Position numbers and translations under genes: made by a program. The notes under the pieces are model-generated. The model worked only from the letters and a program-made list of their open reading frames with translations, was not told the origin of the DNA and ran no database searches. From the NCBI GenBank assembly GCA_001724855.1, contig MEED01000014.1, positions 124,001 to 188,000 of the forward strand: 64,000 bases of DNA. The letters are read 5' to 3'. Shown here piece by piece: positions 1 through 64,000 of the stretch. Numbering within the stretch: position 1 is the stretch's first letter; each line of letters opens with the position of its first letter. The stretch comes from Lautropia sp. SCN 69-89 (GTDB taxonomy: Bacteria; Pseudomonadota; Gammaproteobacteria; Burkholderiales; Burkholderiaceae_E).

Positions 1-483
1 GAAGCAGGCCCAGCGGACCGTGTCGGCCGCCGCTTCGTCGCGCTGCGATGACTCCGGCTGCCCCGGTTGCTGCGCCTGCATTGGCTGCGAAGGCCGCTGC
101 GGCGCCACGGCGCGCGCATCGACGCCCGCCTCGCGCATCACCTGTGCATGCAGCTCGCCCAGCCAGCGATAGCTCGCGACCAGCCCCTCGGAGAGCAGCC
201 GATGGCCCAGGGGCACCACGACGCTGGCGCCGACCATCCAGGGCCCCGCGAGCACCGCGCCGCCGCCGGAAGGCCGCACCGTGACCCGCACGCCCGCTGG
301 CGCACGCTGCGCGACGTCGGCGTGCAGCGCGCGCTGCGAGCATCCGAGCACGATCTCGGCCGCGGGATAGAGCCAGACGCGCCACTGCGCCCGGCCGACG
401 GTTGCATCGAGCAATCCGGCCACCCAGGCATGCTCTTCGGCGATCGTCGCTGCGACCTGCATTCTCTCCGTTTCGCGTGGCAT
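1..483 (-). CDS. Lipoate-protein ligase-like protein (LplA/BPL family), C-terminal end beyond the window
   Basis: The visible 161 codons read without a stop into the window edge, so the 3' part is missing. The motif RPSGGGAVLAGPW matches the RRxGGG ligand-binding motif of the lipoate/biotin ligase fold, which transfers lipoyl or octanoyl groups to E2 and H proteins. The family call is good, the exact substrate is not known. Two in-frame ATGs are possible, the first at the given start and a second 7 codons later with GGAGAG almost touching it. The gene follows the TrpB2-like gene by 52 bp on the same strand, suggesting co-transcription. Lipoylated E2 (sucB) is encoded further along the window, but no direct link can be shown. 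Confidence 0.7.
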   Translation of the reverse strand, partial: MPRETERMQVAATIAEEHAWVAGLLDATVGRAQWRVWLYPAAEIVLGCSQRALHADVAQRAPAGVRVTVRPSGGGAVLAGPWMVGASVVVPLGHRLLSEGLVASYRWLGELHAQVMREAGVDARAVAPQRPSQPMQAQQPGQPESSQRDEAAADTVRWACF

Positions 484-535
484 GCCGGGCGGCGCGCCGC
501 CGGAGCGCGCGAGGCGCCCCGGCGAACCGCCGCGC

Positions 536-1906
536 TCAGGCCGGCTCGGGAACGCTCGGCAGGCCGGCCAGCGCCATCGCGAGCTCCTGCTCGCTGTAAG
601 ACTGGTCGGTGAGCGTGCCGGCGCTGTAGGCCATGTAGGCGGCCATGTCGAAGTGCCCGTGGCCGCAGAGGTTGAACAGGATCGTCTCGGAACGCCCTTC
701 GCGCTTGCAGCGCAGCGCCTCCTCGATCGCCCCCTTGACCGCGTGGTTGGCCTCCGGCGCGGGCAGGATCCCTTCGGTGCGCGCGAACTGGATGCCGGCC
801 GCGAAGCACTCGGTCTGATGGTAGGCGGTGGCCTCGATCAGGTTCAGGTCCTTCAGGTGCGAAACCAGCGGCGCCATCCCGTGGTAGCGCAGGCCGCCCG
901 CGTGGAACCCGGGCGGCGTGAACGTGGAGCCGAGCGTGTGCATCTTCGCCAGCGGCGTCATGTGGCCGGTGTCGCCGAAGTCGTAGGCGAACTTGCCGCG
1001 CGTGAGCGACGGGCACGCCGCCGGCTCGACCGCGACGATGCGCGGCTTGCTGCCCCCGCGCAGTCCCAGGCCGATGAACGGGAAGGTGATGCCGGCGAAG
1101 TTCGAGCCGCCGCCGGTGCAGCCGACGATCACGTCGGGGTACGCATTGGCCATCTGCATCTGCTCGATCGCCTCGAGCCCGACGACGGTCTGGTGCAGCA
1201 ACACGTGGTTGAGCACCGAGCCGAGTGCGTACTTGGTGTCGTCGTTCTTCGCGGCGATCTCGACGGCCTCGGAGATCGCGATGCCGAGGCTGCCCGGGTG
1301 GTCGGGACGCTTGGCCAGCACGCTGCGGCCGTATTCGGTCTCGGTCGACGGCGACGGCAGGCAGCGCGCCCCGTACGACTCCATCAGTGCGCGCCGGTAC
1401 GGCTTCTGGTCGTACGACACACGCACCTGGAAGACGGTGACGTCGATGCCGAACAGCGCGCCGGCGAAGGCGAGCGACGAGCCCCACTGGCCGGCGCCGG
1501 TTTCGGTGCTCAGCCGCCTGATGCCGGCTTCGCGGTTGTAGAAGGCCTGCGCGACCGCGGTGTTCGGCTTGTGGCTGCCGGCGGGGCTCACGCCTTCGTA
1601 CTTGTAGAAGATCTTTGCCGGCGTGCCGAGCGCCTTTTCGAGGCGATGCGCGCGATACAGCGGACTCGGCCTCCAGAGCCGGTAGATTTCGCGCACCGGC
1701 TCGGGGATCTCGATTTCCCGCTCGGTGGTGACCTCCTGCATGATCAGCGCCATGGGGAACAGCGGCGCCAAGTCGTCGGGTCCCACCGGTTTCATCGTGC
1801 CCGGGTGCAGCACCGGCGCCAGCGGCTTCGGCAGGTCGGCCTGGATGTTGTACCAGTGCTTCGGAATGCGGCTCTCGTCGAGCAGGTACTTCGTCTGTTC
1901 GCCCAT
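536..1906 (-). CDS. TrpB2-like pyridoxal-phosphate-dependent enzyme
   Basis: The 456-residue product belongs to the tryptophan synthase beta-like family of the TrpB2 (trpB-related) type, longer than the classical TrpB1 of about 400. PLP lysine is in SHKPN near residue 113, and the phosphate-binding glycine loop GCTGGGSNF lies at about 262-270. TrpB2 proteins can make tryptophan from indole and serine but often lack a TrpA partner, so the physiological reaction may differ. No trpA or other trp gene is nearby. The ATG is preceded by GGGGAG. The neighbour downstream is the lipoate-ligase-like gene; ispF lies 149 bp upstream on the same strand. Confidence 0.88.
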
Positions 1907-2055
1907 CGTCGTCTCCCCCGTTGTGGTTGGTGCGGGCCGCGACAAGACTCGCTCGCCTTCACGAGGCGCAGCGGCCCGCGAGGCGCTCAGTGTACCGAAA
2001 CGCGGCGCGTGCGCCGCACCGCTGCCGCGGGGGAGGAGGCGCGAATTGACCTGCC

Positions 2056-2547
2056 TCAAGCGCTCATTGGCCGCGCCACCAGCAGCGCCACCGCCTGCGC
2101 GGCGATGCCCTCGCCGCGTCCGGTGAAACCGAGCCGCTCGCCGGTCTTGGCCTTGACGCCGACCTGCCCGACTCCGACCCCTAGCGCCGCCGCGATCCGC
2201 TCGGCCATCTGCGGCAGGTATGCGGCGAGCTTCGGCGCCTGTGCGATCACCGTCGCATCGACGTTGCCGATGTCCCATCCGGCCGCGCGCACGCGTTGCG
2301 CTGCCTCGGCCAGCAGTGCGGCACTGTCGGCGCCGCGCCAGCGCTCGTCGGTGTCGGAAAAGTGCCGGCCGATGTCGCCGAGCGCGGCCGCGCCGAGCAG
2401 CGCATCGGTGATCGCATGCAGCAGGACGTCGGCGTCGGAGTGCCCGAGCAGGCCGTGGCTGTATGGCACATCGACCCCGCCGATCACCAGCCGGCGCCCC
2501 GGCACCAGCGCGTGCACGTCGTAGCCCTGCCCGATCCGGATGTTCAT
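2056..2547 (-). CDS. ispF: 2-C-methyl-D-erythritol 2,4-cyclodiphosphate synthase
   Basis: IspF closes CDP-methylerythritol 2-phosphate to the cyclodiphosphate in the MEP isoprenoid pathway. The 163-residue protein has the usual length. Metal ligands are visible as Asp10 and His12 in GQGYDVHAL and His44 in [10 protein letters not shown]; the C-terminal motif [17 protein letters not shown] is the family's nucleotide/substrate signature. Its ATG overlaps the ispD stop (ATGA), so the two genes are translationally coupled. The ispD-ispF order is common in proteobacteria. Confidence 0.97.
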
Positions 2548-3239
2548 CTTCGCTCCAGCAATGCGCGCATCAGTTCGAGATCTTCGGCAGTGGTCACCTT
2601 GAAGTTCGCGCGCGCGCCTTCGACCAGCAGCGGGGCATGACCCGCGCGCTCGACCGCCGCCGCCTCGTCGGTGACCCCGGCGTGCGCGGACAGCGCATCG
2701 AGCAGCAGCCCGAGCCGGAACATCTGCGGTGTCTGCGCCAGCCAGAGCCGTTCGCGCTCGACCGTGGCGGCGACCGATCGGCCATCGCCGGCTGCGCGCT
2801 TCACGGTGTCGCTGACCGGCAGTGCGAGCAATCCGCCGACCGCCGATTCGCCGAGGCGGTCGCGCAGCCGCTCCAGAAGCCGCGGCGCCAGCCCGGGACG
2901 CGCCGCGTCGTGCACCAGCACCCAGTCGTCGTCGCGCGCGCCCGTCGCGGCCAGCGCGCGCAGTCCGGCCAGCACCGAGTCGCGCCGGGCAGCCCCCCCG
3001 GCGGCGAGCACCTCGACGCGCGCGAGCCCCTCCAGCAGCGTCGCCGCGCGTCCATCGTCGGGAGCGACCACGACCAGCACCCGTTCGATCCACGGCGCCG
3101 CGAGCAGCGCATCGACGCTCCAGCGCAGCATCGGTCGCCCGCCCAGCGCGAGGTACTGCTTCGGCTGCGGCGCGCCCAGCCGGGTACCGGCGCCCGCAGC
3201 GGGAATCACGGCGAAGAATCGGGCGGCGGGTCCGGACAC
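2544..3239 (-). CDS. ispD: 2-C-methyl-D-erythritol 4-phosphate cytidylyltransferase
   Basis: IspD activates MEP with CTP in the isoprenoid pathway. The nucleotide-binding motif [10 protein letters not shown] is at about residues 13-22, followed by [13 protein letters not shown], and VHDAARP and TDEAAAVE are also present. There is no ATG near the N-terminus. A GTG giving 231 residues, the family's usual length, is the best start, but no clear ribosome binding site supports it, so the start is uncertain. It is divergent from mfd across about 70 bp and overlaps ispF by 4 bp at its 3' end. Confidence 0.94.
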
Positions 3240-3311
3240 GGCGTCAAGGTCTGCCGACGTCGAAGGCGGCGAAAAGCTAGAATTGTAATCTTGCCTGCGC
3301 CGTTCATCCCC

Positions 3312-6300
3312 TTGACCACCCACGCCTTGCCGTCCGCGCAGGCCGCCGGCGCGGCCCGCGCCCCGCTGCGCGACACCCTGATCCGCACGCCGGTCGCGCT
3401 CGGCGCCCTGCTCGATGCGCATCCCGTGCCTGCGCCCGGCCAGGTGCGCACGCTGCCGCGCGCCCACGGATCGGCCGACGCGCTGCTGCTGGCCCGGCTT
3501 GCGGTGCGCGAGACCGCTGTCGGCCGGGCGCTGGCCATCGTCGCGGCCGACGCGCCCGATGCGCGACGGCTCGCCGACGAGATCTGCTGGTTCGCCCCGC
3601 AGCTTCGGGTGCTGTTGCTGCCCGACTGGGAAACGCTGCCGTACGACGCCTTCTCGCCGCACCAGGACCTCGTCTCCGAGCGGCTGTCCACCCTCTATGC
3701 GCTACAGGGCGGCGATTGCGACGTGCTGCTGGTGCCGGCGGGCACCGCGCTGCACCGGCTCGCGCCGCCGTCGTTTCTCGCCTCGCACACCTTCTTCTTC
3801 CACAAGGGACAGCGGCTCGACGAGGCCAGGTTGCGCAGCCAGCTGACGCTGGCCGGCTACGAGCACGTCGCGCAGGTGGTCCATCCGGGCGAGTACTGCG
3901 TGCGCGGCGGCCTGATCGACCTCTTTCCCACCGGCTCGACGCTGCCCTACCGGCTCGACCTGTTCGGCGACGAGATCGAGTCGATCCGTACCTTCGATCC
4001 GGACACCCAGCGCAGCCTGTATCCGATCGAGCGGGTGCGCCTGCTGCCCGGGCGCGAGTTCCCGATGGACGAAGCCGCGCGCACCGCGTTCCGCAGCCGC
4101 TGGCGCGAGCGCTTCGAGGGCGATCCGTCGCGCAGCACGGTCTATCGCGACGTCGGCAACGGCATCGCGCCGGCCGGCGTCGAATACTGGCTGCCGCTGT
4201 TTCACGACTTCACCGCCACGCTGTTCGACTACCTGCCCGCGACCGCGCTGGTGGTCACGCACGGAGACGTCGACGAGGCCGCGCGCCGCTTCGCCGAGGA
4301 GGCGGGCCAGCGCTTCCGCTTCCTGTCGCACGACCCGGAACGGCCGCTGCTGCGCCCCGACGAACTGTTCATCGACGCCGGTCGGTTCTTCGTCGAAGCG
4401 CGCCGCTTCGGGCGCTGGGCGATCGCCCGCGCCACGGCCGCCGAAGGCGACGCATCGGCGCAGCCCGGCGCGGCCGCCGCCTTCGGGTCGGCGCCGCCCG
4501 ACGTGTCGGTGAACCGCCGCGCCGCGAACCCGGTCGAGCGGCTGGCAGCGTTCGTCGGATCGGCTGCGCTGCGCAAGCTGGTCGTCGCCGAGTCCGCCGG
4601 ACGCCGCGAGACGCTCGCACAGCTGTTCGCCGAGCACGGGTTGGCGTTGCCGTCCCTGGACGACTGGGCCGGCTTCGCCGACGGCGAGGCACAGGCGGCA
4701 CTCGTCGCCGGCCCGCTGCAGGACGGCTTCGCGCTGCCCGAGGCCGGCATCGCGGTGCTCACCGAGTCGGAATTGTTCGCCGGCACCGCGCGCCGCACGC
4801 GTCGCGGCCGGCGCGAATCGCAGACCGACGTCGACGCGATCATCCGCGACCTCTCCGAGCTGAAAGTCGGCGACCCGGTGGTGCACGCCCAGCACGGCAT
4901 CGGCCGCTACGAGGGGCTGGCGACGATGGACCTCGGCGACGGACCGACCGAGTTCCTGCATCTCACCTACGCGAACCAGGCCGCGCTGTACGTGCCGGTG
5001 TCGCAACTGCACGTGATCGGCCGTTACAGCGGCGCGAGTCCCGAGGACGCGCCGCTGCACCAGCTCGGCTCCGACCAGTGGGAAAAGGCACGCACGCGCG
5101 CCGCGCGCCGCGCGCGTGACGCCGCCGCCGAACTGCTGAACCTGTACGCGCGCCGCGCCGCGCGCACCGGCCACGCCTTCGGCTTCGCCGCACGCGACTA
5201 CGAAGCCTTCGCCGACGGTTTCGCCTTCGAGGAGACGCCCGACCAGCGTGCCGCGATCCACGCGGTCATCCAGGACATGGTGTCGGGCAAGCCGATGGAC
5301 CGGCTGGTCTGCGGCGACGTCGGCTTCGGCAAGACCGAGGTGGCGCTGCGCGCCGCGTTCGTCGCGGTGGCCGACGGCAAGCAGGTCGCCATCCTGGCGC
5401 CCACCACGCTGCTGGCCGAGCAGCACTTCCAGACCTTCTCCGACCGCTTCGCCGAGCTGCCCGTGAAGCTGGTCGAGCTGTCGCGCTTCCGCTCCGCGAA
5501 GGAGACCCGCGCCGCGATCGCCGACATCGCCGCGGGGCGCGTCGACATCGTGATCGGTACCCACAAGCTGCTGTCGGCCGAGGTGAAGTTCCCGCAGCTC
5601 GGCCTGGTGATCATCGACGAGGAGCATCGTTTCGGCGTGCGCCAGAAGGAGGCGCTGAAGGCACTGCGCGCCGAAGTCGACGTGCTCACGCTGACGGCCA
5701 CGCCGATCCCGCGCACGCTGGCGATGAGCCTCGAAGGCATCCGCGACTTCTCCGTGATCGCCACCGCACCGCAGAAGCGGCTGGCGATCAAGACCTTCGT
5801 GCGCCGCGAGTCCGAGGGCACGATCCGCGAGGCGCTGCTGCGCGAGCTCAAGCGCGGCGGCCAGGCCTATTTCCTGCACAACGAGGTCGAGACGATCGAG
5901 AACCGCCGCGCCCGGCTCGCCGAACTGGTGCCCGAGGCGCGCATCGCGGTCGCCCACGGACAGATGCCCGAGCGCGAGCTCGAGCGCGTGATGCGCGACT
6001 TCCACCAGCAGCGCTTCAACGTGCTGCTGTGCACGACGATCATCGAGACCGGTATCGACGTGCCCACGGCCAACACCATCGTCATCCATCGTGCCGACCG
6101 TTTCGGGCTCGCCCAGCTGCACCAGCTGCGCGGGCGCGTCGGCCGCTCGCACCACCAGGCCTACGCCTACCTGCTGATTCCCGACGAGTCCGCGATCACG
6201 CGCGACGCGGTCAAGCGGCTCGACGCGATCCAGGCGATGGAGGAACTCGGCTCGGGCTTCTACCTGGCCATGCACGACCTCGAGATCCGCGGCGCCGGCG

Positions 6301-6878
6301 AAGTGCTCGGCGAATCGCAGTCGGGCGACATGCAGGAGGTGGGCTTTGCCCTCTACGCCGACATGCTGAACGAAGCGGTGCGCTCGCTGAAGGCCGGCCG
6401 CGAGCCCGACCTCTCGGCGCCGCTCGCCGCGACCGTCGAGATCAAGCTGCACGTGCCGGCGCTGCTGCCGGCCGACTATTGCCACGACGTGCACGAGCGG
6501 CTCACCCTCTACAAGCGGATGGCCAATTGCGGCACCGCCGAGGCGCTCGACACGCTGCGCGAGGAACTGGTCGACCGCTTCGGCAAGCTGCCCGAGGCCG
6601 CCCGCGCGCTCGTCGAGACGCACCGGCTGCGCATCGCTTCGCAGCCGCTGGGCATCGCGCGCATCGACGCCGCAGCCGAGGCAATCGTGCTGCAGTTCGT
6701 TGCCGATCCGCCGATCGAACCCGCGGCGATCATCCGCTTCATCCAGAGTCGGCGCGACGTCAGGCTCGCGGGCCCCGATCGTCTTCGCTTCACGATTTCC
6801 ACGCCCGATCTCGAAGCGCGGCTGAGCCGCATCCGGGAGATCCTCGCCGGCCTGCGCGCCAGGGCGGCGACGCCATGA
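3312..6878 (+). CDS. mfd: Transcription-repair coupling factor
   Basis: Mfd is the ATP-driven translocase that removes stalled RNA polymerase and recruits UvrA. The 1188-residue product shows the UvrB-like N-terminal part (DWETLPYDAFSPHQD), the RNA-polymerase-interacting domain (VGDPVVHAQHGIGRYEG), Walker A GDVGFGKTE near residue 667, the DEEH box (IIDEEHRFG) near 767, and the C-terminal TRCF domain. No ATG exists in frame near the expected N-terminus. The TTG chosen is a best guess; TTG at 3291 and GTG at 3426 are alternatives, none with a good Shine-Dalgarno. A TAGAAT -10-like box lies at 3278-3283. The stop overlaps the following 14-codon ORF (ATGA). Confidence 0.95.
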   Translation: MTTHALPSAQAAGAARAPLRDTLIRTPVALGALLDAHPVPAPGQVRTLPRAHGSADALLLARLAVRETAVGRALAIVAADAPDARRLADEICWFAPQLRVLLLPDWETLPYDAFSPHQDLVSERLSTLYALQGGDCDVLLVPAGTALHRLAPPSFLASHTFFFHKGQRLDEARLRSQLTLAGYEHVAQVVHPGEYCVRGGLIDLFPTGSTLPYRLDLFGDEIESIRTFDPDTQRSLYPIERVRLLPGREFPMDEAARTAFRSRWRERFEGDPSRSTVYRDVGNGIAPAGVEYWLPLFHDFTATLFDYLPATALVVTHGDVDEAARRFAEEAGQRFRFLSHDPERPLLRPDELFIDAGRFFVEARRFGRWAIARATAAEGDASAQPGAAAAFGSAPPDVSVNRRAANPVERLAAFVGSAALRKLVVAESAGRRETLAQLFAEHGLALPSLDDWAGFADGEAQAALVAGPLQDGFALPEAGIAVLTESELFAGTARRTRRGRRESQTDVDAIIRDLSELKVGDPVVHAQHGIGRYEGLATMDLGDGPTEFLHLTYANQAALYVPVSQLHVIGRYSGASPEDAPLHQLGSDQWEKARTRAARRARDAAAELLNLYARRAARTGHAFGFAARDYEAFADGFAFEETPDQRAAIHAVIQDMVSGKPMDRLVCGDVGFGKTEVALRAAFVAVADGKQVAILAPTTLLAEQHFQTFSDRFAELPVKLVELSRFRSAKETRAAIADIAAGRVDIVIGTHKLLSAEVKFPQLGLVIIDEEHRFGVRQKEALKALRAEVDVLTLTATPIPRTLAMSLEGIRDFSVIATAPQKRLAIKTFVRRESEGTIREALLRELKRGGQAYFLHNEVETIENRRARLAELVPEARIAVAHGQMPERELERVMRDFHQQRFNVLLCTTIIETGIDVPTANTIVIHRADRFGLAQLHQLRGRVGRSHHQAYAYLLIPDESAITRDAVKRLDAIQAMEELGSGFYLAMHDLEIRGAGEVLGESQSGDMQEVGFALYADMLNEAVRSLKAGREPDLSAPLAATVEIKLHVPALLPADYCHDVHERLTLYKRMANCGTAEALDTLREELVDRFGKLPEAARALVETHRLRIASQPLGIARIDAAAEAIVLQFVADPPIEPAAIIRFIQSRRDVRLAGPDRLRFTISTPDLEARLSRIREILAGLRARAATP

Positions 6879-6919
6879 ACATCCCGAAGCACGCAAGCGT
6901 GCGGAGCGCATTGCCATGA
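6875..6919 (+). CDS. Possible 14-codon coupling ORF between mfd and serB
   Basis: The ATG overlaps the mfd stop (ATGA), and its own TGA overlaps the serB ATG (again ATGA), giving an unbroken chain of translational coupling. The peptide MNIPKHASVRSALP resembles nothing I know. Within it, GCACGC-AA-GCGTGC can form a small hairpin. It may simply keep ribosomes moving across the junction, or be chance. No ribosome binding site of its own is obvious. Confidence 0.3.
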   Translation: MNIPKHASVRSALP

Positions 6920-7773
6920 GCCGGCTCGTGGTCCAGCACCCTCGGCTCTCCGACGCCGCGGTCGACGCGTTTCGCGCCGCACTGGGACGCGCGCCCATGC
7001 TGCACCTGCCCCAGCTCGCCACCTGGGAGCCGGTCACCATCGACGGCGACCAGGTCGGCGAGATCGCCGAGCGCGTAGGCGTCGATGCCGAGATCGTGCC
7101 GCTGTCGGCGCGACTCTCCGACTACCGGCTGATCGCGTTCGACATGGACTCGACGCTGATCACCATCGAGTGCATCGACGAGATCGCCGACTTCGCCGGC
7201 CGCAAGGCCGAGGTCGCGGCGATCACCGAAGCGGCAATGCGCGGCGAGATCCGCGACTACAACGAGAGCCTTCGCCGGCGCGTCGCGCTGCTCGCCGGGC
7301 TGCCCGAGTCCGCGCTGCAGCGCGTCTACGACGAACGCGTGCGGCTGTCGCCCGGCGCCGAGGCGCTGATCGTCGCGGCGCGCGCGGCGGGCCTGAAGAT
7401 CCTGCTGGTATCGGGCGGCTTCAGGTTCTTCACCGAACGGCTGGCCGAGCGCCTGCACCTGGACTTCACCCGCTCGAACGCGCTCGAAATCGTCGACGGC
7501 CGGCTCACCGGGCGCGTGCTCGGCGAGATCGTCAACGCCGACGTCAAGCGGCGCACGGTCGAAGAAACCTGCGCCGCGATCGGCTGCACGCCGGCGCAGG
7601 CGATCGTGGTCGGCGACGGCGCCAACGACCTGAAGATGATGTCCATCGCCGGCGTCTCGGTGGCCTACCGCGCCAAGCCGATCGTGCACTCCGAGACGAC
7701 TCACGCGATCAACCACTGCGGGCTCGACGCGATCCTGAACTGGTTCGTCGACCAGCTGCCCACCGCGCCGTGA
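6916..7773 (+). CDS. serB: Phosphoserine phosphatase
   Basis: SerB dephosphorylates phosphoserine in the last step of serine synthesis. This is a HAD-superfamily enzyme of 285 residues: motif I DMDST with Asp76 (nucleophile) and Asp78, motif II Ser in LLVSGGF, and motif III in GDGANDLKMM. The roughly 70 residues before the HAD core form the usual short N-terminal domain of proteobacterial SerB. The gene is coupled to the preceding mini-ORF by ATGA and to the MFS gene by GTGA, so mfd-serB-MFS probably form one transcript. Confidence 0.96.
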   Translation: MSRLVVQHPRLSDAAVDAFRAALGRAPMLHLPQLATWEPVTIDGDQVGEIAERVGVDAEIVPLSARLSDYRLIAFDMDSTLITIECIDEIADFAGRKAEVAAITEAAMRGEIRDYNESLRRRVALLAGLPESALQRVYDERVRLSPGAEALIVAARAAGLKILLVSGGFRFFTERLAERLHLDFTRSNALEIVDGRLTGRVLGEIVNADVKRRTVEETCAAIGCTPAQAIVVGDGANDLKMMSIAGVSVAYRAKPIVHSETTHAINHCGLDAILNWFVDQLPTAP

Positions 7774-8972
7774 CCCGCGGCACGGCAGGCGGCGGCAGCG
7801 CCCCCGCGATGGCCGTCGCGGGCCTCGCCGCAGCCAGCGCCGGTGCCTGTGCGCTGGCACTGGCCATGGGCATCGGCCGCTTCGCCTACACGCCGATGCT
7901 GCCGCCGATGCTCGAGGAGTCGGGCATCGGGCTGTCGGCGGCGGGGCTGATCGCTTCGGCCAACTTTCTCGGATACCTGCTCGGCGCGCTGCTGGCCACG
8001 CGCGCGGCCTTCGCGCGGCGGCGCGTCGGCTGGCTGCGCGCCGGTCTGGCGGCGAGCGCGCTGACCACCGCGGCGATGGCGCTCGACTTCGGCGCGGGCG
8101 GCTGGGCCGCGGTGCGGTTCGCGTCAGGCGTGGCCAGCGCGTTCGTGCTGGTGTTCACCTCGGCGGTCGTCTTCGAGATCGCCGCGCGCGAAGGTCGGCC
8201 GATGCTCGGCGGGCTGCTCTACGCCGGCGTCGGCGTCGGCATCGCGGCCTCCGCGCTGCTGGTCTACGCGGGCCGCGAGGCCGGCTGGAGTGCAGCCCTT
8301 CTGTGGTGGTCGCTGGCCGGTCTGTCGGTGCTGCTGGCGATCGCCCCCTGGCGCATGCTCGATCGCCCGCCGGGCGCCGCGCCGCCGCCGCACGCCGATC
8401 CGGGCCGCTCGGCAGCCGACCGGCGCGCGCTCTCCAGACTCGTCTGGTCCTACGGATGCCTGGGTTTCGGCTACGTGATCACCGCCACTTTTCTCGTCGT
8501 CATGGTGCGCCGCTTGCCCGACGCCCGGGCGCTCGAATTCTGGACCTGGGCGGTGGTGGGCCTGGCCGGAGCACCGTCGAACTGGCTCTGGGCGAAGGTG
8601 GCCGCGCGCACCGGCAGCTACGCGGCGATCGTCGCGGCGTTCGTGCTCGAAGCGATCGGCGTCGCGCTGGCCGCGGCGGGGCAAGGCGCCGCGGCGCTGC
8701 TGATCGGAGGGGCGCTGCTCGGCGGCACCTTCATGGCGATCACCGCGCTCGGGCTGGCCACCGCGCGCGAACTCGCGCCCGATCGTCCCGACCAGACGAT
8801 CGCCCGAATGACGGTCGCGTTCAGCCTCGGCCAGATCGTCGGGCCGGCCGCGGGCGGCTGGCTCGCCGAGCGCAGCGGCTCGTTCGCCGCGCCGTCGTGG
8901 CTGGCCGCGGCGGTACTGCTGGTGGGCGCAGCGCTTGCCGCAGCCGCCGCCCGCGACGGGTGGCGCCGCTGA
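7770..8972 (+). CDS. YbfB/YjiJ-family MFS transporter
   Basis: This is a 400-residue integral membrane protein with about 12 hydrophobic segments and a central charged loop around residues 195-225. The sequence MGIGRFAYTPMLPPML at the start of the first helix is characteristic of YbfB/YjiJ-type major facilitator transporters, whose substrates are poorly known. The GTG start overlaps the serB stop; an ATG 13 codons later is an alternative. The gene ends 18 bp from a convergent PEP-CTERM gene. Confidence 0.88.
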   Translation: MTRGTAGGGSAPAMAVAGLAAASAGACALALAMGIGRFAYTPMLPPMLEESGIGLSAAGLIASANFLGYLLGALLATRAAFARRRVGWLRAGLAASALTTAAMALDFGAGGWAAVRFASGVASAFVLVFTSAVVFEIAAREGRPMLGGLLYAGVGVGIAASALLVYAGREAGWSAALLWWSLAGLSVLLAIAPWRMLDRPPGAAPPPHADPGRSAADRRALSRLVWSYGCLGFGYVITATFLVVMVRRLPDARALEFWTWAVVGLAGAPSNWLWAKVAARTGSYAAIVAAFVLEAIGVALAAAGQGAAALLIGGALLGGTFMAITALGLATARELAPDRPDQTIARMTVAFSLGQIVGPAAGGWLAERSGSFAAPSWLAAAVLLVGAALAAAAARDGWRR

Positions 8973-8990
8973 AGCGCGCGCCCCGCTGGC

Positions 8991-9569
8991 TCAGCCGCGG
9001 CGCGGCCGACGCAGCGCGACCCCGCCGAGGCCGAGGCCGAAGCCGAACGCGAGCAGCGCCAGCGTGCCGGGCAGCGGCACGGACCCGGAACCGGTTCGCT
9101 CGATGACGTAGCCCCGCGCGAATCCGTAGGTACTGCCGAGGTTGTCGGCGGCGTCGTTCCAGCCCCAGCCGGTGCGGAAGTCGTAGGCGAGGAAGTCCTC
9201 CTCACCCGAATTGTTCGGCTCGCCGGCCCACCAGTTCGTGTAGGACCAGGCCTCGCCGGTCACCCAGGCAAAGGTGCCTTCGACGGCGGCATCGCTGGCG
9301 CCGAGCCAGTAGTGCGAACGACTGGCCGGCGACGCCGGCAGCAGCCCGGCCACAAAGCCGTCCTCGCCCGCCGAGGTGATCGTGGCGAGATGCCAGCCGC
9401 CGCCGATCAAAGTGACTGCGGCCTGCGCGTTGGTCCAGGTGATGCCTTCGCTGGTGATGACCTCGTATTCATGCCCGTTGACCGACCAGACCGTCCCGGC
9501 CTGCGCGCACTGCGCCCCGAGACCGATCGCCACAGCGCCAATCCATCGCCTCCAGCCCGCTTTCGTCAT
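8991..9569 (-). CDS. PEP-CTERM-sorted protein with C-type lectin domain
   Basis: The 192-residue secreted protein has an N-terminal signal peptide (through QCAQA). A C-type-lectin-like fold at about 26-155 shows [15 protein letters not shown] and [10 protein letters not shown]. It ends in a PEP-CTERM tail: [20 protein letters not shown], then RRPRRG. The motif reads VPLP instead of VPEP. The tail is recognised by an exosortase (EpsH/XrtA type), which exports such proteins to the surface or the exopolysaccharide matrix. The gene stands alone, behind a candidate sigma-54 promoter, and starts at an ATG preceded by GGAGA. Confidence 0.87.
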
Positions 9570-9605
9570 GATGCTTCTCCGCTCTTTGCCTTGGGCAAGC
9601 TCGGC

Positions 9606-9621
9606 AGCACATTTCGTGCCA
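9606..9621 (-). promoter_or_regulatory. Candidate sigma-54 (RpoN) promoter of the PEP-CTERM gene
   Basis: On the minus strand TGGCACGAAATGTGCT matches the -24/-12 consensus TGGCACG-N4-TTGCW at every position but one (GTGC for TTGC), with exact GG-GC spacing. A start site about 12 nt downstream would give a leader of roughly 27 nt to the ATG. PEP-CTERM/exosortase loci are known to be associated with the sigma-54-dependent regulator PrsR, so the context agrees. Confidence 0.72.
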
Positions 9622-9672
9622 GTGTCGCAAGCCCTTGTTTTTCAAGAAGGCCACGCGCAACTACGGCCGAAA

Positions 9673-9695
9673 CCGTAAGATATTCCGACATACGG
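9673..9695. promoter_or_regulatory. Inverted repeat, possible activator site upstream of the sigma-54 promoter
   Basis: CCGTAAG and CATACGG form an interrupted inverted repeat (CCGTAnG-N9-CnTACGG) in an otherwise empty 202-bp intergenic stretch. It is centred about 65 bp upstream of the -24 box, a usual distance for an enhancer-binding protein. Only the position and symmetry support this. Confidence 0.35.
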
Positions 9696-9771
9696 AAAGG
9701 GATGTTCGGCCCCAATCGCCGCCGTTTCCCGGCGACCCCAGGCCCGCCCGCGGGCGCGGCGATGCCGACGC

Positions 9772-11169
9772 TCAGGCTGGCACCGCGAACAGGTCGTGCT
9801 CGTCGGCCTCGACGATGCGCACCTCGAGTTCGCTGCCCGGCGGCAGCGCGCGCGCCTGCGCCTCGCCTTCGAGCGCGACGTAGACCAGGCCGTCGATCTC
9901 GGGCGCCTCGCCGGCCGAGCGCGTCGCCGCGCGCCAGCTTGCCGCTTCCACATCACGCTCGATCGCATCGACCATCACGGTGCATCGCGTACCGACCCGG
10001 CGCCGCAGGCGGCGCGCGCTGATCTCCGACTGCACCTGCATGAACCGCGCGCGCCGCGCCTCGCGTACCTCGTCGGGCAACTGGCCCGGCAGCCCGTTGG
10101 CCGCGGCGCCCTCCACCGGCGAATAGGCGAAGCAGCCCACGCGGTCGAGCTCGGCCTCGCGCAGGAACGCGAGCAGGTGCTCGAACTCCGCTTCCGTCTC
10201 GCCGGGGAAGCCGGCGATGAAGGTGCTGCGGATCGTCAGGTCGGGGCAGACCGCGCGCCACGCGCGGATCCGCTCGATGTTCTTCTCGCCGCTGGCGGGC
10301 CGCTTCATCAGCTTCAGGATGCGCGGATGGGAATGCTGGAACGGCACGTCGAGATAGGGCAAAACCTTGCCCTCGGCCATCAGCGGCAGCACCTCGTCGA
10401 CGTGCGGGTACGGATAGACGTAATGCAGGCGCACCCTCGCCCCCAGGCCGGCGAGTTCGCGCACCAGCTCGGTCATCCGCGTGCGCACCGGCCGGCCGTC
10501 AACGAAGCCGGTGCGGTAGCGAACGTCGACCCCGTAGGCGCTGGTGTCCTGCGAGACGACCAGCAGTTCCTTCACGCCCGCCCGCACCAGCGCCGCAGCC
10601 TCGCGCACCACCTCGCCGATCGGCCGGCTGACCAGGTCGCCGCGCATCGACGGAATGATGCAGAAGGTGCAGCGATGGTTGCAGCCCTCGGAGATCTTCA
10701 GGTACGCGTAGTGGCGGGGGGTCAGCTTCACGCCGCCCGGCGGCACCAGGTCGGCGAACGGGTCGTGCGGCTTCGGCAGGTGCGCGTGGATGTGCCCCAT
10801 CACCTCGTCGGCGGCGTGCGGGCCGGTGACCGCGAGCACCTTCGGGTGCACCTCGCCGACCAGCGTGCCGCCGCCGCTGCCGCGCCGCGCGCCCAGGCAG
10901 CCGGTAACGATCACCTTGCCGTTTTCGGCCAGCGCCTCGCCGATCGCATCGAGCGACTCCTGCACCGCCTCGTCGATGAAGCCGCAGGTGTTCACCACGA
11001 CCAGGTCGGAGCCGCCGTAGTCGCCGGCGATCTCGTAGCCTTCCGCGCGCAACTGCGTGAGGATGCGCTCGGAATCGACCATCGCCTTGGGGCAGCCGAG
11101 CGAGACGAAGCCCACCTTCGGCGACGACTTGCGGCTGCGCCGCGGGGCAGGTTTCTGGACGGGGCTCAT
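9772..11169 (-). CDS. rimO: Ribosomal protein S12 methylthiotransferase
   Basis: RimO is a radical-SAM methylthiotransferase acting on an aspartate of ribosomal protein S12. The 465-residue protein has the N-terminal UPF0004 domain with Fe-S cysteines ([28 protein letters not shown]), the radical-SAM motif CNHRCTFC, and a C-terminal TRAM domain. The chosen ATG gives the family start just before [11 protein letters not shown]. It is a single gene, between the phaR terminator upstream and the PEP-CTERM gene's promoter region downstream. Confidence 0.96.
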
Positions 11170-11228
11170 CGGGGTTTCGTGCGGCTCGTGAGCGCGGCAG
11201 CGCGGACGGTCGTGGGCGCGGGCGCGCA

Positions 11229-11253
11229 GAAAAAACGCCGCGCGAAGCGGCGT
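11229..11253 (-). terminator. Rho-independent terminator of the phaC-phaB-phaR operon
   Basis: On the minus strand a 7-bp stem ACGCCGC / GCGGCGT with a 5-nt loop is followed directly by a run of T. It lies about 100 bp after the phaR stop and before rimO. Confidence 0.85.
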
Positions 11254-11356
11254 GGGCATCCTTCGGGCGCGATTGTACCGCCCGCGCCTGGCGACCGCTC
11301 GCGCGGGGCCGCCGGTCGTGCGGACCCGCCCGCCAGGCCGCGGGCGACGACGGCGT

Positions 11357-11929
11357 CTACTTCTTCTCGGAAGCCGCCTGGCCGCCGCCGGGAGCGGGCG
11401 CGCCCGGGAACGGGAAGTTCTGGAACATGTTGCGCGTCTGCGCCTGCATCTGCTCCTGCATCTGCACGAACAGGTTCTTGCTCTGCTCGATGTAGTTGCC
11501 CATCATCGTCTGGATCATCGGCGCCTGCACCGACATGAACTGCGCCCACATCTCGGGGTTCGGCATGCCCTTGGCGTCGTAGAAACCCTTCGACTGCTCC
11601 TGCATCTTGTTCTGGATCTCGACGAACGCCTGCATCGTCTTCTCCAGGTACGCGCCCATCATGCCCTGCATCGCGTGACCGTAGAAGCGGATGATCTGCG
11701 CGAGCATCCCCGAAGAGAACAGCGGCGCGCCGCCCGCCTCTTCCTCCAGGATGATCTGCAGCAGGATGCTGCGGGTCAGGTCTTCGTTGCTCTTGGCATC
11801 GACGACCCTGAAGTCCTCGTTCTCCAGCACCAGTTGCTTGACGTCGGCGAGCGTGATGTAGGCGCTCGTCTGCGTGTCGTACAGGCGTCGGTTGGGGTAT
11901 TTCTTGATCAACCGGGTGGCATTCGCCAT
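11357..11929 (-). CDS. phaR: Polyhydroxyalkanoate synthesis repressor PhaR
   Basis: PhaR binds both PHA and the phasin/pha promoters and represses phasin genes until polymer is present. The 190-residue protein has the DNA-binding N-terminal domain ([25 protein letters not shown]) and the PHB-accumulation regulatory domain. A Met/Gln-rich helical tail follows ([16 protein letters not shown]). The ATG chosen follows GGAG by 8 nt; the codon before it is an in-frame GTG. It is the last gene of the phaC-phaB-phaR operon, 13 bp after phaB. Confidence 0.95.
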
Positions 11930-11942
11930 CACATCGTCTCCA

Positions 11943-12680
11943 TCAGCCCATGTGCAGGCCGCCGTTGCAAGAGAACTCGGCGCCGGTGGTGAAACCGGCG
12001 TCCTCGGTGGCGAGCCAGCCGACGATCGAGCCGATCTCCTCGGCCTTGCCGAGCCGCCTGACCGGGATCTGCTGGATGATCTTCTCGCGCACGTCTTCGC
12101 GCACCGCCATCACCATGTCGGTGCCGATGTAGCCGGGCGCGACCGTGTTGACGGTCACCCCCTTGCTCGCCACTTCCTGCGCCAGCGCCATCGTGAAACC
12201 GTGCATGCCCGCCTTGGCCGCCGAATAGTTCGACTGGCCGAACTGCCCCTTCTCGCCGTTCACCGAGGAGATGTTGATGATCCGGCCCCAGCCGCGGTCG
12301 AGCATCCCGTCGATGACCTGCTTGGTCACGTTGAACAGCGAGTTCAGGTTGGTGTCGATGACCGCGCGCCAGTCGTCGAGCGACATCTTGCGGAACACGC
12401 CGTCGCGGGTGATGCCCGCGTTGTTCACCAGGATGTCGACTTCCCCGATCTCCGCCCTCACCTTCGCGAAGGCCGCGCGGGTCGATTCCCAGTCGGCCAC
12501 GTTGCCCACCGACGCGTGGAAGGTATACCCGGTCGCCTTCTGCTCGGCCAGCCATTTCGCGTGATCGCGGGTCGGTCCGCATCCCGCGATCACGGTGAAG
12601 CCCATGTCGTGGAATCGCCGGCAGATCGCGGTGCCGATTCCGCCCATGCCGCCGGTGACGTAGGCAATTCTCGTGGTCAT
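11943..12680 (-). CDS. phaB: Acetoacetyl-CoA reductase (NADPH)
   Basis: PhaB reduces acetoacetyl-CoA to (R)-3-hydroxybutyryl-CoA for PHA synthesis. It is a short-chain dehydrogenase of 245 residues with the cofactor motif TGGMGGIG at about 9-16, NNAG at 86-89, and the catalytic Ser138/139, Tyr152 and Lys156 (SNYSAAKAG). ATG is preceded by GGGAGAC. It lies between phaC and phaR. No phaA thiolase is in the window, so acetoacetyl-CoA must be supplied from elsewhere. Confidence 0.96.
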   Translation of the reverse strand: MTTRIAYVTGGMGGIGTAICRRFHDMGFTVIAGCGPTRDHAKWLAEQKATGYTFHASVGNVADWESTRAAFAKVRAEIGEVDILVNNAGITRDGVFRKMSLDDWRAVIDTNLNSLFNVTKQVIDGMLDRGWGRIINISSVNGEKGQFGQSNYSAAKAGMHGFTMALAQEVASKGVTVNTVAPGYIGTDMVMAVREDVREKIIQQIPVRRLGKAEEIGSIVGWLATEDAGFTTGAEFSCNGGLHMG

Positions 12681-12778
12681 GTCAGTCTCCCTCTCGTTCC
12701 TCTGAAATGTCGCGGCACGGGCCGCCGCCGGCCCGTCAGCTTCTCGCGCGCTTGCCGGTGAGTCTCGCTGCTGCCTTG

Positions 12779-14677
12779 CTAGTCGGCCTTCTCCTTGACG
12801 TAGCTGCCGGGCGCCGGTTCGATCGGCCGGTAGTGGGCGTTGCCGGGTTGCTTCGGCGCGGGCTTGCGCTCGCCGGCGAAGCCCGCCAGCCACTTCGACC
12901 AGTCGGGCCACCAGCTTCCCGGGTGCTCGGTGGCCGCCGCGAGCCAGTCGTCGGCGCCCTCGGGCAGCGACTCGCCGATCCAGTGGCTGCGCCTGCCCTT
13001 CGAGGCAGGGTTGATGACGCCGGCGATGTGCCCGCTCGCGCCGAGCACGAAGCGCAAGGGGCCCGACAGCAGCTGGGTCGATTCGTACGCGCCGTGCCAG
13101 GGAACGATGTGGTCTTCGCGCGAACCGTAGAGGTAGGTCGGCACGTCGATTTCGCCCAGGTCCACCGGCACGCCGCAGCAGATCAGCCGGCCGGGTTCGC
13201 GCAGCTCGTTCTGCAGATAGGTGTGGCGCAGGTACCAGCTGTACATCGGGCCGGGCAGGTTGGTGCTGTCGGCGTTCCAGTAGAGCAGGTCGAACGCCGG
13301 TGGCGCTTCGCCCTTCAGGTAATTGCTGACGACGTAGTTCCAGACCAGGTCGTTCGGACGCAGGAAGTTGAAGGTCACCGCCAGTTCGCGCCCGTGGACC
13401 AGGCCGCCGCGCCCGATGGTCGACTCGCGGTAGGCGACGAAGCTCTCGTCGATGAACACGCCGAGCACGCCGGGCTCGGAGAAGTCCAGAAAGGTCGTGA
13501 GCAGCGTCATCGACTCGATCCACTGCTCGCCGCGCGCGGCGAGCACCGCGGCCGCGGTGCCGAGCAGCGTGCCGCCCACGCAGAAACCGAGCACGTTGAT
13601 GCGCGACTGCCCCGAGATCTCGCGCACCACGCGCATCGCCTCGATCACGCCGGACTCGATGTAGTCGTCCCAGCCGAGGTGCCCCTGGTCGGCCTTGACG
13701 TTCCTCCAGGACAGCATGAACACCGTGTGGCCCTGCGCCACCGCGTAGGCGACGAGCGAGTTCTCGGGCTGCAGGTCGAGGATGTAGAACTTGTTGATGC
13801 ACGGCGGCACCATCAGCAGCGGCCGGCTGCCCACGGTGGGCGTCGACGGCGCGTACTGGATGACCTGGATCAGCTCGTTCTGGTAGATCACCGAGCCGGG
13901 CGAGGTCGCCACGTTGCGACCGACCTCGAAGGCGCTCTCGTCGGTTTGCGAGATCCGTCCCTTGTTCAGGTCGCCGAGCAGGTTGCGCATGCCTGCCCGC
14001 AGGCTCTCGCCGCGGGTTTCGACCAGCCGCTGCTGCGCCTCGGGATTGGTCGCCAGGAAGTTCGCCGGCGACATCGCGTCGACCCACTGCTGCGTGGCGA
14101 AGCGGATCCGGTTGCGCGCCTGCTTGTCACCCTCCACCGCTTCGGCGAGCTTGTGCATGAACTCGGCGTTGAGCTGGTAAAACCCGGCCGCCCATGCGAA
14201 GGGCCCCTGCTTCCAGGCATCCCCCGCGAAGCGCCGGTCGCGCGACTCGGGCATCGGGGCGCCGCTCATCAGCGCGCCCAGCCGCTGCACGTACTCGGAC
14301 TGGATCTCCCGGAGCCGCTCGCTCGACACATGCACCGGCGGGGTCGGCAAGCCCCCGACTGCAGAGGCCGTGGATGGCCGGGTCGCGCCGCGCGAGGCGT
14401 GCGGCCTGGCGCTCGCCCGCGGCTCGGTCTTCGCGGCCCCCGCTGCCGCGCCGGCTGCCTGCCCGGTCGGCTTCGCCGTCGCTCTGGCGACTGCCTGCCC
14501 AGCCGCCTTCGCAGCTGCCTTTCCGGTCAGCGGCGCGGACGACTTCCCGGTCACTGTCCCGGACGGTTTCGCGGCTGCCTTGGCGGTCGTTGCGGACGGG
14601 GTTCTCGATGACACCGATGCCTTCGTGTTGCGATGCCGCGAATCCGCGGCGACCTTTCTTCGCGATGCATCCGGCAT
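12779..14677 (-). CDS. phaC: Class I poly(3-hydroxyalkanoate) synthase with a Lys/Ala-rich N-terminal extension
   Basis: PhaC polymerises (R)-3-hydroxyacyl-CoA. The catalytic domain has the lipase-like box GFCVGG with nucleophile Cys near residue 366, the Asp in YGSREDHIVP and the His in ASGHIAGVIN. This start (632 residues) is preferred over an ATG 13 codons upstream, because GGAGAAAAGG precedes it and a TTGACA promoter would start transcription near the upstream ATG. The first ~110 residues are low-complexity, with repeated KAAAK and TGK units rich in Ala, Lys, Thr and Ser. They resemble the histone-like tails of PhaF-type phasins more than a normal synthase N-terminus. Confidence 0.95.
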   Translation of the reverse strand: MPDASRRKVAADSRHRNTKASVSSRTPSATTAKAAAKPSGTVTGKSSAPLTGKAAAKAAGQAVARATAKPTGQAAGAAAGAAKTEPRASARPHASRGATRPSTASAVGGLPTPPVHVSSERLREIQSEYVQRLGALMSGAPMPESRDRRFAGDAWKQGPFAWAAGFYQLNAEFMHKLAEAVEGDKQARNRIRFATQQWVDAMSPANFLATNPEAQQRLVETRGESLRAGMRNLLGDLNKGRISQTDESAFEVGRNVATSPGSVIYQNELIQVIQYAPSTPTVGSRPLLMVPPCINKFYILDLQPENSLVAYAVAQGHTVFMLSWRNVKADQGHLGWDDYIESGVIEAMRVVREISGQSRINVLGFCVGGTLLGTAAAVLAARGEQWIESMTLLTTFLDFSEPGVLGVFIDESFVAYRESTIGRGGLVHGRELAVTFNFLRPNDLVWNYVVSNYLKGEAPPAFDLLYWNADSTNLPGPMYSWYLRHTYLQNELREPGRLICCGVPVDLGEIDVPTYLYGSREDHIVPWHGAYESTQLLSGPLRFVLGASGHIAGVINPASKGRRSHWIGESLPEGADDWLAAATEHPGSWWPDWSKWLAGFAGERKPAPKQPGNAHYRPIEPAPGSYVKEKAD

Positions 14678-14714
14678 CCTTTTCTCCGCTTCGATTTGGC
14701 GCACTGTCGGATCC

Positions 14715-14742
14715 ATTCTGCACCGCGAAACGATTTTGTCAA
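14715..14742 (-). promoter_or_regulatory. Candidate sigma-70 promoter of phaC
   Basis: On the minus strand a perfect -35 TTGACA is separated by 16 nt from CAGAAT (4 of 6 for -10). Predicted transcription start is about 30 nt upstream of the chosen phaC ATG and downstream of the alternative ATG, so it supports the shorter protein. Confidence 0.5.
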
Positions 14743-14795
14743 CGCAGTGCAGCGAAACCGGGCGCCGGGTCGCGGCGCCGGTCCGCGAGCCGCCT

Positions 14796-15602
14796 TCAGC
14801 GCGGTCCGAGCCAGATCAGCGAGGCCATGCGCCCGCTGCCCCGATCGCGCCGATACGAGTAGAAGCGCTCCGCCTCCTCGACGGTGCAGTGCCCGCCGCC
14901 GCCGATCCGGCGCACATCGACGCGCGCGAGGCGGATCCGTGCCAACCGGTACAGGTCGGCGAACCACTTGCCGTCGCGCACGCCCGGCACGAACGCGGCG
15001 GCACATTCCGGATCCTGGTCGCAGAACGCCCGCACCACGTCTTCACCGACCTCGAACGCACGCGGGCCGATCGCCGGCCCGAGCCACGCGATCACTTCCG
15101 CGTCTGGCCCCGCGAGCCCGCGAAGCGCCTCGACGCTGCGCTCGAGCACGCCCAGCGCGAGCCCGCGCCATCCGGCGTGCGCCACCGCCACCGCCCTGCC
15201 GCGCGTGTCGGCCAGCAGCACCGGCAGGCAGTCGGCCGTCAGCACGGCGAGGACCACTCCGGGCGCGCCGGTCGCGGCGGCATCGGCGCGCGGCTCGGCG
15301 CCGCCGGGCGTCGGCTCCGCAGCGGCGAGGTGCACCACCGCACCGTGCACCTGCTCGAGCCATCGCGGCGCCGACGGCAAGCAGGCTTGCAGCCGCGCAC
15401 GATTGCGCGCGACGTCGCCAGGATCGTCGCCGCACCGGGCGCCGAGGTTCAGCCCGCCGGGACTGCCGTCGGCGAGCCCCCAAGGGCCGCGGCTCACGCC
15501 ACCGCGGCGGCCGGTGACGAAAGCCCTGACCTGCGGCGGGGCGTCCCAATCGGGCACCAGCTCTGCAAGGCCGGCCGGCGGCGGCGCGAAGATCTCTGTC
15601 AT
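14796..15602 (-). CDS. pgeF: Peptidoglycan editing factor / YfiH (multicopper polyphenol oxidase-like, CNF1 fold)
   Basis: The 268-residue protein has the conserved Cys/His signatures of the YfiH family: RWLEQVHGAVV, VLTADCLPVLLAD and VAVAHAGWRGL. Homologues remove misincorporated serine from peptidoglycan precursors, and laccase-like or purine-nucleoside activities have also been assigned to the family. The ATG overlaps the rluD stop (ATGA), and rluD-pgeF is a widely conserved pair. Confidence 0.93.
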   Translation of the reverse strand: MTEIFAPPPAGLAELVPDWDAPPQVRAFVTGRRGGVSRGPWGLADGSPGGLNLGARCGDDPGDVARNRARLQACLPSAPRWLEQVHGAVVHLAAAEPTPGGAEPRADAAATGAPGVVLAVLTADCLPVLLADTRGRAVAVAHAGWRGLALGVLERSVEALRGLAGPDAEVIAWLGPAIGPRAFEVGEDVVRAFCDQDPECAAAFVPGVRDGKWFADLYRLARIRLARVDVRRIGGGGHCTVEEAERFYSYRRDRGSGRMASLIWLGPR

Positions 15603-16624
15603 CGGGATTCCTGCGGATCGAACGGCGCTGCCGCCGCGCGGTGCGCCGCGTCGGCATCGATTCCGGCGGCTGCGCACAACTCGACCATGTCGGCCGGCAT
15701 CGGCGAGCTCCAGCTGGCTGGTCGGCCATCGGCCGGATGGCACAGCCGCAGCTGCCAGGCATGCAAGGCCTGGCGCGCGAAGCCCGCCAGCACCGGGCCG
15801 CCGTAGAGGGTGTCGCCGACCAGCGGATGGCCGATGCTGCGCAGGTGAACGCGGATCTGGTGGGTGCGTCCGCTTTCCAGGCGGCACTCAATGAGGCTCA
15901 CCTCGCGCTCGCCGATCCGGCCCCGGGCCAGGGTGCGAAACCAGGTGCGCGCCGCGCGGCCGCGTCCAGCCGGCACTGCCGCCATGCGCACGCGCGACGC
16001 CTCGTCGCGCGCGATCGCTGCGTCGATGCAGCCGTGCGCCGGGCAGCGGCCGTCGGCAAGCGCGAGGTAGCGGCGCCCCATGCTGCGGTCGGCCAGTTGC
16101 GCGGCCAGCGCGCTCATCGCCTGCTCGGTGCGCGCCACCACCAGCAGTCCGCTGGTGTCGCGGTCGAGCCGGTGCACGATGCCGGCGCGCGGCAACGCGG
16201 CCAGCGCGGGGCGATGGAACAGCAGGCCATTCATCAGCGTGCCGTGCCAGTTGCCGGCAGCCGGATGCACCACCAGGCCGGCCGGCTTGCACAGCACGAT
16301 CAGCTGATCGTCCTCGTAGAGCACGTCGATCGGCACCGGCTCCGGGCCGAACGCGCTGTCGGCCTCGCGCGGCTGGGGCTCGACCACGATCGTCTCGATG
16401 CCGCGCAACCGCGTCTTGGCCGGCAGCACCCGATCGTCGCAACGCACCGCCCCGAGGGCGATCCAGCGCTGCAGCCGCGTGCGCGAGACCTCGGGCAGGC
16501 GCGAGGCGACGAAGCGGTCGAGGCGCTCGCCTGCGGCGCCGGCCGCGTCGATCTCGATGAGCTCCGGCGGCGGCGTCTCGGGCGACCGGGGATCCTCGGG
16601 GGGCTTGGCTATAATCGAACGCAT
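15599..16624 (-). CDS. rluD: 23S rRNA pseudouridine synthase RluD
   Basis: RluD makes pseudouridines in helix 69 of 23S rRNA. The 341-residue product has an S4-like N-terminal domain (GERLDRFVASRLPEVSRTRLQRWI), the catalytic motif HRLDRDTSGLLVVA containing the active Asp, and the C-terminal GRTHQIRVHL signature. The start ATG overlaps the bamD start on the opposite strand inside a CATG. The first ~25 residues before the S4 domain are Pro-rich and less typical, so the real start may lie slightly downstream. It is coupled to pgeF. Confidence 0.94.
   Translation of the reverse strand: MRSIIAKPPEDPRSPETPPPELIEIDAAGAAGERLDRFVASRLPEVSRTRLQRWIALGAVRCDDRVLPAKTRLRGIETIVVEPQPREADSAFGPEPVPIDVLYEDDQLIVLCKPAGLVVHPAAGNWHGTLMNGLLFHRPALAALPRAGIVHRLDRDTSGLLVVARTEQAMSALAAQLADRSMGRRYLALADGRCPAHGCIDAAIARDEASRVRMAAVPAGRGRAARTWFRTLARGRIGEREVSLIECRLESGRTHQIRVHLRSIGHPLVGDTLYGGPVLAGFARQALHAWQLRLCHPADGRPASWSSPMPADMVELCAAAGIDADAAHRAAAAPFDPQESR
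16610..16615 (+). promoter_or_regulatory. Perfect -10 box giving a possibly leaderless bamD mRNA
   Basis: TATAAT ends only 7 nt before the bamD ATG, so the usual start site falls at or within a base or two of the A of ATG. No convincing -35 is seen at 16-18 nt upstream, and there is no Shine-Dalgarno before the ATG. The box lies inside the 5' end of rluD. Confidence 0.55.
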
Positions 16625-17429
16625 GAATGGATTCGTGCCCTGGCTTCGCGCGCTGGCCGCGCTCGCCCTCGTATCGCTGGCCGCCTGCGGCACCACCGAG
16701 GCGCCCGACGCGACACTCGGCTGGACACCCGAGCGATTATATGCAGAGGCCCACGACGAGATGGCCTCGGGCAATCGCCAGTCGGCGATCAAGATGCTCG
16801 AGAAGCTCGAGGCGCGCTATCCGTTCGGCCAGTGGGCCGAGCAGGCGCAACTCGACATCGCCTGGGCACACTTCAAGGAGAACGAGCGCGAGCTCTCGCT
16901 GGCCGCGATCGATCGCTTCATGAAGCTGCATCCGAACCACGCGGCGTACGACTACGCGCTATACCTGAAGGGGCTGGTCAACTTCAACGAGCAGCAGGGG
17001 CTGATGGCCCGGCTGGGCAGCCAGGACCTCTCCGAACGCGATCAGGCGGCGCTGCGCGAGTCGTTCGACGCGTTCAAGGACCTGATCACCCGGTTTCCCG
17101 ACAGCAAGTACACGCCCGACGCCGAAGCGCGGATGCGCTACCTGGTGAACTCGATGGCGCGCGGCAAGGTGCACATCGCCCGCTACTACTACAACCGCGG
17201 CGCCTACGTGGCGGCCGCGAACCGCGCACAGGAAGTGATCCGCGACTACCAGGAGGCGCCGGCACTCGAGGAGGCGCTCTACCTGCTGATTCGCTCGTAC
17301 GAGAAGCTCGGGCTCGACGACATGCGCGCCGACGCCGAGCGCGTGATGCGGCGCAGCTTCCCGGACAGCGAACTCCTCAGGAACGGCCTGCCGCAGGACG
17401 ATCGTCGCTGGTGGCAGGTGTGGCGGTGA
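16623..17429 (+). CDS. bamD: Outer membrane protein assembly factor BamD (lipoprotein)
   Basis: BamD is the essential lipoprotein of the BAM complex that inserts beta-barrel proteins. The 268-residue precursor starts with a lipoprotein signal (LAALALVSLAAC, lipobox LAAC, acylated Cys about residue 22). Tetratricopeptide repeats follow: LYAEAHDEMASGNRQSAIKMLEKLEARYPFG, and later FKDLITRFPDSKYTPDAEARM. It is divergent from rluD with overlapping start codons, and its last 53 bp overlap the 3' end of the convergent helicase gene. Confidence 0.95.
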   Translation: MNGFVPWLRALAALALVSLAACGTTEAPDATLGWTPERLYAEAHDEMASGNRQSAIKMLEKLEARYPFGQWAEQAQLDIAWAHFKENERELSLAAIDRFMKLHPNHAAYDYALYLKGLVNFNEQQGLMARLGSQDLSERDQAALRESFDAFKDLITRFPDSKYTPDAEARMRYLVNSMARGKVHIARYYYNRGAYVAAANRAQEVIRDYQEAPALEEALYLLIRSYEKLGLDDMRADAERVMRRSFPDSELLRNGLPQDDRRWWQVWR

Positions 17430-19512
17430 GCCCGCCGGCACCCTCCACGCAGAACGCGAGGGCTTCCTCTTCGTCGCGCGTGATGCGGAACGGCGGCAGG
17501 CTGGCCACCAGCCTGCGGCCGTAGGGTCGCCCGAGCAGCCGCTCGTCGCAGATCGCCAGCACGCCGCGATCGGTTTCCGAGCGAATCAGGCGCCCTGCGC
17601 CCTGCTTCAGCGCCATCGCGGCGGCGGGCAACTGGATCTCCCGGAACGGGTCTGCGCCGGCACGGCGCATTGCGTCGATGCGCGCGCGCAGGATCGGATC
17701 GTCGGGCGCGGCGAACGGCAGCTTGTCGATGATCACCAGCGACAGCTGCGACCCGACCACGTCCACACCCTCCCAGAAGCTGGCGCTGCCGATGAGTACC
17801 GGACTGCGCAGCGCGCGGAAGCGCTCGATCAGGGCCGGCCGCGAGGCCTGGCCCTGCACCAGCAGCTCGATCCCGAGGTTCGACTGGCGGATCCGCTCGC
17901 CCAGCAGCGCAGCCTGCTGCTCGACCATCCGCAGGCTGGTGCACAGCACGAACGCGCGGCCGCGGTTGGCTTCGATCAGCGGCCAGGCTGCGGCGGCCAC
18001 CTGCTGCGCGAACCGGGGCGAGGCCGGATCGCCGCAGTGGCGAGGCACGTAGAGCAGCGCACGCTGCGCGAAGTCGAACGGGCTTTCCCAGCACAGCGTG
18101 CGCGCCCCCTCCAGCCCCATCGCGCAGGTGAAATGATCGAAGCGACCGGCCACCGCGAGCGTGGCCGAGGTGAAGATCCAGGCGCGTGCCGCTGATTCCC
18201 GATGCCGCCTGAAGGTGCCCGCCACCGACAGCGGCGTGCGATGCAGCGTGACCCCGGACTGGTGCACCTCGGCCCACAGGATCGATGGCGAATCGGCCTC
18301 TTCGTCCTGCGCGGGCCGGTCGTCCTTCGCCTGGCCCGCGACACCCGCCGGCGCTTCGGGCGCCGACCCGGAGCGCCGTGCTGCCGCATCGGGGTCGAGG
18401 CCGTCGAGCCAGCTGTGCAGGCCCTGCGCGAGCTCGGCCGCGCGCACGCGCAGCCGCGCGAGATCGCGGCTGCGCTCTGCCGCAGCAACCAGCGCCGGCA
18501 GCGCGAGTGCTTCGACGAGATCGCCGACTGCCTCGCGCAGTGCCCAGTGGTCGCGCAGCTGCTGGGCGTCGAGGCGTCCGGGCCGGCCTGCCGCCAGCCT
18601 GAGCACGCGCAGTCCCTGCTCGATCGTCCCCGCCAGCTGCCCCCAGTCGGCAGCGTCGCGGGCATCGGCCAGGCCGGCGCGCAACAGGTCGCGTGCGAAC
18701 TCCGCGAGCTGCCGCGTCGAGACGCTGCGTCCGAAGAACTGGGTCGCGATCTCCGGCAACTGGTGCGCTTCGTCGAAGATCAGCGCGTGGGTGGTGGGCA
18801 GAAGCTCGGCGACGCCTTCGTCGCGCAGCGCCAGGTCGGCGCAGAACAGGTGGTGGTTCACCACCACGATGTCGGCCTGCTGCGCCGCCTGGCGCGCCTT
18901 GAACACGAAGCAGTCGGCGAGGTCCGGGCAGTCCTGCCCCAGGCAGTTCTCGCGGGTCGAAGTCGCGCGCGCCCACGCCGGCGCATCCTCGGCGATGCCC
19001 GGCGCCTCGCTGCGATCGCCGCTCGCTGAAATCGCCGCGAATCGCTCGATCCGGCGCAGCACCGCGATGTCCTCGCGACGTTCGAAGCGCCCTTCGGCCA
19101 GGTTGCGGCGCAGATGGTGGCGACAGACGTAATTCGAACGGCCCTTCAGCAGCGCCATCGTCGCGCCCACGCCGAGCGCCTCGCGGACCCGCGGGAGGTC
19201 GCGATGGAACAGCTGGTCCTGCAAGGTCCGCGTGCCGGTACTGAGCAGCACCCGGCCCCCGCACAGCAGCGCCGGCACCAGGTAGGCGAAGGTCTTGCCG
19301 GTACCGGTGCCGGCTTCCGCGACCAGCGTCGAAGGAATGTCCTTGCCGCCGTCGCCGCCGGCCGCCGCGATCGCCGCCGCCACCGCCGTCGCCATCTCGC
19401 GCTGGCCCGTGCGGAACACGAAACCGGGCTGCGCCCGCGCCAGCGGGCCGTCGGGCAGGAATGCCGCGGCCACCGCGGCGTCGAGCCGCGCAGCGGCCGC
19501 GGAATCGCGCAT
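17377..19512 (-). CDS. DinG/YoaA-family ATP-dependent DNA helicase
   Basis: This is a 711-residue XPD-like superfamily 2 helicase. Walker A is AEAGTGTGKTFAYLV, and the four-cysteine Fe-S region is visible in NYVCRHH and ENCLGQDCPDLADC. The DEAH box is IFDEAHQLPE, and the C-terminal helicase motif is GAGRLIRSETDRG. Such helicases resolve DNA structures and R-loops and help replication restart. The length fits YoaA-type proteins. The ATG shares one base with the stop of the small YdcH gene (TGATG), so the two are coupled. The 3' end overlaps bamD. Confidence 0.92.
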   Translation of the reverse strand: MRDSAAAARLDAAVAAAFLPDGPLARAQPGFVFRTGQREMATAVAAAIAAAGGDGGKDIPSTLVAEAGTGTGKTFAYLVPALLCGGRVLLSTGTRTLQDQLFHRDLPRVREALGVGATMALLKGRSNYVCRHHLRRNLAEGRFERREDIAVLRRIERFAAISASGDRSEAPGIAEDAPAWARATSTRENCLGQDCPDLADCFVFKARQAAQQADIVVVNHHLFCADLALRDEGVAELLPTTHALIFDEAHQLPEIATQFFGRSVSTRQLAEFARDLLRAGLADARDAADWGQLAGTIEQGLRVLRLAAGRPGRLDAQQLRDHWALREAVGDLVEALALPALVAAAERSRDLARLRVRAAELAQGLHSWLDGLDPDAAARRSGSAPEAPAGVAGQAKDDRPAQDEEADSPSILWAEVHQSGVTLHRTPLSVAGTFRRHRESAARAWIFTSATLAVAGRFDHFTCAMGLEGARTLCWESPFDFAQRALLYVPRHCGDPASPRFAQQVAAAAWPLIEANRGRAFVLCTSLRMVEQQAALLGERIRQSNLGIELLVQGQASRPALIERFRALRSPVLIGSASFWEGVDVVGSQLSLVIIDKLPFAAPDDPILRARIDAMRRAGADPFREIQLPAAAMALKQGAGRLIRSETDRGVLAICDERLLGRPYGRRLVASLPPFRITRDEEEALAFCVEGAGGLTATPATSDDRPAAGRS

Positions 19513-19751
19513 CAGGCGGGCTCGTCCGGCACAAGCTGCATCTGCAGCAGGGTGATCGCGTCCTTGATGCGCAGCTTGCGCTTCTTCAGTCGCCGCAGCT
19601 GCAGTTCGTCGAAGCGGGTTTGCTCCCCGATCGCGGAGATCATCGCGTCCAGGCCGCGGTGCTCGAGCTGCAGCTCGGCGATGCGCTGCCGGATGACGTC
19701 GGCGGCAAGCGCATCGGCGCCGGGCGACTCGGGGCCGAAGTCTTCATTCAT
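19512..19751 (-). CDS. Small YdcH/DUF465-family protein
   Basis: The 79-residue, mostly helical protein carries the DUF465 pattern: IAELQLEHRGLDAMISAIGE, then LQLRRLKKRKLRIKDAITLLQ, a heptad-like basic helix. Function is unknown in the family. It is translationally coupled to the DinG-like helicase by TGATG. Confidence 0.85.
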   Translation of the reverse strand: MNEDFGPESPGADALAADVIRQRIAELQLEHRGLDAMISAIGEQTRFDELQLRRLKKRKLRIKDAITLLQMQLVPDEPA

Positions 19752-19813
19752 GGCATGAGGGTCGTGGCCGGGCAGGATCGCTCCTGCATGATACGTCGCA
19801 GGGTCGGCGCAAC

Positions 19814-20734
19814 TCAATCCTTCGGCGCTGCTGCCGGAGCCGGCGCTGCTGCCGGGGTTGCCCCTGCTGCCGGAGCCGTCGAGGGTGTCGGGGGCGCCGG
19901 CACGGCATGGCCCTGCCCGGTCGTTGCCGCCCGAGTCTGGCGCTCCGCCGCTGCCGCCGCCCTGGCCTGGCGCTCGGCATCGCGCCGCAGGGCCTGATCG
20001 CGCCGCTGCGCCGCATTGCGATCGCGTTCCGCATTGCGGCGCTCGACCTCGCGCAGCTTGCGCTCGTGACGCGCCGCACGCTCCGCGGCCTGCGCCTGCC
20101 GCTCGCCCACCTGCGCGCGGCGGCGTGCTGCGTCGGCCTCGCGCTCGGCCTGCCGTGCGCGCGCCGCTTCGGCCTCGCCCGCCCTGCGCGCCTCGCGCGC
20201 CGCGCGCTGCTCCTCCTGGGCGCGATGCTCGGCCAACCGTCGCTGCTGGCGCGCTGTTGCCTCCTCGCGCCGGCGTTGTTCGGCGCCCTGGTCTTCGGCA
20301 CGCGCAGCCGCCTCGGCCCGCGCGCGGTTGTCTTCGCGCGCTTCCTGCTCGCGCAGCACCGCACGTGCCGCCGCCTCGCGATCCTTCAGGGCCTGCGCCT
20401 GGCGCCGTTCGCGTTCGCGCACACGCTGCAGGCAATCGTTGACCAGCACGCGCTGCCGGCACTCGGCCTCGTCGGCGCGCAGCCGCGCAGCGGCTTCGGC
20501 GCGCTCGCGCTCGATCGCGGCCAGCGCCGTTCGGGCCTCGACGACATTGGCCGGTGCCCGGCCGGCGATCGAAGCCTGACTCGCGGCCGACGCCTGACTC
20601 GCGGCCGATGCCCGGTTCGCGGTCGATGCCTGGCCGCCCCCCGACATCTCCGCCGCTGCCGGCGGGGTTCCGGCAAGCGCTGCCGCGAGCACCAGCGTCG
20701 TTGCCAGGACTTGCCGAAGGCGGCCGCCGTGCAT
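19814..20734 (-). CDS. Secreted Arg/Ala/Glu-rich coiled-coil protein of unknown function
   Basis: A 306-residue protein with a signal peptide (VLATTLVLAAALAGTPPAAA, cleavage after AAAEM likely). A Ser/Ala-Gln repeat (NRASAASQASAASQAS) follows. Then comes a very long charged coiled coil (about 75-270) of Arg, Ala, Glu and Gln, and a Pro/Ala tail (PAPPTPSTAPAAG). Two cysteines sit in ECRQRVLVNDCLQRVRERERR, a pattern I associate with uncharacterised betaproteobacterial secreted proteins; it could form a disulfide. An in-frame GTG 3 codons upstream is an alternative start. It lies 13 bp after zapE. Confidence 0.75.
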   Translation of the reverse strand: MHGGRLRQVLATTLVLAAALAGTPPAAAEMSGGGQASTANRASAASQASAASQASIAGRAPANVVEARTALAAIERERAEAAARLRADEAECRQRVLVNDCLQRVRERERRQAQALKDREAAARAVLREQEAREDNRARAEAAARAEDQGAEQRRREEATARQQRRLAEHRAQEEQRAAREARRAGEAEAARARQAEREADAARRRAQVGERQAQAAERAARHERKLREVERRNAERDRNAAQRRDQALRRDAERQARAAAAAERQTRAATTGQGHAVPAPPTPSTAPAAGATPAAAPAPAAAPKD

Positions 20735-20747
20735 CGTCGTCACCCTC

Positions 20748-21851
20748 TCAGCTGCCGGCCAGTTCCGCGCCCGCCTCGCGGCGCGGCGCTTCGAGGTACT
20801 CGCGCGACTGCATCTCGATGATCCGGCTCACCGTGCGATGGAACTCGCCCGCCATCGCGCCCTCGGTATAGAGCTCCGCCGGCGGGCATTCGGCCGACAT
20901 GATGAGCTTCACGCGCCGGTCGTACAGCACGTCGACCAGCCAGACGAAGCGGCGCGCCTCCGATGCCATCGCTGCGCTCATCCGCGGCACGCCCGACAGG
21001 ATCACCGCATGGAACTGGCTGGCGATCTCGAGATAGTCGTTCTGCGAGCGCGGGCCGCCGCACAGCGTGCGGAAGTCGAACCAGACCACGCCGCCGGCGC
21101 GCCGCAGCGCCCGGATCTCGCGATGCTCGATCATCAGCCGCGGCTCTTCGTCGCGCGCCTCGGCCAGTGCCGCGAAGGCGTCGCGCAGCGCGCGATCGGC
21201 AGCCGCGCCGAGCGGCCAGTGATAGGCGCTGACGCCGGACAGCGAGCGAACGCGGTAGTCGGTGCCGGCGTCGACCTCGATCACGTCGACGTTGGCCTTG
21301 ATCAGCTCGATCGCGGGCAGTATCCGCGCGCGGTGCAGCCCTTCCGGATACAGCATGTCCGGATGATAGTTCGAGGTCATCACGAAGGTGACGCCGTGCG
21401 CGAACAGCGCACGCATCAGCCGCTCGAGGATCATCGCGTCCGCGATGTCCGAGACGTGGAACTCGTCGAAGCAGATCAGCCGGTAACGCCGCGCCACGCG
21501 GGCCGCGACCGCGTCGAGCGGATCGGCTTGCCCCTTCAGGTCCTGCAGCGAGCGGTGCACGCCGCGCATGAACTCGTGGAAATGCAGCCGCGTCTTGCGC
21601 ACGACCGGAATCGAGGCGTAGAAGCTGTCCATCAGGAAGCTCTTGCCGCGGCCCACGCCACCGTAGAGCCAGACGCCGCGCGGCACCGCGGGACGGTTGA
21701 TCAGCTTCTTGAGCCGGTTCGAGCGCTGCGCCTTGTACGCGACGAACTCGTCGTGCATGCGCTGCAGCCGGTCGGCCGCCGCCATCTGGGCGGCGTCGGC
21801 CACGTAGCCGCGCCGGGCGAGCGCCTCGCGAAAAGCCTCGATCACGCTCAC
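20748..21851 (-). CDS. zapE: Cell division protein ZapE (AFG1-like ATPase)
   Basis: This 367-residue AAA-type ATPase has Walker A GGVGRGKSFLMD and Walker B LICFDEFHVSDIADAM, plus the family stretch FHEFMRGVH and MTSNYHPDMLYPEGL. ZapE associates with the FtsZ ring in E. coli; its mitochondrial homologue AFG1/LACE1 acts in protein quality control. The start is GTG; another GTG is two codons on. It follows lpdA by 13 bp on the same strand, a linkage seen in other betaproteobacteria. Confidence 0.93.
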   Translation of the reverse strand: MSVIEAFREALARRGYVADAAQMAAADRLQRMHDEFVAYKAQRSNRLKKLINRPAVPRGVWLYGGVGRGKSFLMDSFYASIPVVRKTRLHFHEFMRGVHRSLQDLKGQADPLDAVAARVARRYRLICFDEFHVSDIADAMILERLMRALFAHGVTFVMTSNYHPDMLYPEGLHRARILPAIELIKANVDVIEVDAGTDYRVRSLSGVSAYHWPLGAAADRALRDAFAALAEARDEEPRLMIEHREIRALRRAGGVVWFDFRTLCGGPRSQNDYLEIASQFHAVILSGVPRMSAAMASEARRFVWLVDVLYDRRVKLIMSAECPPAELYTEGAMAGEFHRTVSRIIEMQSREYLEAPRREAGAELAGS

Positions 21852-21864
21852 GACGAGGCGGTCG

Positions 21865-23319
21865 TCACATGTTCAGCGAGCGCTTGTCGGTAGCGGCCAG
21901 AGCCGCCTCGCGCAGGACTTCGGACATCGACGGATGCGGGTGGCAGACGCGGCCGATGTCCTCGGCCGACGCCTTGAACTCCATCGCGAGCACCGCCTCG
22001 GCAACGAGGTCGGAGGCCGCGGCCGACACGACGTGCACGCCGAGCACCTCGTCGGTGGCGGCGTCGGCGAGCACCTTCACGAAGCCCTCGGGCGCGGCCA
22101 CCCCCAGCGCCCGCCCGTTGATCGAGAACGGGAACTGACCCGACTTGTAGGCGCGCCCTTCGGCCTGCAGCTGCTCCTCGGTGCGCCCCACCCAGGCGAT
22201 CTCCGGCGAGGTGTAGATCACCCACGGAATGCAGTTGTAGTCGATGTGCGGCTTCTGGCCGGCGATCAGTTCGGCCACCATCACGCCCTCGTCCTCGGCC
22301 TTGTGCGCGAGCATCGGGCCGCGCACCACGTCGCCGACCGCCCAGACGTTGGGCACTGCGGTGCGGCAACCCTCGTCCACCGGAATGAAGCCGCGCTCGT
22401 CGACCGACAGGCCGATCGACTCGAGCCCCAGGCCGTCGGTGTTCGGCACCCGGCCGACCGAGACGACCAGGCGGTCGCATTCGAGCACCTGCGCCGCGCC
22501 CCGGTCGTCGGTCCAGTCGACCTTCACGCCGCGCTTGCCGGCCTGCACCGAGCCGATCTGCGCCCCGAGGTGAACCTTCAGCCCCTGCCGCGTGAACTGC
22601 TTCCAGGCCTCCTTGCGCACGCCCGCGTCGGCGGCGGCAAGGAAGGTCGGCATCGCCTCGAGAATCGTGACTTCGGCGCCGAGCCGGCGCCACACCGACC
22701 CGAGCTCGAGCCCGATCACGCCGGCGCCGATCACGCCCAGGCGCCGCGGCACCTCGGAGATCGAAAGCGCGCCCTCGCTGTCGCAGACCAGCTGGTTGTC
22801 CACCGGCACCCCCGGCAAGTGCCGCGCCTTCGAGCCGGTGGCGATGATCACGTTCACCGCGTCGACCAGCTGCGGGGCCTTCGCGGCGGCGCCCTCGGCG
22901 GCTTCGTCGAGGACCTCGATGCGAAACGCGCCATCCTCGGCGCCGACGAAGCGGCCGTGGCCCTTGAGCCAGGTGATCTTGTTCTTGCGGAACAGGAACT
23001 CGACGCCCTTGGTCATCTTCGAGACGATCGCGTCCTTGCGCGACAACATCTTCGCCAGGTCGAGCTTCACGCCGTCGGCCGAGATGCCGTGCTCGCCGAG
23101 ATGGTGGCGCGTCTTCTCGAAGACCTCGCTCGAACCGAGCAGCGCCTTCGAGGGGATGCAGCCCACGTTCAGGCAGGTGCCTCCGAGCGCGAGTTCGCCC
23201 TTCGCATTGCGCCACTTCTCGACGCAGGCAACCTTGAAGCCGAGCTGCGCGGCGCGCACCGCGGCGATGTAGCCGCCGGGACCCGCACCGATGACGACGA
23301 CGTCGTATGTCTGGGCCAT
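21865..23319 (-). CDS. lpdA: Dihydrolipoyl dehydrogenase (E3 of 2-oxoglutarate dehydrogenase)
   Basis: E3 reoxidises dihydrolipoamide with NAD+. The 484-residue flavoprotein has the FAD motif [15 protein letters not shown], the redox-active disulfide [13 protein letters not shown], the NAD motif [15 protein letters not shown], and the C-terminal catalytic [10 protein letters not shown]. It is third in sucA-sucB-lpdA, 13 bp after sucB, and so serves the 2-oxoglutarate dehydrogenase complex. Confidence 0.97.
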
Positions 23320-23332
23320 GTCCGCGCGCTCC

Positions 23333-24640
23333 TCAGAGATCCAGCAGCAGGCGCGACGGGTCTTCGAGCGCCTCCTTGATCGCCACGAGAAACAGCACCG
23401 CCTCGCGACCGTCGATGATCCGGTGGTCGTACGAGACCGCCAGGTAGTTCATCGGCCTCACCACCACCTGGCCGTGCTCGACCACTGCGCGGTCTTTCGT
23501 TGCGTGCACCCCGAGGATCGCCGACTGCGGCGGGTTGATGATCGGCGTCGAGAGCATCGAGCCGAACACGCCGCCGTTGCTGATCGAGAAGGTGCCCCCG
23601 GTCAGCTCCTCGATCCCGAGCTTGCCGTCCTGCGCGCGCTTGCCGTAGTCGGCGATCTGCTTCTCGACCTGCGCGAAGCTCATCTGGTCGGCGTTGCGGA
23701 TCACCGGCACGACCAGGCCGCGCGGCGAGCCCACCGCCACGCCGATGTCGAAGTAGCCGTGGTAGACGATGTCGTTGCCGTCGACCGACGCGTTGACGAC
23801 CGGGAACTTCTTCAGCCCGTGCACCGCGGCCTTCACGAAGAACGACATGAAGCCGAGCCGCACGCCGTGCTCCTTCTCGAAGCGCTCCTGGTAGCGCTTG
23901 CGAAGGTCCATCACCGGCTGCATGTTCACTTCGTTGAACGTGGTGAGGATCGCGTTGGTCGACTGCGACTGCAGCAGCCGCTCGGCCACCCGCTGGCGCA
24001 GCCGCGACATCGGAACGCGCTGCTGCGGCCGCCCTTCGAGCAGCTTCGAGACGTCGAGCGGGGGCCGCACTTCGGGCAGGGCCGTGGCGGGCACGCCGGT
24101 CGGGATCGCCGGCGCCGCCGGGCGCGCGGCCGCCGCCGTCGCCGCAATCACGTCGCCCTTGGTGATGCGCCCGTCGCGGCCGGTACCGGCCACCTGCGCG
24201 GGCGTGAGCTGGGCCTCGGCCATCAGCTTCGCCGCCGCCGGCATCGCGACGCCTGCCTTCGCACCGGCGGCTGGCGCAGCCGCCGGCGCAGGCGTGGGCA
24301 TCGCGGCCGCCGGTGCCGCGGCTGGCGCCGCTGCGGCCGCAGCAGCCGGGGCAGCCGGCGCCGTCGCGGCAGCCGCTGTGGGCGCGGCCGCCGCCTTCGC
24401 CTCGGTGTCGATGACCGCGATGACTTCACCGGCCACGACGGTGCTGCCGTCGCCCTTGATCACCTGCGCCAGGACGCCGGCCGCCGGAGCCGGCAGTTCG
24501 AGCACGACCTTGTCGGTTTCGACGTCGATCAGGTTTTCGTCACGGGCCACCGCCTCGCCGGCCTTCTTGTGCCACTGCAGCAGGGTTGCCTCGGCCACCG
24601 ATTCCGACAACTGCGGAACCCTGACTTCGATGAGAGCCAT
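23333..24640 (-). CDS. sucB: Dihydrolipoamide succinyltransferase (E2 of 2-oxoglutarate dehydrogenase)
   Basis: The 435-residue E2 has one N-terminal lipoyl domain with the lipoylated lysine in [12 protein letters not shown] (about residue 43). A long Ala/Pro linker is followed by the peripheral-subunit-binding domain ([28 protein letters not shown]) and the catalytic core ending in SYDHRIIDG. It transfers succinyl groups from lipoate to CoA. It lies between sucA and lpdA. Confidence 0.97.
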
Positions 24641-24668
24641 TTGCCTGTTCTCCGGGGAGGAATTCGGT

Positions 24669-27530
24669 TCAGTTCGATTTCTTGCTGCGCGAACGGGCCT
24701 CGCCGAGCGCCGCGGCGATCAGCTCCTTCTGCTGCGCATAGTGCTTGTCGTAGTACCCGACGGCCGGCGAAGCCGAGGGCGCACGCCCGGCGTAGCCGAG
24801 CTTCTGGCCCTCCTTCAGCGTCTCGGCGACGTGGTGCTGCACGTAGAACCAGGCGCCCTGGTTCTGCGGCTCGTCCTGGCACCAGATCACCTGCGAGGCA
24901 TTCGGGAACTTCTTCATCTCGGCCTCGAACGCCTTGTGCGCGAACGGATACAGCTGCTCGATGCGCACCAGCGCCACGTCGTCGAGCCCGCGCTCGCGGC
25001 GCGCGGCCAGCAGGTCGTAGTAGACCTTGCCGGTGCACACGACCACGCGCTTGACCTTCTTCGGGTCGACCGTGGCCGCCGTCTCGCCGATCACCGTGCG
25101 GAACTCCCCGCGGGCGAGGTCGTCGAGCGAGGACACCGCCTCCTTGTTCCGCAGCAACGACTTGGGCGTCATGATCACCAGCGGCTTGCGGAACATGCGG
25201 ATCATCTGCCGCCGCAGCAGGTGGAAGATCTGCGCCGGCGTGGTCGGCTGGCAGACCTGCATGTTGTGCTCGGCGCACAATTGCAGGAAGCGCTCGAGCC
25301 GCGCCGACGAATGCTCGGGACCCTGGCCCTCGTAGCCGTGCGGCAGCATCAAGACCAGGCCGCAGGCGCGGCCCCACTTGGTTTCGCCCGACGCGATGAA
25401 CTGGTCGATGACCACCTGCGCGCCGTTGGCGAAGTCGCCGAACTGCGCCTCCCAGATGACCAGCGTGTTCGGATCCGACGACGCGTAACCGTACTCGAAG
25501 GCGAGCACCGCCTCCTCCGACAGCACCGAGTCGATGACGATGAACTGGCCCTGCTTGTCGGCGACGAACTGAAGCGGAATGTACGCGCCCTGGTCCCACT
25601 TCTCGCGGTTCTGGTCGTGCAGCACCGCGTGGCGGTGCGTGAACGTGCCGCGGCCCGAGTCCTGACCCGAAAGGCGCACGCCGAATCCCGACGCGACCAG
25701 CGACGCGAACGCCATGTGCTCGCCCATGCCCCAGTCGAGCGGCAGCTCGCCGTTGACCATCGCGCGCCGGTCGTTGATCACCCGCTCGACCAGCGGATGC
25801 AGCTTGAAGCCGGACGGCACCGTCGTGATGCGTTCGCCGAGCCGGCGCAGTTCGCCGATCGGCACCGCGGTGTCGGCGCTGTCGGTCCACTTGCGGTTCA
25901 GGAAGGGAAGCCAGTCGACCGCGAACTTGCTCTTGAAGTTGGTGATGACCGGGTCGATCCGGTGCTTGCCCTCGTCCATCGCCGTGCGGTACGCGGCGAC
26001 CATCGCCTCGGCGTCGGACTCGCGGATCACCTCCTGCGCGACCAGCTTGTCGGCGTAGATCTTGCGCGTTCCCGCATGCGCGGCAATCTTCTTGTACATC
26101 ATCGGCTGCGTGACCGCCGGCGTGTCCTGTTCGTTGTGCCCGAGGCGGCGGAAGCAGACGATGTCGACCACCACGTCCTTGCGGAAACGCTGCCGGAAGT
26201 CGAGCGCCAGCTGCGCTGCGTAAACCACCGCCTCGGCGTCGTCGCCGTTCACGTGGAATACCGGCGCCTCGATCATCTTGACCACGTCGGTGCAGTAGAT
26301 CGTCGAGCGGGTGTCGCGCGGATCGGATGTGGTGAAGCCGATCTGGTTGTTGATCACGATGTGCACGGTACCGCGCGTGCCGTAGCCGCGCGTCTGCGCC
26401 AGGTTCAGCGTCTCCATCACGACGCCCTGCCCCGCGAAGGCCGCGTCCCCGTGCACCAGCACCGGCAGCACGTGGTCGCCGTTGCGGTCGCCGCGGCGAA
26501 CCATCCGCGCCCGACACGATCCCTCGACCACCGGGTTCACGATCTCCAGGTGCGAGGGGTTGAACGCGAGCGAGAGGTGCACCGGCCCGCCGGCGGTGGA
26601 GATGTCGCTGGAGAAGCCCTTGTGGTACTTGACGTCCCCGCTGGGCAGGTCGTCCGCGTGGCGGCCTTCGAACTCGGCGAACAGTTCCCCGGGCATCTTG
26701 CCCAGGGTGTTCACCAGCACGTTCAGGCGGCCGCGATGGGCCATGCCGATCACCAGTTCCTGGATGCCGGCCTCGCCGGCCCGGTGCACCAGTTCGTCCA
26801 TCGCGGCGATGAAGCTCTCGCCGCCCTCGAGCGAGAAGCGCTTCTGGCCCACGTACCGCGTATGCAGGTAGCGCTCGAGCCCTTCGGCGGCGGTCAGCCG
26901 GTCGAGGATGCGCCTCTTCTTGTCGGTGCTGTAGCTCGGGCGCGCGCGCGTCGACTCGAGGCGCTCCTGGATCCAGCGCTTCTGCGCCTGGTCGCTGATA
27001 TACATGAACTCGGCGCCGATCGACCCGCAGTAGGTGTCACGCAGCGCCTTGACGATGTCGCGCAGCGGCGCGTTGTCGAAGCCGAAATAGGTGTTGGCCG
27101 CCGAATAGATGTTGGCGTGCTCGCCCTCGGTGAAGTCGTAGAACGCCGGCTCCAGTTCGGGAATCGCCGGGCGCTCCTGGCGCTTGAGCGGATCGAGGTC
27201 GGCCCAGCGCGAGCCGAGGTTGCGGTACGCCGCGACCAGCGACTGGACGAACACCTGCTTGCGCGCGGTGGCGGCGTCGCCGCCCATCATGCGCGGCTGC
27301 AGCGTGCCTTCCCGGGCGCGTTCGGCGAACGACTGGACGATCGGTGCGTGCGCGATATCGCGCGTCTGCGTGCTGCCGTCGGCCGCAGGCACCGCCTGCA
27401 TGCTGTCGAACCACGCGCGCCAGGCCTCGGGAACCGAGCCGGGGTTGTTCAGGTAGCTCTCGTAGAGCTCCTCGACGTACGGGGCATTGCCGCCGAACAG
27501 GTACGAGTTCGACTGGAACGCTTTCATCAT
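24669..27530 (-). CDS. sucA: 2-oxoglutarate dehydrogenase E1 component
   Basis: The 953-residue thiamine-diphosphate enzyme decarboxylates 2-oxoglutarate. The family N-terminus ([23 protein letters not shown]) binds E2. The E1 core shows [28 protein letters not shown] and [14 protein letters not shown], and the C-terminal part [11 protein letters not shown]. Two ATGs in tandem begin the gene, preceded by AGGTGA. It is first of sucA-sucB-lpdA-zapE. The 176 bp before it, up to the large inverted repeat, must hold its promoter, but I see no strong match. Confidence 0.98.
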
Positions 27531-27706
27531 GGTTCTTCACCTTTCGGAACGAGTTTCTCGTCAAAGATGCTCGGACGGCCGCGTTGCGACGGCGCCGACG
27601 AATCGCGTCCGGCTTCCGGATCGGCGACTCGAGATTCAGCGGTGGTGACGACGGGGGATTACGTCATGGCGGCAAGCTTTGGCGGGTGTTGCGATGTTAC
27701 CACCGA

Positions 27707-27814
27707 CCTGCGTTGAGCGCCGTTGCGCGCCTGGCTGAGCGGGCCGTGAGTGCACTGCCCAGGGCGCGCGCTCACGGCCCGCTCAGCCAGGCGCGCAACG
27801 GCGCTCAACGCAGG
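27707..27814. repeat. Perfect 44-bp inverted repeat with 20-bp spacer
   Basis: Two 44-bp arms (27707-27750 and 27771-27814) are exact reverse complements around a 20-bp spacer. The right arm contains the last three codons and stop of the PA2778-like gene. On the minus strand no T-run follows the hairpin, so it is not a classical terminator, although an RNA hairpin of this size would probably hinder transcription and 3' exonucleases. Nothing resembling a transposase or terminal repeats of an insertion sequence is next to it. Confidence 0.95.
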
Positions 27815-28755
27815 CGTGCGGCGGTCTCACGATAGATTTTCAGGCTCGGTCCACCCAGCGCGATCGCCCGCTGCACGGCTTCGCGCGCGGCTTCGAGATC
27901 GCCGGCCGAAGCCAGCGCTTCGGCGAGGTTGTTCCATGCTTCGGCAAAGCCGGGATGCCGTTGCAGGAGTTCACGGTAGGTCTGGATCGCTTCGCGGGCC
28001 TGCCCGCCGGCGAGTTGCGCGTTGGCGAGTGCGAAGGCGCTCAGGCGGTCTTCCGGTGATCGCTCGTGCAGCGTGCGATAGGCCGACAGCGCCGCGGCCC
28101 GGTCGCTGCGCTCGAGTGCGACCGCTGCGCGCAGCGCGTCGCGCGGGGAAGCCGCTGGCGGGATGCGCTTTGGCGTGGTGACCACCATCGCCCAGTAGCC
28201 GCCGCGCGCCCAGGTGCGCTCGAAGGTCGACATCGACATCGCCATCGACTCGGATTGGCCCGAATGCAGCACGATGCGCTCGTCATCCAGGTCGTAGCCG
28301 ACGATCACCGCGTAGTGCCAGACCGGCATGATCGACAGGCCGAGGTTCTGGAACACGACCACTGCGTAGCCGTCGGCGACCGTGCGCAGCAGCGCGGCGA
28401 GTTCGCCCGGCATCGGAACCGCCAGCAGGCCCTCGCGCCTCGGCAGCGCCAGCATCTCGGCCTGCAGCGTGCCCTGGCGGGCGGGCAGGTAGACCTCGTC
28501 GCGCAGCGACTCGGGCGAGCGCTGGCGCCCGATCGCGCCCAGCGCCATCGCCAGCGCGGCCGGGCCGCACTGGTAGTCGTCCTGACCGTAAAACGGAACG
28601 CCCGACACGCTGGCCTGCCGTGGCAGTGCCGGCGCCTGCGCCGCCGCGGGCGTGGCGGCGGGCGCCATCAGCGCCGCGGTCTGCGGCGCGGCGCAGCCGC
28701 CGAGCAGCAGCGCTGCCGCCAGCGCGGCGGCAGCGGCGGCGCACCTCGCGCTCAA
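27805..28755 (-). CDS. PA2778-like lipoprotein: C39-type cysteine peptidase with TPR repeats
   Basis: The 316-residue precursor begins with a lipoprotein signal (AAALAAALLLGGC). A papain-like C39 peptidase domain follows, with Cys in DDYQCGPAALAMAL, His in PVWHYAVIVGYD and Asp in DDERIVLHSG. The last ~130 residues are TPR repeats (ALERSDRAAALSAYRTLHERSP, AEAWNNLAEALASAGDLEAAREA). The start is TTG, sharing the TTGA overlap with the stop of the upstream PA2779-like gene. The domain layout and partner match Pseudomonas aeruginosa PA2778. The substrate is unknown. The 3' end lies inside the 44-bp inverted repeat. Confidence 0.85.
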   Translation of the reverse strand: MSARCAAAAAALAAALLLGGCAAPQTAALMAPAATPAAAQAPALPRQASVSGVPFYGQDDYQCGPAALAMALGAIGRQRSPESLRDEVYLPARQGTLQAEMLALPRREGLLAVPMPGELAALLRTVADGYAVVVFQNLGLSIMPVWHYAVIVGYDLDDERIVLHSGQSESMAMSMSTFERTWARGGYWAMVVTTPKRIPPAASPRDALRAAVALERSDRAAALSAYRTLHERSPEDRLSAFALANAQLAGGQAREAIQTYRELLQRHPGFAEAWNNLAEALASAGDLEAAREAVQRAIALGGPSLKIYRETAARLR

Positions 28756-29144
28756 CGTATCGAGCGGGTGAACGGATAGACCTTGGTGAAGCCGAGGATA
28801 TCGGTGATCAGCAGCACGATGAAGATCGTGAGGATCGCGCCCACGATCCCGGCACCGGCCGGCAGCTCGTCGATGCGCGCCGCCAGTTCGCGCGCCTGCT
28901 GGTCGTCGAGCGCCTGCACGCGCTCGACTGCCTGCTGCGGATCGACGCCCAGCGCCTCGAGCCGCGCGCGAACGTCGTCGCGGGCGAGCAGCGCCTCGAG
29001 CGCCGCGCGGTCGGATGCGGGCGTTGCAGCCAGCGCTTCTTCCGTGCTCACGACGCGCGCCTGCACAGGCACGGGCATCGTCGATGCCAGAAGGCCGGCG
29101 ATCACCGCGCCGGCAACCGTGCGAACGATACGGCCATGGGTCAT
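28752..29144 (-). CDS. PA2779-family small membrane protein
   Basis: A 130-residue protein with a signal-like N-terminus (TVAGAVIAGLLASTMPVPVQA), a helical middle (about 33-95) rich in Ala, Glu and Arg, and one C-terminal membrane segment (GAILTIFIVLLITDILGF). It starts at ATG after GAGGAGAG. PA2779 homologues occur next to PA2778-type cysteine peptidases, and here the genes overlap by 4 bp, so this is probably the peptidase's partner or substrate. Function is unknown. Confidence 0.82.
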   Translation of the reverse strand: MTHGRIVRTVAGAVIAGLLASTMPVPVQARVVSTEEALAATPASDRAALEALLARDDVRARLEALGVDPQQAVERVQALDDQQARELAARIDELPAGAGIVGAILTIFIVLLITDILGFTKVYPFTRSIR

Positions 29145-29386
29145 TCGTATCTCTCCTCGTCGAAGGGGTTCGTCTCGCAGATGCCGCCGGCACGGTAGCA
29201 CCGCGGCCACGAAACGCGCAAACCGCCGCCCGCCGTACGGTTGCGCGATTCCGACACGCTGCGGTGGCCGCCCGCCCGGCGGAGCTTTCGGCACCCCGAC
29301 GCGCGGAGTAGACTGGCCGGACGGAATAAAATCAATGCGCCGCGCACGCACGCGGCCGATCCGTGCGCTGCACACAGGAGGAGACG

Positions 29387-31216
29387 TTGCAGGCCACCGA
29401 CATCCGTGATCCCGACTATTTCCACCGAGTAGTCGACTGTCAGTGGGCGTGCCCGGCCCACACCCCCGTCCCCGAATACATCCGCCTGATCGCCGCCGGC
29501 CGGTATTCCGACGCCTACCTGGTCAACTGGCGCGCCAACGTCTTTCCGGGCGTGCTCGGCCGCACCTGCGACCGACCCTGCGAGCCCGCCTGCCGGCGCG
29601 GCCGGGTCGAGGCGCAACAGGCGCAAGCACCCGAACCGGTGGCGATCTGCCGCCTCAAGCGCGTCGCCGCCGACTTCAAGGACGATATCCGCGACCGTCT
29701 CCCCAGGCGCGCCGCCCGACCCAACGGCCGGCGCGTGGCCTGCGTGGGCGCGGGGCCCGCATCGCTCACGGTTGCGCGCAACCTCGCGCCGCTGGGCTAC
29801 GCGGTCACCGTCTTCGACCGCGACGCGCGCGCCGGCGGGATGATCCGCACGCAGATTCCCCGCTTCCGGCTTCCCGAGGAAGTCATCGACGAGGAAACCG
29901 GCTACGTGCTCGACCTCGGCGTCGAGTTCCGCGGCGGCGAGCGCGTCGATTCGCTGCGCGCACTGCTCGCGCAAGGTTTCGACGCGGTGTTCGTCGGCAG
30001 CGGCGCACCGCGCGGCCGCGACCTCGACCTTCCCGGGCGCGCCGAGGCCGCCGCGCAGATCCACGTGGGCATCGAGTGGCTGGCATCGGTGTCGTTCGGC
30101 CACGTCGATCGCATCGGCAAGCGGGTGATCGTGCTGGGCGGCGGCAACACCGCAATGGATTGCTGTCGCACCGCGCGCCGCCTGGGCGGCGAGGACGTCA
30201 AGGTGATCGTGCGCTCGGGCTTCGACGAGATGAAGGCCTCGCCCTGGGAGAAGGAGGACGCGATGCACGAAGGCATCCCGATCCTGAACTTCCTCGTGCC
30301 CACGGCGTTCGTGCACTCGGAGGGGCGGCTCACCGGCATGCGCTTCGGCAAGGTCGAGGCACGCTTCGACGAGCGCGGACGGCGCAGCCTCGTGCCCACC
30401 GGCGAGCCCGACCAGGTCTTCGACTGCGACGAGGTGCTGATTGCTGTCGGCCAGGAGAACGCGTTCCCCTGGATCGAGCGCGACCTCGGCATCGAGTTCG
30501 ACGACTCCGGGCTGCCGGTCCTCGACCGGGTGTCGATGCAGTCCACGCTGCCACAGGTGTTCTTCGGCGGCGATGCCGCGTTCGGGCCGAAGAACATCAT
30601 CTGGGCGGTGGCCCACGGCCACGAGGCCGCGGTGTCGATCGACCGCTTCCTCGAGGGGGAAGACGTCCGAGTGCGCCCGGCGCCGGCGGTCACGATCGTC
30701 TCGCAGAAGATGGGCATTCACGAGTGGAGCTACGACAACGAGGTCGCCCGCGACCTGCGGCACAAGGTGCCGTGGCGCGACGTGAACCAGGCGCTGCGCG
30801 ACATCCGCGTCGAGGTCGAGCTCGGCTTCGACGCGCAGACCGCGCTGCGCGAGGCGCAGCGCTGCCTGAACTGCGACGTGCAGACTGTCTTCACCGCGAA
30901 GCAGTGCATCGAATGCGATGCCTGCGTCGATGTCTGTCCCACCGACTGCATCACCTTCACGATGCTGCCGGCCAGCAACGACGAGCGGGCGTTGCGCGCG
31001 AGCCTGCGCGCGCCCGCGCTCAACGACAGCCAGCCGCTGTATCTCGCGACCGGCCTGAAGACCGGCCGGGCGATGATCAAGGACGAAGACGTCTGCCTGC
31101 ACTGCGGGCTGTGCGCCGAGCGCTGCCCCACCGGCGCCTGGGACATGCGCAAGTACCTGATCAACCTCACCCACGCCGGGCCCGGTTGCCGCACGCCCGC
31201 AAGGAAGGCCGCCTGA
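29387..31216 (+). CDS. korC: FAD/NAD(P)-binding Fe-S electron-transfer subunit of a 2-oxoacid oxidoreductase (KorC-like)
   Basis: The 609-residue protein is built like the GltD/DPYD family. N-terminal Fe-S cysteines are in CQWACPAHTPVPEY and GRTCDRPCEPACRRG. The FAD motif is GAGPASLTVARNL, and the NAD(P) motif VLGGGNTAMDCCRTARR. Two C-terminal 4Fe-4S clusters follow (CIECDACVDVCPTDC; CLHCGLCAERCPTG). It should pass electrons between the 2-oxoacid oxidoreductase and NAD(P). The TTG start is placed by AGGAGG just upstream; an in-frame GTG 8 codons earlier lacks this. It overlaps korA by one base (TGATG). The subunit sizes resemble the 2-oxoglutarate:NADP+ oxidoreductase (KorABC) described from Azoarcus evansii; the symbol is by analogy. 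Confidence 0.8.
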   Translation: MQATDIRDPDYFHRVVDCQWACPAHTPVPEYIRLIAAGRYSDAYLVNWRANVFPGVLGRTCDRPCEPACRRGRVEAQQAQAPEPVAICRLKRVAADFKDDIRDRLPRRAARPNGRRVACVGAGPASLTVARNLAPLGYAVTVFDRDARAGGMIRTQIPRFRLPEEVIDEETGYVLDLGVEFRGGERVDSLRALLAQGFDAVFVGSGAPRGRDLDLPGRAEAAAQIHVGIEWLASVSFGHVDRIGKRVIVLGGGNTAMDCCRTARRLGGEDVKVIVRSGFDEMKASPWEKEDAMHEGIPILNFLVPTAFVHSEGRLTGMRFGKVEARFDERGRRSLVPTGEPDQVFDCDEVLIAVGQENAFPWIERDLGIEFDDSGLPVLDRVSMQSTLPQVFFGGDAAFGPKNIIWAVAHGHEAAVSIDRFLEGEDVRVRPAPAVTIVSQKMGIHEWSYDNEVARDLRHKVPWRDVNQALRDIRVEVELGFDAQTALREAQRCLNCDVQTVFTAKQCIECDACVDVCPTDCITFTMLPASNDERALRASLRAPALNDSQPLYLATGLKTGRAMIKDEDVCLHCGLCAERCPTGAWDMRKYLINLTHAGPGCRTPARKAA

Positions 31217-33057
31217 TGAAGCGCATCGAAGCCGTCAACGACTTCGTCGTCAAGTTCGCCAACATCAACGGGTCGGGTTCGGCCTCGGCCAACGAGCTGT
31301 TCGCGAAGAGCATCCTGCGCATGGGCGTGCCGGTGAGCCCGCGCAACATCTTTCCGTCGAACATCCAGGGCCTGCCCACCTGGTACGAAGTGCGCGTCAC
31401 CGAGAAGGGTCACCTCGGGCGCCGCGGCGGCGTCGACCTGCTGGTCGCGATGAACCCTCAGACCTGGGACCGTGACCTGGCGGAGATCGAACCTGGCGGC
31501 TACCTGCTCTACGACAGCACGAAGCCACTCCCCGCCTCGAAGTTCCGCGCCGACGTGCGTACGATCGGCGTTCCGCTCACCGAGATCTGCAACGCGGCCT
31601 GGAGCGATCCGCGCGAGCGCCAGTTGCTGAAGAACATCATGTACGTGGGCGTGCTGTCCGCGCTGATCGGCATCGACCCGGCCGTGATCGCGCAGCTCGT
31701 CGGCGAGCAGTACAAGGGCAAGGAGAAACTGCTCACGCCCAACCTCGACGCCTTCCGCAAGGGCTTTCACTACGCTCAGGAGCACCTCGACGACGCACTC
31801 GGGCTGCGGGTGCGGCGCGCGGCCAACGTCGGCGACCGCATCTTCGTCGACGGCAACTCGGCTGCCGCGCTGGGCTGCGTCTACGGTGGCGCCACGGTCT
31901 GCGCCTGGTATCCGATCACGCCGTCGTCGTCCGTGGCCGAGGCGTTCCAGAAATACTGCGCGAAGCTGCGCGTCGACCGCGACACCGGCGAGAACCGCTT
32001 TGCCATCGTGCAGGCCGAGGACGAACTGGCTTCGATCGGCATGGTGGTGGGCGCCGGCTGGAACGGCGCGCGCGCCTTCACCGCCACCTCCGGCCCCGGC
32101 GTGTCGCTGATGACCGAATTCATCGGCCTGGCCTATTTCGCGGAGATCCCGGCGACGATCATCAACGTGCAGCGCGGCGGACCCTCCACGGGCATGCCGA
32201 CGCGGACCCAGCAGGCCGACCTGCTGTCGTGCGCCTACGCCTCGCACGGCGACACGAAGCACGTGTTGCTGTTCCCGGAAGACCCGAACGAGTGCTTCGA
32301 GTTCGCCGCGCAGGCGCTCGACCTCGCCGACCGGCTGCAGACGCCGGTGTTCCTGATGACCGACCTCGACATCGGCATGAACCAGCGCCTCACCGCGCCG
32401 TTCAGGTGGGACGACAGCCGCCGCTACGACCGCGGCAAGGTGATGACTGCGCGCATGCTCGAAGACGGGCGCGATTTCGGCCGCTACCTCGACGTCGACG
32501 GCGATGGCGTCGCCTACCGCACCTGGCCGGGCACGCACCCGACGCGCGGCGCCTATTTCACCCGCGGCACCACGAAGGACGGCTACGCCCGCTATTCCGA
32601 GGCCGGCGCCGACTACGTGGCCAACGTGCAGCGGCTGCTGCGCAAATGGGAGACCGCAAGATCGCTGGTCCCGGCCGCGATCGAGCGGCGCGCGCCACGG
32701 CCTGCCGGCGTCGGCGTCATCTACTTCGGCTCGACCAGCCCGGCGATGAGCGAGGCGATCGAGGCACTCGAAGCGCGCTCGATGGATCTCGACACGCTGC
32801 GCATCCGCGCGTTCCCGTTCGGCGACGAGGTCGCGAAGTTCGTCGCGGCGCACGCCACCGTGTTCGTCGTCGAGCAGAACCGCGACGCGCAGCTGCGCAC
32901 CATGCTGGTCAACGAGCTGGGCGTCGATCCGGCACGGCTGGTGCCGGTGCTGCACTTCGACGGCACGCCGATCACCGCGCGCTTCATCACCGAGGCGATC
33001 GCCGAGCGCCTGTCCGGCGCCAACGTCAAGCCGCTCAAGCGCGGCAAGGTTGCCTGA
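31216..33057 (+). CDS. korA: 2-oxoacid:acceptor oxidoreductase, fused gamma-alpha subunit (KorA-like)
   Basis: The 613-residue protein has the gamma domain first (NINGSGSASANELFAKSILRMG, residues ~15-185), then the alpha domain, with YPITPSSSVAEAF, TSGPGVSLMTEF and GGPSTGMPTRTQQADL, the pattern of 2-oxoglutarate/2-oxoacid ferredoxin oxidoreductases. Together with KorB it oxidises a 2-oxoacid and CoA to acyl-CoA and CO2. 2-oxoglutarate is the most likely substrate, but other 2-oxoacids cannot be excluded from sequence. It is coupled to korC upstream, with korB 10 bp downstream. Confidence 0.88.
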   Translation: MKRIEAVNDFVVKFANINGSGSASANELFAKSILRMGVPVSPRNIFPSNIQGLPTWYEVRVTEKGHLGRRGGVDLLVAMNPQTWDRDLAEIEPGGYLLYDSTKPLPASKFRADVRTIGVPLTEICNAAWSDPRERQLLKNIMYVGVLSALIGIDPAVIAQLVGEQYKGKEKLLTPNLDAFRKGFHYAQEHLDDALGLRVRRAANVGDRIFVDGNSAAALGCVYGGATVCAWYPITPSSSVAEAFQKYCAKLRVDRDTGENRFAIVQAEDELASIGMVVGAGWNGARAFTATSGPGVSLMTEFIGLAYFAEIPATIINVQRGGPSTGMPTRTQQADLLSCAYASHGDTKHVLLFPEDPNECFEFAAQALDLADRLQTPVFLMTDLDIGMNQRLTAPFRWDDSRRYDRGKVMTARMLEDGRDFGRYLDVDGDGVAYRTWPGTHPTRGAYFTRGTTKDGYARYSEAGADYVANVQRLLRKWETARSLVPAAIERRAPRPAGVGVIYFGSTSPAMSEAIEALEARSMDLDTLRIRAFPFGDEVAKFVAAHATVFVVEQNRDAQLRTMLVNELGVDPARLVPVLHFDGTPITARFITEAIAERLSGANVKPLKRGKVA

Positions 33058-33067
33058 GGTTCCCGCC

Positions 33068-34123
33068 ATGACCTGGCTGCCCAAGCCCGCCCTGCACCAT
33101 CCGACGCTGCCGAAGAACCGCCTCGGCCTCACCCGCCGCGACTACGAAGGCAAGATCTCCACGCTGTGCGCCGGCTGCGGCCACGACTCGATCTCGGCCG
33201 CGATCATCCAGGCGTGCTGGGCCCTCGAGATCGAGCCGCACCGCGTGGCCAAGCTCTCCGGAATCGGCTGCTCGTCGAAGACGCCCGACTACTTCCTCGG
33301 CAACGCGCACGGATTCAACTCGGTGCACGGCCGGATGCCGTCGGTGCTCACCGGCGCGAGCCTCGCGAACCGCGAGCTCGTCTACCTCGGCGTCTCGGGC
33401 GACGGCGACTCCGCCTCGATCGGGCTGGGCCAGTTCGCGCACGTGATGCGTCGCGGCGTCGACATGACCTACATCGTCGAGAACAACGGCGTCTACGGCC
33501 TGACCAAGGGCCAGTTCTCGGCCACCGCCGATCGCGGCTCGAAATCAAAGCGCGGCGCGGTCAACAACGACTCGGCGATCGACCTCGTGCTGCTCGCGCT
33601 GCAGCTGGGCGCCACCTACGTCGCCCGGAGCTTCTCGGGCGACAAGGCGCAGCTGGTGCCGCTGATCGAGGGCGCGCTCGCGCATCGAGGTGCCGCGTTC
33701 ATCGACGTCGTCAGCCCCTGCGTCGCGTTCAACAACCACGCCGGCAGCACGAAGAGCTACGACTACGTGCGCGAGCACAACGAGGCGGTCAACCGTATCG
33801 ACTTCGTGCCCAGGCGCGGTGAGATCACGGCCGACTACCCGCCCGGCGAGGTCACCGAGATCGCCCAGCACGACGGATCGACGCTCAGGCTGCGCAAGCT
33901 CGCCGACGACTTCGACCCGACCGACCGGATCGTCGCGATGAACCACGTGATGGCGCACCAGGCCAGGGGCGAGATCGTCACCGGCCTGCTGTTCGTCGAC
34001 GCCGACGCCGGCGACCTGCACGACCGCATCGGCACGCCGCAGACCGCGATGAACCGGCTCGACGAGGTCGCGTTGTGTCCGGGCTCGGCGATGCTCGAAC
34101 GGATCAACGCCTCGCTGCGCTGA
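33068..34123 (+). CDS. korB: 2-oxoacid:acceptor oxidoreductase, TPP-binding beta subunit (KorB-like)
   Basis: The 351-residue beta subunit carries the Fe-S cysteines in TLCAGCGHDSI and the thiamine-diphosphate motif GDGDSASIGLGQFAHVMRRG with ENNGVYGLTKGQ. GIGCSSKTPDYF and PCVAFNNH are also family markers. It completes a korC-korA-korB operon; having its own NAD(P)-linked subunit makes this enzyme potentially independent of soluble ferredoxin. It ends before a GC palindrome and convergent gltA. Confidence 0.92.
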   Translation: MTWLPKPALHHPTLPKNRLGLTRRDYEGKISTLCAGCGHDSISAAIIQACWALEIEPHRVAKLSGIGCSSKTPDYFLGNAHGFNSVHGRMPSVLTGASLANRELVYLGVSGDGDSASIGLGQFAHVMRRGVDMTYIVENNGVYGLTKGQFSATADRGSKSKRGAVNNDSAIDLVLLALQLGATYVARSFSGDKAQLVPLIEGALAHRGAAFIDVVSPCVAFNNHAGSTKSYDYVREHNEAVNRIDFVPRRGEITADYPPGEVTEIAQHDGSTLRLRKLADDFDPTDRIVAMNHVMAHQARGEIVTGLLFVDADAGDLHDRIGTPQTAMNRLDEVALCPGSAMLERINASLR

Positions 34124-34125
34124 GA

Positions 34126-34145
34126 CCGGGCCGGCGCCGGCCCGG
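34126..34145. terminator. GC-only palindrome between korB and convergent gltA
   Basis: CCGGGCCGGCGCCGGCCCGG is a perfect 20-bp palindrome three bases after the korB stop. It could end transcription from korB, but no T-run follows on either strand, so function is only inferred from position. The other ~65 bp before gltA show nothing else clear. Confidence 0.4.
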
Positions 34146-34213
34146 CCGCGCCGGGGCGCAGCGCCCGCCTGCTGCAGCGCCGGGCGAAGCGCCCTGCGAC
34201 CTGCGCCTGCGCG

Positions 34214-35527
34214 CTACTTGCCCGCCTTCGCCGGCGCCTTGACGTCGCGCCGCACGTGGCCGGTGAACAGCTGGCGCGGGCGGCCGATCTTCTGGTCGGG
34301 ATCGGCGATCATCTCGTTCCACTGCGAGATCCAGCCGACGGTACGGGCCAGCGCGAAGATGCAGGTGAACATCTCGGTGGGGATTCCGAGCGCCTTCTGC
34401 ACGATTCCCGAGTAGAAATCGACGTTCGGATACAGCTTGCGGCTGACGAAGTAGTCGTCCTCGAGCGCGATTTTCTCGAGTTTCATCGCCAGCGCGAACA
34501 GCGGGTCGTCGTGCAGGCCGAGCTCCGCGAGCACCTCGTGGCAGGTCTCGCGCATCAGCTTGGCGCGCGGGTCGTAGTTCTTGTAGACACGGTGCCCGAA
34601 GCCCATCAGCTTCACGCCCGAGTTCCTGTCCTTCACCTGGTCGATGAAGTTGCCGATCTTCTCGACGCCGCCCATCTTCTGGATGTCGTTGAGCATCACC
34701 AGGCAGGCCTCGTTGGCGCCGCCGTGCGCCGGCCCCCATAGCGTGGCGATGCCGGCGGCGATGCAGGCGAACGGATTGGCACCCGAGGAGCCGGCCAGCC
34801 GCACCGTGGAGGTGGAGGCGTTCTGCTCGTGGTCGGCGTGCAGGATCAGGATGCGGTCGAGCGCGCGCACCAGCACGTCGTTCGGCCTGTATTCCTCGCA
34901 GGGCGTGGCGAACATCATCCGCATGAAGTTCGCCGCATACGACAGGTGGTTCTGCGGGTACATGAACGGCTGGCCGTTCGAATACTTATAGGCCATTGCC
35001 ACGAGCGTCGGCATCTTGGCGATGAGGCGGATCGCCGAGACGAAGCGGTGCTCCGGATTGTTGATGTCGAGCGAGTCGTGATAGAAGGCCGACAGCGCGC
35101 CGACCATGCCCACCAGCACCGCCATCGGGTGCGCGTCGCGGCGAAAGCCCTGCAGGAAGCGCGCCATCTGCTCGTGCACCATCGTGTGCCGGGTCACGCG
35201 CTGGTCGAAGTCGCGGCGCTGCGCGTCGTCGGGCAACTCGCCGTTGAGCAGCAGGTAGCAGGTCTGCAGGTAGTCGCAGTGCTCGGCGATCTGCTCGATC
35301 GGGTAGCCGCGGTACAGCAGCTCGCCCTTGTCGCCGTCGATGTAGGTGATCTTCGACTCGCAGGCGGCGGTCGACATGAATCCCGGATCGAAGGTGAACT
35401 TGCCGGTCTGCCCGTACAGCTTGCGGATGTCGATGACGTCCGGGCCGACCGTGCCGTGGTAGATCGGGAACTCGATCGACGGCGTGCCGTCCGAGAAGGA
35501 GAGCGTGGCTTTGTGCTGGACGGTCAT
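34214..35527 (-). CDS. gltA: Citrate synthase (type II, hexameric)
   Basis: The 437-residue enzyme condenses acetyl-CoA and oxaloacetate. It has the type II N-terminal domain ([32 protein letters not shown]). Catalytic His lies in [21 protein letters not shown] (HADHEQN), [15 protein letters not shown] carries the second His, and VDFYSG carries the Asp. It is last in sdhCDAB-sdhE-gltA, 68 bp after sdhE, and thus shares the sdh promoter or a nearby one. Confidence 0.98.
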
Positions 35528-35595
35528 TGGACTCTTCCTTGGAGTTGAGGGTCAGGGTCGCCCCTGCCCCGGATATTTCATCGTTCCCGCGCCGC

Positions 35596-35868
35596 TCAGA
35601 CGCCTCGCAGCATCGCGAGCACCCGCTGCGCTTCGGGGGTGGCCGCCCCGCCATCGAGTTCGCGCCGGCCGAGGATCAGGTCGAGCAGCTCGCCGTCGCC
35701 CAGGGCGAGGAGCCGGTCCAGGCCGGCCACGTCCTCGTCGGTGAGGCTCGACTCGAAGCGGTCGAAGAAGCGCGTCATGACCAGGTCGTTCTCGAGCAAC
35801 CCGCGGCGCGCCCGCCAGCGCAGTCGCCGCCGCCGCGCCTCGTCGGCCTGGTGCGCGCCCCCGGACAT
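35596..35868 (-). CDS. sdhE: Succinate dehydrogenase assembly factor 2 (FAD assembly factor)
   Basis: The 90-residue protein belongs to the SdhE/SDH5 family, which promotes covalent FAD attachment to SdhA. The RRGLLENDLVMTRFF segment carries the conserved RG(L/M)xExD motif. It lies between sdhB and gltA as in other betaproteobacteria, 29 bp after sdhB. Confidence 0.94.
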   Translation of the reverse strand: MSGGAHQADEARRRRLRWRARRGLLENDLVMTRFFDRFESSLTDEDVAGLDRLLALGDGELLDLILGRRELDGGAATPEAQRVLAMLRGV

Positions 35869-35897
35869 CGGCCCGCGCTCCTGGTCGCCGCCGGCGC

Positions 35898-36656
35898 TCA
35901 GACCGAGCGCCGGACCAGCAGGTCCTTGATCTTGTTGATCGCCCGGTTCGGGTTCAACCCCTTCGGGCAGACGTCGACGCAGTTCATGATCGAGCGGCAA
36001 CGGAACAGGCGATAGGGATCCTCGAGGTCGTCGAGCCGCTCGCTGGTGGCCTGGTCGCGGCTGTCCGACAGGAACCGGTAGGCCTGCAGCAGCCCGGCGG
36101 GCCCGACGTACTTGTCGGGGTTCCACCAGAACGAGGGGCACGCGGTCGAGCAGCAGGCGCACAGGATGCACTCGTACAGCCCGTCGAGCCGCTCGCGCTC
36201 CTCTGGGGACTGCAGCCGCTCCTTCTCGGGCGGCGGCGTTTCGTTGATCACGTACGGCCGGATCGAGTGATACTGGGCGAAGAACTGCGTCATGTCGACG
36301 ATCAGGTCGCGAATCACCGGAATGCCGGGCAGCGGCCGCAACACGATCGGCTCCTTCAGCTCGCGCAGGTTGGTGATGCACGCCAGGCCGTTCTTGCCGT
36401 TGATGTTCATCGCGTCGGAGCCGCACACCCCTTCGCGGCACGAGCGGCGGAACGCGATCGAGTCGTCCTTCACCTGCTTGATGCGCATCAGCGCGTCGAG
36501 CAGCATCTTGTCGGTCGGCGCGAGCTCGACCTCGAGATCCTGCATGTACGGCCGGGCGTCCTTGTCGGGGTCGTAGCGATAGATCGAGAACTTCACGACC
36601 CGTTTGCCTGGCGCGGCAGACGCCGCGCTCACCGGGGATTCGACCACTGCGCTCAT
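35898..36656 (-). CDS. sdhB: Succinate dehydrogenase iron-sulfur subunit
   Basis: The 252-residue SdhB has the 2Fe-2S ligands in RRSCREGVCGSDAMNI and later C. The 4Fe-4S and 3Fe-4S ligands are in YECILCACCSTACPSFWWN and RCRSIMNCVDVCPKGLNP. It links SdhA to the quinone site. A ~15-residue Ala/Ser-rich N-terminus precedes the conserved fold. It follows sdhA by 34 bp. Confidence 0.98.
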   Translation of the reverse strand: MSAVVESPVSAASAAPGKRVVKFSIYRYDPDKDARPYMQDLEVELAPTDKMLLDALMRIKQVKDDSIAFRRSCREGVCGSDAMNINGKNGLACITNLRELKEPIVLRPLPGIPVIRDLIVDMTQFFAQYHSIRPYVINETPPPEKERLQSPEERERLDGLYECILCACCSTACPSFWWNPDKYVGPAGLLQAYRFLSDSRDQATSERLDDLEDPYRLFRCRSIMNCVDVCPKGLNPNRAINKIKDLLVRRSV

Positions 36657-36690
36657 CAGGGCTCCTGCGCTTCGCGATATGTCGGTTGTC

Positions 36691-38481
36691 TCAGAAGGTG
36701 CGTGCCTTCGGCTCGAACGTCTCGACGGTGAGCGGCTTGGTGTTCACCGGCTTGTAGTCGAGGCGGTTGCCGTCGGAGTACCACAACGTGTGCTTCATCC
36801 AGTTGACGTCGTCGCGCTCGGGGTAGTCGCGGTGCGCGTGAGCGCCGCGACTCTCCTTGCGCGCCTCGGCCGAGACGCTCGTGGCGCGGGCGACCTCGAT
36901 CAGGTTGTGCAACTCGAGCGCCTCGACGCGCGCGGTGTTGAACACCTGCGACTTGTCCTTCAGGTGCACCGCCTCGACGCGCCCGGCGATCTGGCCGATG
37001 ACCTCCACGCCCTCGGCCAGCAGTTCCTTCGTGCGGAAGACGCCGCAATGCGACTGCATCGCGCGGCGGATGTCGTTGGCCACGTCCTGCGTGTTCTCGC
37101 CCGAGGTGGAGCCGTCGAGCCTCGCAAGCCGCGCCAGCGCGGCGTCGCCGGCGTCGCGCGGAAGCGGCTTGTGGTGGCCGTCCTTCAGCTTCGAGGCGAC
37201 GATGTGGTTGCCGGCCGCGCGCCCGAACACGACCAGGTCGAGCAGCGAGTTGGTGCCGAGCCGGTTGGCGCCGTGCACCGACACGCACGCACATTCGCCG
37301 ATCGCGTACAGGCCGCCCACTACCGAGGCGTAGTTGCCGTTCTTCGGCACCACCACCTGCCCGTGGTAGTTGGTGGGGATGCCGCCCATCTGGTAGTGGA
37401 TCGTCGGCACCACCGGAATCGGGTCGGTGATCGGGTCGACGTTGGCGAACTTGATCGCAATCTCGCGGATCGACGGCAGCCGCTTCATGATCGTCTCGGC
37501 GCCCAGGTGATCGAGCTTGAGCAGCACGTGGTCGCCGTGGGGGCCGGCACCGCGGCCCTCCTTGATCTCCTGGTCCATCGAGCGCGAGACGAAGTCGCGC
37601 GGCGCGAGATCCTTCAGCGTCGGCGCATAGCGCTCCATGAAGCGCTCGCCCTGCTTGTTCAGCAGGATGCCGCCCTCGCCGCGCACGCCCTCGGTGATCA
37701 GGACCCCGGCGCCCGCCACCCCGGTCGGGTGGAACTGCCAGAACTCCATGTCCTCGAGCGGGATCCCGGCGCGGGCGGCCATGCCCAGGCCGTCACCGGT
37801 GTTGATGAACGCGTTGGTCGAGGCCGCGAAGATGCGCCCGGCCCCTCCGGTGGCGAACACCGTGACCTTGGCTTCGAGCACCAGCAGCTCGCCGGTCTCC
37901 ATCTCGAGGGCGACCACGCCGACGCAGTCGCCTTCGGAGTCGCGGATGATGTCGAGCGCCATCCACTCGACGAAGAACTGCGTGCGCGCGCGCACGTTGC
38001 GCTGGTACAGCGTGTGCAGCAGCGCGTGGCCGGTGCGGTCGGCGGCCGCGCAGGCGCGCTGCACCGGCTTCTCGCCGAAGTTGGCGGTGTGGCCGCCGAA
38101 CGGGCGCTGGTAGATGGTGCCGTCGGGGTTTCGGTCGAACGGCATGCCGAAGTGCTCGAGCTCGTAGACCACCTTCGGCGCTTCGCGGCACATGAACTCG
38201 ATCGCGTCCTGGTCGCCCAGGTAGTCCGACCCCTTCACGGTGTCGAACATGTGCCAGTACCAGTTGTCCTCGCTCATGTTGCCCAGCGACGCACCGATGC
38301 CGCCCTGCGCGGCCACCGTATGCGAGCGGGTGGGAAAGACTTTCGAGAGCACCGCCACGTCGTAGCCGGCCTCGGCCAGCTGCAGCGAACAGCGCATGCC
38401 CGCGCCGCCGGCCCCGACGATCACCGCATCGAACTTGCGCCGCGGCAGGTTGTTCGACAGCTGGTTCAGCACGTCGGCCAT
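36691..38481 (-). CDS. sdhA: Succinate dehydrogenase flavoprotein subunit
   Basis: The 596-residue SdhA has the FAD motif AVIVGAGGAGMRCSLQLAEAG, the covalent-flavin His in RSHTVAAQGGIGASLGN, the active-site Arg/His segment around HPTGVAGAGVLITEGVRGEGG, and HGANRLGTNSLLDLVVFGR. It oxidises succinate to fumarate in the TCA cycle and respiratory complex II. It starts one base after the sdhD stop. Confidence 0.98.
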   Translation of the reverse strand: MADVLNQLSNNLPRRKFDAVIVGAGGAGMRCSLQLAEAGYDVAVLSKVFPTRSHTVAAQGGIGASLGNMSEDNWYWHMFDTVKGSDYLGDQDAIEFMCREAPKVVYELEHFGMPFDRNPDGTIYQRPFGGHTANFGEKPVQRACAAADRTGHALLHTLYQRNVRARTQFFVEWMALDIIRDSEGDCVGVVALEMETGELLVLEAKVTVFATGGAGRIFAASTNAFINTGDGLGMAARAGIPLEDMEFWQFHPTGVAGAGVLITEGVRGEGGILLNKQGERFMERYAPTLKDLAPRDFVSRSMDQEIKEGRGAGPHGDHVLLKLDHLGAETIMKRLPSIREIAIKFANVDPITDPIPVVPTIHYQMGGIPTNYHGQVVVPKNGNYASVVGGLYAIGECACVSVHGANRLGTNSLLDLVVFGRAAGNHIVASKLKDGHHKPLPRDAGDAALARLARLDGSTSGENTQDVANDIRRAMQSHCGVFRTKELLAEGVEVIGQIAGRVEAVHLKDKSQVFNTARVEALELHNLIEVARATSVSAEARKESRGAHAHRDYPERDDVNWMKHTLWYSDGNRLDYKPVNTKPLTVETFEPKARTF

Positions 38482-38482
38482 C

Positions 38483-38833
38483 TCAGACGCTCCAGAGGAT
38501 GATGACTGCCCAGCACGCGTAGGCGATCAGAAGCACGATCGTGGCTGCCTGCAGCGCCAGGCGCAGGCCGATCGGCTTGATGTAGTCCATGTAGATGTCG
38601 CGCACACCGACCCAGGCGTGCCAGGTGAGCGCGAGCAGCGCCACCAGCGTCAGCACCTTCATCCAGCGCGACGCGAACAGCCCGGCCCAGGTGCCATAGG
38701 TGAGTTCGGGCAGTGCCAGCAGCGAAACGAGCAGCACCGCCGTGTAGACGGCCATCACCACCGCGGTGAAGCGCTGCGCGAGCCAGTCGCGCAGGCCATA
38801 GTGCGCGCCGACGATGATTCGTTTGTCAGTCAT
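38483..38833 (-). CDS. sdhD: Succinate dehydrogenase membrane anchor subunit
   Basis: A 116-residue protein with three hydrophobic segments and the haem-ligand His of TLVALLALTWHAWVGVRDI. The motif HAWVGVRDIYMDYIKP is typical of SdhD. It overlaps nothing but is tightly packed, 14 bp after sdhC and 1 bp before sdhA. Confidence 0.95.
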   Translation of the reverse strand: MTDKRIIVGAHYGLRDWLAQRFTAVVMAVYTAVLLVSLLALPELTYGTWAGLFASRWMKVLTLVALLALTWHAWVGVRDIYMDYIKPIGLRLALQAATIVLLIAYACWAVIILWSV

Positions 38834-38847
38834 GGAGGCCACCGTGG

Positions 38848-39288
38848 TCAGAACAGGCCGAACAGCTTCGACGCGATGATCAGCGTGAGCGCGAGGCTCA
38901 CCGCCAGCACGATCGCCGCCGACGTACGGCCGCCGGCCTTGGTCATCCCGATGTCGACGTCCATCAGCAGGTGGCGCACGCCGGCACAGAAGTGGTGCAG
39001 GTACGCCCAGATCAGGCCGAGCAGCACCAGCTTCGCGAACCAGTTCGAGACCACCGCACGATAGGTCTCGAAGCTCAGTTCGGAGGTGAGGCTCTGCTGG
39101 AACAGGTAGAGCACGAACGGCAGGCCGACGAGGAACATCAGCGCGCCGCTGATGCGGTGCAGGATCGAGACCAGCGCGGCGAGCGGCAGCCGGTAGCGGG
39201 CGATCTGGGTGATGTGGATGTTGCGATAGCGGGGTCGGGCTCCGCTTCGCGGATTGCGCATCATCGATTTGTCCAGCGCGTCGCCCAT
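38848..39288 (-). CDS. sdhC: Succinate dehydrogenase cytochrome b556 subunit
   Basis: The 146-residue subunit has three membrane segments, the quinone-site SILHRISGALMFL and the haem His in YLHHFCAGVRHLLMD. The chosen ATG follows GGGGGC; a double ATG 8-9 codons later lacks a binding site but would also give a normal-length protein. It is first in the sdh operon, with a near-perfect palindrome in the upstream 115 bp. Confidence 0.95.
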   Translation of the reverse strand: MGDALDKSMMRNPRSGARPRYRNIHITQIARYRLPLAALVSILHRISGALMFLVGLPFVLYLFQQSLTSELSFETYRAVVSNWFAKLVLLGLIWAYLHHFCAGVRHLLMDVDIGMTKAGGRTSAAIVLAVSLALTLIIASKLFGLF

Positions 39289-39329
39289 GTCGCCCCCGTT
39301 GATCGCAAAACCTTCGTATTCTGAACCAA

Positions 39330-39348
39330 TTTGGCGCAATGCACCAAA
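39330..39348. promoter_or_regulatory. 19-bp near-perfect palindrome in the sdhC promoter region
   Basis: TTTGGCGCAATGCACCAAA reads TTTGGYGCAWTGCRCCAAA on both strands; only the centre and one symmetric pair depart. It is about 42-60 nt upstream of the sdhC start, where an operator would be expected. It differs from the palindrome near gntR/mdh, so another regulator is implied. Confidence 0.5.
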
Positions 39349-39402
39349 CGCCCGTACCGCCAATGCGCGTTTTGCGACGCGCCCGCTCTCGTGCAGGCCC
39401 GG

Positions 39403-40227
39403 TCAGCTCAACTCGTTGTAATAGTGGTGGCGCTGCGTGACGCAATAGCCGCGCCGCAGTTCCACCGACTCGTTGCCGTAGGTGTGCGAGACGCGCTCGA
39501 CCAGCAATAGCGCAGAGCCCTCGGCCACCTGCAGCGTGCGCGCGCGGCCGCGATCGGCAGCGACTGCCTTGAGCCGCTCGGCCGCGCCGATCATGCGCAC
39601 GCCGAACTCGGTCTCGAACATCAGGTAGAGCGGCCCATGCCACGCGTCGAGGCGCTCGGCCGACAGCCCGCGAAAGCGCGAGCCCGGCAGCCAGATCTCG
39701 TCGAGCACCGTCGGCTCGCCGTCGGCCTCGAGCAAGCGGCGGATCAGCACCACCGCCTCGCCGGCGCGCAGCCCCAGCGCGCGCGCCACCTCGCTGGGCG
39801 CACGCAGCCGGCGGCATTCGAGCACGCGGCTGGTCATGACCATGCCCGGCCCCGCTTCGCCGGCGCCGGACACGGCGCGCGCCTCGGCGCTCGCGTCGAC
39901 CTCGTCGGGGCGCAGGCGCAGGAAGCGGAACTGCGTGCGCACCTCGCGGTGAGAAGCGACGAACGTGCCTCTTCCCTGCCGGCGCACGACCAGGTTGGCG
40001 GCGGCCAGCTCGTCGATCGCCTTGCGCACGGTGCCCTGGCTCACGCGGTAGCGCGCCGCCAGCTCCACCTCGCTCGGGATCGCCTCGCCGGGCTTCCACT
40101 CGCCCGACTGCAGACCGCGCAGCAGCAGCTCCCGGATCTGTCGGTACAGCGGCGCGAAGGTCGGCCCGGCGCCGGCCGCGGAGGCCGTGCCGTCGTCGTG
40201 CCGCGCTGTCCGGGGCGCCTCGTTCAT
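39403..40227 (-). CDS. GntR-family transcriptional regulator, HutC/UTRA type
   Basis: The 274-residue regulator has an N-terminal winged helix (APLYRQIRELLLRGLQSGEWKPGEAIPSE, VSQGTVRKAIDELAAANLVVRRQGRGTFV) and a C-terminal UTRA effector domain ending in RRGYCVTQRHHYYNELS. Its place between sdhCDAB and mdh, and the palindrome in the divergent region, suggest it controls TCA genes and itself. The ATG chosen gives ~30 disordered residues before the helix-turn-helix; a GTG further upstream would overlap the mdh -35 box and is unlikely. Confidence 0.9.
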   Translation of the reverse strand: MNEAPRTARHDDGTASAAGAGPTFAPLYRQIRELLLRGLQSGEWKPGEAIPSEVELAARYRVSQGTVRKAIDELAAANLVVRRQGRGTFVASHREVRTQFRFLRLRPDEVDASAEARAVSGAGEAGPGMVMTSRVLECRRLRAPSEVARALGLRAGEAVVLIRRLLEADGEPTVLDEIWLPGSRFRGLSAERLDAWHGPLYLMFETEFGVRMIGAAERLKAVAADRGRARTLQVAEGSALLLVERVSHTYGNESVELRRGYCVTQRHHYYNELS

Positions 40228-40271
40228 GGCGGCGATTGAATCATGCCCAGCCACCGGATGTCCAGTTTCAT

Positions 40272-40289
40272 ATGTCTTATATAAGATAT
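40272..40289. promoter_or_regulatory. Palindromic operator between gntR and mdh
   Basis: The perfect 12-bp palindrome TCTTATATAAGA sits in the longer ATnTCTTATATAAGAnAT. It stands out as AT-rich in GC-rich DNA, 10 bp upstream of the mdh -35 box. On the minus strand it falls between a GTGACT and a TATGAA that could serve as the gntR promoter (18-nt spacing). The site is therefore placed for GntR autoregulation and control of mdh. Confidence 0.7.
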
Positions 40290-40298
40290 CAGTCACGC

Positions 40299-40327
40299 TT
40301 GACACTGGCAGCGGCCAATCCTAGACT
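40299..40327 (+). promoter_or_regulatory. Sigma-70 promoter of the mdh-prpBC operon
   Basis: TTGACA (perfect -35), a 17-nt spacer, then TAGACT (4 of 6 for -10). The expected transcript starts about 40 nt before the mdh ATG, which is preceded by AAAGGT. Confidence 0.75.
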
Positions 40328-40372
40328 ACCGGCCGTCCCCGGTTTCACCCCTCCCCCACGAAAGGTCACCCC

Positions 40373-41356
40373 ATGTCCAAGCCCGCCAAGCGCGTCGCCG
40401 TCACCGGCGCCGCCGGCCAGATCGGCTACAGCCTGCTTTTCCGGATCGCCAACGGCGACATGCTCGGAAAAGACCAGCCCGTGATCCTGCAGTTGCTCGA
40501 CATCACCCCGGCGCTGCCCGCGGTCAAGGGCGTGGTGATGGAACTCGAAGACTGCGCCTTCCCGCTGCTCGCGGGCGTGGTGGTCACCGACGACCCGAAG
40601 GTGGCCTTCCGCGACGCCGACTACGCGATGCTGGTAGGCGCGCGCCCGCGCACCAAGGGCATGGAGCGCAAGGACCTGCTCGAAGCCAACGGCGCGATCT
40701 TCACCGTGCAGGGTCGCGCGCTCGACGAGGCGGCCAGCCGCGATTGCCGCATCCTGGTGGTGGGCAACCCGGCCAACACCAACGCCTACATCGCGATGCG
40801 CTCGGCCCCCGGCCTGCCGAAGAAGAACTTCACCGCGATGCTGCGCCTGGACCACAACCGGGCACTCTCGCAGGTGGCCGCGCGCATCGGCAAGCCGGTC
40901 GACGCGGTCGAGAAGATGACCGTCTGGGGCAACCACAGCCCGACCATGTACCCCGACTACCGATTCGCCACCGTCGGCGGCCAGCCGGTCAAGGCGATGA
41001 TCGGCGACGAGTCCTGGAACCGCGACGTCTTCATTCCCACCGTCGGCAAGCGCGGCGCGGCGATCATCGAGGCCCGCGGGCTGTCCTCGGCAGCCTCGGC
41101 CGCCAACGCGGCGATCGACCACATGCGTGACTGGGCGCTGGGCACCGGCGGCCGCTGGGTCACGATGGGCGTGCCTTCCGACGGCTCCTACGGCATCCCC
41201 GAAGACGTGATCTACGGCGTCCCGGTCACCTGCGCCAACGGCGAATACACGCGCGTGAGCGGCCTGGAGATCGACGAGTTCAGCCGCGCGCGCATGGACC
41301 TCACGCTGAAGGAGTTGTTCGAGGAACGCGAAGGCGTCAAGCACCTGCTGGGCTGA
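40373..41356 (+). CDS. mdh: Malate dehydrogenase
   Basis: The 327-residue enzyme belongs to the cytosolic-type malate dehydrogenase branch common in betaproteobacteria. NAD motif [13 protein letters not shown], substrate Arg in [14 protein letters not shown], and the catalytic pair in LRLDHNRA and [11 protein letters not shown]. It oxidises malate to oxaloacetate. It is first of a + strand series mdh-prpB-prpC-prpD-acnA with short gaps (12 to 40 bp). Confidence 0.97.
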
Positions 41357-41368
41357 GGTTCGCCCACC

Positions 41369-42247
41369 ATGAGCACCCCAGGACGCAAGTTCCGCAACGC
41401 GCTCGCCGCCGAACAGCCGCTGCAGGTTCCCGGCGCGATCAACGCCAATCACGCGCTTCTGGCCAGGCACGCCGGCTATCGCGCGATCTACCTGTCGGGC
41501 GGCGGCGTCGCCGCCGGCTCGCTCGGCCTGCCCGACCTCGGCATCACCGGACTCGAAGACGTGCTGGTCGACGTGCGCCGCATCACCGACGTCTGCGACC
41601 TGCCGCTGCTGGTCGATGTCGACACCGGCTTCGGCGCCTCGGCGTTCAACGTCGCGCGCACCACGAAGTCGCTGGTCAAGGCCGGCGCAGCCGCGATGCA
41701 CATCGAGGACCAGGTGGGCGCGAAGCGCTGCGGCCACCGGCCCGGCAAGGAGATCGTCAGCCAGGACGAAATGGTCGACCGCATCAAGGCGGCCGTCGAC
41801 GCCCGTACCGACCCCGACTTCTTCGTGATGGCGCGCACCGACGCGCTGGCGGTCGAGGGGCTCGAGCGCGCGATCGAGCGCGCGGTGGCATGCGTCGAGG
41901 CCGGCGCCGACGGCATTTTCCCCGAGGCGATGACCGAGCTGTCGATGTACCGGCGCTTCGCCGACGCGGTGAAGGCCCCGGTACTGGCCAACATCACCGA
42001 GTTCGGCCAGACGCCGCTGTTCACCGTCGACGAGCTGCGCGGCGCCGGTGTCGCGATCGCGCTCTACCCGCTGTCGGCATTCCGCGCGATGAACAAGGCG
42101 GCCGACAACGTCTACCGCACGCTGCGCCGCGACGGCACGCAGCAGGCGGTGGTGCCGACGATGCAGACACGCCAGGAACTGTACGACTCGATCGGTTACT
42201 GGGACTACGAGCGCAAGCTCGACGCACTGTTCGCGCGCCCGAAGTGA
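41369..42247 (+). CDS. prpB: 2-methylisocitrate lyase
   Basis: PrpB splits 2-methylisocitrate to pyruvate and succinate in propionate breakdown. The 292-residue product shows [14 protein letters not shown], the catalytic loop [11 protein letters not shown] (with Cys) and the Mg-binding region of the isocitrate lyase superfamily. It follows mdh by 12 bp, so succinate and malate oxidation are encoded with it. Confidence 0.96.
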
Positions 42248-42269
42248 GCGCGCCCCAAACGGAACGACC

Positions 42270-43427
42270 ATGAGCAACGAGACGCAGAGCGCCGGCTTCA
42301 AGCCGAAAAAGTCGGTCGCGCTTTCGGGAGTCACCGCCGGCAACACCGCGCTGTGCACCGTCGGCCGCACCGGAAACGACCTGCACTACCGCGGCTACGA
42401 CATCCTCGACATCGCCGAGGCCGCCGAGTTCGAGGAGATCGCGCACCTGCTGGTGCACGGCAAGCTGCCCAATCGCGCAGAACTGGCCGGCTACAAGGCG
42501 AAGCTGCGCGCGCTGCGCGGGCTGCCGGCGAACGTGAAGGCGGCGCTCGAATGGCTGCCGGCCTCGGCGCACCCGATGGACGTGATGCGCACCGGCGTCT
42601 CCGCGCTCGGCTGCAACCTGCCCGAGAAGGACGACCACAACCTCGCCGGGGCGCGCGACATCGCCGACCGGCTGATGGCCTGCCTGGGCCCGATGCTGCT
42701 CTACTGGTACCACTACTCCACCAACGGGCGGCGCATCGAGGTCGAGACCGACGACGACTCGATCGGCGGCCACTTCCTGCACCTGCTGCACGGACGCGAG
42801 CCCTCGGCGCTGTGGGTGCGCGCGATGCACACGTCGCTGATCCTGTACGCCGAGCACGAGTTCAACGCGTCCACCTTCGCCGCCCGCGTGATCGCCGGCA
42901 CCGGCTCGGACATGTACTCGTCGATCGCCGGTGCGATCGGCGCCCTGCGCGGCCCGAAGCACGGCGGCGCCAACGAGGTCGCCTTCGAGATCCAGAAGCG
43001 CTACGACACGCCCGACCAGGCCGAGGCCGACATCCGGCGCCGGGTCGCCGAGAAGGAGGTCGTGATCGGCTTCGGGCATCCGGTCTACACGGTCTCCGAT
43101 CCGCGCAACAAGGTGATCAAGGAAGTCGCGCGCAAGCTCTCGAAGGACGCCGGCAACACGAAGATGTTCGACATCGCCGAGCGCCTCGAGACGGTCATGT
43201 GGGACGCGAAGAAGATGTTCCCGAACCTCGACTGGTTCAGCGCGGTCAGCTACCACATGATGGGCGTGCCCACCGCGATGTTCACGCCGCTGTTCGTGAT
43301 CGCGCGCACCTCGGGCTGGTCGGCGCACGTGATCGAGCAGCGCATCGACAACAAGATCATCCGGCCGAGCGCGAACTACGTCGGTCCCGAGAACCTGAAG
43401 TTCGTGCCGCTCGACAAGCGCAAGTAG
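42270..43427 (+). CDS. prpC: 2-methylcitrate synthase
   Basis: PrpC condenses propionyl-CoA with oxaloacetate. The 385-residue citrate-synthase-family protein has [34 protein letters not shown] and [18 protein letters not shown]. The short type without the GltA N-terminal domain separates it from gltA. It is intact, directly before the broken prpD. Confidence 0.96.
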
Positions 43428-43467
43428 CCGCATCCCCGGAACCTTCACTTTCACGGAAGCACGCAAC

Positions 43468-44822
43468 ATGGGCGCCGCCATTCCCACCAGCCGGCCGAAG
43501 CCGGACAAGGTCCTGGTCGACATCGTCGACTACACGCTGAAATACAAGGTGCGCAGCAAGGAGGCGATCGAGACCGCGCGCGCCTGCCTGGTCGACACGC
43601 TCGGCTGCGGCCTGGAGGCCCTGTCGTACCCGGCGTGCACCAAGCTGCTCGGGCCGGTCGTGCCCGGAACCGTCGTGCCCAATGGCGCGAAGGTGCCCGG
43701 AACGCAGTTCCAGCTCGACCCGGTGCAGGCCGCGTTCAACATCGGCGCGATGATCCGCTGGCTCGACTTCAACGACACTTGGCTGGCCGCGGAATGGGGT
43801 CATCCGTCGGACAACCTCGGCGGCATCCTCGCCACCGCCGACTGGCTCAGCCGCACCGCGATCGCGCAGGGCAAGGCGCCGCTCACGATGCGCCAGGTGC
43901 TCGAGGCGATGGTCAAGGCGCACGAGATCCAGGGCTCTCCCGCGACGAGTTGATCAACGCGGTCTCGCTCGCCTGGGTCGACGGCCAGTCGCTGCGCACC
44001 TACCGGCACGCGCCGAACACCGGCAGCCGCAAGAGCTGGGCGGCCGGCGATGCCACGAGCCGCGCAGTGCGCCTGGCGCTGATCGCGCGCACCGGCGAGA
44101 TGGGCTATCCGTCGGTGCTCACCGCGAAGACCTGGGGCTTCTACGACGTGCTGTTCAAGGGCAGGGAGTTCAGCTTCCAGCGCCCCTACGGCAGCTACGT
44201 GATGGAAAACGTGCTGTTCAAGATCTCGTTCCCGGCCGAGTTTCACGCGCAGACCGCGGTCGAGTGCGCGATGACGCTGCACGGCGAGCTGAAGAAGGCC
44301 GGCCGCTCGGTCGACGACATCAGGAAGATCACGATCCGCACGCACGAATCGGCGATCCGCATCATCGACAAGAAGGGCCCGCTCGACAACCCGGCCGACC
44401 GCGACCACTGCATCCAGTACATGGTGGCCGTGCCGCTGATCTTCGGTCGGCTCACCGCCGGGGACTACGAAGACGGGATCGCCGCCGATCCGCGCATCGA
44501 CGCGCTGCGCGCGAAGATGACCTGCGTCGAGGACAAGCAGTTCAGCAAGGACTACCTCGATCCGGACAAGCGCTCGATCGCCAACGGCATCACGATCGAG
44601 TTCGCCGACGGCAAGAAGCTGAAGGAAGTCGTCGTCGAATACCCGATCGGTCACCGTCGCCGCCGCAAGGAAGGCATCCCGGTGCTGGTCGAGAAATTCC
44701 GCACCAACCTCGCGCGGCGCTTCCCGGCGAAGCAGCAGCAGCGCATTCTCGAGGTCTCGCTCGACCAGAAGGCGCTCGAGGCGATGCCGGTCAACGAATA
44801 CGTCGACCTGTACGTCATCTGA
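43468..44822 (+). pseudogene. prpD: 2-methylcitrate dehydratase, broken by a frame-shifting internal deletion
   Basis: PrpD dehydrates 2-methylcitrate. The first frame runs normally to [10 protein letters not shown] (about residue 155), then reads SPATS and stops at 43953. In another frame the protein resumes as [28 protein letters not shown] and continues to a normal C-terminus ([11 protein letters not shown]). In E. coli PrpD about 32 residues stand between these two parts, so roughly 94 bp (3n+1) appear to be missing, not just a base. Both flanks are otherwise well conserved. The product would be non-functional unless the sequence is wrong at this point. Confidence 0.88.
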
Positions 44823-44835
44823 GGAGAGATCAAAC

Positions 44836-47464
<2,629 letters not shown>

Positions 47465-47471
47465 CCGGAAG

Positions 47472-47506
47472 CGCGGACGGACCGGCCATCGGCCGGCCCG
47501 TCCGCG
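47472..47506. terminator. Long GC hairpin after acnA
   Basis: CGCGGACGGACCGGCC pairs with GGCCGGCCCGTCCGCG across ATC: 16-bp stem with one mismatch. It lies 8 bp after the acnA stop and before the MASE1-EAL gene. No T-run follows. Confidence 0.5.
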
Positions 47507-47554
47507 GCGCGGCAGAGTCGATTACACTTCGGCAGGCATCGACTCGCCGACTCC

Positions 47555-49798
47555 GTGCTCCAGTCCGACCTCACCTCGCGCACCGACGCCAGCGGCGGCG
47601 GGCTGCCGGCGTTCCCGCGGCTGCTGCTGTCGACGGGCATCGCGTTCGTCGCCTGCCTGATCGCGAAGCTGATCTCGTTCGACGCCGCCGACCTTCTGCT
47701 CATCTGGCCCTGCGCCGGCGTCGCCTTCACGTTCGCCTGGCGCAACGGCCTGCGTTGGGCCGTGCCCCCGGCCGTCGGCGGCGCACTGTGGGCCTGGGTC
47801 GAGTTCGGCGCGATCGGGCCGACGCTCGTCACCTTCGCGGCCAGCGTGGCCGGGCCGATGCTCGCCGTGGCCACGCTGCGCCGGCTCAACAACTGGAAAC
47901 CGGCCGAGTACCGCCTCGAAGCCGCAGTGCGCTTCGTGGGCGTGGTCACGCTCCTCGCCGCGCCGGTCGACGCGCTGCTGGCCACGCTCGGTCTTCAGTG
48001 GAGCGGGCTGTTCGGCGCGGCTCATCCTGCACACCGCTTCATGGTCTGGTGGCTGATCGACGCGCTGGGCCTCCTGCTAATCGCCCCTGCCCTGCTCGCC
48101 TGGATGGGCGAGTCGCTCGCCGAAGCGGAGCCCGGCCTGTCGCAGCGCGCGCTGGTCGACGCCCCGGCCTTCTTCCTCACGCTGATGGTGATCGGCACCG
48201 GCGTGATGGTGTCGATGTTCGGCCAGCAAGGCTACGCCTACGCGCTGGCGTTCCTCTACTTTCCGATCGTGGCCTGGACCGCGATCCGGATGAGCGAGCG
48301 CGCCACTGCGCTGTCGCTGGCGGCCACCGCGATTCCGCTGCTGATCGCGCGCGCCCACCAGGTGGCCCAGTCGCACGACGACTTCTTCCGCGCACTCGAG
48401 GCCTCGGTGCTGGTGTTCTCGGCGGTGATCGTCGCGCAGATGCTGCAGGCCGTCGCGACCGATCGCCGCTTCGCGCTCGCGCGCGTCGCGCAGCAGGCGC
48501 GCCAGGACATGTCGACCGGGCTGCTCAACGACCGCGGCCTGATCGCCGAGATCGGCGAGCGCCTGTCGATGCCCACCCGCCCCGACTACGGGCTGATCGG
48601 CGTGCACCTGTCGAACTTCGACACGCTGAACGACCTGTGCGGCCCGATCCGGGCGCTGCAGCTCGAGCAGGACGCCGCGGCCCTGCTGATGCGCCAGCAA
48701 GGCGCGAAGGCTGCCGCCCGACTTTCGGCGGGGCGCTTCGCGTTGCTGGTCGAGGCCGAGTCGGTCGCCGACGTGCGCGCGGTCGCGCGCGAGCTGTACT
48801 CGCAGCTCAACGGCCAGTTGTTCAAGACCGAGCACGGCAGCGTGCGCCTGCAGCTGTGCGTGGGCGGCCTGCTGGTGGACCGGCACGCGCTGATCAACAG
48901 CGAAGACTGCCTGATGTCGCTGTCCGACGCGATGGCGATCGCCGCCAGCGTGCGCGACCCGCAGCTCTTCGTCGAGCCGCTGTCGCAGACGATGATCGAC
49001 GCGCGGCGCGCCCACCAGGGCAAGATCGAGCACATCCGCGAGGCGATCCGCGACAAGCGCTTCGAGCTGCATGCGCAGCCGATGATCGATCCCGAGGCGC
49101 CCGAGGGAATGCTCTCCTACGAAGTGCTGATCCGCCTGCTCGATCGCGACGGTGGGCTGATCCGTCCGCCCGAGTTCCTGTCACTCGCGGTGCAGGCGCA
49201 GATGACGCCGATGATGGACCGCGGCGTCATCCGCCAGATCTTCTCCTGGCTCGCCGACCATCCGGACGCGCTGGCGCGCACCTGGAAATGCTCGATCAAC
49301 CTGTCGGGCCTCACGATGAGCGACGGCACGATCGCCGGCTTCATCCGCGAGCAGCGCGCGCTCTACGCGATTCCCGCCGACAAGATCGTGTTCGAGATCA
49401 CCGAGAGCGAGGCGATCCGCAACCCCGCCGCCGCCTCGCGCCTGGTCGACGACCTGAAGGCCGAGGGTTTCGGCATCGCGCTCGACGACTTCGGCACCGG
49501 GCTGGCCACGTTCGAGTACCTGAAGCGCTTCCCGCTCGATTACCTGAAGATCGACGGCTCGTTCATCCGCAACCTGGTGTCGAACCCGATCGACGAGGAA
49601 ATCGTGCTGTCCACGGTGCGGGTGGCGCGGCGCCTGAACATCCGCACGGTGGCCGAGCACGTGCACAACCAGGACACGCTCGATCGGCTCACCGACATCG
49701 GCGTCGACCACATCCAGGGCGACTGGATCGGCCGCGCCGCGCCTCTCGAACAACTGTTTACAGCGCCCGCGCGGCGCGTCACGCGCTCGCCGGCCTAG
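47555..49798 (+). CDS. MASE1-GGDEF-EAL cyclic-di-GMP protein with degenerate GGDEF
   Basis: A 747-residue membrane protein: eight or so hydrophobic segments forming a MASE1 sensor (to about residue 290, with RIGWPCAGVAF-like WPCAGVAFTFAWRNGL), a GGDEF domain and an EAL domain. The GGDEF signature is replaced by RLSAGRFALL, so cyclase activity is unlikely. The EAL domain keeps the catalytic residues (EVLIRL, NLSG, EITESEA, DDFGTG, LDYLKIDGSFI), so it is probably a phosphodiesterase. The start is GTG. It follows the broken acnA by 90 bp. Confidence 0.88.
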   Translation: MLQSDLTSRTDASGGGLPAFPRLLLSTGIAFVACLIAKLISFDAADLLLIWPCAGVAFTFAWRNGLRWAVPPAVGGALWAWVEFGAIGPTLVTFAASVAGPMLAVATLRRLNNWKPAEYRLEAAVRFVGVVTLLAAPVDALLATLGLQWSGLFGAAHPAHRFMVWWLIDALGLLLIAPALLAWMGESLAEAEPGLSQRALVDAPAFFLTLMVIGTGVMVSMFGQQGYAYALAFLYFPIVAWTAIRMSERATALSLAATAIPLLIARAHQVAQSHDDFFRALEASVLVFSAVIVAQMLQAVATDRRFALARVAQQARQDMSTGLLNDRGLIAEIGERLSMPTRPDYGLIGVHLSNFDTLNDLCGPIRALQLEQDAAALLMRQQGAKAAARLSAGRFALLVEAESVADVRAVARELYSQLNGQLFKTEHGSVRLQLCVGGLLVDRHALINSEDCLMSLSDAMAIAASVRDPQLFVEPLSQTMIDARRAHQGKIEHIREAIRDKRFELHAQPMIDPEAPEGMLSYEVLIRLLDRDGGLIRPPEFLSLAVQAQMTPMMDRGVIRQIFSWLADHPDALARTWKCSINLSGLTMSDGTIAGFIREQRALYAIPADKIVFEITESEAIRNPAAASRLVDDLKAEGFGIALDDFGTGLATFEYLKRFPLDYLKIDGSFIRNLVSNPIDEEIVLSTVRVARRLNIRTVAEHVHNQDTLDRLTDIGVDHIQGDWIGRAAPLEQLFTAPARRVTRSPA

Positions 49799-49829
49799 GG
49801 TCTCGTGCCCGGCCCGCAAGCGGGCGCAG

Positions 49830-50441
49830 TCAGCCGGCCAGCCAGCGCCGCAGGTTCGGCTCCTCGTCCACGTCCCAGAGCGTGCGCAGCTGCGACCACC
49901 GCGCGCCGCTCTCCTGCAGGCGCCGCCGTGTGGCGGCCATCAGCGTGTCGCACCCCCAGGGCATGTCCTCAAACAGGTGCGCGACGCGGCGGCTGAGCCC
50001 CACGAGCGCGTAACCGCCGTCCTCGGTGGGCCCGAACACCGCATCGCGCTCGCGCAAGGCCTCGAAGGCATCGTGCAGGTCGCTGGCCGACAGCGAGACG
50101 ACGTCACTGCCGACGAGCACCGGCACCCTCCCCTCGTCGAGCGCGCGCGCCAGCGCAGTGTCGATCCGCTCGCCCAGCGAAGCGCCGACCTGCGTGGTGA
50201 GCGTGAAGCCGTGCATCGCGGCCAGCCGCGCACACTCGCCCTCGCGGTCGTCGCCGAGAATGCACAACTCGACTTCGAGCCCCGGCGACTGCACCTGCGC
50301 CGCACGAACCACCGCCAGCGTGTCGCGCAGCATCGTCCGGTAGTGCGCGAGCGCAGCCGCCTCGCCGACGGTGCGCGCCAGCCGCGTCTTGACCTCGCCG
50401 GCGCACGGCACGCGCGCGAACACGATGACCCGCGGGTTCAT
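49830..50441 (-). CDS. TIGR04282-family glycosyltransferase-like protein
   Basis: The 203-residue nucleotide-transferase fold has VIVFARVPCAGEVKTRLA, VGSDVVSLSASDLHDAF and FGPTEDGGYALVGL, the signatures of the TIGR04282 (DUF2064) family. Some members are annotated as arsenosugar biosynthesis glycosyltransferases, but the reaction is not known here. No arsenic genes are near. It is on the opposite strand to the preceding MASE1-EAL gene and 8 bp after the VOC gene. Confidence 0.8.
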   Translation of the reverse strand: MNPRVIVFARVPCAGEVKTRLARTVGEAAALAHYRTMLRDTLAVVRAAQVQSPGLEVELCILGDDREGECARLAAMHGFTLTTQVGASLGERIDTALARALDEGRVPVLVGSDVVSLSASDLHDAFEALRERDAVFGPTEDGGYALVGLSRRVAHLFEDMPWGCDTLMAATRRRLQESGARWSQLRTLWDVDEEPNLRRWLAG

Positions 50442-50449
50442 GGCGAAGC

Positions 50450-50869
50450 CTATTTCGCGAACAACGACGCGAGGTCGTGGAACGCCTTGAATTCGAGCGC
50501 GTTGCCCGACGGGTCCAGGAAGAACATCGTGGCCTGTTCGCCAGGCTCGCCCCTGAAGCGCACGTGCGGCTCGATCACGAAGCGCACCCCGGCAGCGGCC
50601 AGGCGGTCGGCCAGGCGCTGCCATTCGTCCATCGGCAGCACGACTCCGAAGTGCCGCACCGGTACCTGGTCGCCGTCGACCGCGTTGGTCTGCGCGGCGC
50701 GCGCTTCGCCCGGCGCCAGGTGCGCGACGACCTGGTGACCGTAAAGGTCGAAGTCCACCCACTCGGCCGAACTGCGTCCCTCCGGGCAGCCGAGCAGCCC
50801 ACCGTAGAAGGCGCGCGCGGCCGCGAGGTCGTGGACCGGGAATGCGAGGTGGAACGGGTGGACGGCCAT
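50450..50869 (-). CDS. VOC-family protein (glyoxalase/dioxygenase fold)
   Basis: The 139-residue protein has the paired beta-alpha-beta-beta-beta modules of the vicinal oxygen chelate family: [35 protein letters not shown] and [15 protein letters not shown]. His and Glu metal ligands appear present (HLAF, RHFG, LEF). The substrate cannot be deduced. It shares a strand and 8-bp gap with the TIGR04282 gene, so the two are likely co-expressed. Confidence 0.85.
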
Positions 50870-50996
50870 GCGATCGGAAAGACGGTGCGGCAGATGCAGC
50901 CGCCGCAGGACCGCTGCGGCCGGCATTATGACGCAGCGCTCGAGGCTTCGACACTGCCTCGACCGCGTCTGCACGAACCGTCGGCGGCTTCCCGCC

Positions 50997-52226
50997 TTAC
51001 TGCGGCTCCTGGCCGCGCCAGACCTGCAGTGCCTGCATCGGCGCCATCGGCGGCATGAACAGGAAACCCTGCGCCTCGCGGCACCCCCAACTCTGCAGGA
51101 ACCGGTATTGCTCGGCGGTTTCCACGCCGACTGCAATGACGTTCAGGTCCATCGCCTGCGCGAGCGCCACCGAGGCGCGCACGATCCGGCCGGCCTCGGC
51201 GCTGGCCGGCGCCGCCAGCACCAGCGAACGGTCGATCTTCAAGGCGCGTACCGGGCCTTGGCCGAGCCGCTGCAGGTTGGAGGCCGCGGTGCCGAAGTGG
51301 TCGATCTGCACCGCGAATCCCATGGCGCCGAGTTCGCGCAGCGTATGCGAAGCGCCGTCGCCATGAAGCGTCAGTGCAGCCTCCGACAGTTCCAGCTCGA
51401 GGTGCGAAGTCAGCGTCGGGTCGGCGGCGGCCAGTTCGTCGAGCAGCCTCGGGAATCCGGGATCGCAGAACTGGCTGGCAGAGATGTTGACCGCGATCGG
51501 CACGGTCACGCCCGACTGACGCCACACCAGGCTTTGCCGCGCCGCCGCGCGCAGGATCCACTCGCCGAGTCGGGGTCCGAAGGCGGACTGCTCCGCCAAC
51601 TCGACCAGCGTCGCCGCTTCCTCTGCCCCGGCCGGGCGAGTCCGGCGCAACAGCGCTTCGTAGCCGGTGACCTCGCCATTGGCCAGTCGCACCCTCGCCT
51701 GGTAGTGCAAGGTGAACTCGTTGCGCTCGAGCGCGCGTCGGTAAGCGTCGAAGGTCGCACCGATCGGGGTGACGTGAATCGCAGCGCCCGAGCGAGGTTC
51801 GCACCCGGCTGCCGGTTCCGGCGTGTGATGTGGGCCCGCGTCGGTCGAGGCGTTCGGCGGCCGGGCGGCCGGTGCGCACGGCGTGCCGGCTGGCGCCGCC
51901 TCGTCGACCGGCGTCACTTCGTCGGGCCCCTCCGCCCGGCTCGCGCGGCCAGCCTTGCGGCGGCGCCACGCCCGTGGAGCGAACAGCGCGCCGCCTGCCA
52001 GCAGCGCCACGCTGCCGAGAAGCGGCACCAGAAGACCGGTGCCGTCGGCACCCGCCGACTCGCCTCCATCGGGCGCGGCGACCGGGGAAGCCTCGTCGGT
52101 GCCCGGCCGCGCAGTCGCCCCGGCCTGCGCATGGGCGTCGACGGGCTTCGCGCCGCGCATCGTGCCGAGCAGGAGGAGTGAAACCGCGACCAGCAACGCA
52201 AGCGAAACGAGCCCGAAGCGGGACAT
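50997..52226 (-). CDS. EAL-domain protein with altered catalytic residues
   Basis: From the chosen ATG the 409-residue product has a membrane helix at the N-terminus ([18 protein letters not shown]), a second one at about 60-80, a disordered Pro/Ala stretch and an EAL domain. The EAL core has GYEALLRR and NISASQF. The metal motif DDFGTG reads IDHFGTA, and the AEGVET region reads AVGVET. Losing the second Asp and a Glu suggests it no longer hydrolyses c-di-GMP but may still bind it. The ATG lacks a clear binding site; longer starts are possible. Its C-terminal pattern ([14 protein letters not shown]) is close to the neighbour gene, so they look like tandem paralogues. Confidence 0.82.
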
Positions 52227-52518
52227 GAGCGGGAGAAGGCAGGTGAGGAAGGCCCCCACTGTGCCCCAAGCGCCAGCGACGTGCGAGGCTGGAAGCGCCT
52301 TCGTCCGGGCGGCTCCGGGGGCCATGCGACGGGCGGCCGGGGGTTGCCGATCGGCGGAGGGCGAGCCCTGCCGAGATCGGTCCACCTGGCGCCGGCCTGT
52401 GTCGGATTCGCCACGCGAACTCGTCGTGGCCGGAATCAGGACGGCCGCACCCGGTCGGGCCTGGGGATCGCACCCAGGTCTGCATGGCTGCGGCGGCGGC
52501 CCGCTCGCCGCGGCCAGG

Positions 52519-55103
52519 CTATGGATGGAGCGCCAGACGATGCTGTGTCGGCAAGCCGTCTGTGATGGCCCGACGCCGCGCCCAGAACGTCAGTGCCTCC
52601 TGCGGCACCATGGCTGCGCCGAAGAAGAAGCCCTGTGCCTGTTCGCATCCGCAAGATTGAAGGAATCGCACCTGCGCCTGCGTCTCCAGCGAGATAGCGC
52701 CATGACGGCCTTGACAATCTCGCAGGCCTCCGTGTCGTCTGGAGTGCTCGCAATGAAGCTTCGGTCAATCTTGAGAGCGCTTACAGGAAGACGGGAGATG
52801 CGCGCGAGGCTCGAGTAGCCGGTGCCGAAATCGTCGACATGCATCGCATAGCCCAGCGCCGCGATATCGTTCAGCGCCTGCCTGGCACGCTCGATGTCGG
52901 TAGCAATCGTTGTTTCCGTCAACTCCAGGACCAGGAGTTCGGGGAGTTCCGGGTCCCGCACCATCAGCTCACGAAGCGCCTCGACGAGTCGTGCATCATG
53001 AAGCTGCATTGCCGAGACATTCACCGCTATCGGGCATCTCATGCCCTTGCGTCGCCACGCGAGGCTCTGCCGAGCTGCTTCACGCACCACCCATTCGCCG
53101 AGCGTAACGACGAACCCCGATTGCTCGGCTGCCGCAATGAGTTCGCCGGCCCCCTGCATGCCTTCCGGCGTATTCCAGCGCAAGAGCGCCTCGAAACCTA
53201 CGACAACGTTGTCTGCCAGCGCAACCTTGGGCTGATAATGAAGCACGAACTCCCCTCGCTCGAACGCCGAGCGCAGGTTCTGCAACGAAATCGCGCGGTT
53301 TGTTGCACGCTGCCCCGTCTCGGAATCGAAGTAGCGCCAGAGATTTCGCCCCCCGGACTTGGCAGCCTGCAGGGCGATTCCCGCGGCCGCAAGCAACTCC
53401 TCGCCGGTTCCGCCATCCTCGGGATACCGTGCAATCCCCACCGAAGCAGTCAGGTACACCGGCGAGCCGTCCAGGTCGATGGGTTGAGCGCACGCTCGCA
53501 TCATGATGGCGGCGAGTGTCTCAAGCTCGCCCGGCTCGTCATGCCGCACGAGCGCACCGAACTCGTCACCGCCCAGGCGAGCCAGCTCGCACCGCCCCTC
53601 CGTCACCGTCTTCAGTCTCGCTGCAACGGCATCGATGACCTCGTCGCCCACTGCATAACCGCGTACGTCGTTGATGGTCTTCAGGTTATCGATGTCCAGG
53701 AAGAGCAGGGACAGCGGGCGCCTGTCATCGGGCAGCGTGGAAAGCACCTCCTGGATGCGGGTCATCAGCCCGCTGCGATTGGGTAGTCCGGTCCGCGCAT
53801 CGTGGTAAGCGAGGTAGCGGAAGCGCTCCCGGGCTGCGCGCAGCTCGTCCAGGATGCGGGTTTGTTCGTTCACGTCGCGCGAAATGACGACGAATTCGCC
53901 GCGCTTTCCGGCGTTGAACAGCTTTCCGATGCACTCGAAGTGCCGGTACTCGCCGCTGCTGCATCGCAGACGCAGCGTCCTGCGGAGCTCACGCCCCCGG
54001 TTCATCGCCCTGGCTGCATCGACCATTGCAGGCACGTCGTCCGGGTGCACGAAGTCGGTAAAGTACCTGCCCTTCAACGACGCCGGGTCGTACCCCGTGA
54101 GACCCAGCGTCGACGGCGAGGCAAAGATGATGGCTCCATCCGCGCCATGCAAGGTCACCATGTCGGAAATGCTCGCAGAGAGCGCGCGATGCAGGCGCTC
54201 CGATTGAACCAGCCGTGCTCTCTGGCCTCGAGCCTTTGCCCAGAATCTTGCCGCGAAAAGGGAACTCGTCAGAAGCAGAAGCGCAGACGCCCAGAAGGCC
54301 ACGAGCGCCGCGCCGCGCTGATACCAGCGCCCTTCGGCCGGCTCCAGCCATGAATCGCGGATTGCCGCGCGCTCGTCCGCGTGGAGCGCCTGCATGGCGT
54401 GAGTCAGGTCCGAGAACAGCGTCGGACGGTCCGACCGTACCGCGAGCGCAGGTTCGAAGTAGAACGGCAAACGCGCCGGTCGCCAGAACCGGGACAAGCC
54501 GAGCTTCTCGATGTAGTAGACCGCCCGGTTCTCCTCCATCGCGACGAAATCGACCCGTCCGTTCGCAAGCGCTTCCAGGGCGTCGGCGTCACTGTCGAAG
54601 CCTACGTAACGCACGTTCGCGTCGAGCTCCATGAATCCGTCGATGGTGCCGGCTTGAAGGACGCCGACTCGCTTGCCCGGAAGGTCTGATGTCGCGACAA
54701 GATGCGACGGCCCCATTGGGCCACTCACCAGTGTTATCGGAAGGCGCTCCAGGGGCCGCGTGAACTGGGCGTGCACGCGCGGATTCGCCGTTTGCATCAA
54801 CGGTCCCGCAACATCGACCTCAGCCCTGTCTACCGCCTGCTTGAGTGCCGCCAGGTTGTCGAAGAACCGGACGTCGAAGCGCAGCCGCGAACGTCGTTCG
54901 AGCGCTGCGAGGTACTCGCCGAGATATCCACGCAGGGCTCCTCCGCTCTCGCGCATGGCGAGCGGCGGGGCCTCGACGGTGCCGAAGGTGACTCGCACCA
55001 GCGGCGCCGCCTGTAATGGCTCCGGTTCGGTGTGCCGCCCATGGACCGCAGTCGCAGCGGTGATGAGCAACGCGACGAAAGCCGTAGCGCGGGATAACCG
55101 CAT
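52519..55103 (-). pseudogene. Periplasmic-sensor PAS-GGDEF-EAL protein, frame broken near the 3' end
   Basis: The gene codes for a signal peptide, an SBP3-type periplasmic binding domain (about 35-240), one membrane helix, a PAS domain, and GGDEF with an intact RLGGDEF. An EAL domain follows (FEALLRW, DDFGTGYSSL, ALKIDRSFI). The frame is lost after EIVKAVMAL. A second frame then gives SLETQAQVRFLQSCGCEQAQGFFF, the normal EAL end, stopping at TAG. About 31 bp (3n+1) seem missing, including the conserved VIAEG part. As read, the first frame ends at 52590 with an unrelated tail and the EAL domain would be inactive; the cyclase could still work. Confidence 0.85.
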
Positions 55104-55312
55104 CGGAAGGACTCAGTTGCGCATGGGAACGAGCCCGATTATTCGCCGCTTGTGCCGTGAATGCCTACGTTTTGGGCAAGATAAGTTGCCTGAATCCATA
55201 AATCCGAGGCAAGAGCCGACGAGCGCGCGGATTCGGGGAATATCTGGCTTGCCGCAAAAAGCCGTCGCATGGTTGTCGCACAACCCGGACGAAAACAGGC
55301 CACCCCAGACGC
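55104..55312. other. Intergenic stretch without a recognisable gene
   Basis: No ORF here has family-like features. The region runs from the start of the GGDEF-EAL gene to the terminator of tRNA-Pro. It is slightly less GC-rich than the rest and presumably carries the promoter of the GGDEF-EAL gene. I see no strong -35/-10 pair. Confidence 0.5.
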
Positions 55313-55344
55313 AAAGGGCTCGCGACCTCGAAAGGTGCGAGCCC
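55313..55344 (-). terminator. Terminator-like hairpin after tRNA-Pro
   Basis: On the minus strand GGGCTCGCACCT-TTCG-AGGTCGCGAGCCC forms a 12-bp stem with a one-base bulge and a TTCG tetraloop, followed by TTT. It lies about 74 bp after the tRNA 3' end. Confidence 0.65.
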
Positions 55345-55417
55345 TGCCAACTGTTTGATCTTTATAAGTCTGCTGTCGTCTGAGGTGGTCTGCGTCGACA
55401 GCGGTCAGAAGAAGAAT

Positions 55418-55496
<79 letters not shown>

Positions 55497-55596
55497 GCGT
55501 CGAAGTATACCAGCAGGCATTCCGCCGCTCGGCCCGCACGTGTCACACTGCAAGGTGCCGGCGCGCACCGTCCACGCGCGACCCAGGAACCGTTTC

Positions 55597-57279
55597 ATGG
55601 TCATCAGGCGCAGCACCCCGTCCGACTTCAAGCCCTACAAGCGCCACCCGGTCACCGACGCCTTCGACGCGATCGTGATCGGGTCGGGCATCGGCGGCCT
55701 CGCGACGGCCGCGCTGCTCGCGCGATACGGCGGCAGGAAGGTGCTCGTGCTCGAACGCCACTACACGCCGGGCGGCTTCACGCACGTGTTCCGGCGCCCC
55801 GGCTACGAATGGGATGTCGGCGTCCACTACATCGGCAACGTGCGGCCGGGATCGGTGCTGCGCGCGGTGTTCGACGTGATCGGCGACGGCGGCATCGAAT
55901 GGGCCGACATGGGCGAGGTCTACGATCGCATCGTCATCGGCGCAGACAGCTACGACTTCCCGAAGGGTCGCGAGCGCTTCCGCGCCGCGATGAAGGCGTA
56001 CTTTCCCGGCGAGGAAGCAGCGATCGACGCCTACCTCGCGGCGCTGCGGGAGGCGCTCTCGGGACTGGGCAGTTTCATGGCCGGCAAGGCGCTGCCGGGA
56101 GCGATCGGAGCGTTGGCGGGGCCGCTGCTCGGGCGCAGGACGCTGGCGTGGGCAAAGCGGACCACGCGTGAGGTGCTCGAAGGCCTCACGCGCAACCAGC
56201 GCCTGATCGCGGTGCTCGCCGGGCAGTTCGGCGACTACGGCCTGCCCCCCGCCGCATCGAGCTTCCTGGCGCACGCGATGGTCGCGAGCCATTACCTCGA
56301 CGGAGCCTGGTACCCGGTGGGCGGGTCGGGCGTGTTCGTCGACGCGATCGTGCCGGTGATCCAGGCAGCCGGCGGACGCCTGCTGATCAACGCGGAGGTC
56401 GCCGGGATCGCGGTGGAAGACGATCGCGTCGTCGGCGTGAGGATGGCGCTGGACGGGGCCACGATCCGCGCGCCCGTGGTCGTCAGCGACGCCGGCATCG
56501 TCAACACCTTCGGCCGCTTGCTGCCGCAGGATCTTGCCCGCCGCCACGGGCTGCCGCAGGCGCTGGCCACGGTGCGGCCCTCGATCGCGCACCTTTGCCT
56601 GTACGTCGGCTTTCGCGAGAGCGCGCAGGCGCTGCGCCTTCCGAAGCACAATATCTGGGTCTACCCGCACGAGGACCACGAACGCAGCTTCGCCGCGTTG
56701 GATCGCGACCCCGACGCTGCGCTTCCGATGGCCTTCATCTCCTTTCCTTCCGCGAAGGACCCCGATTTCGAGCGGCGCCACCCGGGCCGCGCAACGGTCG
56801 ACGTGGTCGCCTTTGCGCCGTATGCCTGGTTCGAGCGCTGGCAGGACACACACTGGAAGGATCGCGGCGAAGAGTACGAGGCGTTCAAGGAGACACTCGC
56901 GCAGCGGATGCTGGAGACGCTCTTCGAGCAACTGCCGCAACTGCGCGGCAAGGTCGACTGCCACGAGCTCTCGACGCCGCTCACGACGCGGCACTTCTGC
57001 AACTATGGGCAGGGAGAGATCTACGGCATCGACCACTCGCCGCAGCGCTTCCGGCAACGCTTCCTCAGGCCGGCGACGCCGATACGCGGCCTTTACCTGA
57101 CGGGGCAGGACATCGTCTCGTGCGGCGTCGGCGGCGCGATGATGGGCGGGGTGCTGACTGCATCGGCAATCCTGCGCCGCAACCTGCTGTCGGCGATCCG
57201 TCAGTCGGCGCCGCGACGAACCGGAGGCGAGAGCGAGGCAGGCGCGACGCTCAGCGCAGAAGGTCGAGCGCGCGCGTGA
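55597..57279 (+). CDS. Phytoene-desaturase/retinol-saturase-like FAD oxidoreductase
   Basis: The 560-residue flavoprotein has the FAD motif [21 protein letters not shown] followed by [19 protein letters not shown] and [11 protein letters not shown]. The C-terminal FAD-binding segment is [22 protein letters not shown]. It resembles the CrtI/RetSat group (all-trans-retinol saturase type), which act on polyene or isoprenoid lipids; no other carotenoid gene is in the window, so the substrate is open. The ATG follows AGGA. Reading upstream of it merely translates the tRNA gene. It overlaps the convergent merR gene by 29 bp. Confidence 0.8.
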
Positions 57280-57667
57280 GTTCCTCGCGGATCGCGTCGA
57301 GATCGACGTTGCCGGCCACCGGCGCTGCGGGCTGCGCTTCTTCGGCGCCGGTCGCCGCGGCCGGCGGTGCCGCCTCGCGCAGCTTGCCGTTTTGCGAGTT
57401 CTCGCCGAGGCGGTTGCGCGCGCCGCTGATCGTGAAGCCCTGCTCGTAGAGCAGGTCGCGGATGCGCCGCACGAGCAGCACCTCGTGGTGCTGGTAGTAG
57501 CGGCGATTCCCGCGCCGCTTCATCGGCCGCAGCTGCGTGAACTCCTGCTCCCAGTAGCGCAGCACGTGCGGCTTGACGCCGCACAACTCGCTGACCTCGC
57601 CGATGGTGAAGTAGCGTTTGGCGGGAATCGGCGGCAGCGGCGCCTTGTGTTCGGACTTGTTCTGCAT
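57251..57667 (-). CDS. MerR-family transcriptional regulator
   Basis: The 138-residue protein has a MerR-type helix-turn-helix (YFTIGEVSELCGVKPHVLRYWEQEF, then RRGNRRYYQHHEVLLVRRIRDLLYEQGFTI) and a short Ala/Pro-rich tail without metal-binding Cys pairs. It is the regulator regularly found after ihfA in betaproteobacteria; its targets are unknown. It lies 46 bp after ihfA. Confidence 0.9.
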   Translation of the reverse strand: MQNKSEHKAPLPPIPAKRYFTIGEVSELCGVKPHVLRYWEQEFTQLRPMKRRGNRRYYQHHEVLLVRRIRDLLYEQGFTISGARNRLGENSQNGKLREAAPPAAATGAEEAQPAAPVAGNVDLDAIREELTRALDLLR

Positions 57668-57713
57668 GCTCGACCGTGCTGGATCGGAGGCCTGGACGCG
57701 CGCGTGGCAAGCG

Positions 57714-58139
57714 TCAGTGGCCCGTCTCCTCGATCTGCGACTTCAGCTTCTGGCTGGCGTGGAAGGTGACCACGCGTCGGGCCGAGATCGGGATCTCCTC
57801 GCCGGTCTTGGGGTTGCGCCCCGGCCGCTGCGGCTTGTCGCGCAGCTGGAAGTTGCCGAAACCCGAGAGCTTGACGCTCTCGCCGCGCTCGAGCGCGTCA
57901 CGGATCTCGTCGAAGAAGGTTTCGACCATGTCCTTGGCTTCGCGCTTGTTCAGCCCGACGCGCTCGAACAGCATTTCGGCGAGCTCGGCTTTCGTCAGCG
58001 TGAGAGCCTCCGCAGACGGCTCCGGCCCGGCCAGGAGATCGACGGACCGGGTCACGCCCACCTGGGGCTCGCCGGCCGCCTCGCGGACAGGATCGGGCAC
58101 GGCCTGGCCAAACTGGGTCATCGTATCCGTCACTCGCAT
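57714..58139 (-). CDS. ihfA: Integration host factor subunit alpha
   Basis: IHF-alpha bends DNA as a heterodimer with IhfB. The conserved body starts at [29 protein letters not shown] and includes the DNA-intercalating arm ([22 protein letters not shown]). The body is preceded by about 45 extra residues. Three starts are in frame (GTG at 58154, ATG at 58139, ATG at 58121), all with weak binding sites, so the extension may be shorter. It follows pheT by 30 bp, as in enterobacteria. Confidence 0.94.
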
Positions 58140-58169
58140 CGAATCCGCTTGCACGACCGTCGTCGGGAA

Positions 58170-60572
58170 TCAGGAGCCGGAGCGGAGCCTGGCGCGGATC
58201 GTACGTCCCAGTCGAGCGACGATCGCATCGACCGCGGCCGCCGCCTCGGCATCGCTCAGCGTGCGACGAGTATCTTGCATCCACAAACGGAAGGCAAGGC
58301 TTTTTTCCTTATTTTCCAATCCCTTACCGCGATATTCGTCGAACAATTTGACGTGTTTCACGATCTGTGCGGCCGGCTCGCCGGCCACCGCCCCGGCGAT
58401 TTCGGCGAACACCTGGGCGGCCGAGCGGTCGCTGTCGACCACGATCGACAGGTCGCGGACGACCGGCGGGAACTTCGATACGTCCTCATAGACCGGAACG
58501 ATCCGTTCCAGTAACGGATCGAGATCGAGCTCGGCGACGACCGCCGGTTGCGCCAGTTCGAGCTCCTGGACGAGCGCCGGATGAAGCTCGCCGAGCCAGC
58601 CGGCCTCGCGCCCGCCGATCAGCACGCGGGCACTACGCCCGGGGTGCAGCGCGGGGTGAGCCGCCGGCTCGACCCGGAGCGCTGATCCGGCAATGGCTTC
58701 GAGGTCGCCCTTGACGTCGAAGAAGTCGACCCTGCGCGCGGGGGCACCCCACTGCTCGTCGAGTTGCGGGCCGAAAGCCAGCAGGCCGAGCCGGCGCGGC
58801 TGCGCGACCCCGTGTACCTGTTGCGGGCCCGCAGTGACCGAGGCGTCGGCGAGGAAGATCCGTCCGATCTCGAACAGGCGCACCCGCGACGCCTTGCGAT
58901 TGAGGTTCGAGCGCAGCGTCTCGAGCAACCCGCCCCAGAGCGTGGTGCGCATCACGTCCATCTGCGCGGCGATCGGATTCAGCAGCCGGATCGGCTCGCG
59001 CGCGGTGAGCCGCCGGTCGAGCGTGCCGGCGACGAAGCTGTAGTGGATCGCCTCCTGGTAGTCGCGCGCCGCCACCATCCGCTTCAGCGCGCCGATCGTG
59101 CGCCGGGCCTCGGGCATCGGCCGCATCGACGCGCCGCTCCTCGGCGGGCGCAGCGGAAGCCGCTCGTAGCCCCAGATCCGGGCCACTTCCTCGATCAGGT
59201 CTTCCTCGATCTGCAGGTCGAAGCGATACGACGGCGGGGTGACCACGAAGCGCCCGGCCTCGTGCCGCGCAGGCAGCCGCAGCCGATCGAAGACCGCGGC
59301 GATCTCGGCCTCGGGAATGTCGACGCCGATCACCCTGCGCGTACGCGCCACGCGAAGGCCGACCGGCTCGCGCGCCGGCAGGCCGGTGATCGTGTCGTCG
59401 GCCGGTCCGGCCTGCCCGCCGCAGATCCCGAGGATGAGCCGGGTGATGTATTCGAGGTGGTCGACGGTGGTGGCCGCATCGACGCCGCGTTCGAAGCGCG
59501 CTCCCGCATCGGTGGCGAAGTTGTAGCGACGCGAGCGCCCGGCGATCGCCACGGGCCACCAGAAGGCGGCCTCGAGATACACGTTGCGGGTGTCGCCGGA
59601 CACGGCAGTCGAGTCGCCACCCATGATGCCGGCCAGGCTCTCGACCTGGCTGGCATCGGCGATCACGCCGACATCGTCCGCGAGATCGACCGTCTGGCCG
59701 TTCAGCAGCTTCAGCCGCTCGCCCTCGCGCGCCCAGCGCACTTCGAGGCCTCCCTCGATGCGATCGAGGTCGAAGACGTGCGAGGGCCGCCCGAGCTCGA
59801 GCATCACGTAGTTCGAGATGTCGACCAGTGCCGAGATGCTGCGCTGGCCTGCGCGCTCCAGGCGCTGGCGCATCCAAGCGGGCGTGGGGGCCGTCGGATC
59901 GACGCCGCGGATCACGCGCCCCGAGAAGCGACCGCACAGGTCGGGGGCTGCGACGCGCACCGGCAGGCGGTCGTCGATCGCCACCGGGGCCGGCTCGAAC
60001 GCCGGTTCGCGCAGCGCCGCGCCGGAGATCGCCGACAGCTCGCGCGCCACGCCGAACACGCTCATGCAGTGCGCGAGATTGGGGGTGAGCTTGAGCGTGT
60101 AGACCAGTTCGTCGAGCGCGAGCGCATCGCGCAGGTCGGCGCCCACCGGCGCATCGACCTGCAGCGACATCAGGCCGCTGTGATCTTCCGACAGGCCGAG
60201 CTCGCGCGCAGAGCACAGCATGCCGTGGCTCTCGACGCCGCGCATCTTCACCGGCTTGATCGCCAGGCCGCCGGGCAACTCGGCACCCGGCAGCGCGCAG
60301 GGCGCGCGCATGCCGGCGGCCACGTCCGGCGCGCCGCAGACGATCGTGCGCAGGCTGCCGTCGCCGACGTCGACTTCGCACACCGACAGCTTGTCCGCGT
60401 TGGGGTGGCGCGCGACGCTGCGCACCTCGGCCACGACGACGCCGCGAAACGGCGGCGCGGCGGTGCTCGTCTCCTCGACCTCGAGGCCGGCCATCGTGAG
60501 GCGGTCGGCGATCTCCGCGCCCGACCATTCGGGCGACGCAAAGCTTCTCAGCCAGCTTTCCGGGACACGCAT
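58170..60572 (-). CDS. pheT: Phenylalanyl-tRNA synthetase beta subunit
   Basis: The 800-residue subunit has the N-terminal B1/EMAP-like part (VVVAEVRSVARHPNADKLSVCEVDVG), B3/B4 editing domain, B5 and the C-terminal anticodon-binding FDX-ACB domain (DVSKFPPVVRDLSIVVDSDRSA). It works as an alpha2-beta2 enzyme with PheS, 15 bp upstream. Confidence 0.98.
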   Translation of the reverse strand: MRVPESWLRSFASPEWSGAEIADRLTMAGLEVEETSTAAPPFRGVVVAEVRSVARHPNADKLSVCEVDVGDGSLRTIVCGAPDVAAGMRAPCALPGAELPGGLAIKPVKMRGVESHGMLCSARELGLSEDHSGLMSLQVDAPVGADLRDALALDELVYTLKLTPNLAHCMSVFGVARELSAISGAALREPAFEPAPVAIDDRLPVRVAAPDLCGRFSGRVIRGVDPTAPTPAWMRQRLERAGQRSISALVDISNYVMLELGRPSHVFDLDRIEGGLEVRWAREGERLKLLNGQTVDLADDVGVIADASQVESLAGIMGGDSTAVSGDTRNVYLEAAFWWPVAIAGRSRRYNFATDAGARFERGVDAATTVDHLEYITRLILGICGGQAGPADDTITGLPAREPVGLRVARTRRVIGVDIPEAEIAAVFDRLRLPARHEAGRFVVTPPSYRFDLQIEEDLIEEVARIWGYERLPLRPPRSGASMRPMPEARRTIGALKRMVAARDYQEAIHYSFVAGTLDRRLTAREPIRLLNPIAAQMDVMRTTLWGGLLETLRSNLNRKASRVRLFEIGRIFLADASVTAGPQQVHGVAQPRRLGLLAFGPQLDEQWGAPARRVDFFDVKGDLEAIAGSALRVEPAAHPALHPGRSARVLIGGREAGWLGELHPALVQELELAQPAVVAELDLDPLLERIVPVYEDVSKFPPVVRDLSIVVDSDRSAAQVFAEIAGAVAGEPAAQIVKHVKLFDEYRGKGLENKEKSLAFRLWMQDTRRTLSDAEAAAAVDAIVARLGRTIRARLRSGS

Positions 60573-60587
60573 TGGAGGCCTTCCGAC

Positions 60588-62144
<1,557 letters not shown>

Positions 62145-62342
62145 TTATGCGTACGGCAGCATGGCCTTGACGGAATCGACGTTCGTGTCGTGCACGTTCA
62201 TCGTTCCCCGCAGCTGGCGCTTGTTCTTCGTGGTCTTCTTCGTGAGGATGTGGCGCTTGAACGCCTGACCCCGCTTCACGCTGCCTGAGGCGCGGACGCG
62301 GAAGCGCTTCGCAGCGCCTTTCTTCGTCTTCATCTTGGGCAT
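62145..62342 (-). CDS. rpmI: Ribosomal protein L35
   Basis: The 65-residue protein has the L35 pattern [17 protein letters not shown] and [15 protein letters not shown]. It lies between infC and rplT, the usual order. Confidence 0.98.
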
Positions 62343-62427
62343 GATGGCCCCCTTGCCTTCTCTTCTAATGCCGCGTCGGGTGTCCGGCAACCTGCCGGCA
62401 CTTCGGGAACCCGCTTGGCTTGTCTGA

Positions 62428-62952
62428 CTACTTCTTCTTCCGTGGCGCGATCACCATGATCATCTGCCGCCCTTCGAGGCGCGGCATCTGCTCGACCAGC
62501 GCGATCTCGTCGAGGTCGGTGCGCACCCGCTCAAGCAAGCGCACGCCGAACTCCTGGTGCGCCATCTCGCGCCCACGAAACCGCAAAGTGACCTTCGCCT
62601 TGTCGCCCTCTTCCAGGAATCGCCGCAGATTGCGCAGCTTCACGGCATAGTCGCCTTCGTCGGTGCCGGGCCGGAACTTGACTTCCTTGACCTGGATGAC
62701 CTTCTGCTTCAGGCGGGCATCGTGTTGCCGCTTCTGCTCCTGGTACTTGAACTTTCCATAGTCCATCAGGCGGCAGACGGGAGGAACGGCCTGCGGCGCG
62801 ATTTCGACCAGGTCGACTTCGCCCTCTTCGGCCATGCGCATGGCCTCCCTCAGGCTGACGATGCCAATCGGTTCGTTCTCCACGCCCACGAGGCGCACCT
62901 CGGGCACGTTGATCTCACCGTTGATGCGATGCGCGCGTTCGGCTGTAGCGAT
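62428..62952 (-). CDS. infC: Translation initiation factor IF-3, non-canonical ATC start
   Basis: The 174-residue product has the N-domain ([22 protein letters not shown]) and the C-domain ([34 protein letters not shown]). No ATG, GTG or TTG lies between the AGGAG binding site and the conserved start. An ATC sits 9 nt after AGGAG exactly where the E. coli gene starts (AUU there). The rare start is the known basis of IF-3 autoregulation. An upstream TTG has no binding site before it. Confidence 0.95.
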
Positions 62953-63051
62953 GCTCAGTTCTCCTGCAAAAGGACAAATACAACGGCCGTGCAACGACGC
63001 CGACCCGCTCGCCGGAATGCTTCGCTGCGCGAAGCACGCCAGGCTCGCCGG

Positions 63052-64000
63052 TCATTGCGGGTTGGATCGCTTGAGCGCGACGTCTTCGGAGAGTCGCGCC
63101 GCGAACGCCCCGACGTCGAGGACGCCGGGATCGGCCCCCCCGCGCGCGCGCACGGCCACCTTGCCAGCCTGCCGCTCCTTGTCGCCGACGACGAGGAGAT
63201 ACGGGATCTTCTGCAGGCTGCTTTCGCGGATTTTATAGTTGATTTTCTCGTTCCGCAAATCGGTCTGGATCCTAAACCCTTGTTTTCTCAGCGTTTCCGC
63301 AACAGACGCTGCGTACTCGGCCTGCGCGTCGGTGATGTTCATGACCACTGCCTGGATCGGCGCCAGCCACATCGGCAATGCACCGGCATGGTGCTCGATC
63401 AGGATGCCGATGAATCGCTCGAGCGAGCCGACAATGGCCCGGTGCAACATCACCGGCACCCGCCGGGTGTTGTCTTCGGCAACGTATTCGGCGCCAAGAC
63501 GCCCGGCGGTATTGAAGTCGACCTGCATCGTGCCGCACTGCCACTGGCGGCCGATCGCGTCGCGCAGCGTGTATTCGATCTTCGGACCGTAGAACGCCCC
63601 CTCGCCGGGCGAGATCTCGAATTCGCAGCCGGCGCGTCGCAGGCTCTCCATCAGCGCCGCCTCGGCCTTGTCCCAGACTTCGTCGGACCCGACCCGCTTG
63701 TCGGGGCGGGTGGCAACCTTGTACAGGATGTCGGTGAAGCCGAAATCGCGGTAGACGCGCTGCAGCCGGTCCGTGAACGCGACGCACTCGTCGAGGATCT
63801 GGTCTTCGGTGCAGAACGAATGACCGTCGTCCTGCGTAAACCCGCGCACGCGCATGATGCCGTGCAGCGCGCCGGACGGCTCGTTGCGATGGCACTGGCC
63901 GAATTCGCCGTAGCGCAGCGGCAGGTCGCGATACGAGCGCAGGTCGGACTTGAAGATCTGCACGTGTCCCGGGCAGTTCATCGGCTTGAGCGCGTAGTGC
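63052..64000 (-). CDS. thrS: Threonyl-tRNA synthetase, N-terminal part beyond the window
   Basis: The visible part runs from [12 protein letters not shown], the class II motif 1 region with the zinc Cys, through [14 protein letters not shown] (motif 2), [22 protein letters not shown] (motif 3), and the anticodon-binding domain. The 5' half lies beyond the window edge. The gene is followed by infC, the usual order. Confidence 0.98.

What the first reader, a model, noticed from the sequence alone, without database searches (positions are those of the whole stretch)
43900..52740. Four same-direction frame-breaking deletions cluster in 8.8 kb
All four breaks lie in this stretch, none elsewhere in the 64 kb. 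Each is a net loss of 3n+1 bases with no visible extra mutations or stop codons in the flanks. Old pseudogenes would show wider decay; a local assembly or amplification fault, or very recent deletion events, fit better. If real, citrate and methylcitrate dehydration and one c-di-GMP enzyme were lost together.
Basis: inference. Interest (0 to 1): 0.7.

Follow-up and report, generated by a model that had tools for sequence, protein, structure and literature searches.

The report
Assembly gaps mimicking four gene deletions
Four gene-breaking gaps sit close together in this draft bacterial genome, but similar gaps also break genes the cell cannot do without, so they are most likely errors of sequence assembly and not lost genes.

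Summary
Against congeneric genomes the window lacks 97 bp in prpD (after 43935), 22 bp (45827) and 49 bp (47075) in acnA, and 31 bp in a GGDEF-EAL gene (about 52,700, minus strand). All four are 3n+1; no further decay was seen. Best explanation: false joins in a draft assembly, with bases missing at the junctions. (1) acnA is the only aconitase gene found: no acnB over cut-off; the other aconitase-family hit is leuC. (2) Mid-gene breaks also hit the only frr, ispG, ftsK, serA-like, iorA-like, a response regulator and rfbA, on this and four other contigs; frr and ispG are essential by general knowledge. (3) Five of nine measured junctions show no microhomology. (4) The missing prpD and longer acnA stretches were not found elsewhere in the assembly. 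(5) Changes in the block still look constrained. The shared 3n+1 is probably chance: five other measured losses are 3n+2. The clustering is real. Three breaks lie in a prpB-acnA block 97-99% identical to one congener whose flanks are mostly 85-95% identical; the response-regulator break lies in 3.5 kb near-identical to another congener. That hints at cross-species assembly tangles. No reads could be inspected.

The parts
43468..44822 (+). prpD (2-methylcitrate dehydratase) in two pieces; 97 bp absent after 43935, junction overlap 0-4 bases depending on the relative
   Evidence: TIGR02330 matches 1-144 and 178-468 in two frames; alignment to five relatives
44836..47464 (+). acnA (aconitate hydratase A) in three pieces; 22 bp absent after 45827 and 49 bp absent after 47075, no junction overlap
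   Evidence: TIGR01341 matches 2-316, 326-732 and 752-876 in three frames; alignments
52590..55103 (-). GGDEF-EAL gene (837-aa open frame) with 31 bp absent near 52,700; the EAL C-terminus continues in another frame
   Evidence: Pfam EAL to position 199 of 236; frame translation; alignment to G006 L153
41369..47464 (+). prpB-prpC-prpD-acnA block, 96.6-99.4% identical to G014 per 500 bp although flanking windows are mostly 85-95%

Best explanation
The four breaks are errors of a draft assembly: contig ends were joined with 22 to 97 bases missing between them and no N placed. They are one dense patch of a fault seen elsewhere in the same assembly. Shown: the missing bases, the intact relatives, no second aconitase gene found, similar breaks in frr, ispG and ftsK, and several overlap-free junctions. 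Inferred: that such genes cannot be lost, so the sequence is wrong. More speculative: that the patch arose where a near-identical prpB-acnA block shared with a related species tangled the assembly graph.
For: acnA is the only aconitase found: no acnB match over cut-off here or in the 15 congeners searched; PF00330 gives the broken acnA and one other hit, which is leuC. The only frr is split over two frames, with an 8-bp loss against G005 and a matching split on the family model. ispG lacks about 23 model positions with a frame change. ftsK has a 23-bp loss and an 11-bp gain against G014 and G005. Other losses: response regulator 26, serA-like 29, iorA-like 32 bp. Junction overlap is 0 at both acnA breaks, ftsK, response regulator and serA-like (five of nine); frr 1, iorA-like 0-3, prpD 0-4, EAL not reliable. 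The missing prpD and 49-bp acnA stretches have no match better than E 0.004 in the genome (40 of 86 and 40 of 48 first-look candidates scored). Changes assigned to this genome in the block: 6 nonsynonymous, 16 synonymous. Strict frame-HMM hits: 11 in 1,380,297 bases here, 1 in 652,144 bases of six congeners. Low coverage is reported to create spurious pseudogenes (PMC11017572; abstract and passages seen).
Against: No reads or coverage could be inspected. The rate excess over congeners is weak (binomial P 0.064) and G005, with 28 hits in 323,160 bases, was left out of the controls. Of the 11 hits I judge 2 (C1:6516, C9) to be gene boundaries, and the 1 control hit likewise. prpD shows a 4-base overlap with two relatives and iorA-like 3 bases with three, which real deletions could also give; overlaps were judged on relatives' letters. 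Only G006 was used to size the EAL loss, and only G005 to size the frr loss. For acnA alone the changes assigned to this genome are 4 nonsynonymous to 6 synonymous, a weak sign of constraint. The size of the rfbA break was not measured.
Confidence: 0.9

Rival explanations
1. Very recent real deletions: prpD, acnA and the EAL gene were lost in this lineage so recently that nothing else has decayed.
For: No internal stops in the prpD and acnA pieces; substitutions still look constrained, as expected if the loss is very recent; prpD junction has a 4-base overlap with G005 and G009.
Against: acnA is the only aconitase found and carries two separate losses; frr and ispG carry similar breaks; five of nine junctions have no overlap.
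Confidence: 0.06
2. Amplification chimeras: the template was whole-genome amplified and deletion chimeras became the consensus.
For: Scattered deletions with abrupt junctions could arise this way.
Against: Amplification chimeras are usually reported with short microhomology (recalled), while five of nine junctions here show none. The sample type is unknown; 95.6% completeness does not point to a single-cell genome.
Confidence: 0.03
3. Chimeric contig from two co-occurring species: the prpB-acnA block comes wholly or partly from a G014-like genome and the breaks mark faulty path choices (a specific form of the best explanation, so its odds overlap with it).
For: Block 41.4-47.5 kb is 97-99% identical to G014 against mostly 85-95% around it; the broken response regulator lies in 3,477 aligned positions 99.2% identical to G009, the 26-bp gap counted.
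Against: A recent homologous exchange gives the same identity pattern; no such block was shown for frr, ftsK, serA-like, iorA-like, ispG, rfbA or EAL; the three breaks lie inside the block, not at its edges.
Confidence: 0.3

Closest known systems
Spurious pseudogenes in draft bacterial assemblies (PMC11017572)
   Same: Genes appear broken by frameshifts that come from assembly, with coverage, platform and assembler as causes
   Different: Here the measured losses are 8-97 bp and four cluster within 8.8 kb. Abstract and passages seen only
Gene-fragmenting errors in long-read assemblies (Kastor, PMC12007338)
   Same: Broken genes recognised by comparison with reference genes
   Different: That tool concerns long-read errors; the sequencing type here is unknown. 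Seen only in a search listing with the start of its abstract

Membership tests
Spurious pseudogene (assembly artefact) | Intact orthologues in close relatives | tested here: met
Spurious pseudogene (assembly artefact) | Breaks also fall in genes the cell cannot lose | tested here: met
   only frr and only aconitase broken; ispG broken; that frr and ispG are essential is recalled, not tested
Spurious pseudogene (assembly artefact) | Raw reads contradict the junction | not testable with these tools
   no reads available
True (old) pseudogene | Further stops or relaxed selection in the pieces | tested here: not met
   no internal stops in five prpD and acnA pieces; 6 nonsynonymous to 16 synonymous changes assigned to this genome over the block, 4 to 6 in acnA alone
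Real deletion at short direct repeats | Microhomology at the junctions | tested here: inconclusive
   0 bases at both acnA breaks, ftsK, the response regulator and serA-like; 1 at frr, 0-3 at iorA-like, 0-4 at prpD; EAL not reliable
AcnA (TIGR01341) | Full-length match over the curated cut-off in one frame | tested here: not met
   three partial matches in three frames, none over the cut-off alone
PrpD (TIGR02330) | Full-length match in one frame | tested here: not met
   two partial matches; the second alone exceeds the cut-off

The most novel reading that the evidence does not exclude
The breaks are real: this bacterium, or a subpopulation of it, has undergone a recent burst of small deletions with little junction homology, including its only aconitase and its only frr, after taking up a prpB-acnA block from a related species.
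Probability: 0.03. Interest if true: 0.7.

Novelty: not a real feature. Interest (0 to 1): 0.1.

Why it matters
An automatic reading would report loss of the TCA cycle's only aconitase and of propionate breakdown in this organism. The evidence says the genes are most likely intact in the cell. Frame checks on essential genes are a quick way to tell such artefacts from true pseudogenes. If the link to near-identical shared blocks held up, it would point to where assemblies of mixed congeneric species break.

Tried and rejected
Common 3n+1 length as a signal: rejected, since five other measured losses are 3n+2; losses of 3n would not show in a frame scan. Old decay: rejected. The missing stretch placed elsewhere in the assembly: not found for prpD or for the 49-bp acnA stretch (only part of the first-look candidates were scored); the 22-bp and 31-bp stretches were not sought. 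Back-up aconitase: the only other aconitase-family hit is leuC. Back-up PrpD: the second MmgE/PrpD protein on contig C9 scores only 41 bits against a 950-bit cut-off on one PrpD model and does not match TIGR02330 at E 1e-6 (one domain-length stretch only); my first try on it, used the wrong strand and means nothing (seen). G005 as a frame yardstick: dropped, because it has 28 strict hits in 323,160 bases and only 82 of 104 of its covered genes matched C14 in one piece. The dN/dS table is not used: for several G014 rows the script seems to have picked a wrong reading frame, since its counts disagree with the site-by-site count. One search failed with a script error and was redone. Looser HMM hits were read only in part. 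An Rfam scan of the window gave only one tRNA. A plasmid search listed places 67-80% identical; 2 records in the 90-95% band were not among the rows shown and were not looked at. Fold energies of the missing stretches had no control and are not used. Three paper searches were made; I read none of their hits beyond PMC11017572.

Full report
Setting. The window is bases 124001-188000 of contig C14 (209,793 bases) of a draft genome of 3.81 Mb in 70 contigs, 95.6% complete. It is unnamed. Of the 80 named loci fetched by prpC, the 12 best on window 40001-50000 are 76-84% identical in DNA and mostly Burkholderiales by their titles, so I call it Burkholderiales-like by inference.

Observation. Relatives of the same genus carry 97 bp more in prpD at 43935, 22 bp more in acnA at 45827 and 49 bp more at 47075. 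The prpD size was measured on G014, G005, G009, G006 and G015. The 22-bp loss was seen against six of the seven relatives aligned, G012 aligning as 15 bp two bases away, and the 49-bp loss against seven of seven. In the GGDEF-EAL gene at 52590-55103(-) the EAL domain stops at model position 199 of 236, its end continues in another frame, and the G006 relative has 31 bp more. All four are 3n+1. The prpD and acnA pieces carry no internal stops and match successive parts of the PrpD and AcnA models.

Why an error is likelier than gene loss. First, function. A search for acnB gave no match over its cut-off in this genome or in the 15 congeners searched. The aconitase family gives in this genome the broken acnA and one other hit, which is leuC. 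Loss of acnA would leave no aconitase found in a genome that is 95.6% complete. A second MmgE/PrpD family protein on contig C9 does not match the PrpD model TIGR02330 at E 1e-6.

Second, breadth. A frame-following HMM trained on C14, run over 1,380,297 bases of 21 contigs, gave 11 strict frame switches against 1 in 652,144 bases of six congeners (binomial P 0.064, so the rate difference alone is weak). G005, with 28 hits in 323,160 bases, was left out of the controls because its own sequence shows many one-base gaps against C14 (120 of 254 gaps are one base). Reading the pieces, I judge 2 of the 11 (C1:6516, C9) and the one control hit to be gene boundaries. The other nine are frr, acnA twice, ftsK, a response regulator, a serA-like gene, ispG, an iorA-like gene and rfbA. 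The strict rule missed prpD, EAL and the ftsK insertion, which alignments show. The names ftsK, serA-like, iorA-like and response regulator are my reading of the translations; frr, ispG and rfbA are from NCBIfam. frr is the only copy found and is split over two frames. Essentiality of frr and ispG is general knowledge, not tested here. The rfbA break was not sized.

Third, junctions. Against relatives, both acnA breaks, the ftsK loss, the response regulator and serA-like show no junction overlap, frr 1 base, iorA-like 0-3 and prpD 0-4; the EAL alignment is too diverged to judge. Real deletions commonly use short repeats; abutted contig ends need none. This leans towards error without proving it. 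The lengths 8, 23, 26, 29 and 32 are 3n+2, so the shared 3n+1 of the four is probably chance.

Fourth, the missing prpD stretch and the 49-bp acnA stretch, taken from G014, have no match better than E 0.004 in the genome. C14 holds no N, so no gap was marked.

Fifth, selection. In the prpB-acnA block 103 sites differ from G014; 22 are assigned to this genome by four other congeners, of which 6 change the amino acid and 16 do not. For acnA alone it is 4 to 6, so the sign of constraint comes more from prpD and prpB.

Why here. At uniform density about 0.08 breaks would fall in 8.8 kb. Three of the four lie in a block (41.4-47.5 kb) that is 96.6-99.4% identical to G014 per 500 bp, while flanking windows are mostly 85-95% (one isolated 99.4% window at 30 kb). 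The broken response regulator lies in 3,477 aligned positions that match G009 at 99.2% with the 26-bp gap counted. Either recent exchange between congeners or cross-species chimerism gives this. Both would make near-identical stretches in a mixed sample hard to assemble. This link is suggestive only: it was not shown for the other breaks. The EAL break lies in a stretch (50.5-55.4 kb) with little collinear match in the relatives fetched, next to a tRNA gene.

Verdict. Spurious pseudogenes from assembly are described (PMC11017572; abstract and passages seen). This is a case of a known kind of error, with unusual clustering.

Noticed in passing
window 41369-47464: prpB-prpC-prpD-acnA block is 97-99% identical to congener G014, above its flanks: recent homologous exchange or assembly chimera.
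   Followed up: partly
C14:67000-67544 (L129): The only frr (ribosome recycling factor) found in the assembly is split over two frames, with an 8-bp loss against G005.
   Followed up: yes
C14:207663-209792 (L116, L118): ftsK at the contig end has a 23-bp loss and an 11-bp gain against G014 and G005.
   Followed up: yes
G000 C15:105919-107058 (L234): ispG lacks about 23 model positions with a frame change; not compared with relatives' DNA.
   Followed up: partly
G000 C1:118050-121500 (L199, L200): About 3.5 kb around a broken response regulator matches congener G009 at 99.2%, while the other congeners' best matches to the regulator are near 72%: recently shared DNA.
   Followed up: partly
window 50500-55500: Stretch next to a tRNA gene (55421-55494, minus) with two EAL-type genes and little collinear match in the congeners fetched; a third EAL gene, shared with them, lies just before it (47555-49798).
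   Followed up: no
G005 C2: The four-contig relative G005 shows many one-base gaps and frame switches in its own sequence, which makes it a poor yardstick for pseudogenes.
   Followed up: partly
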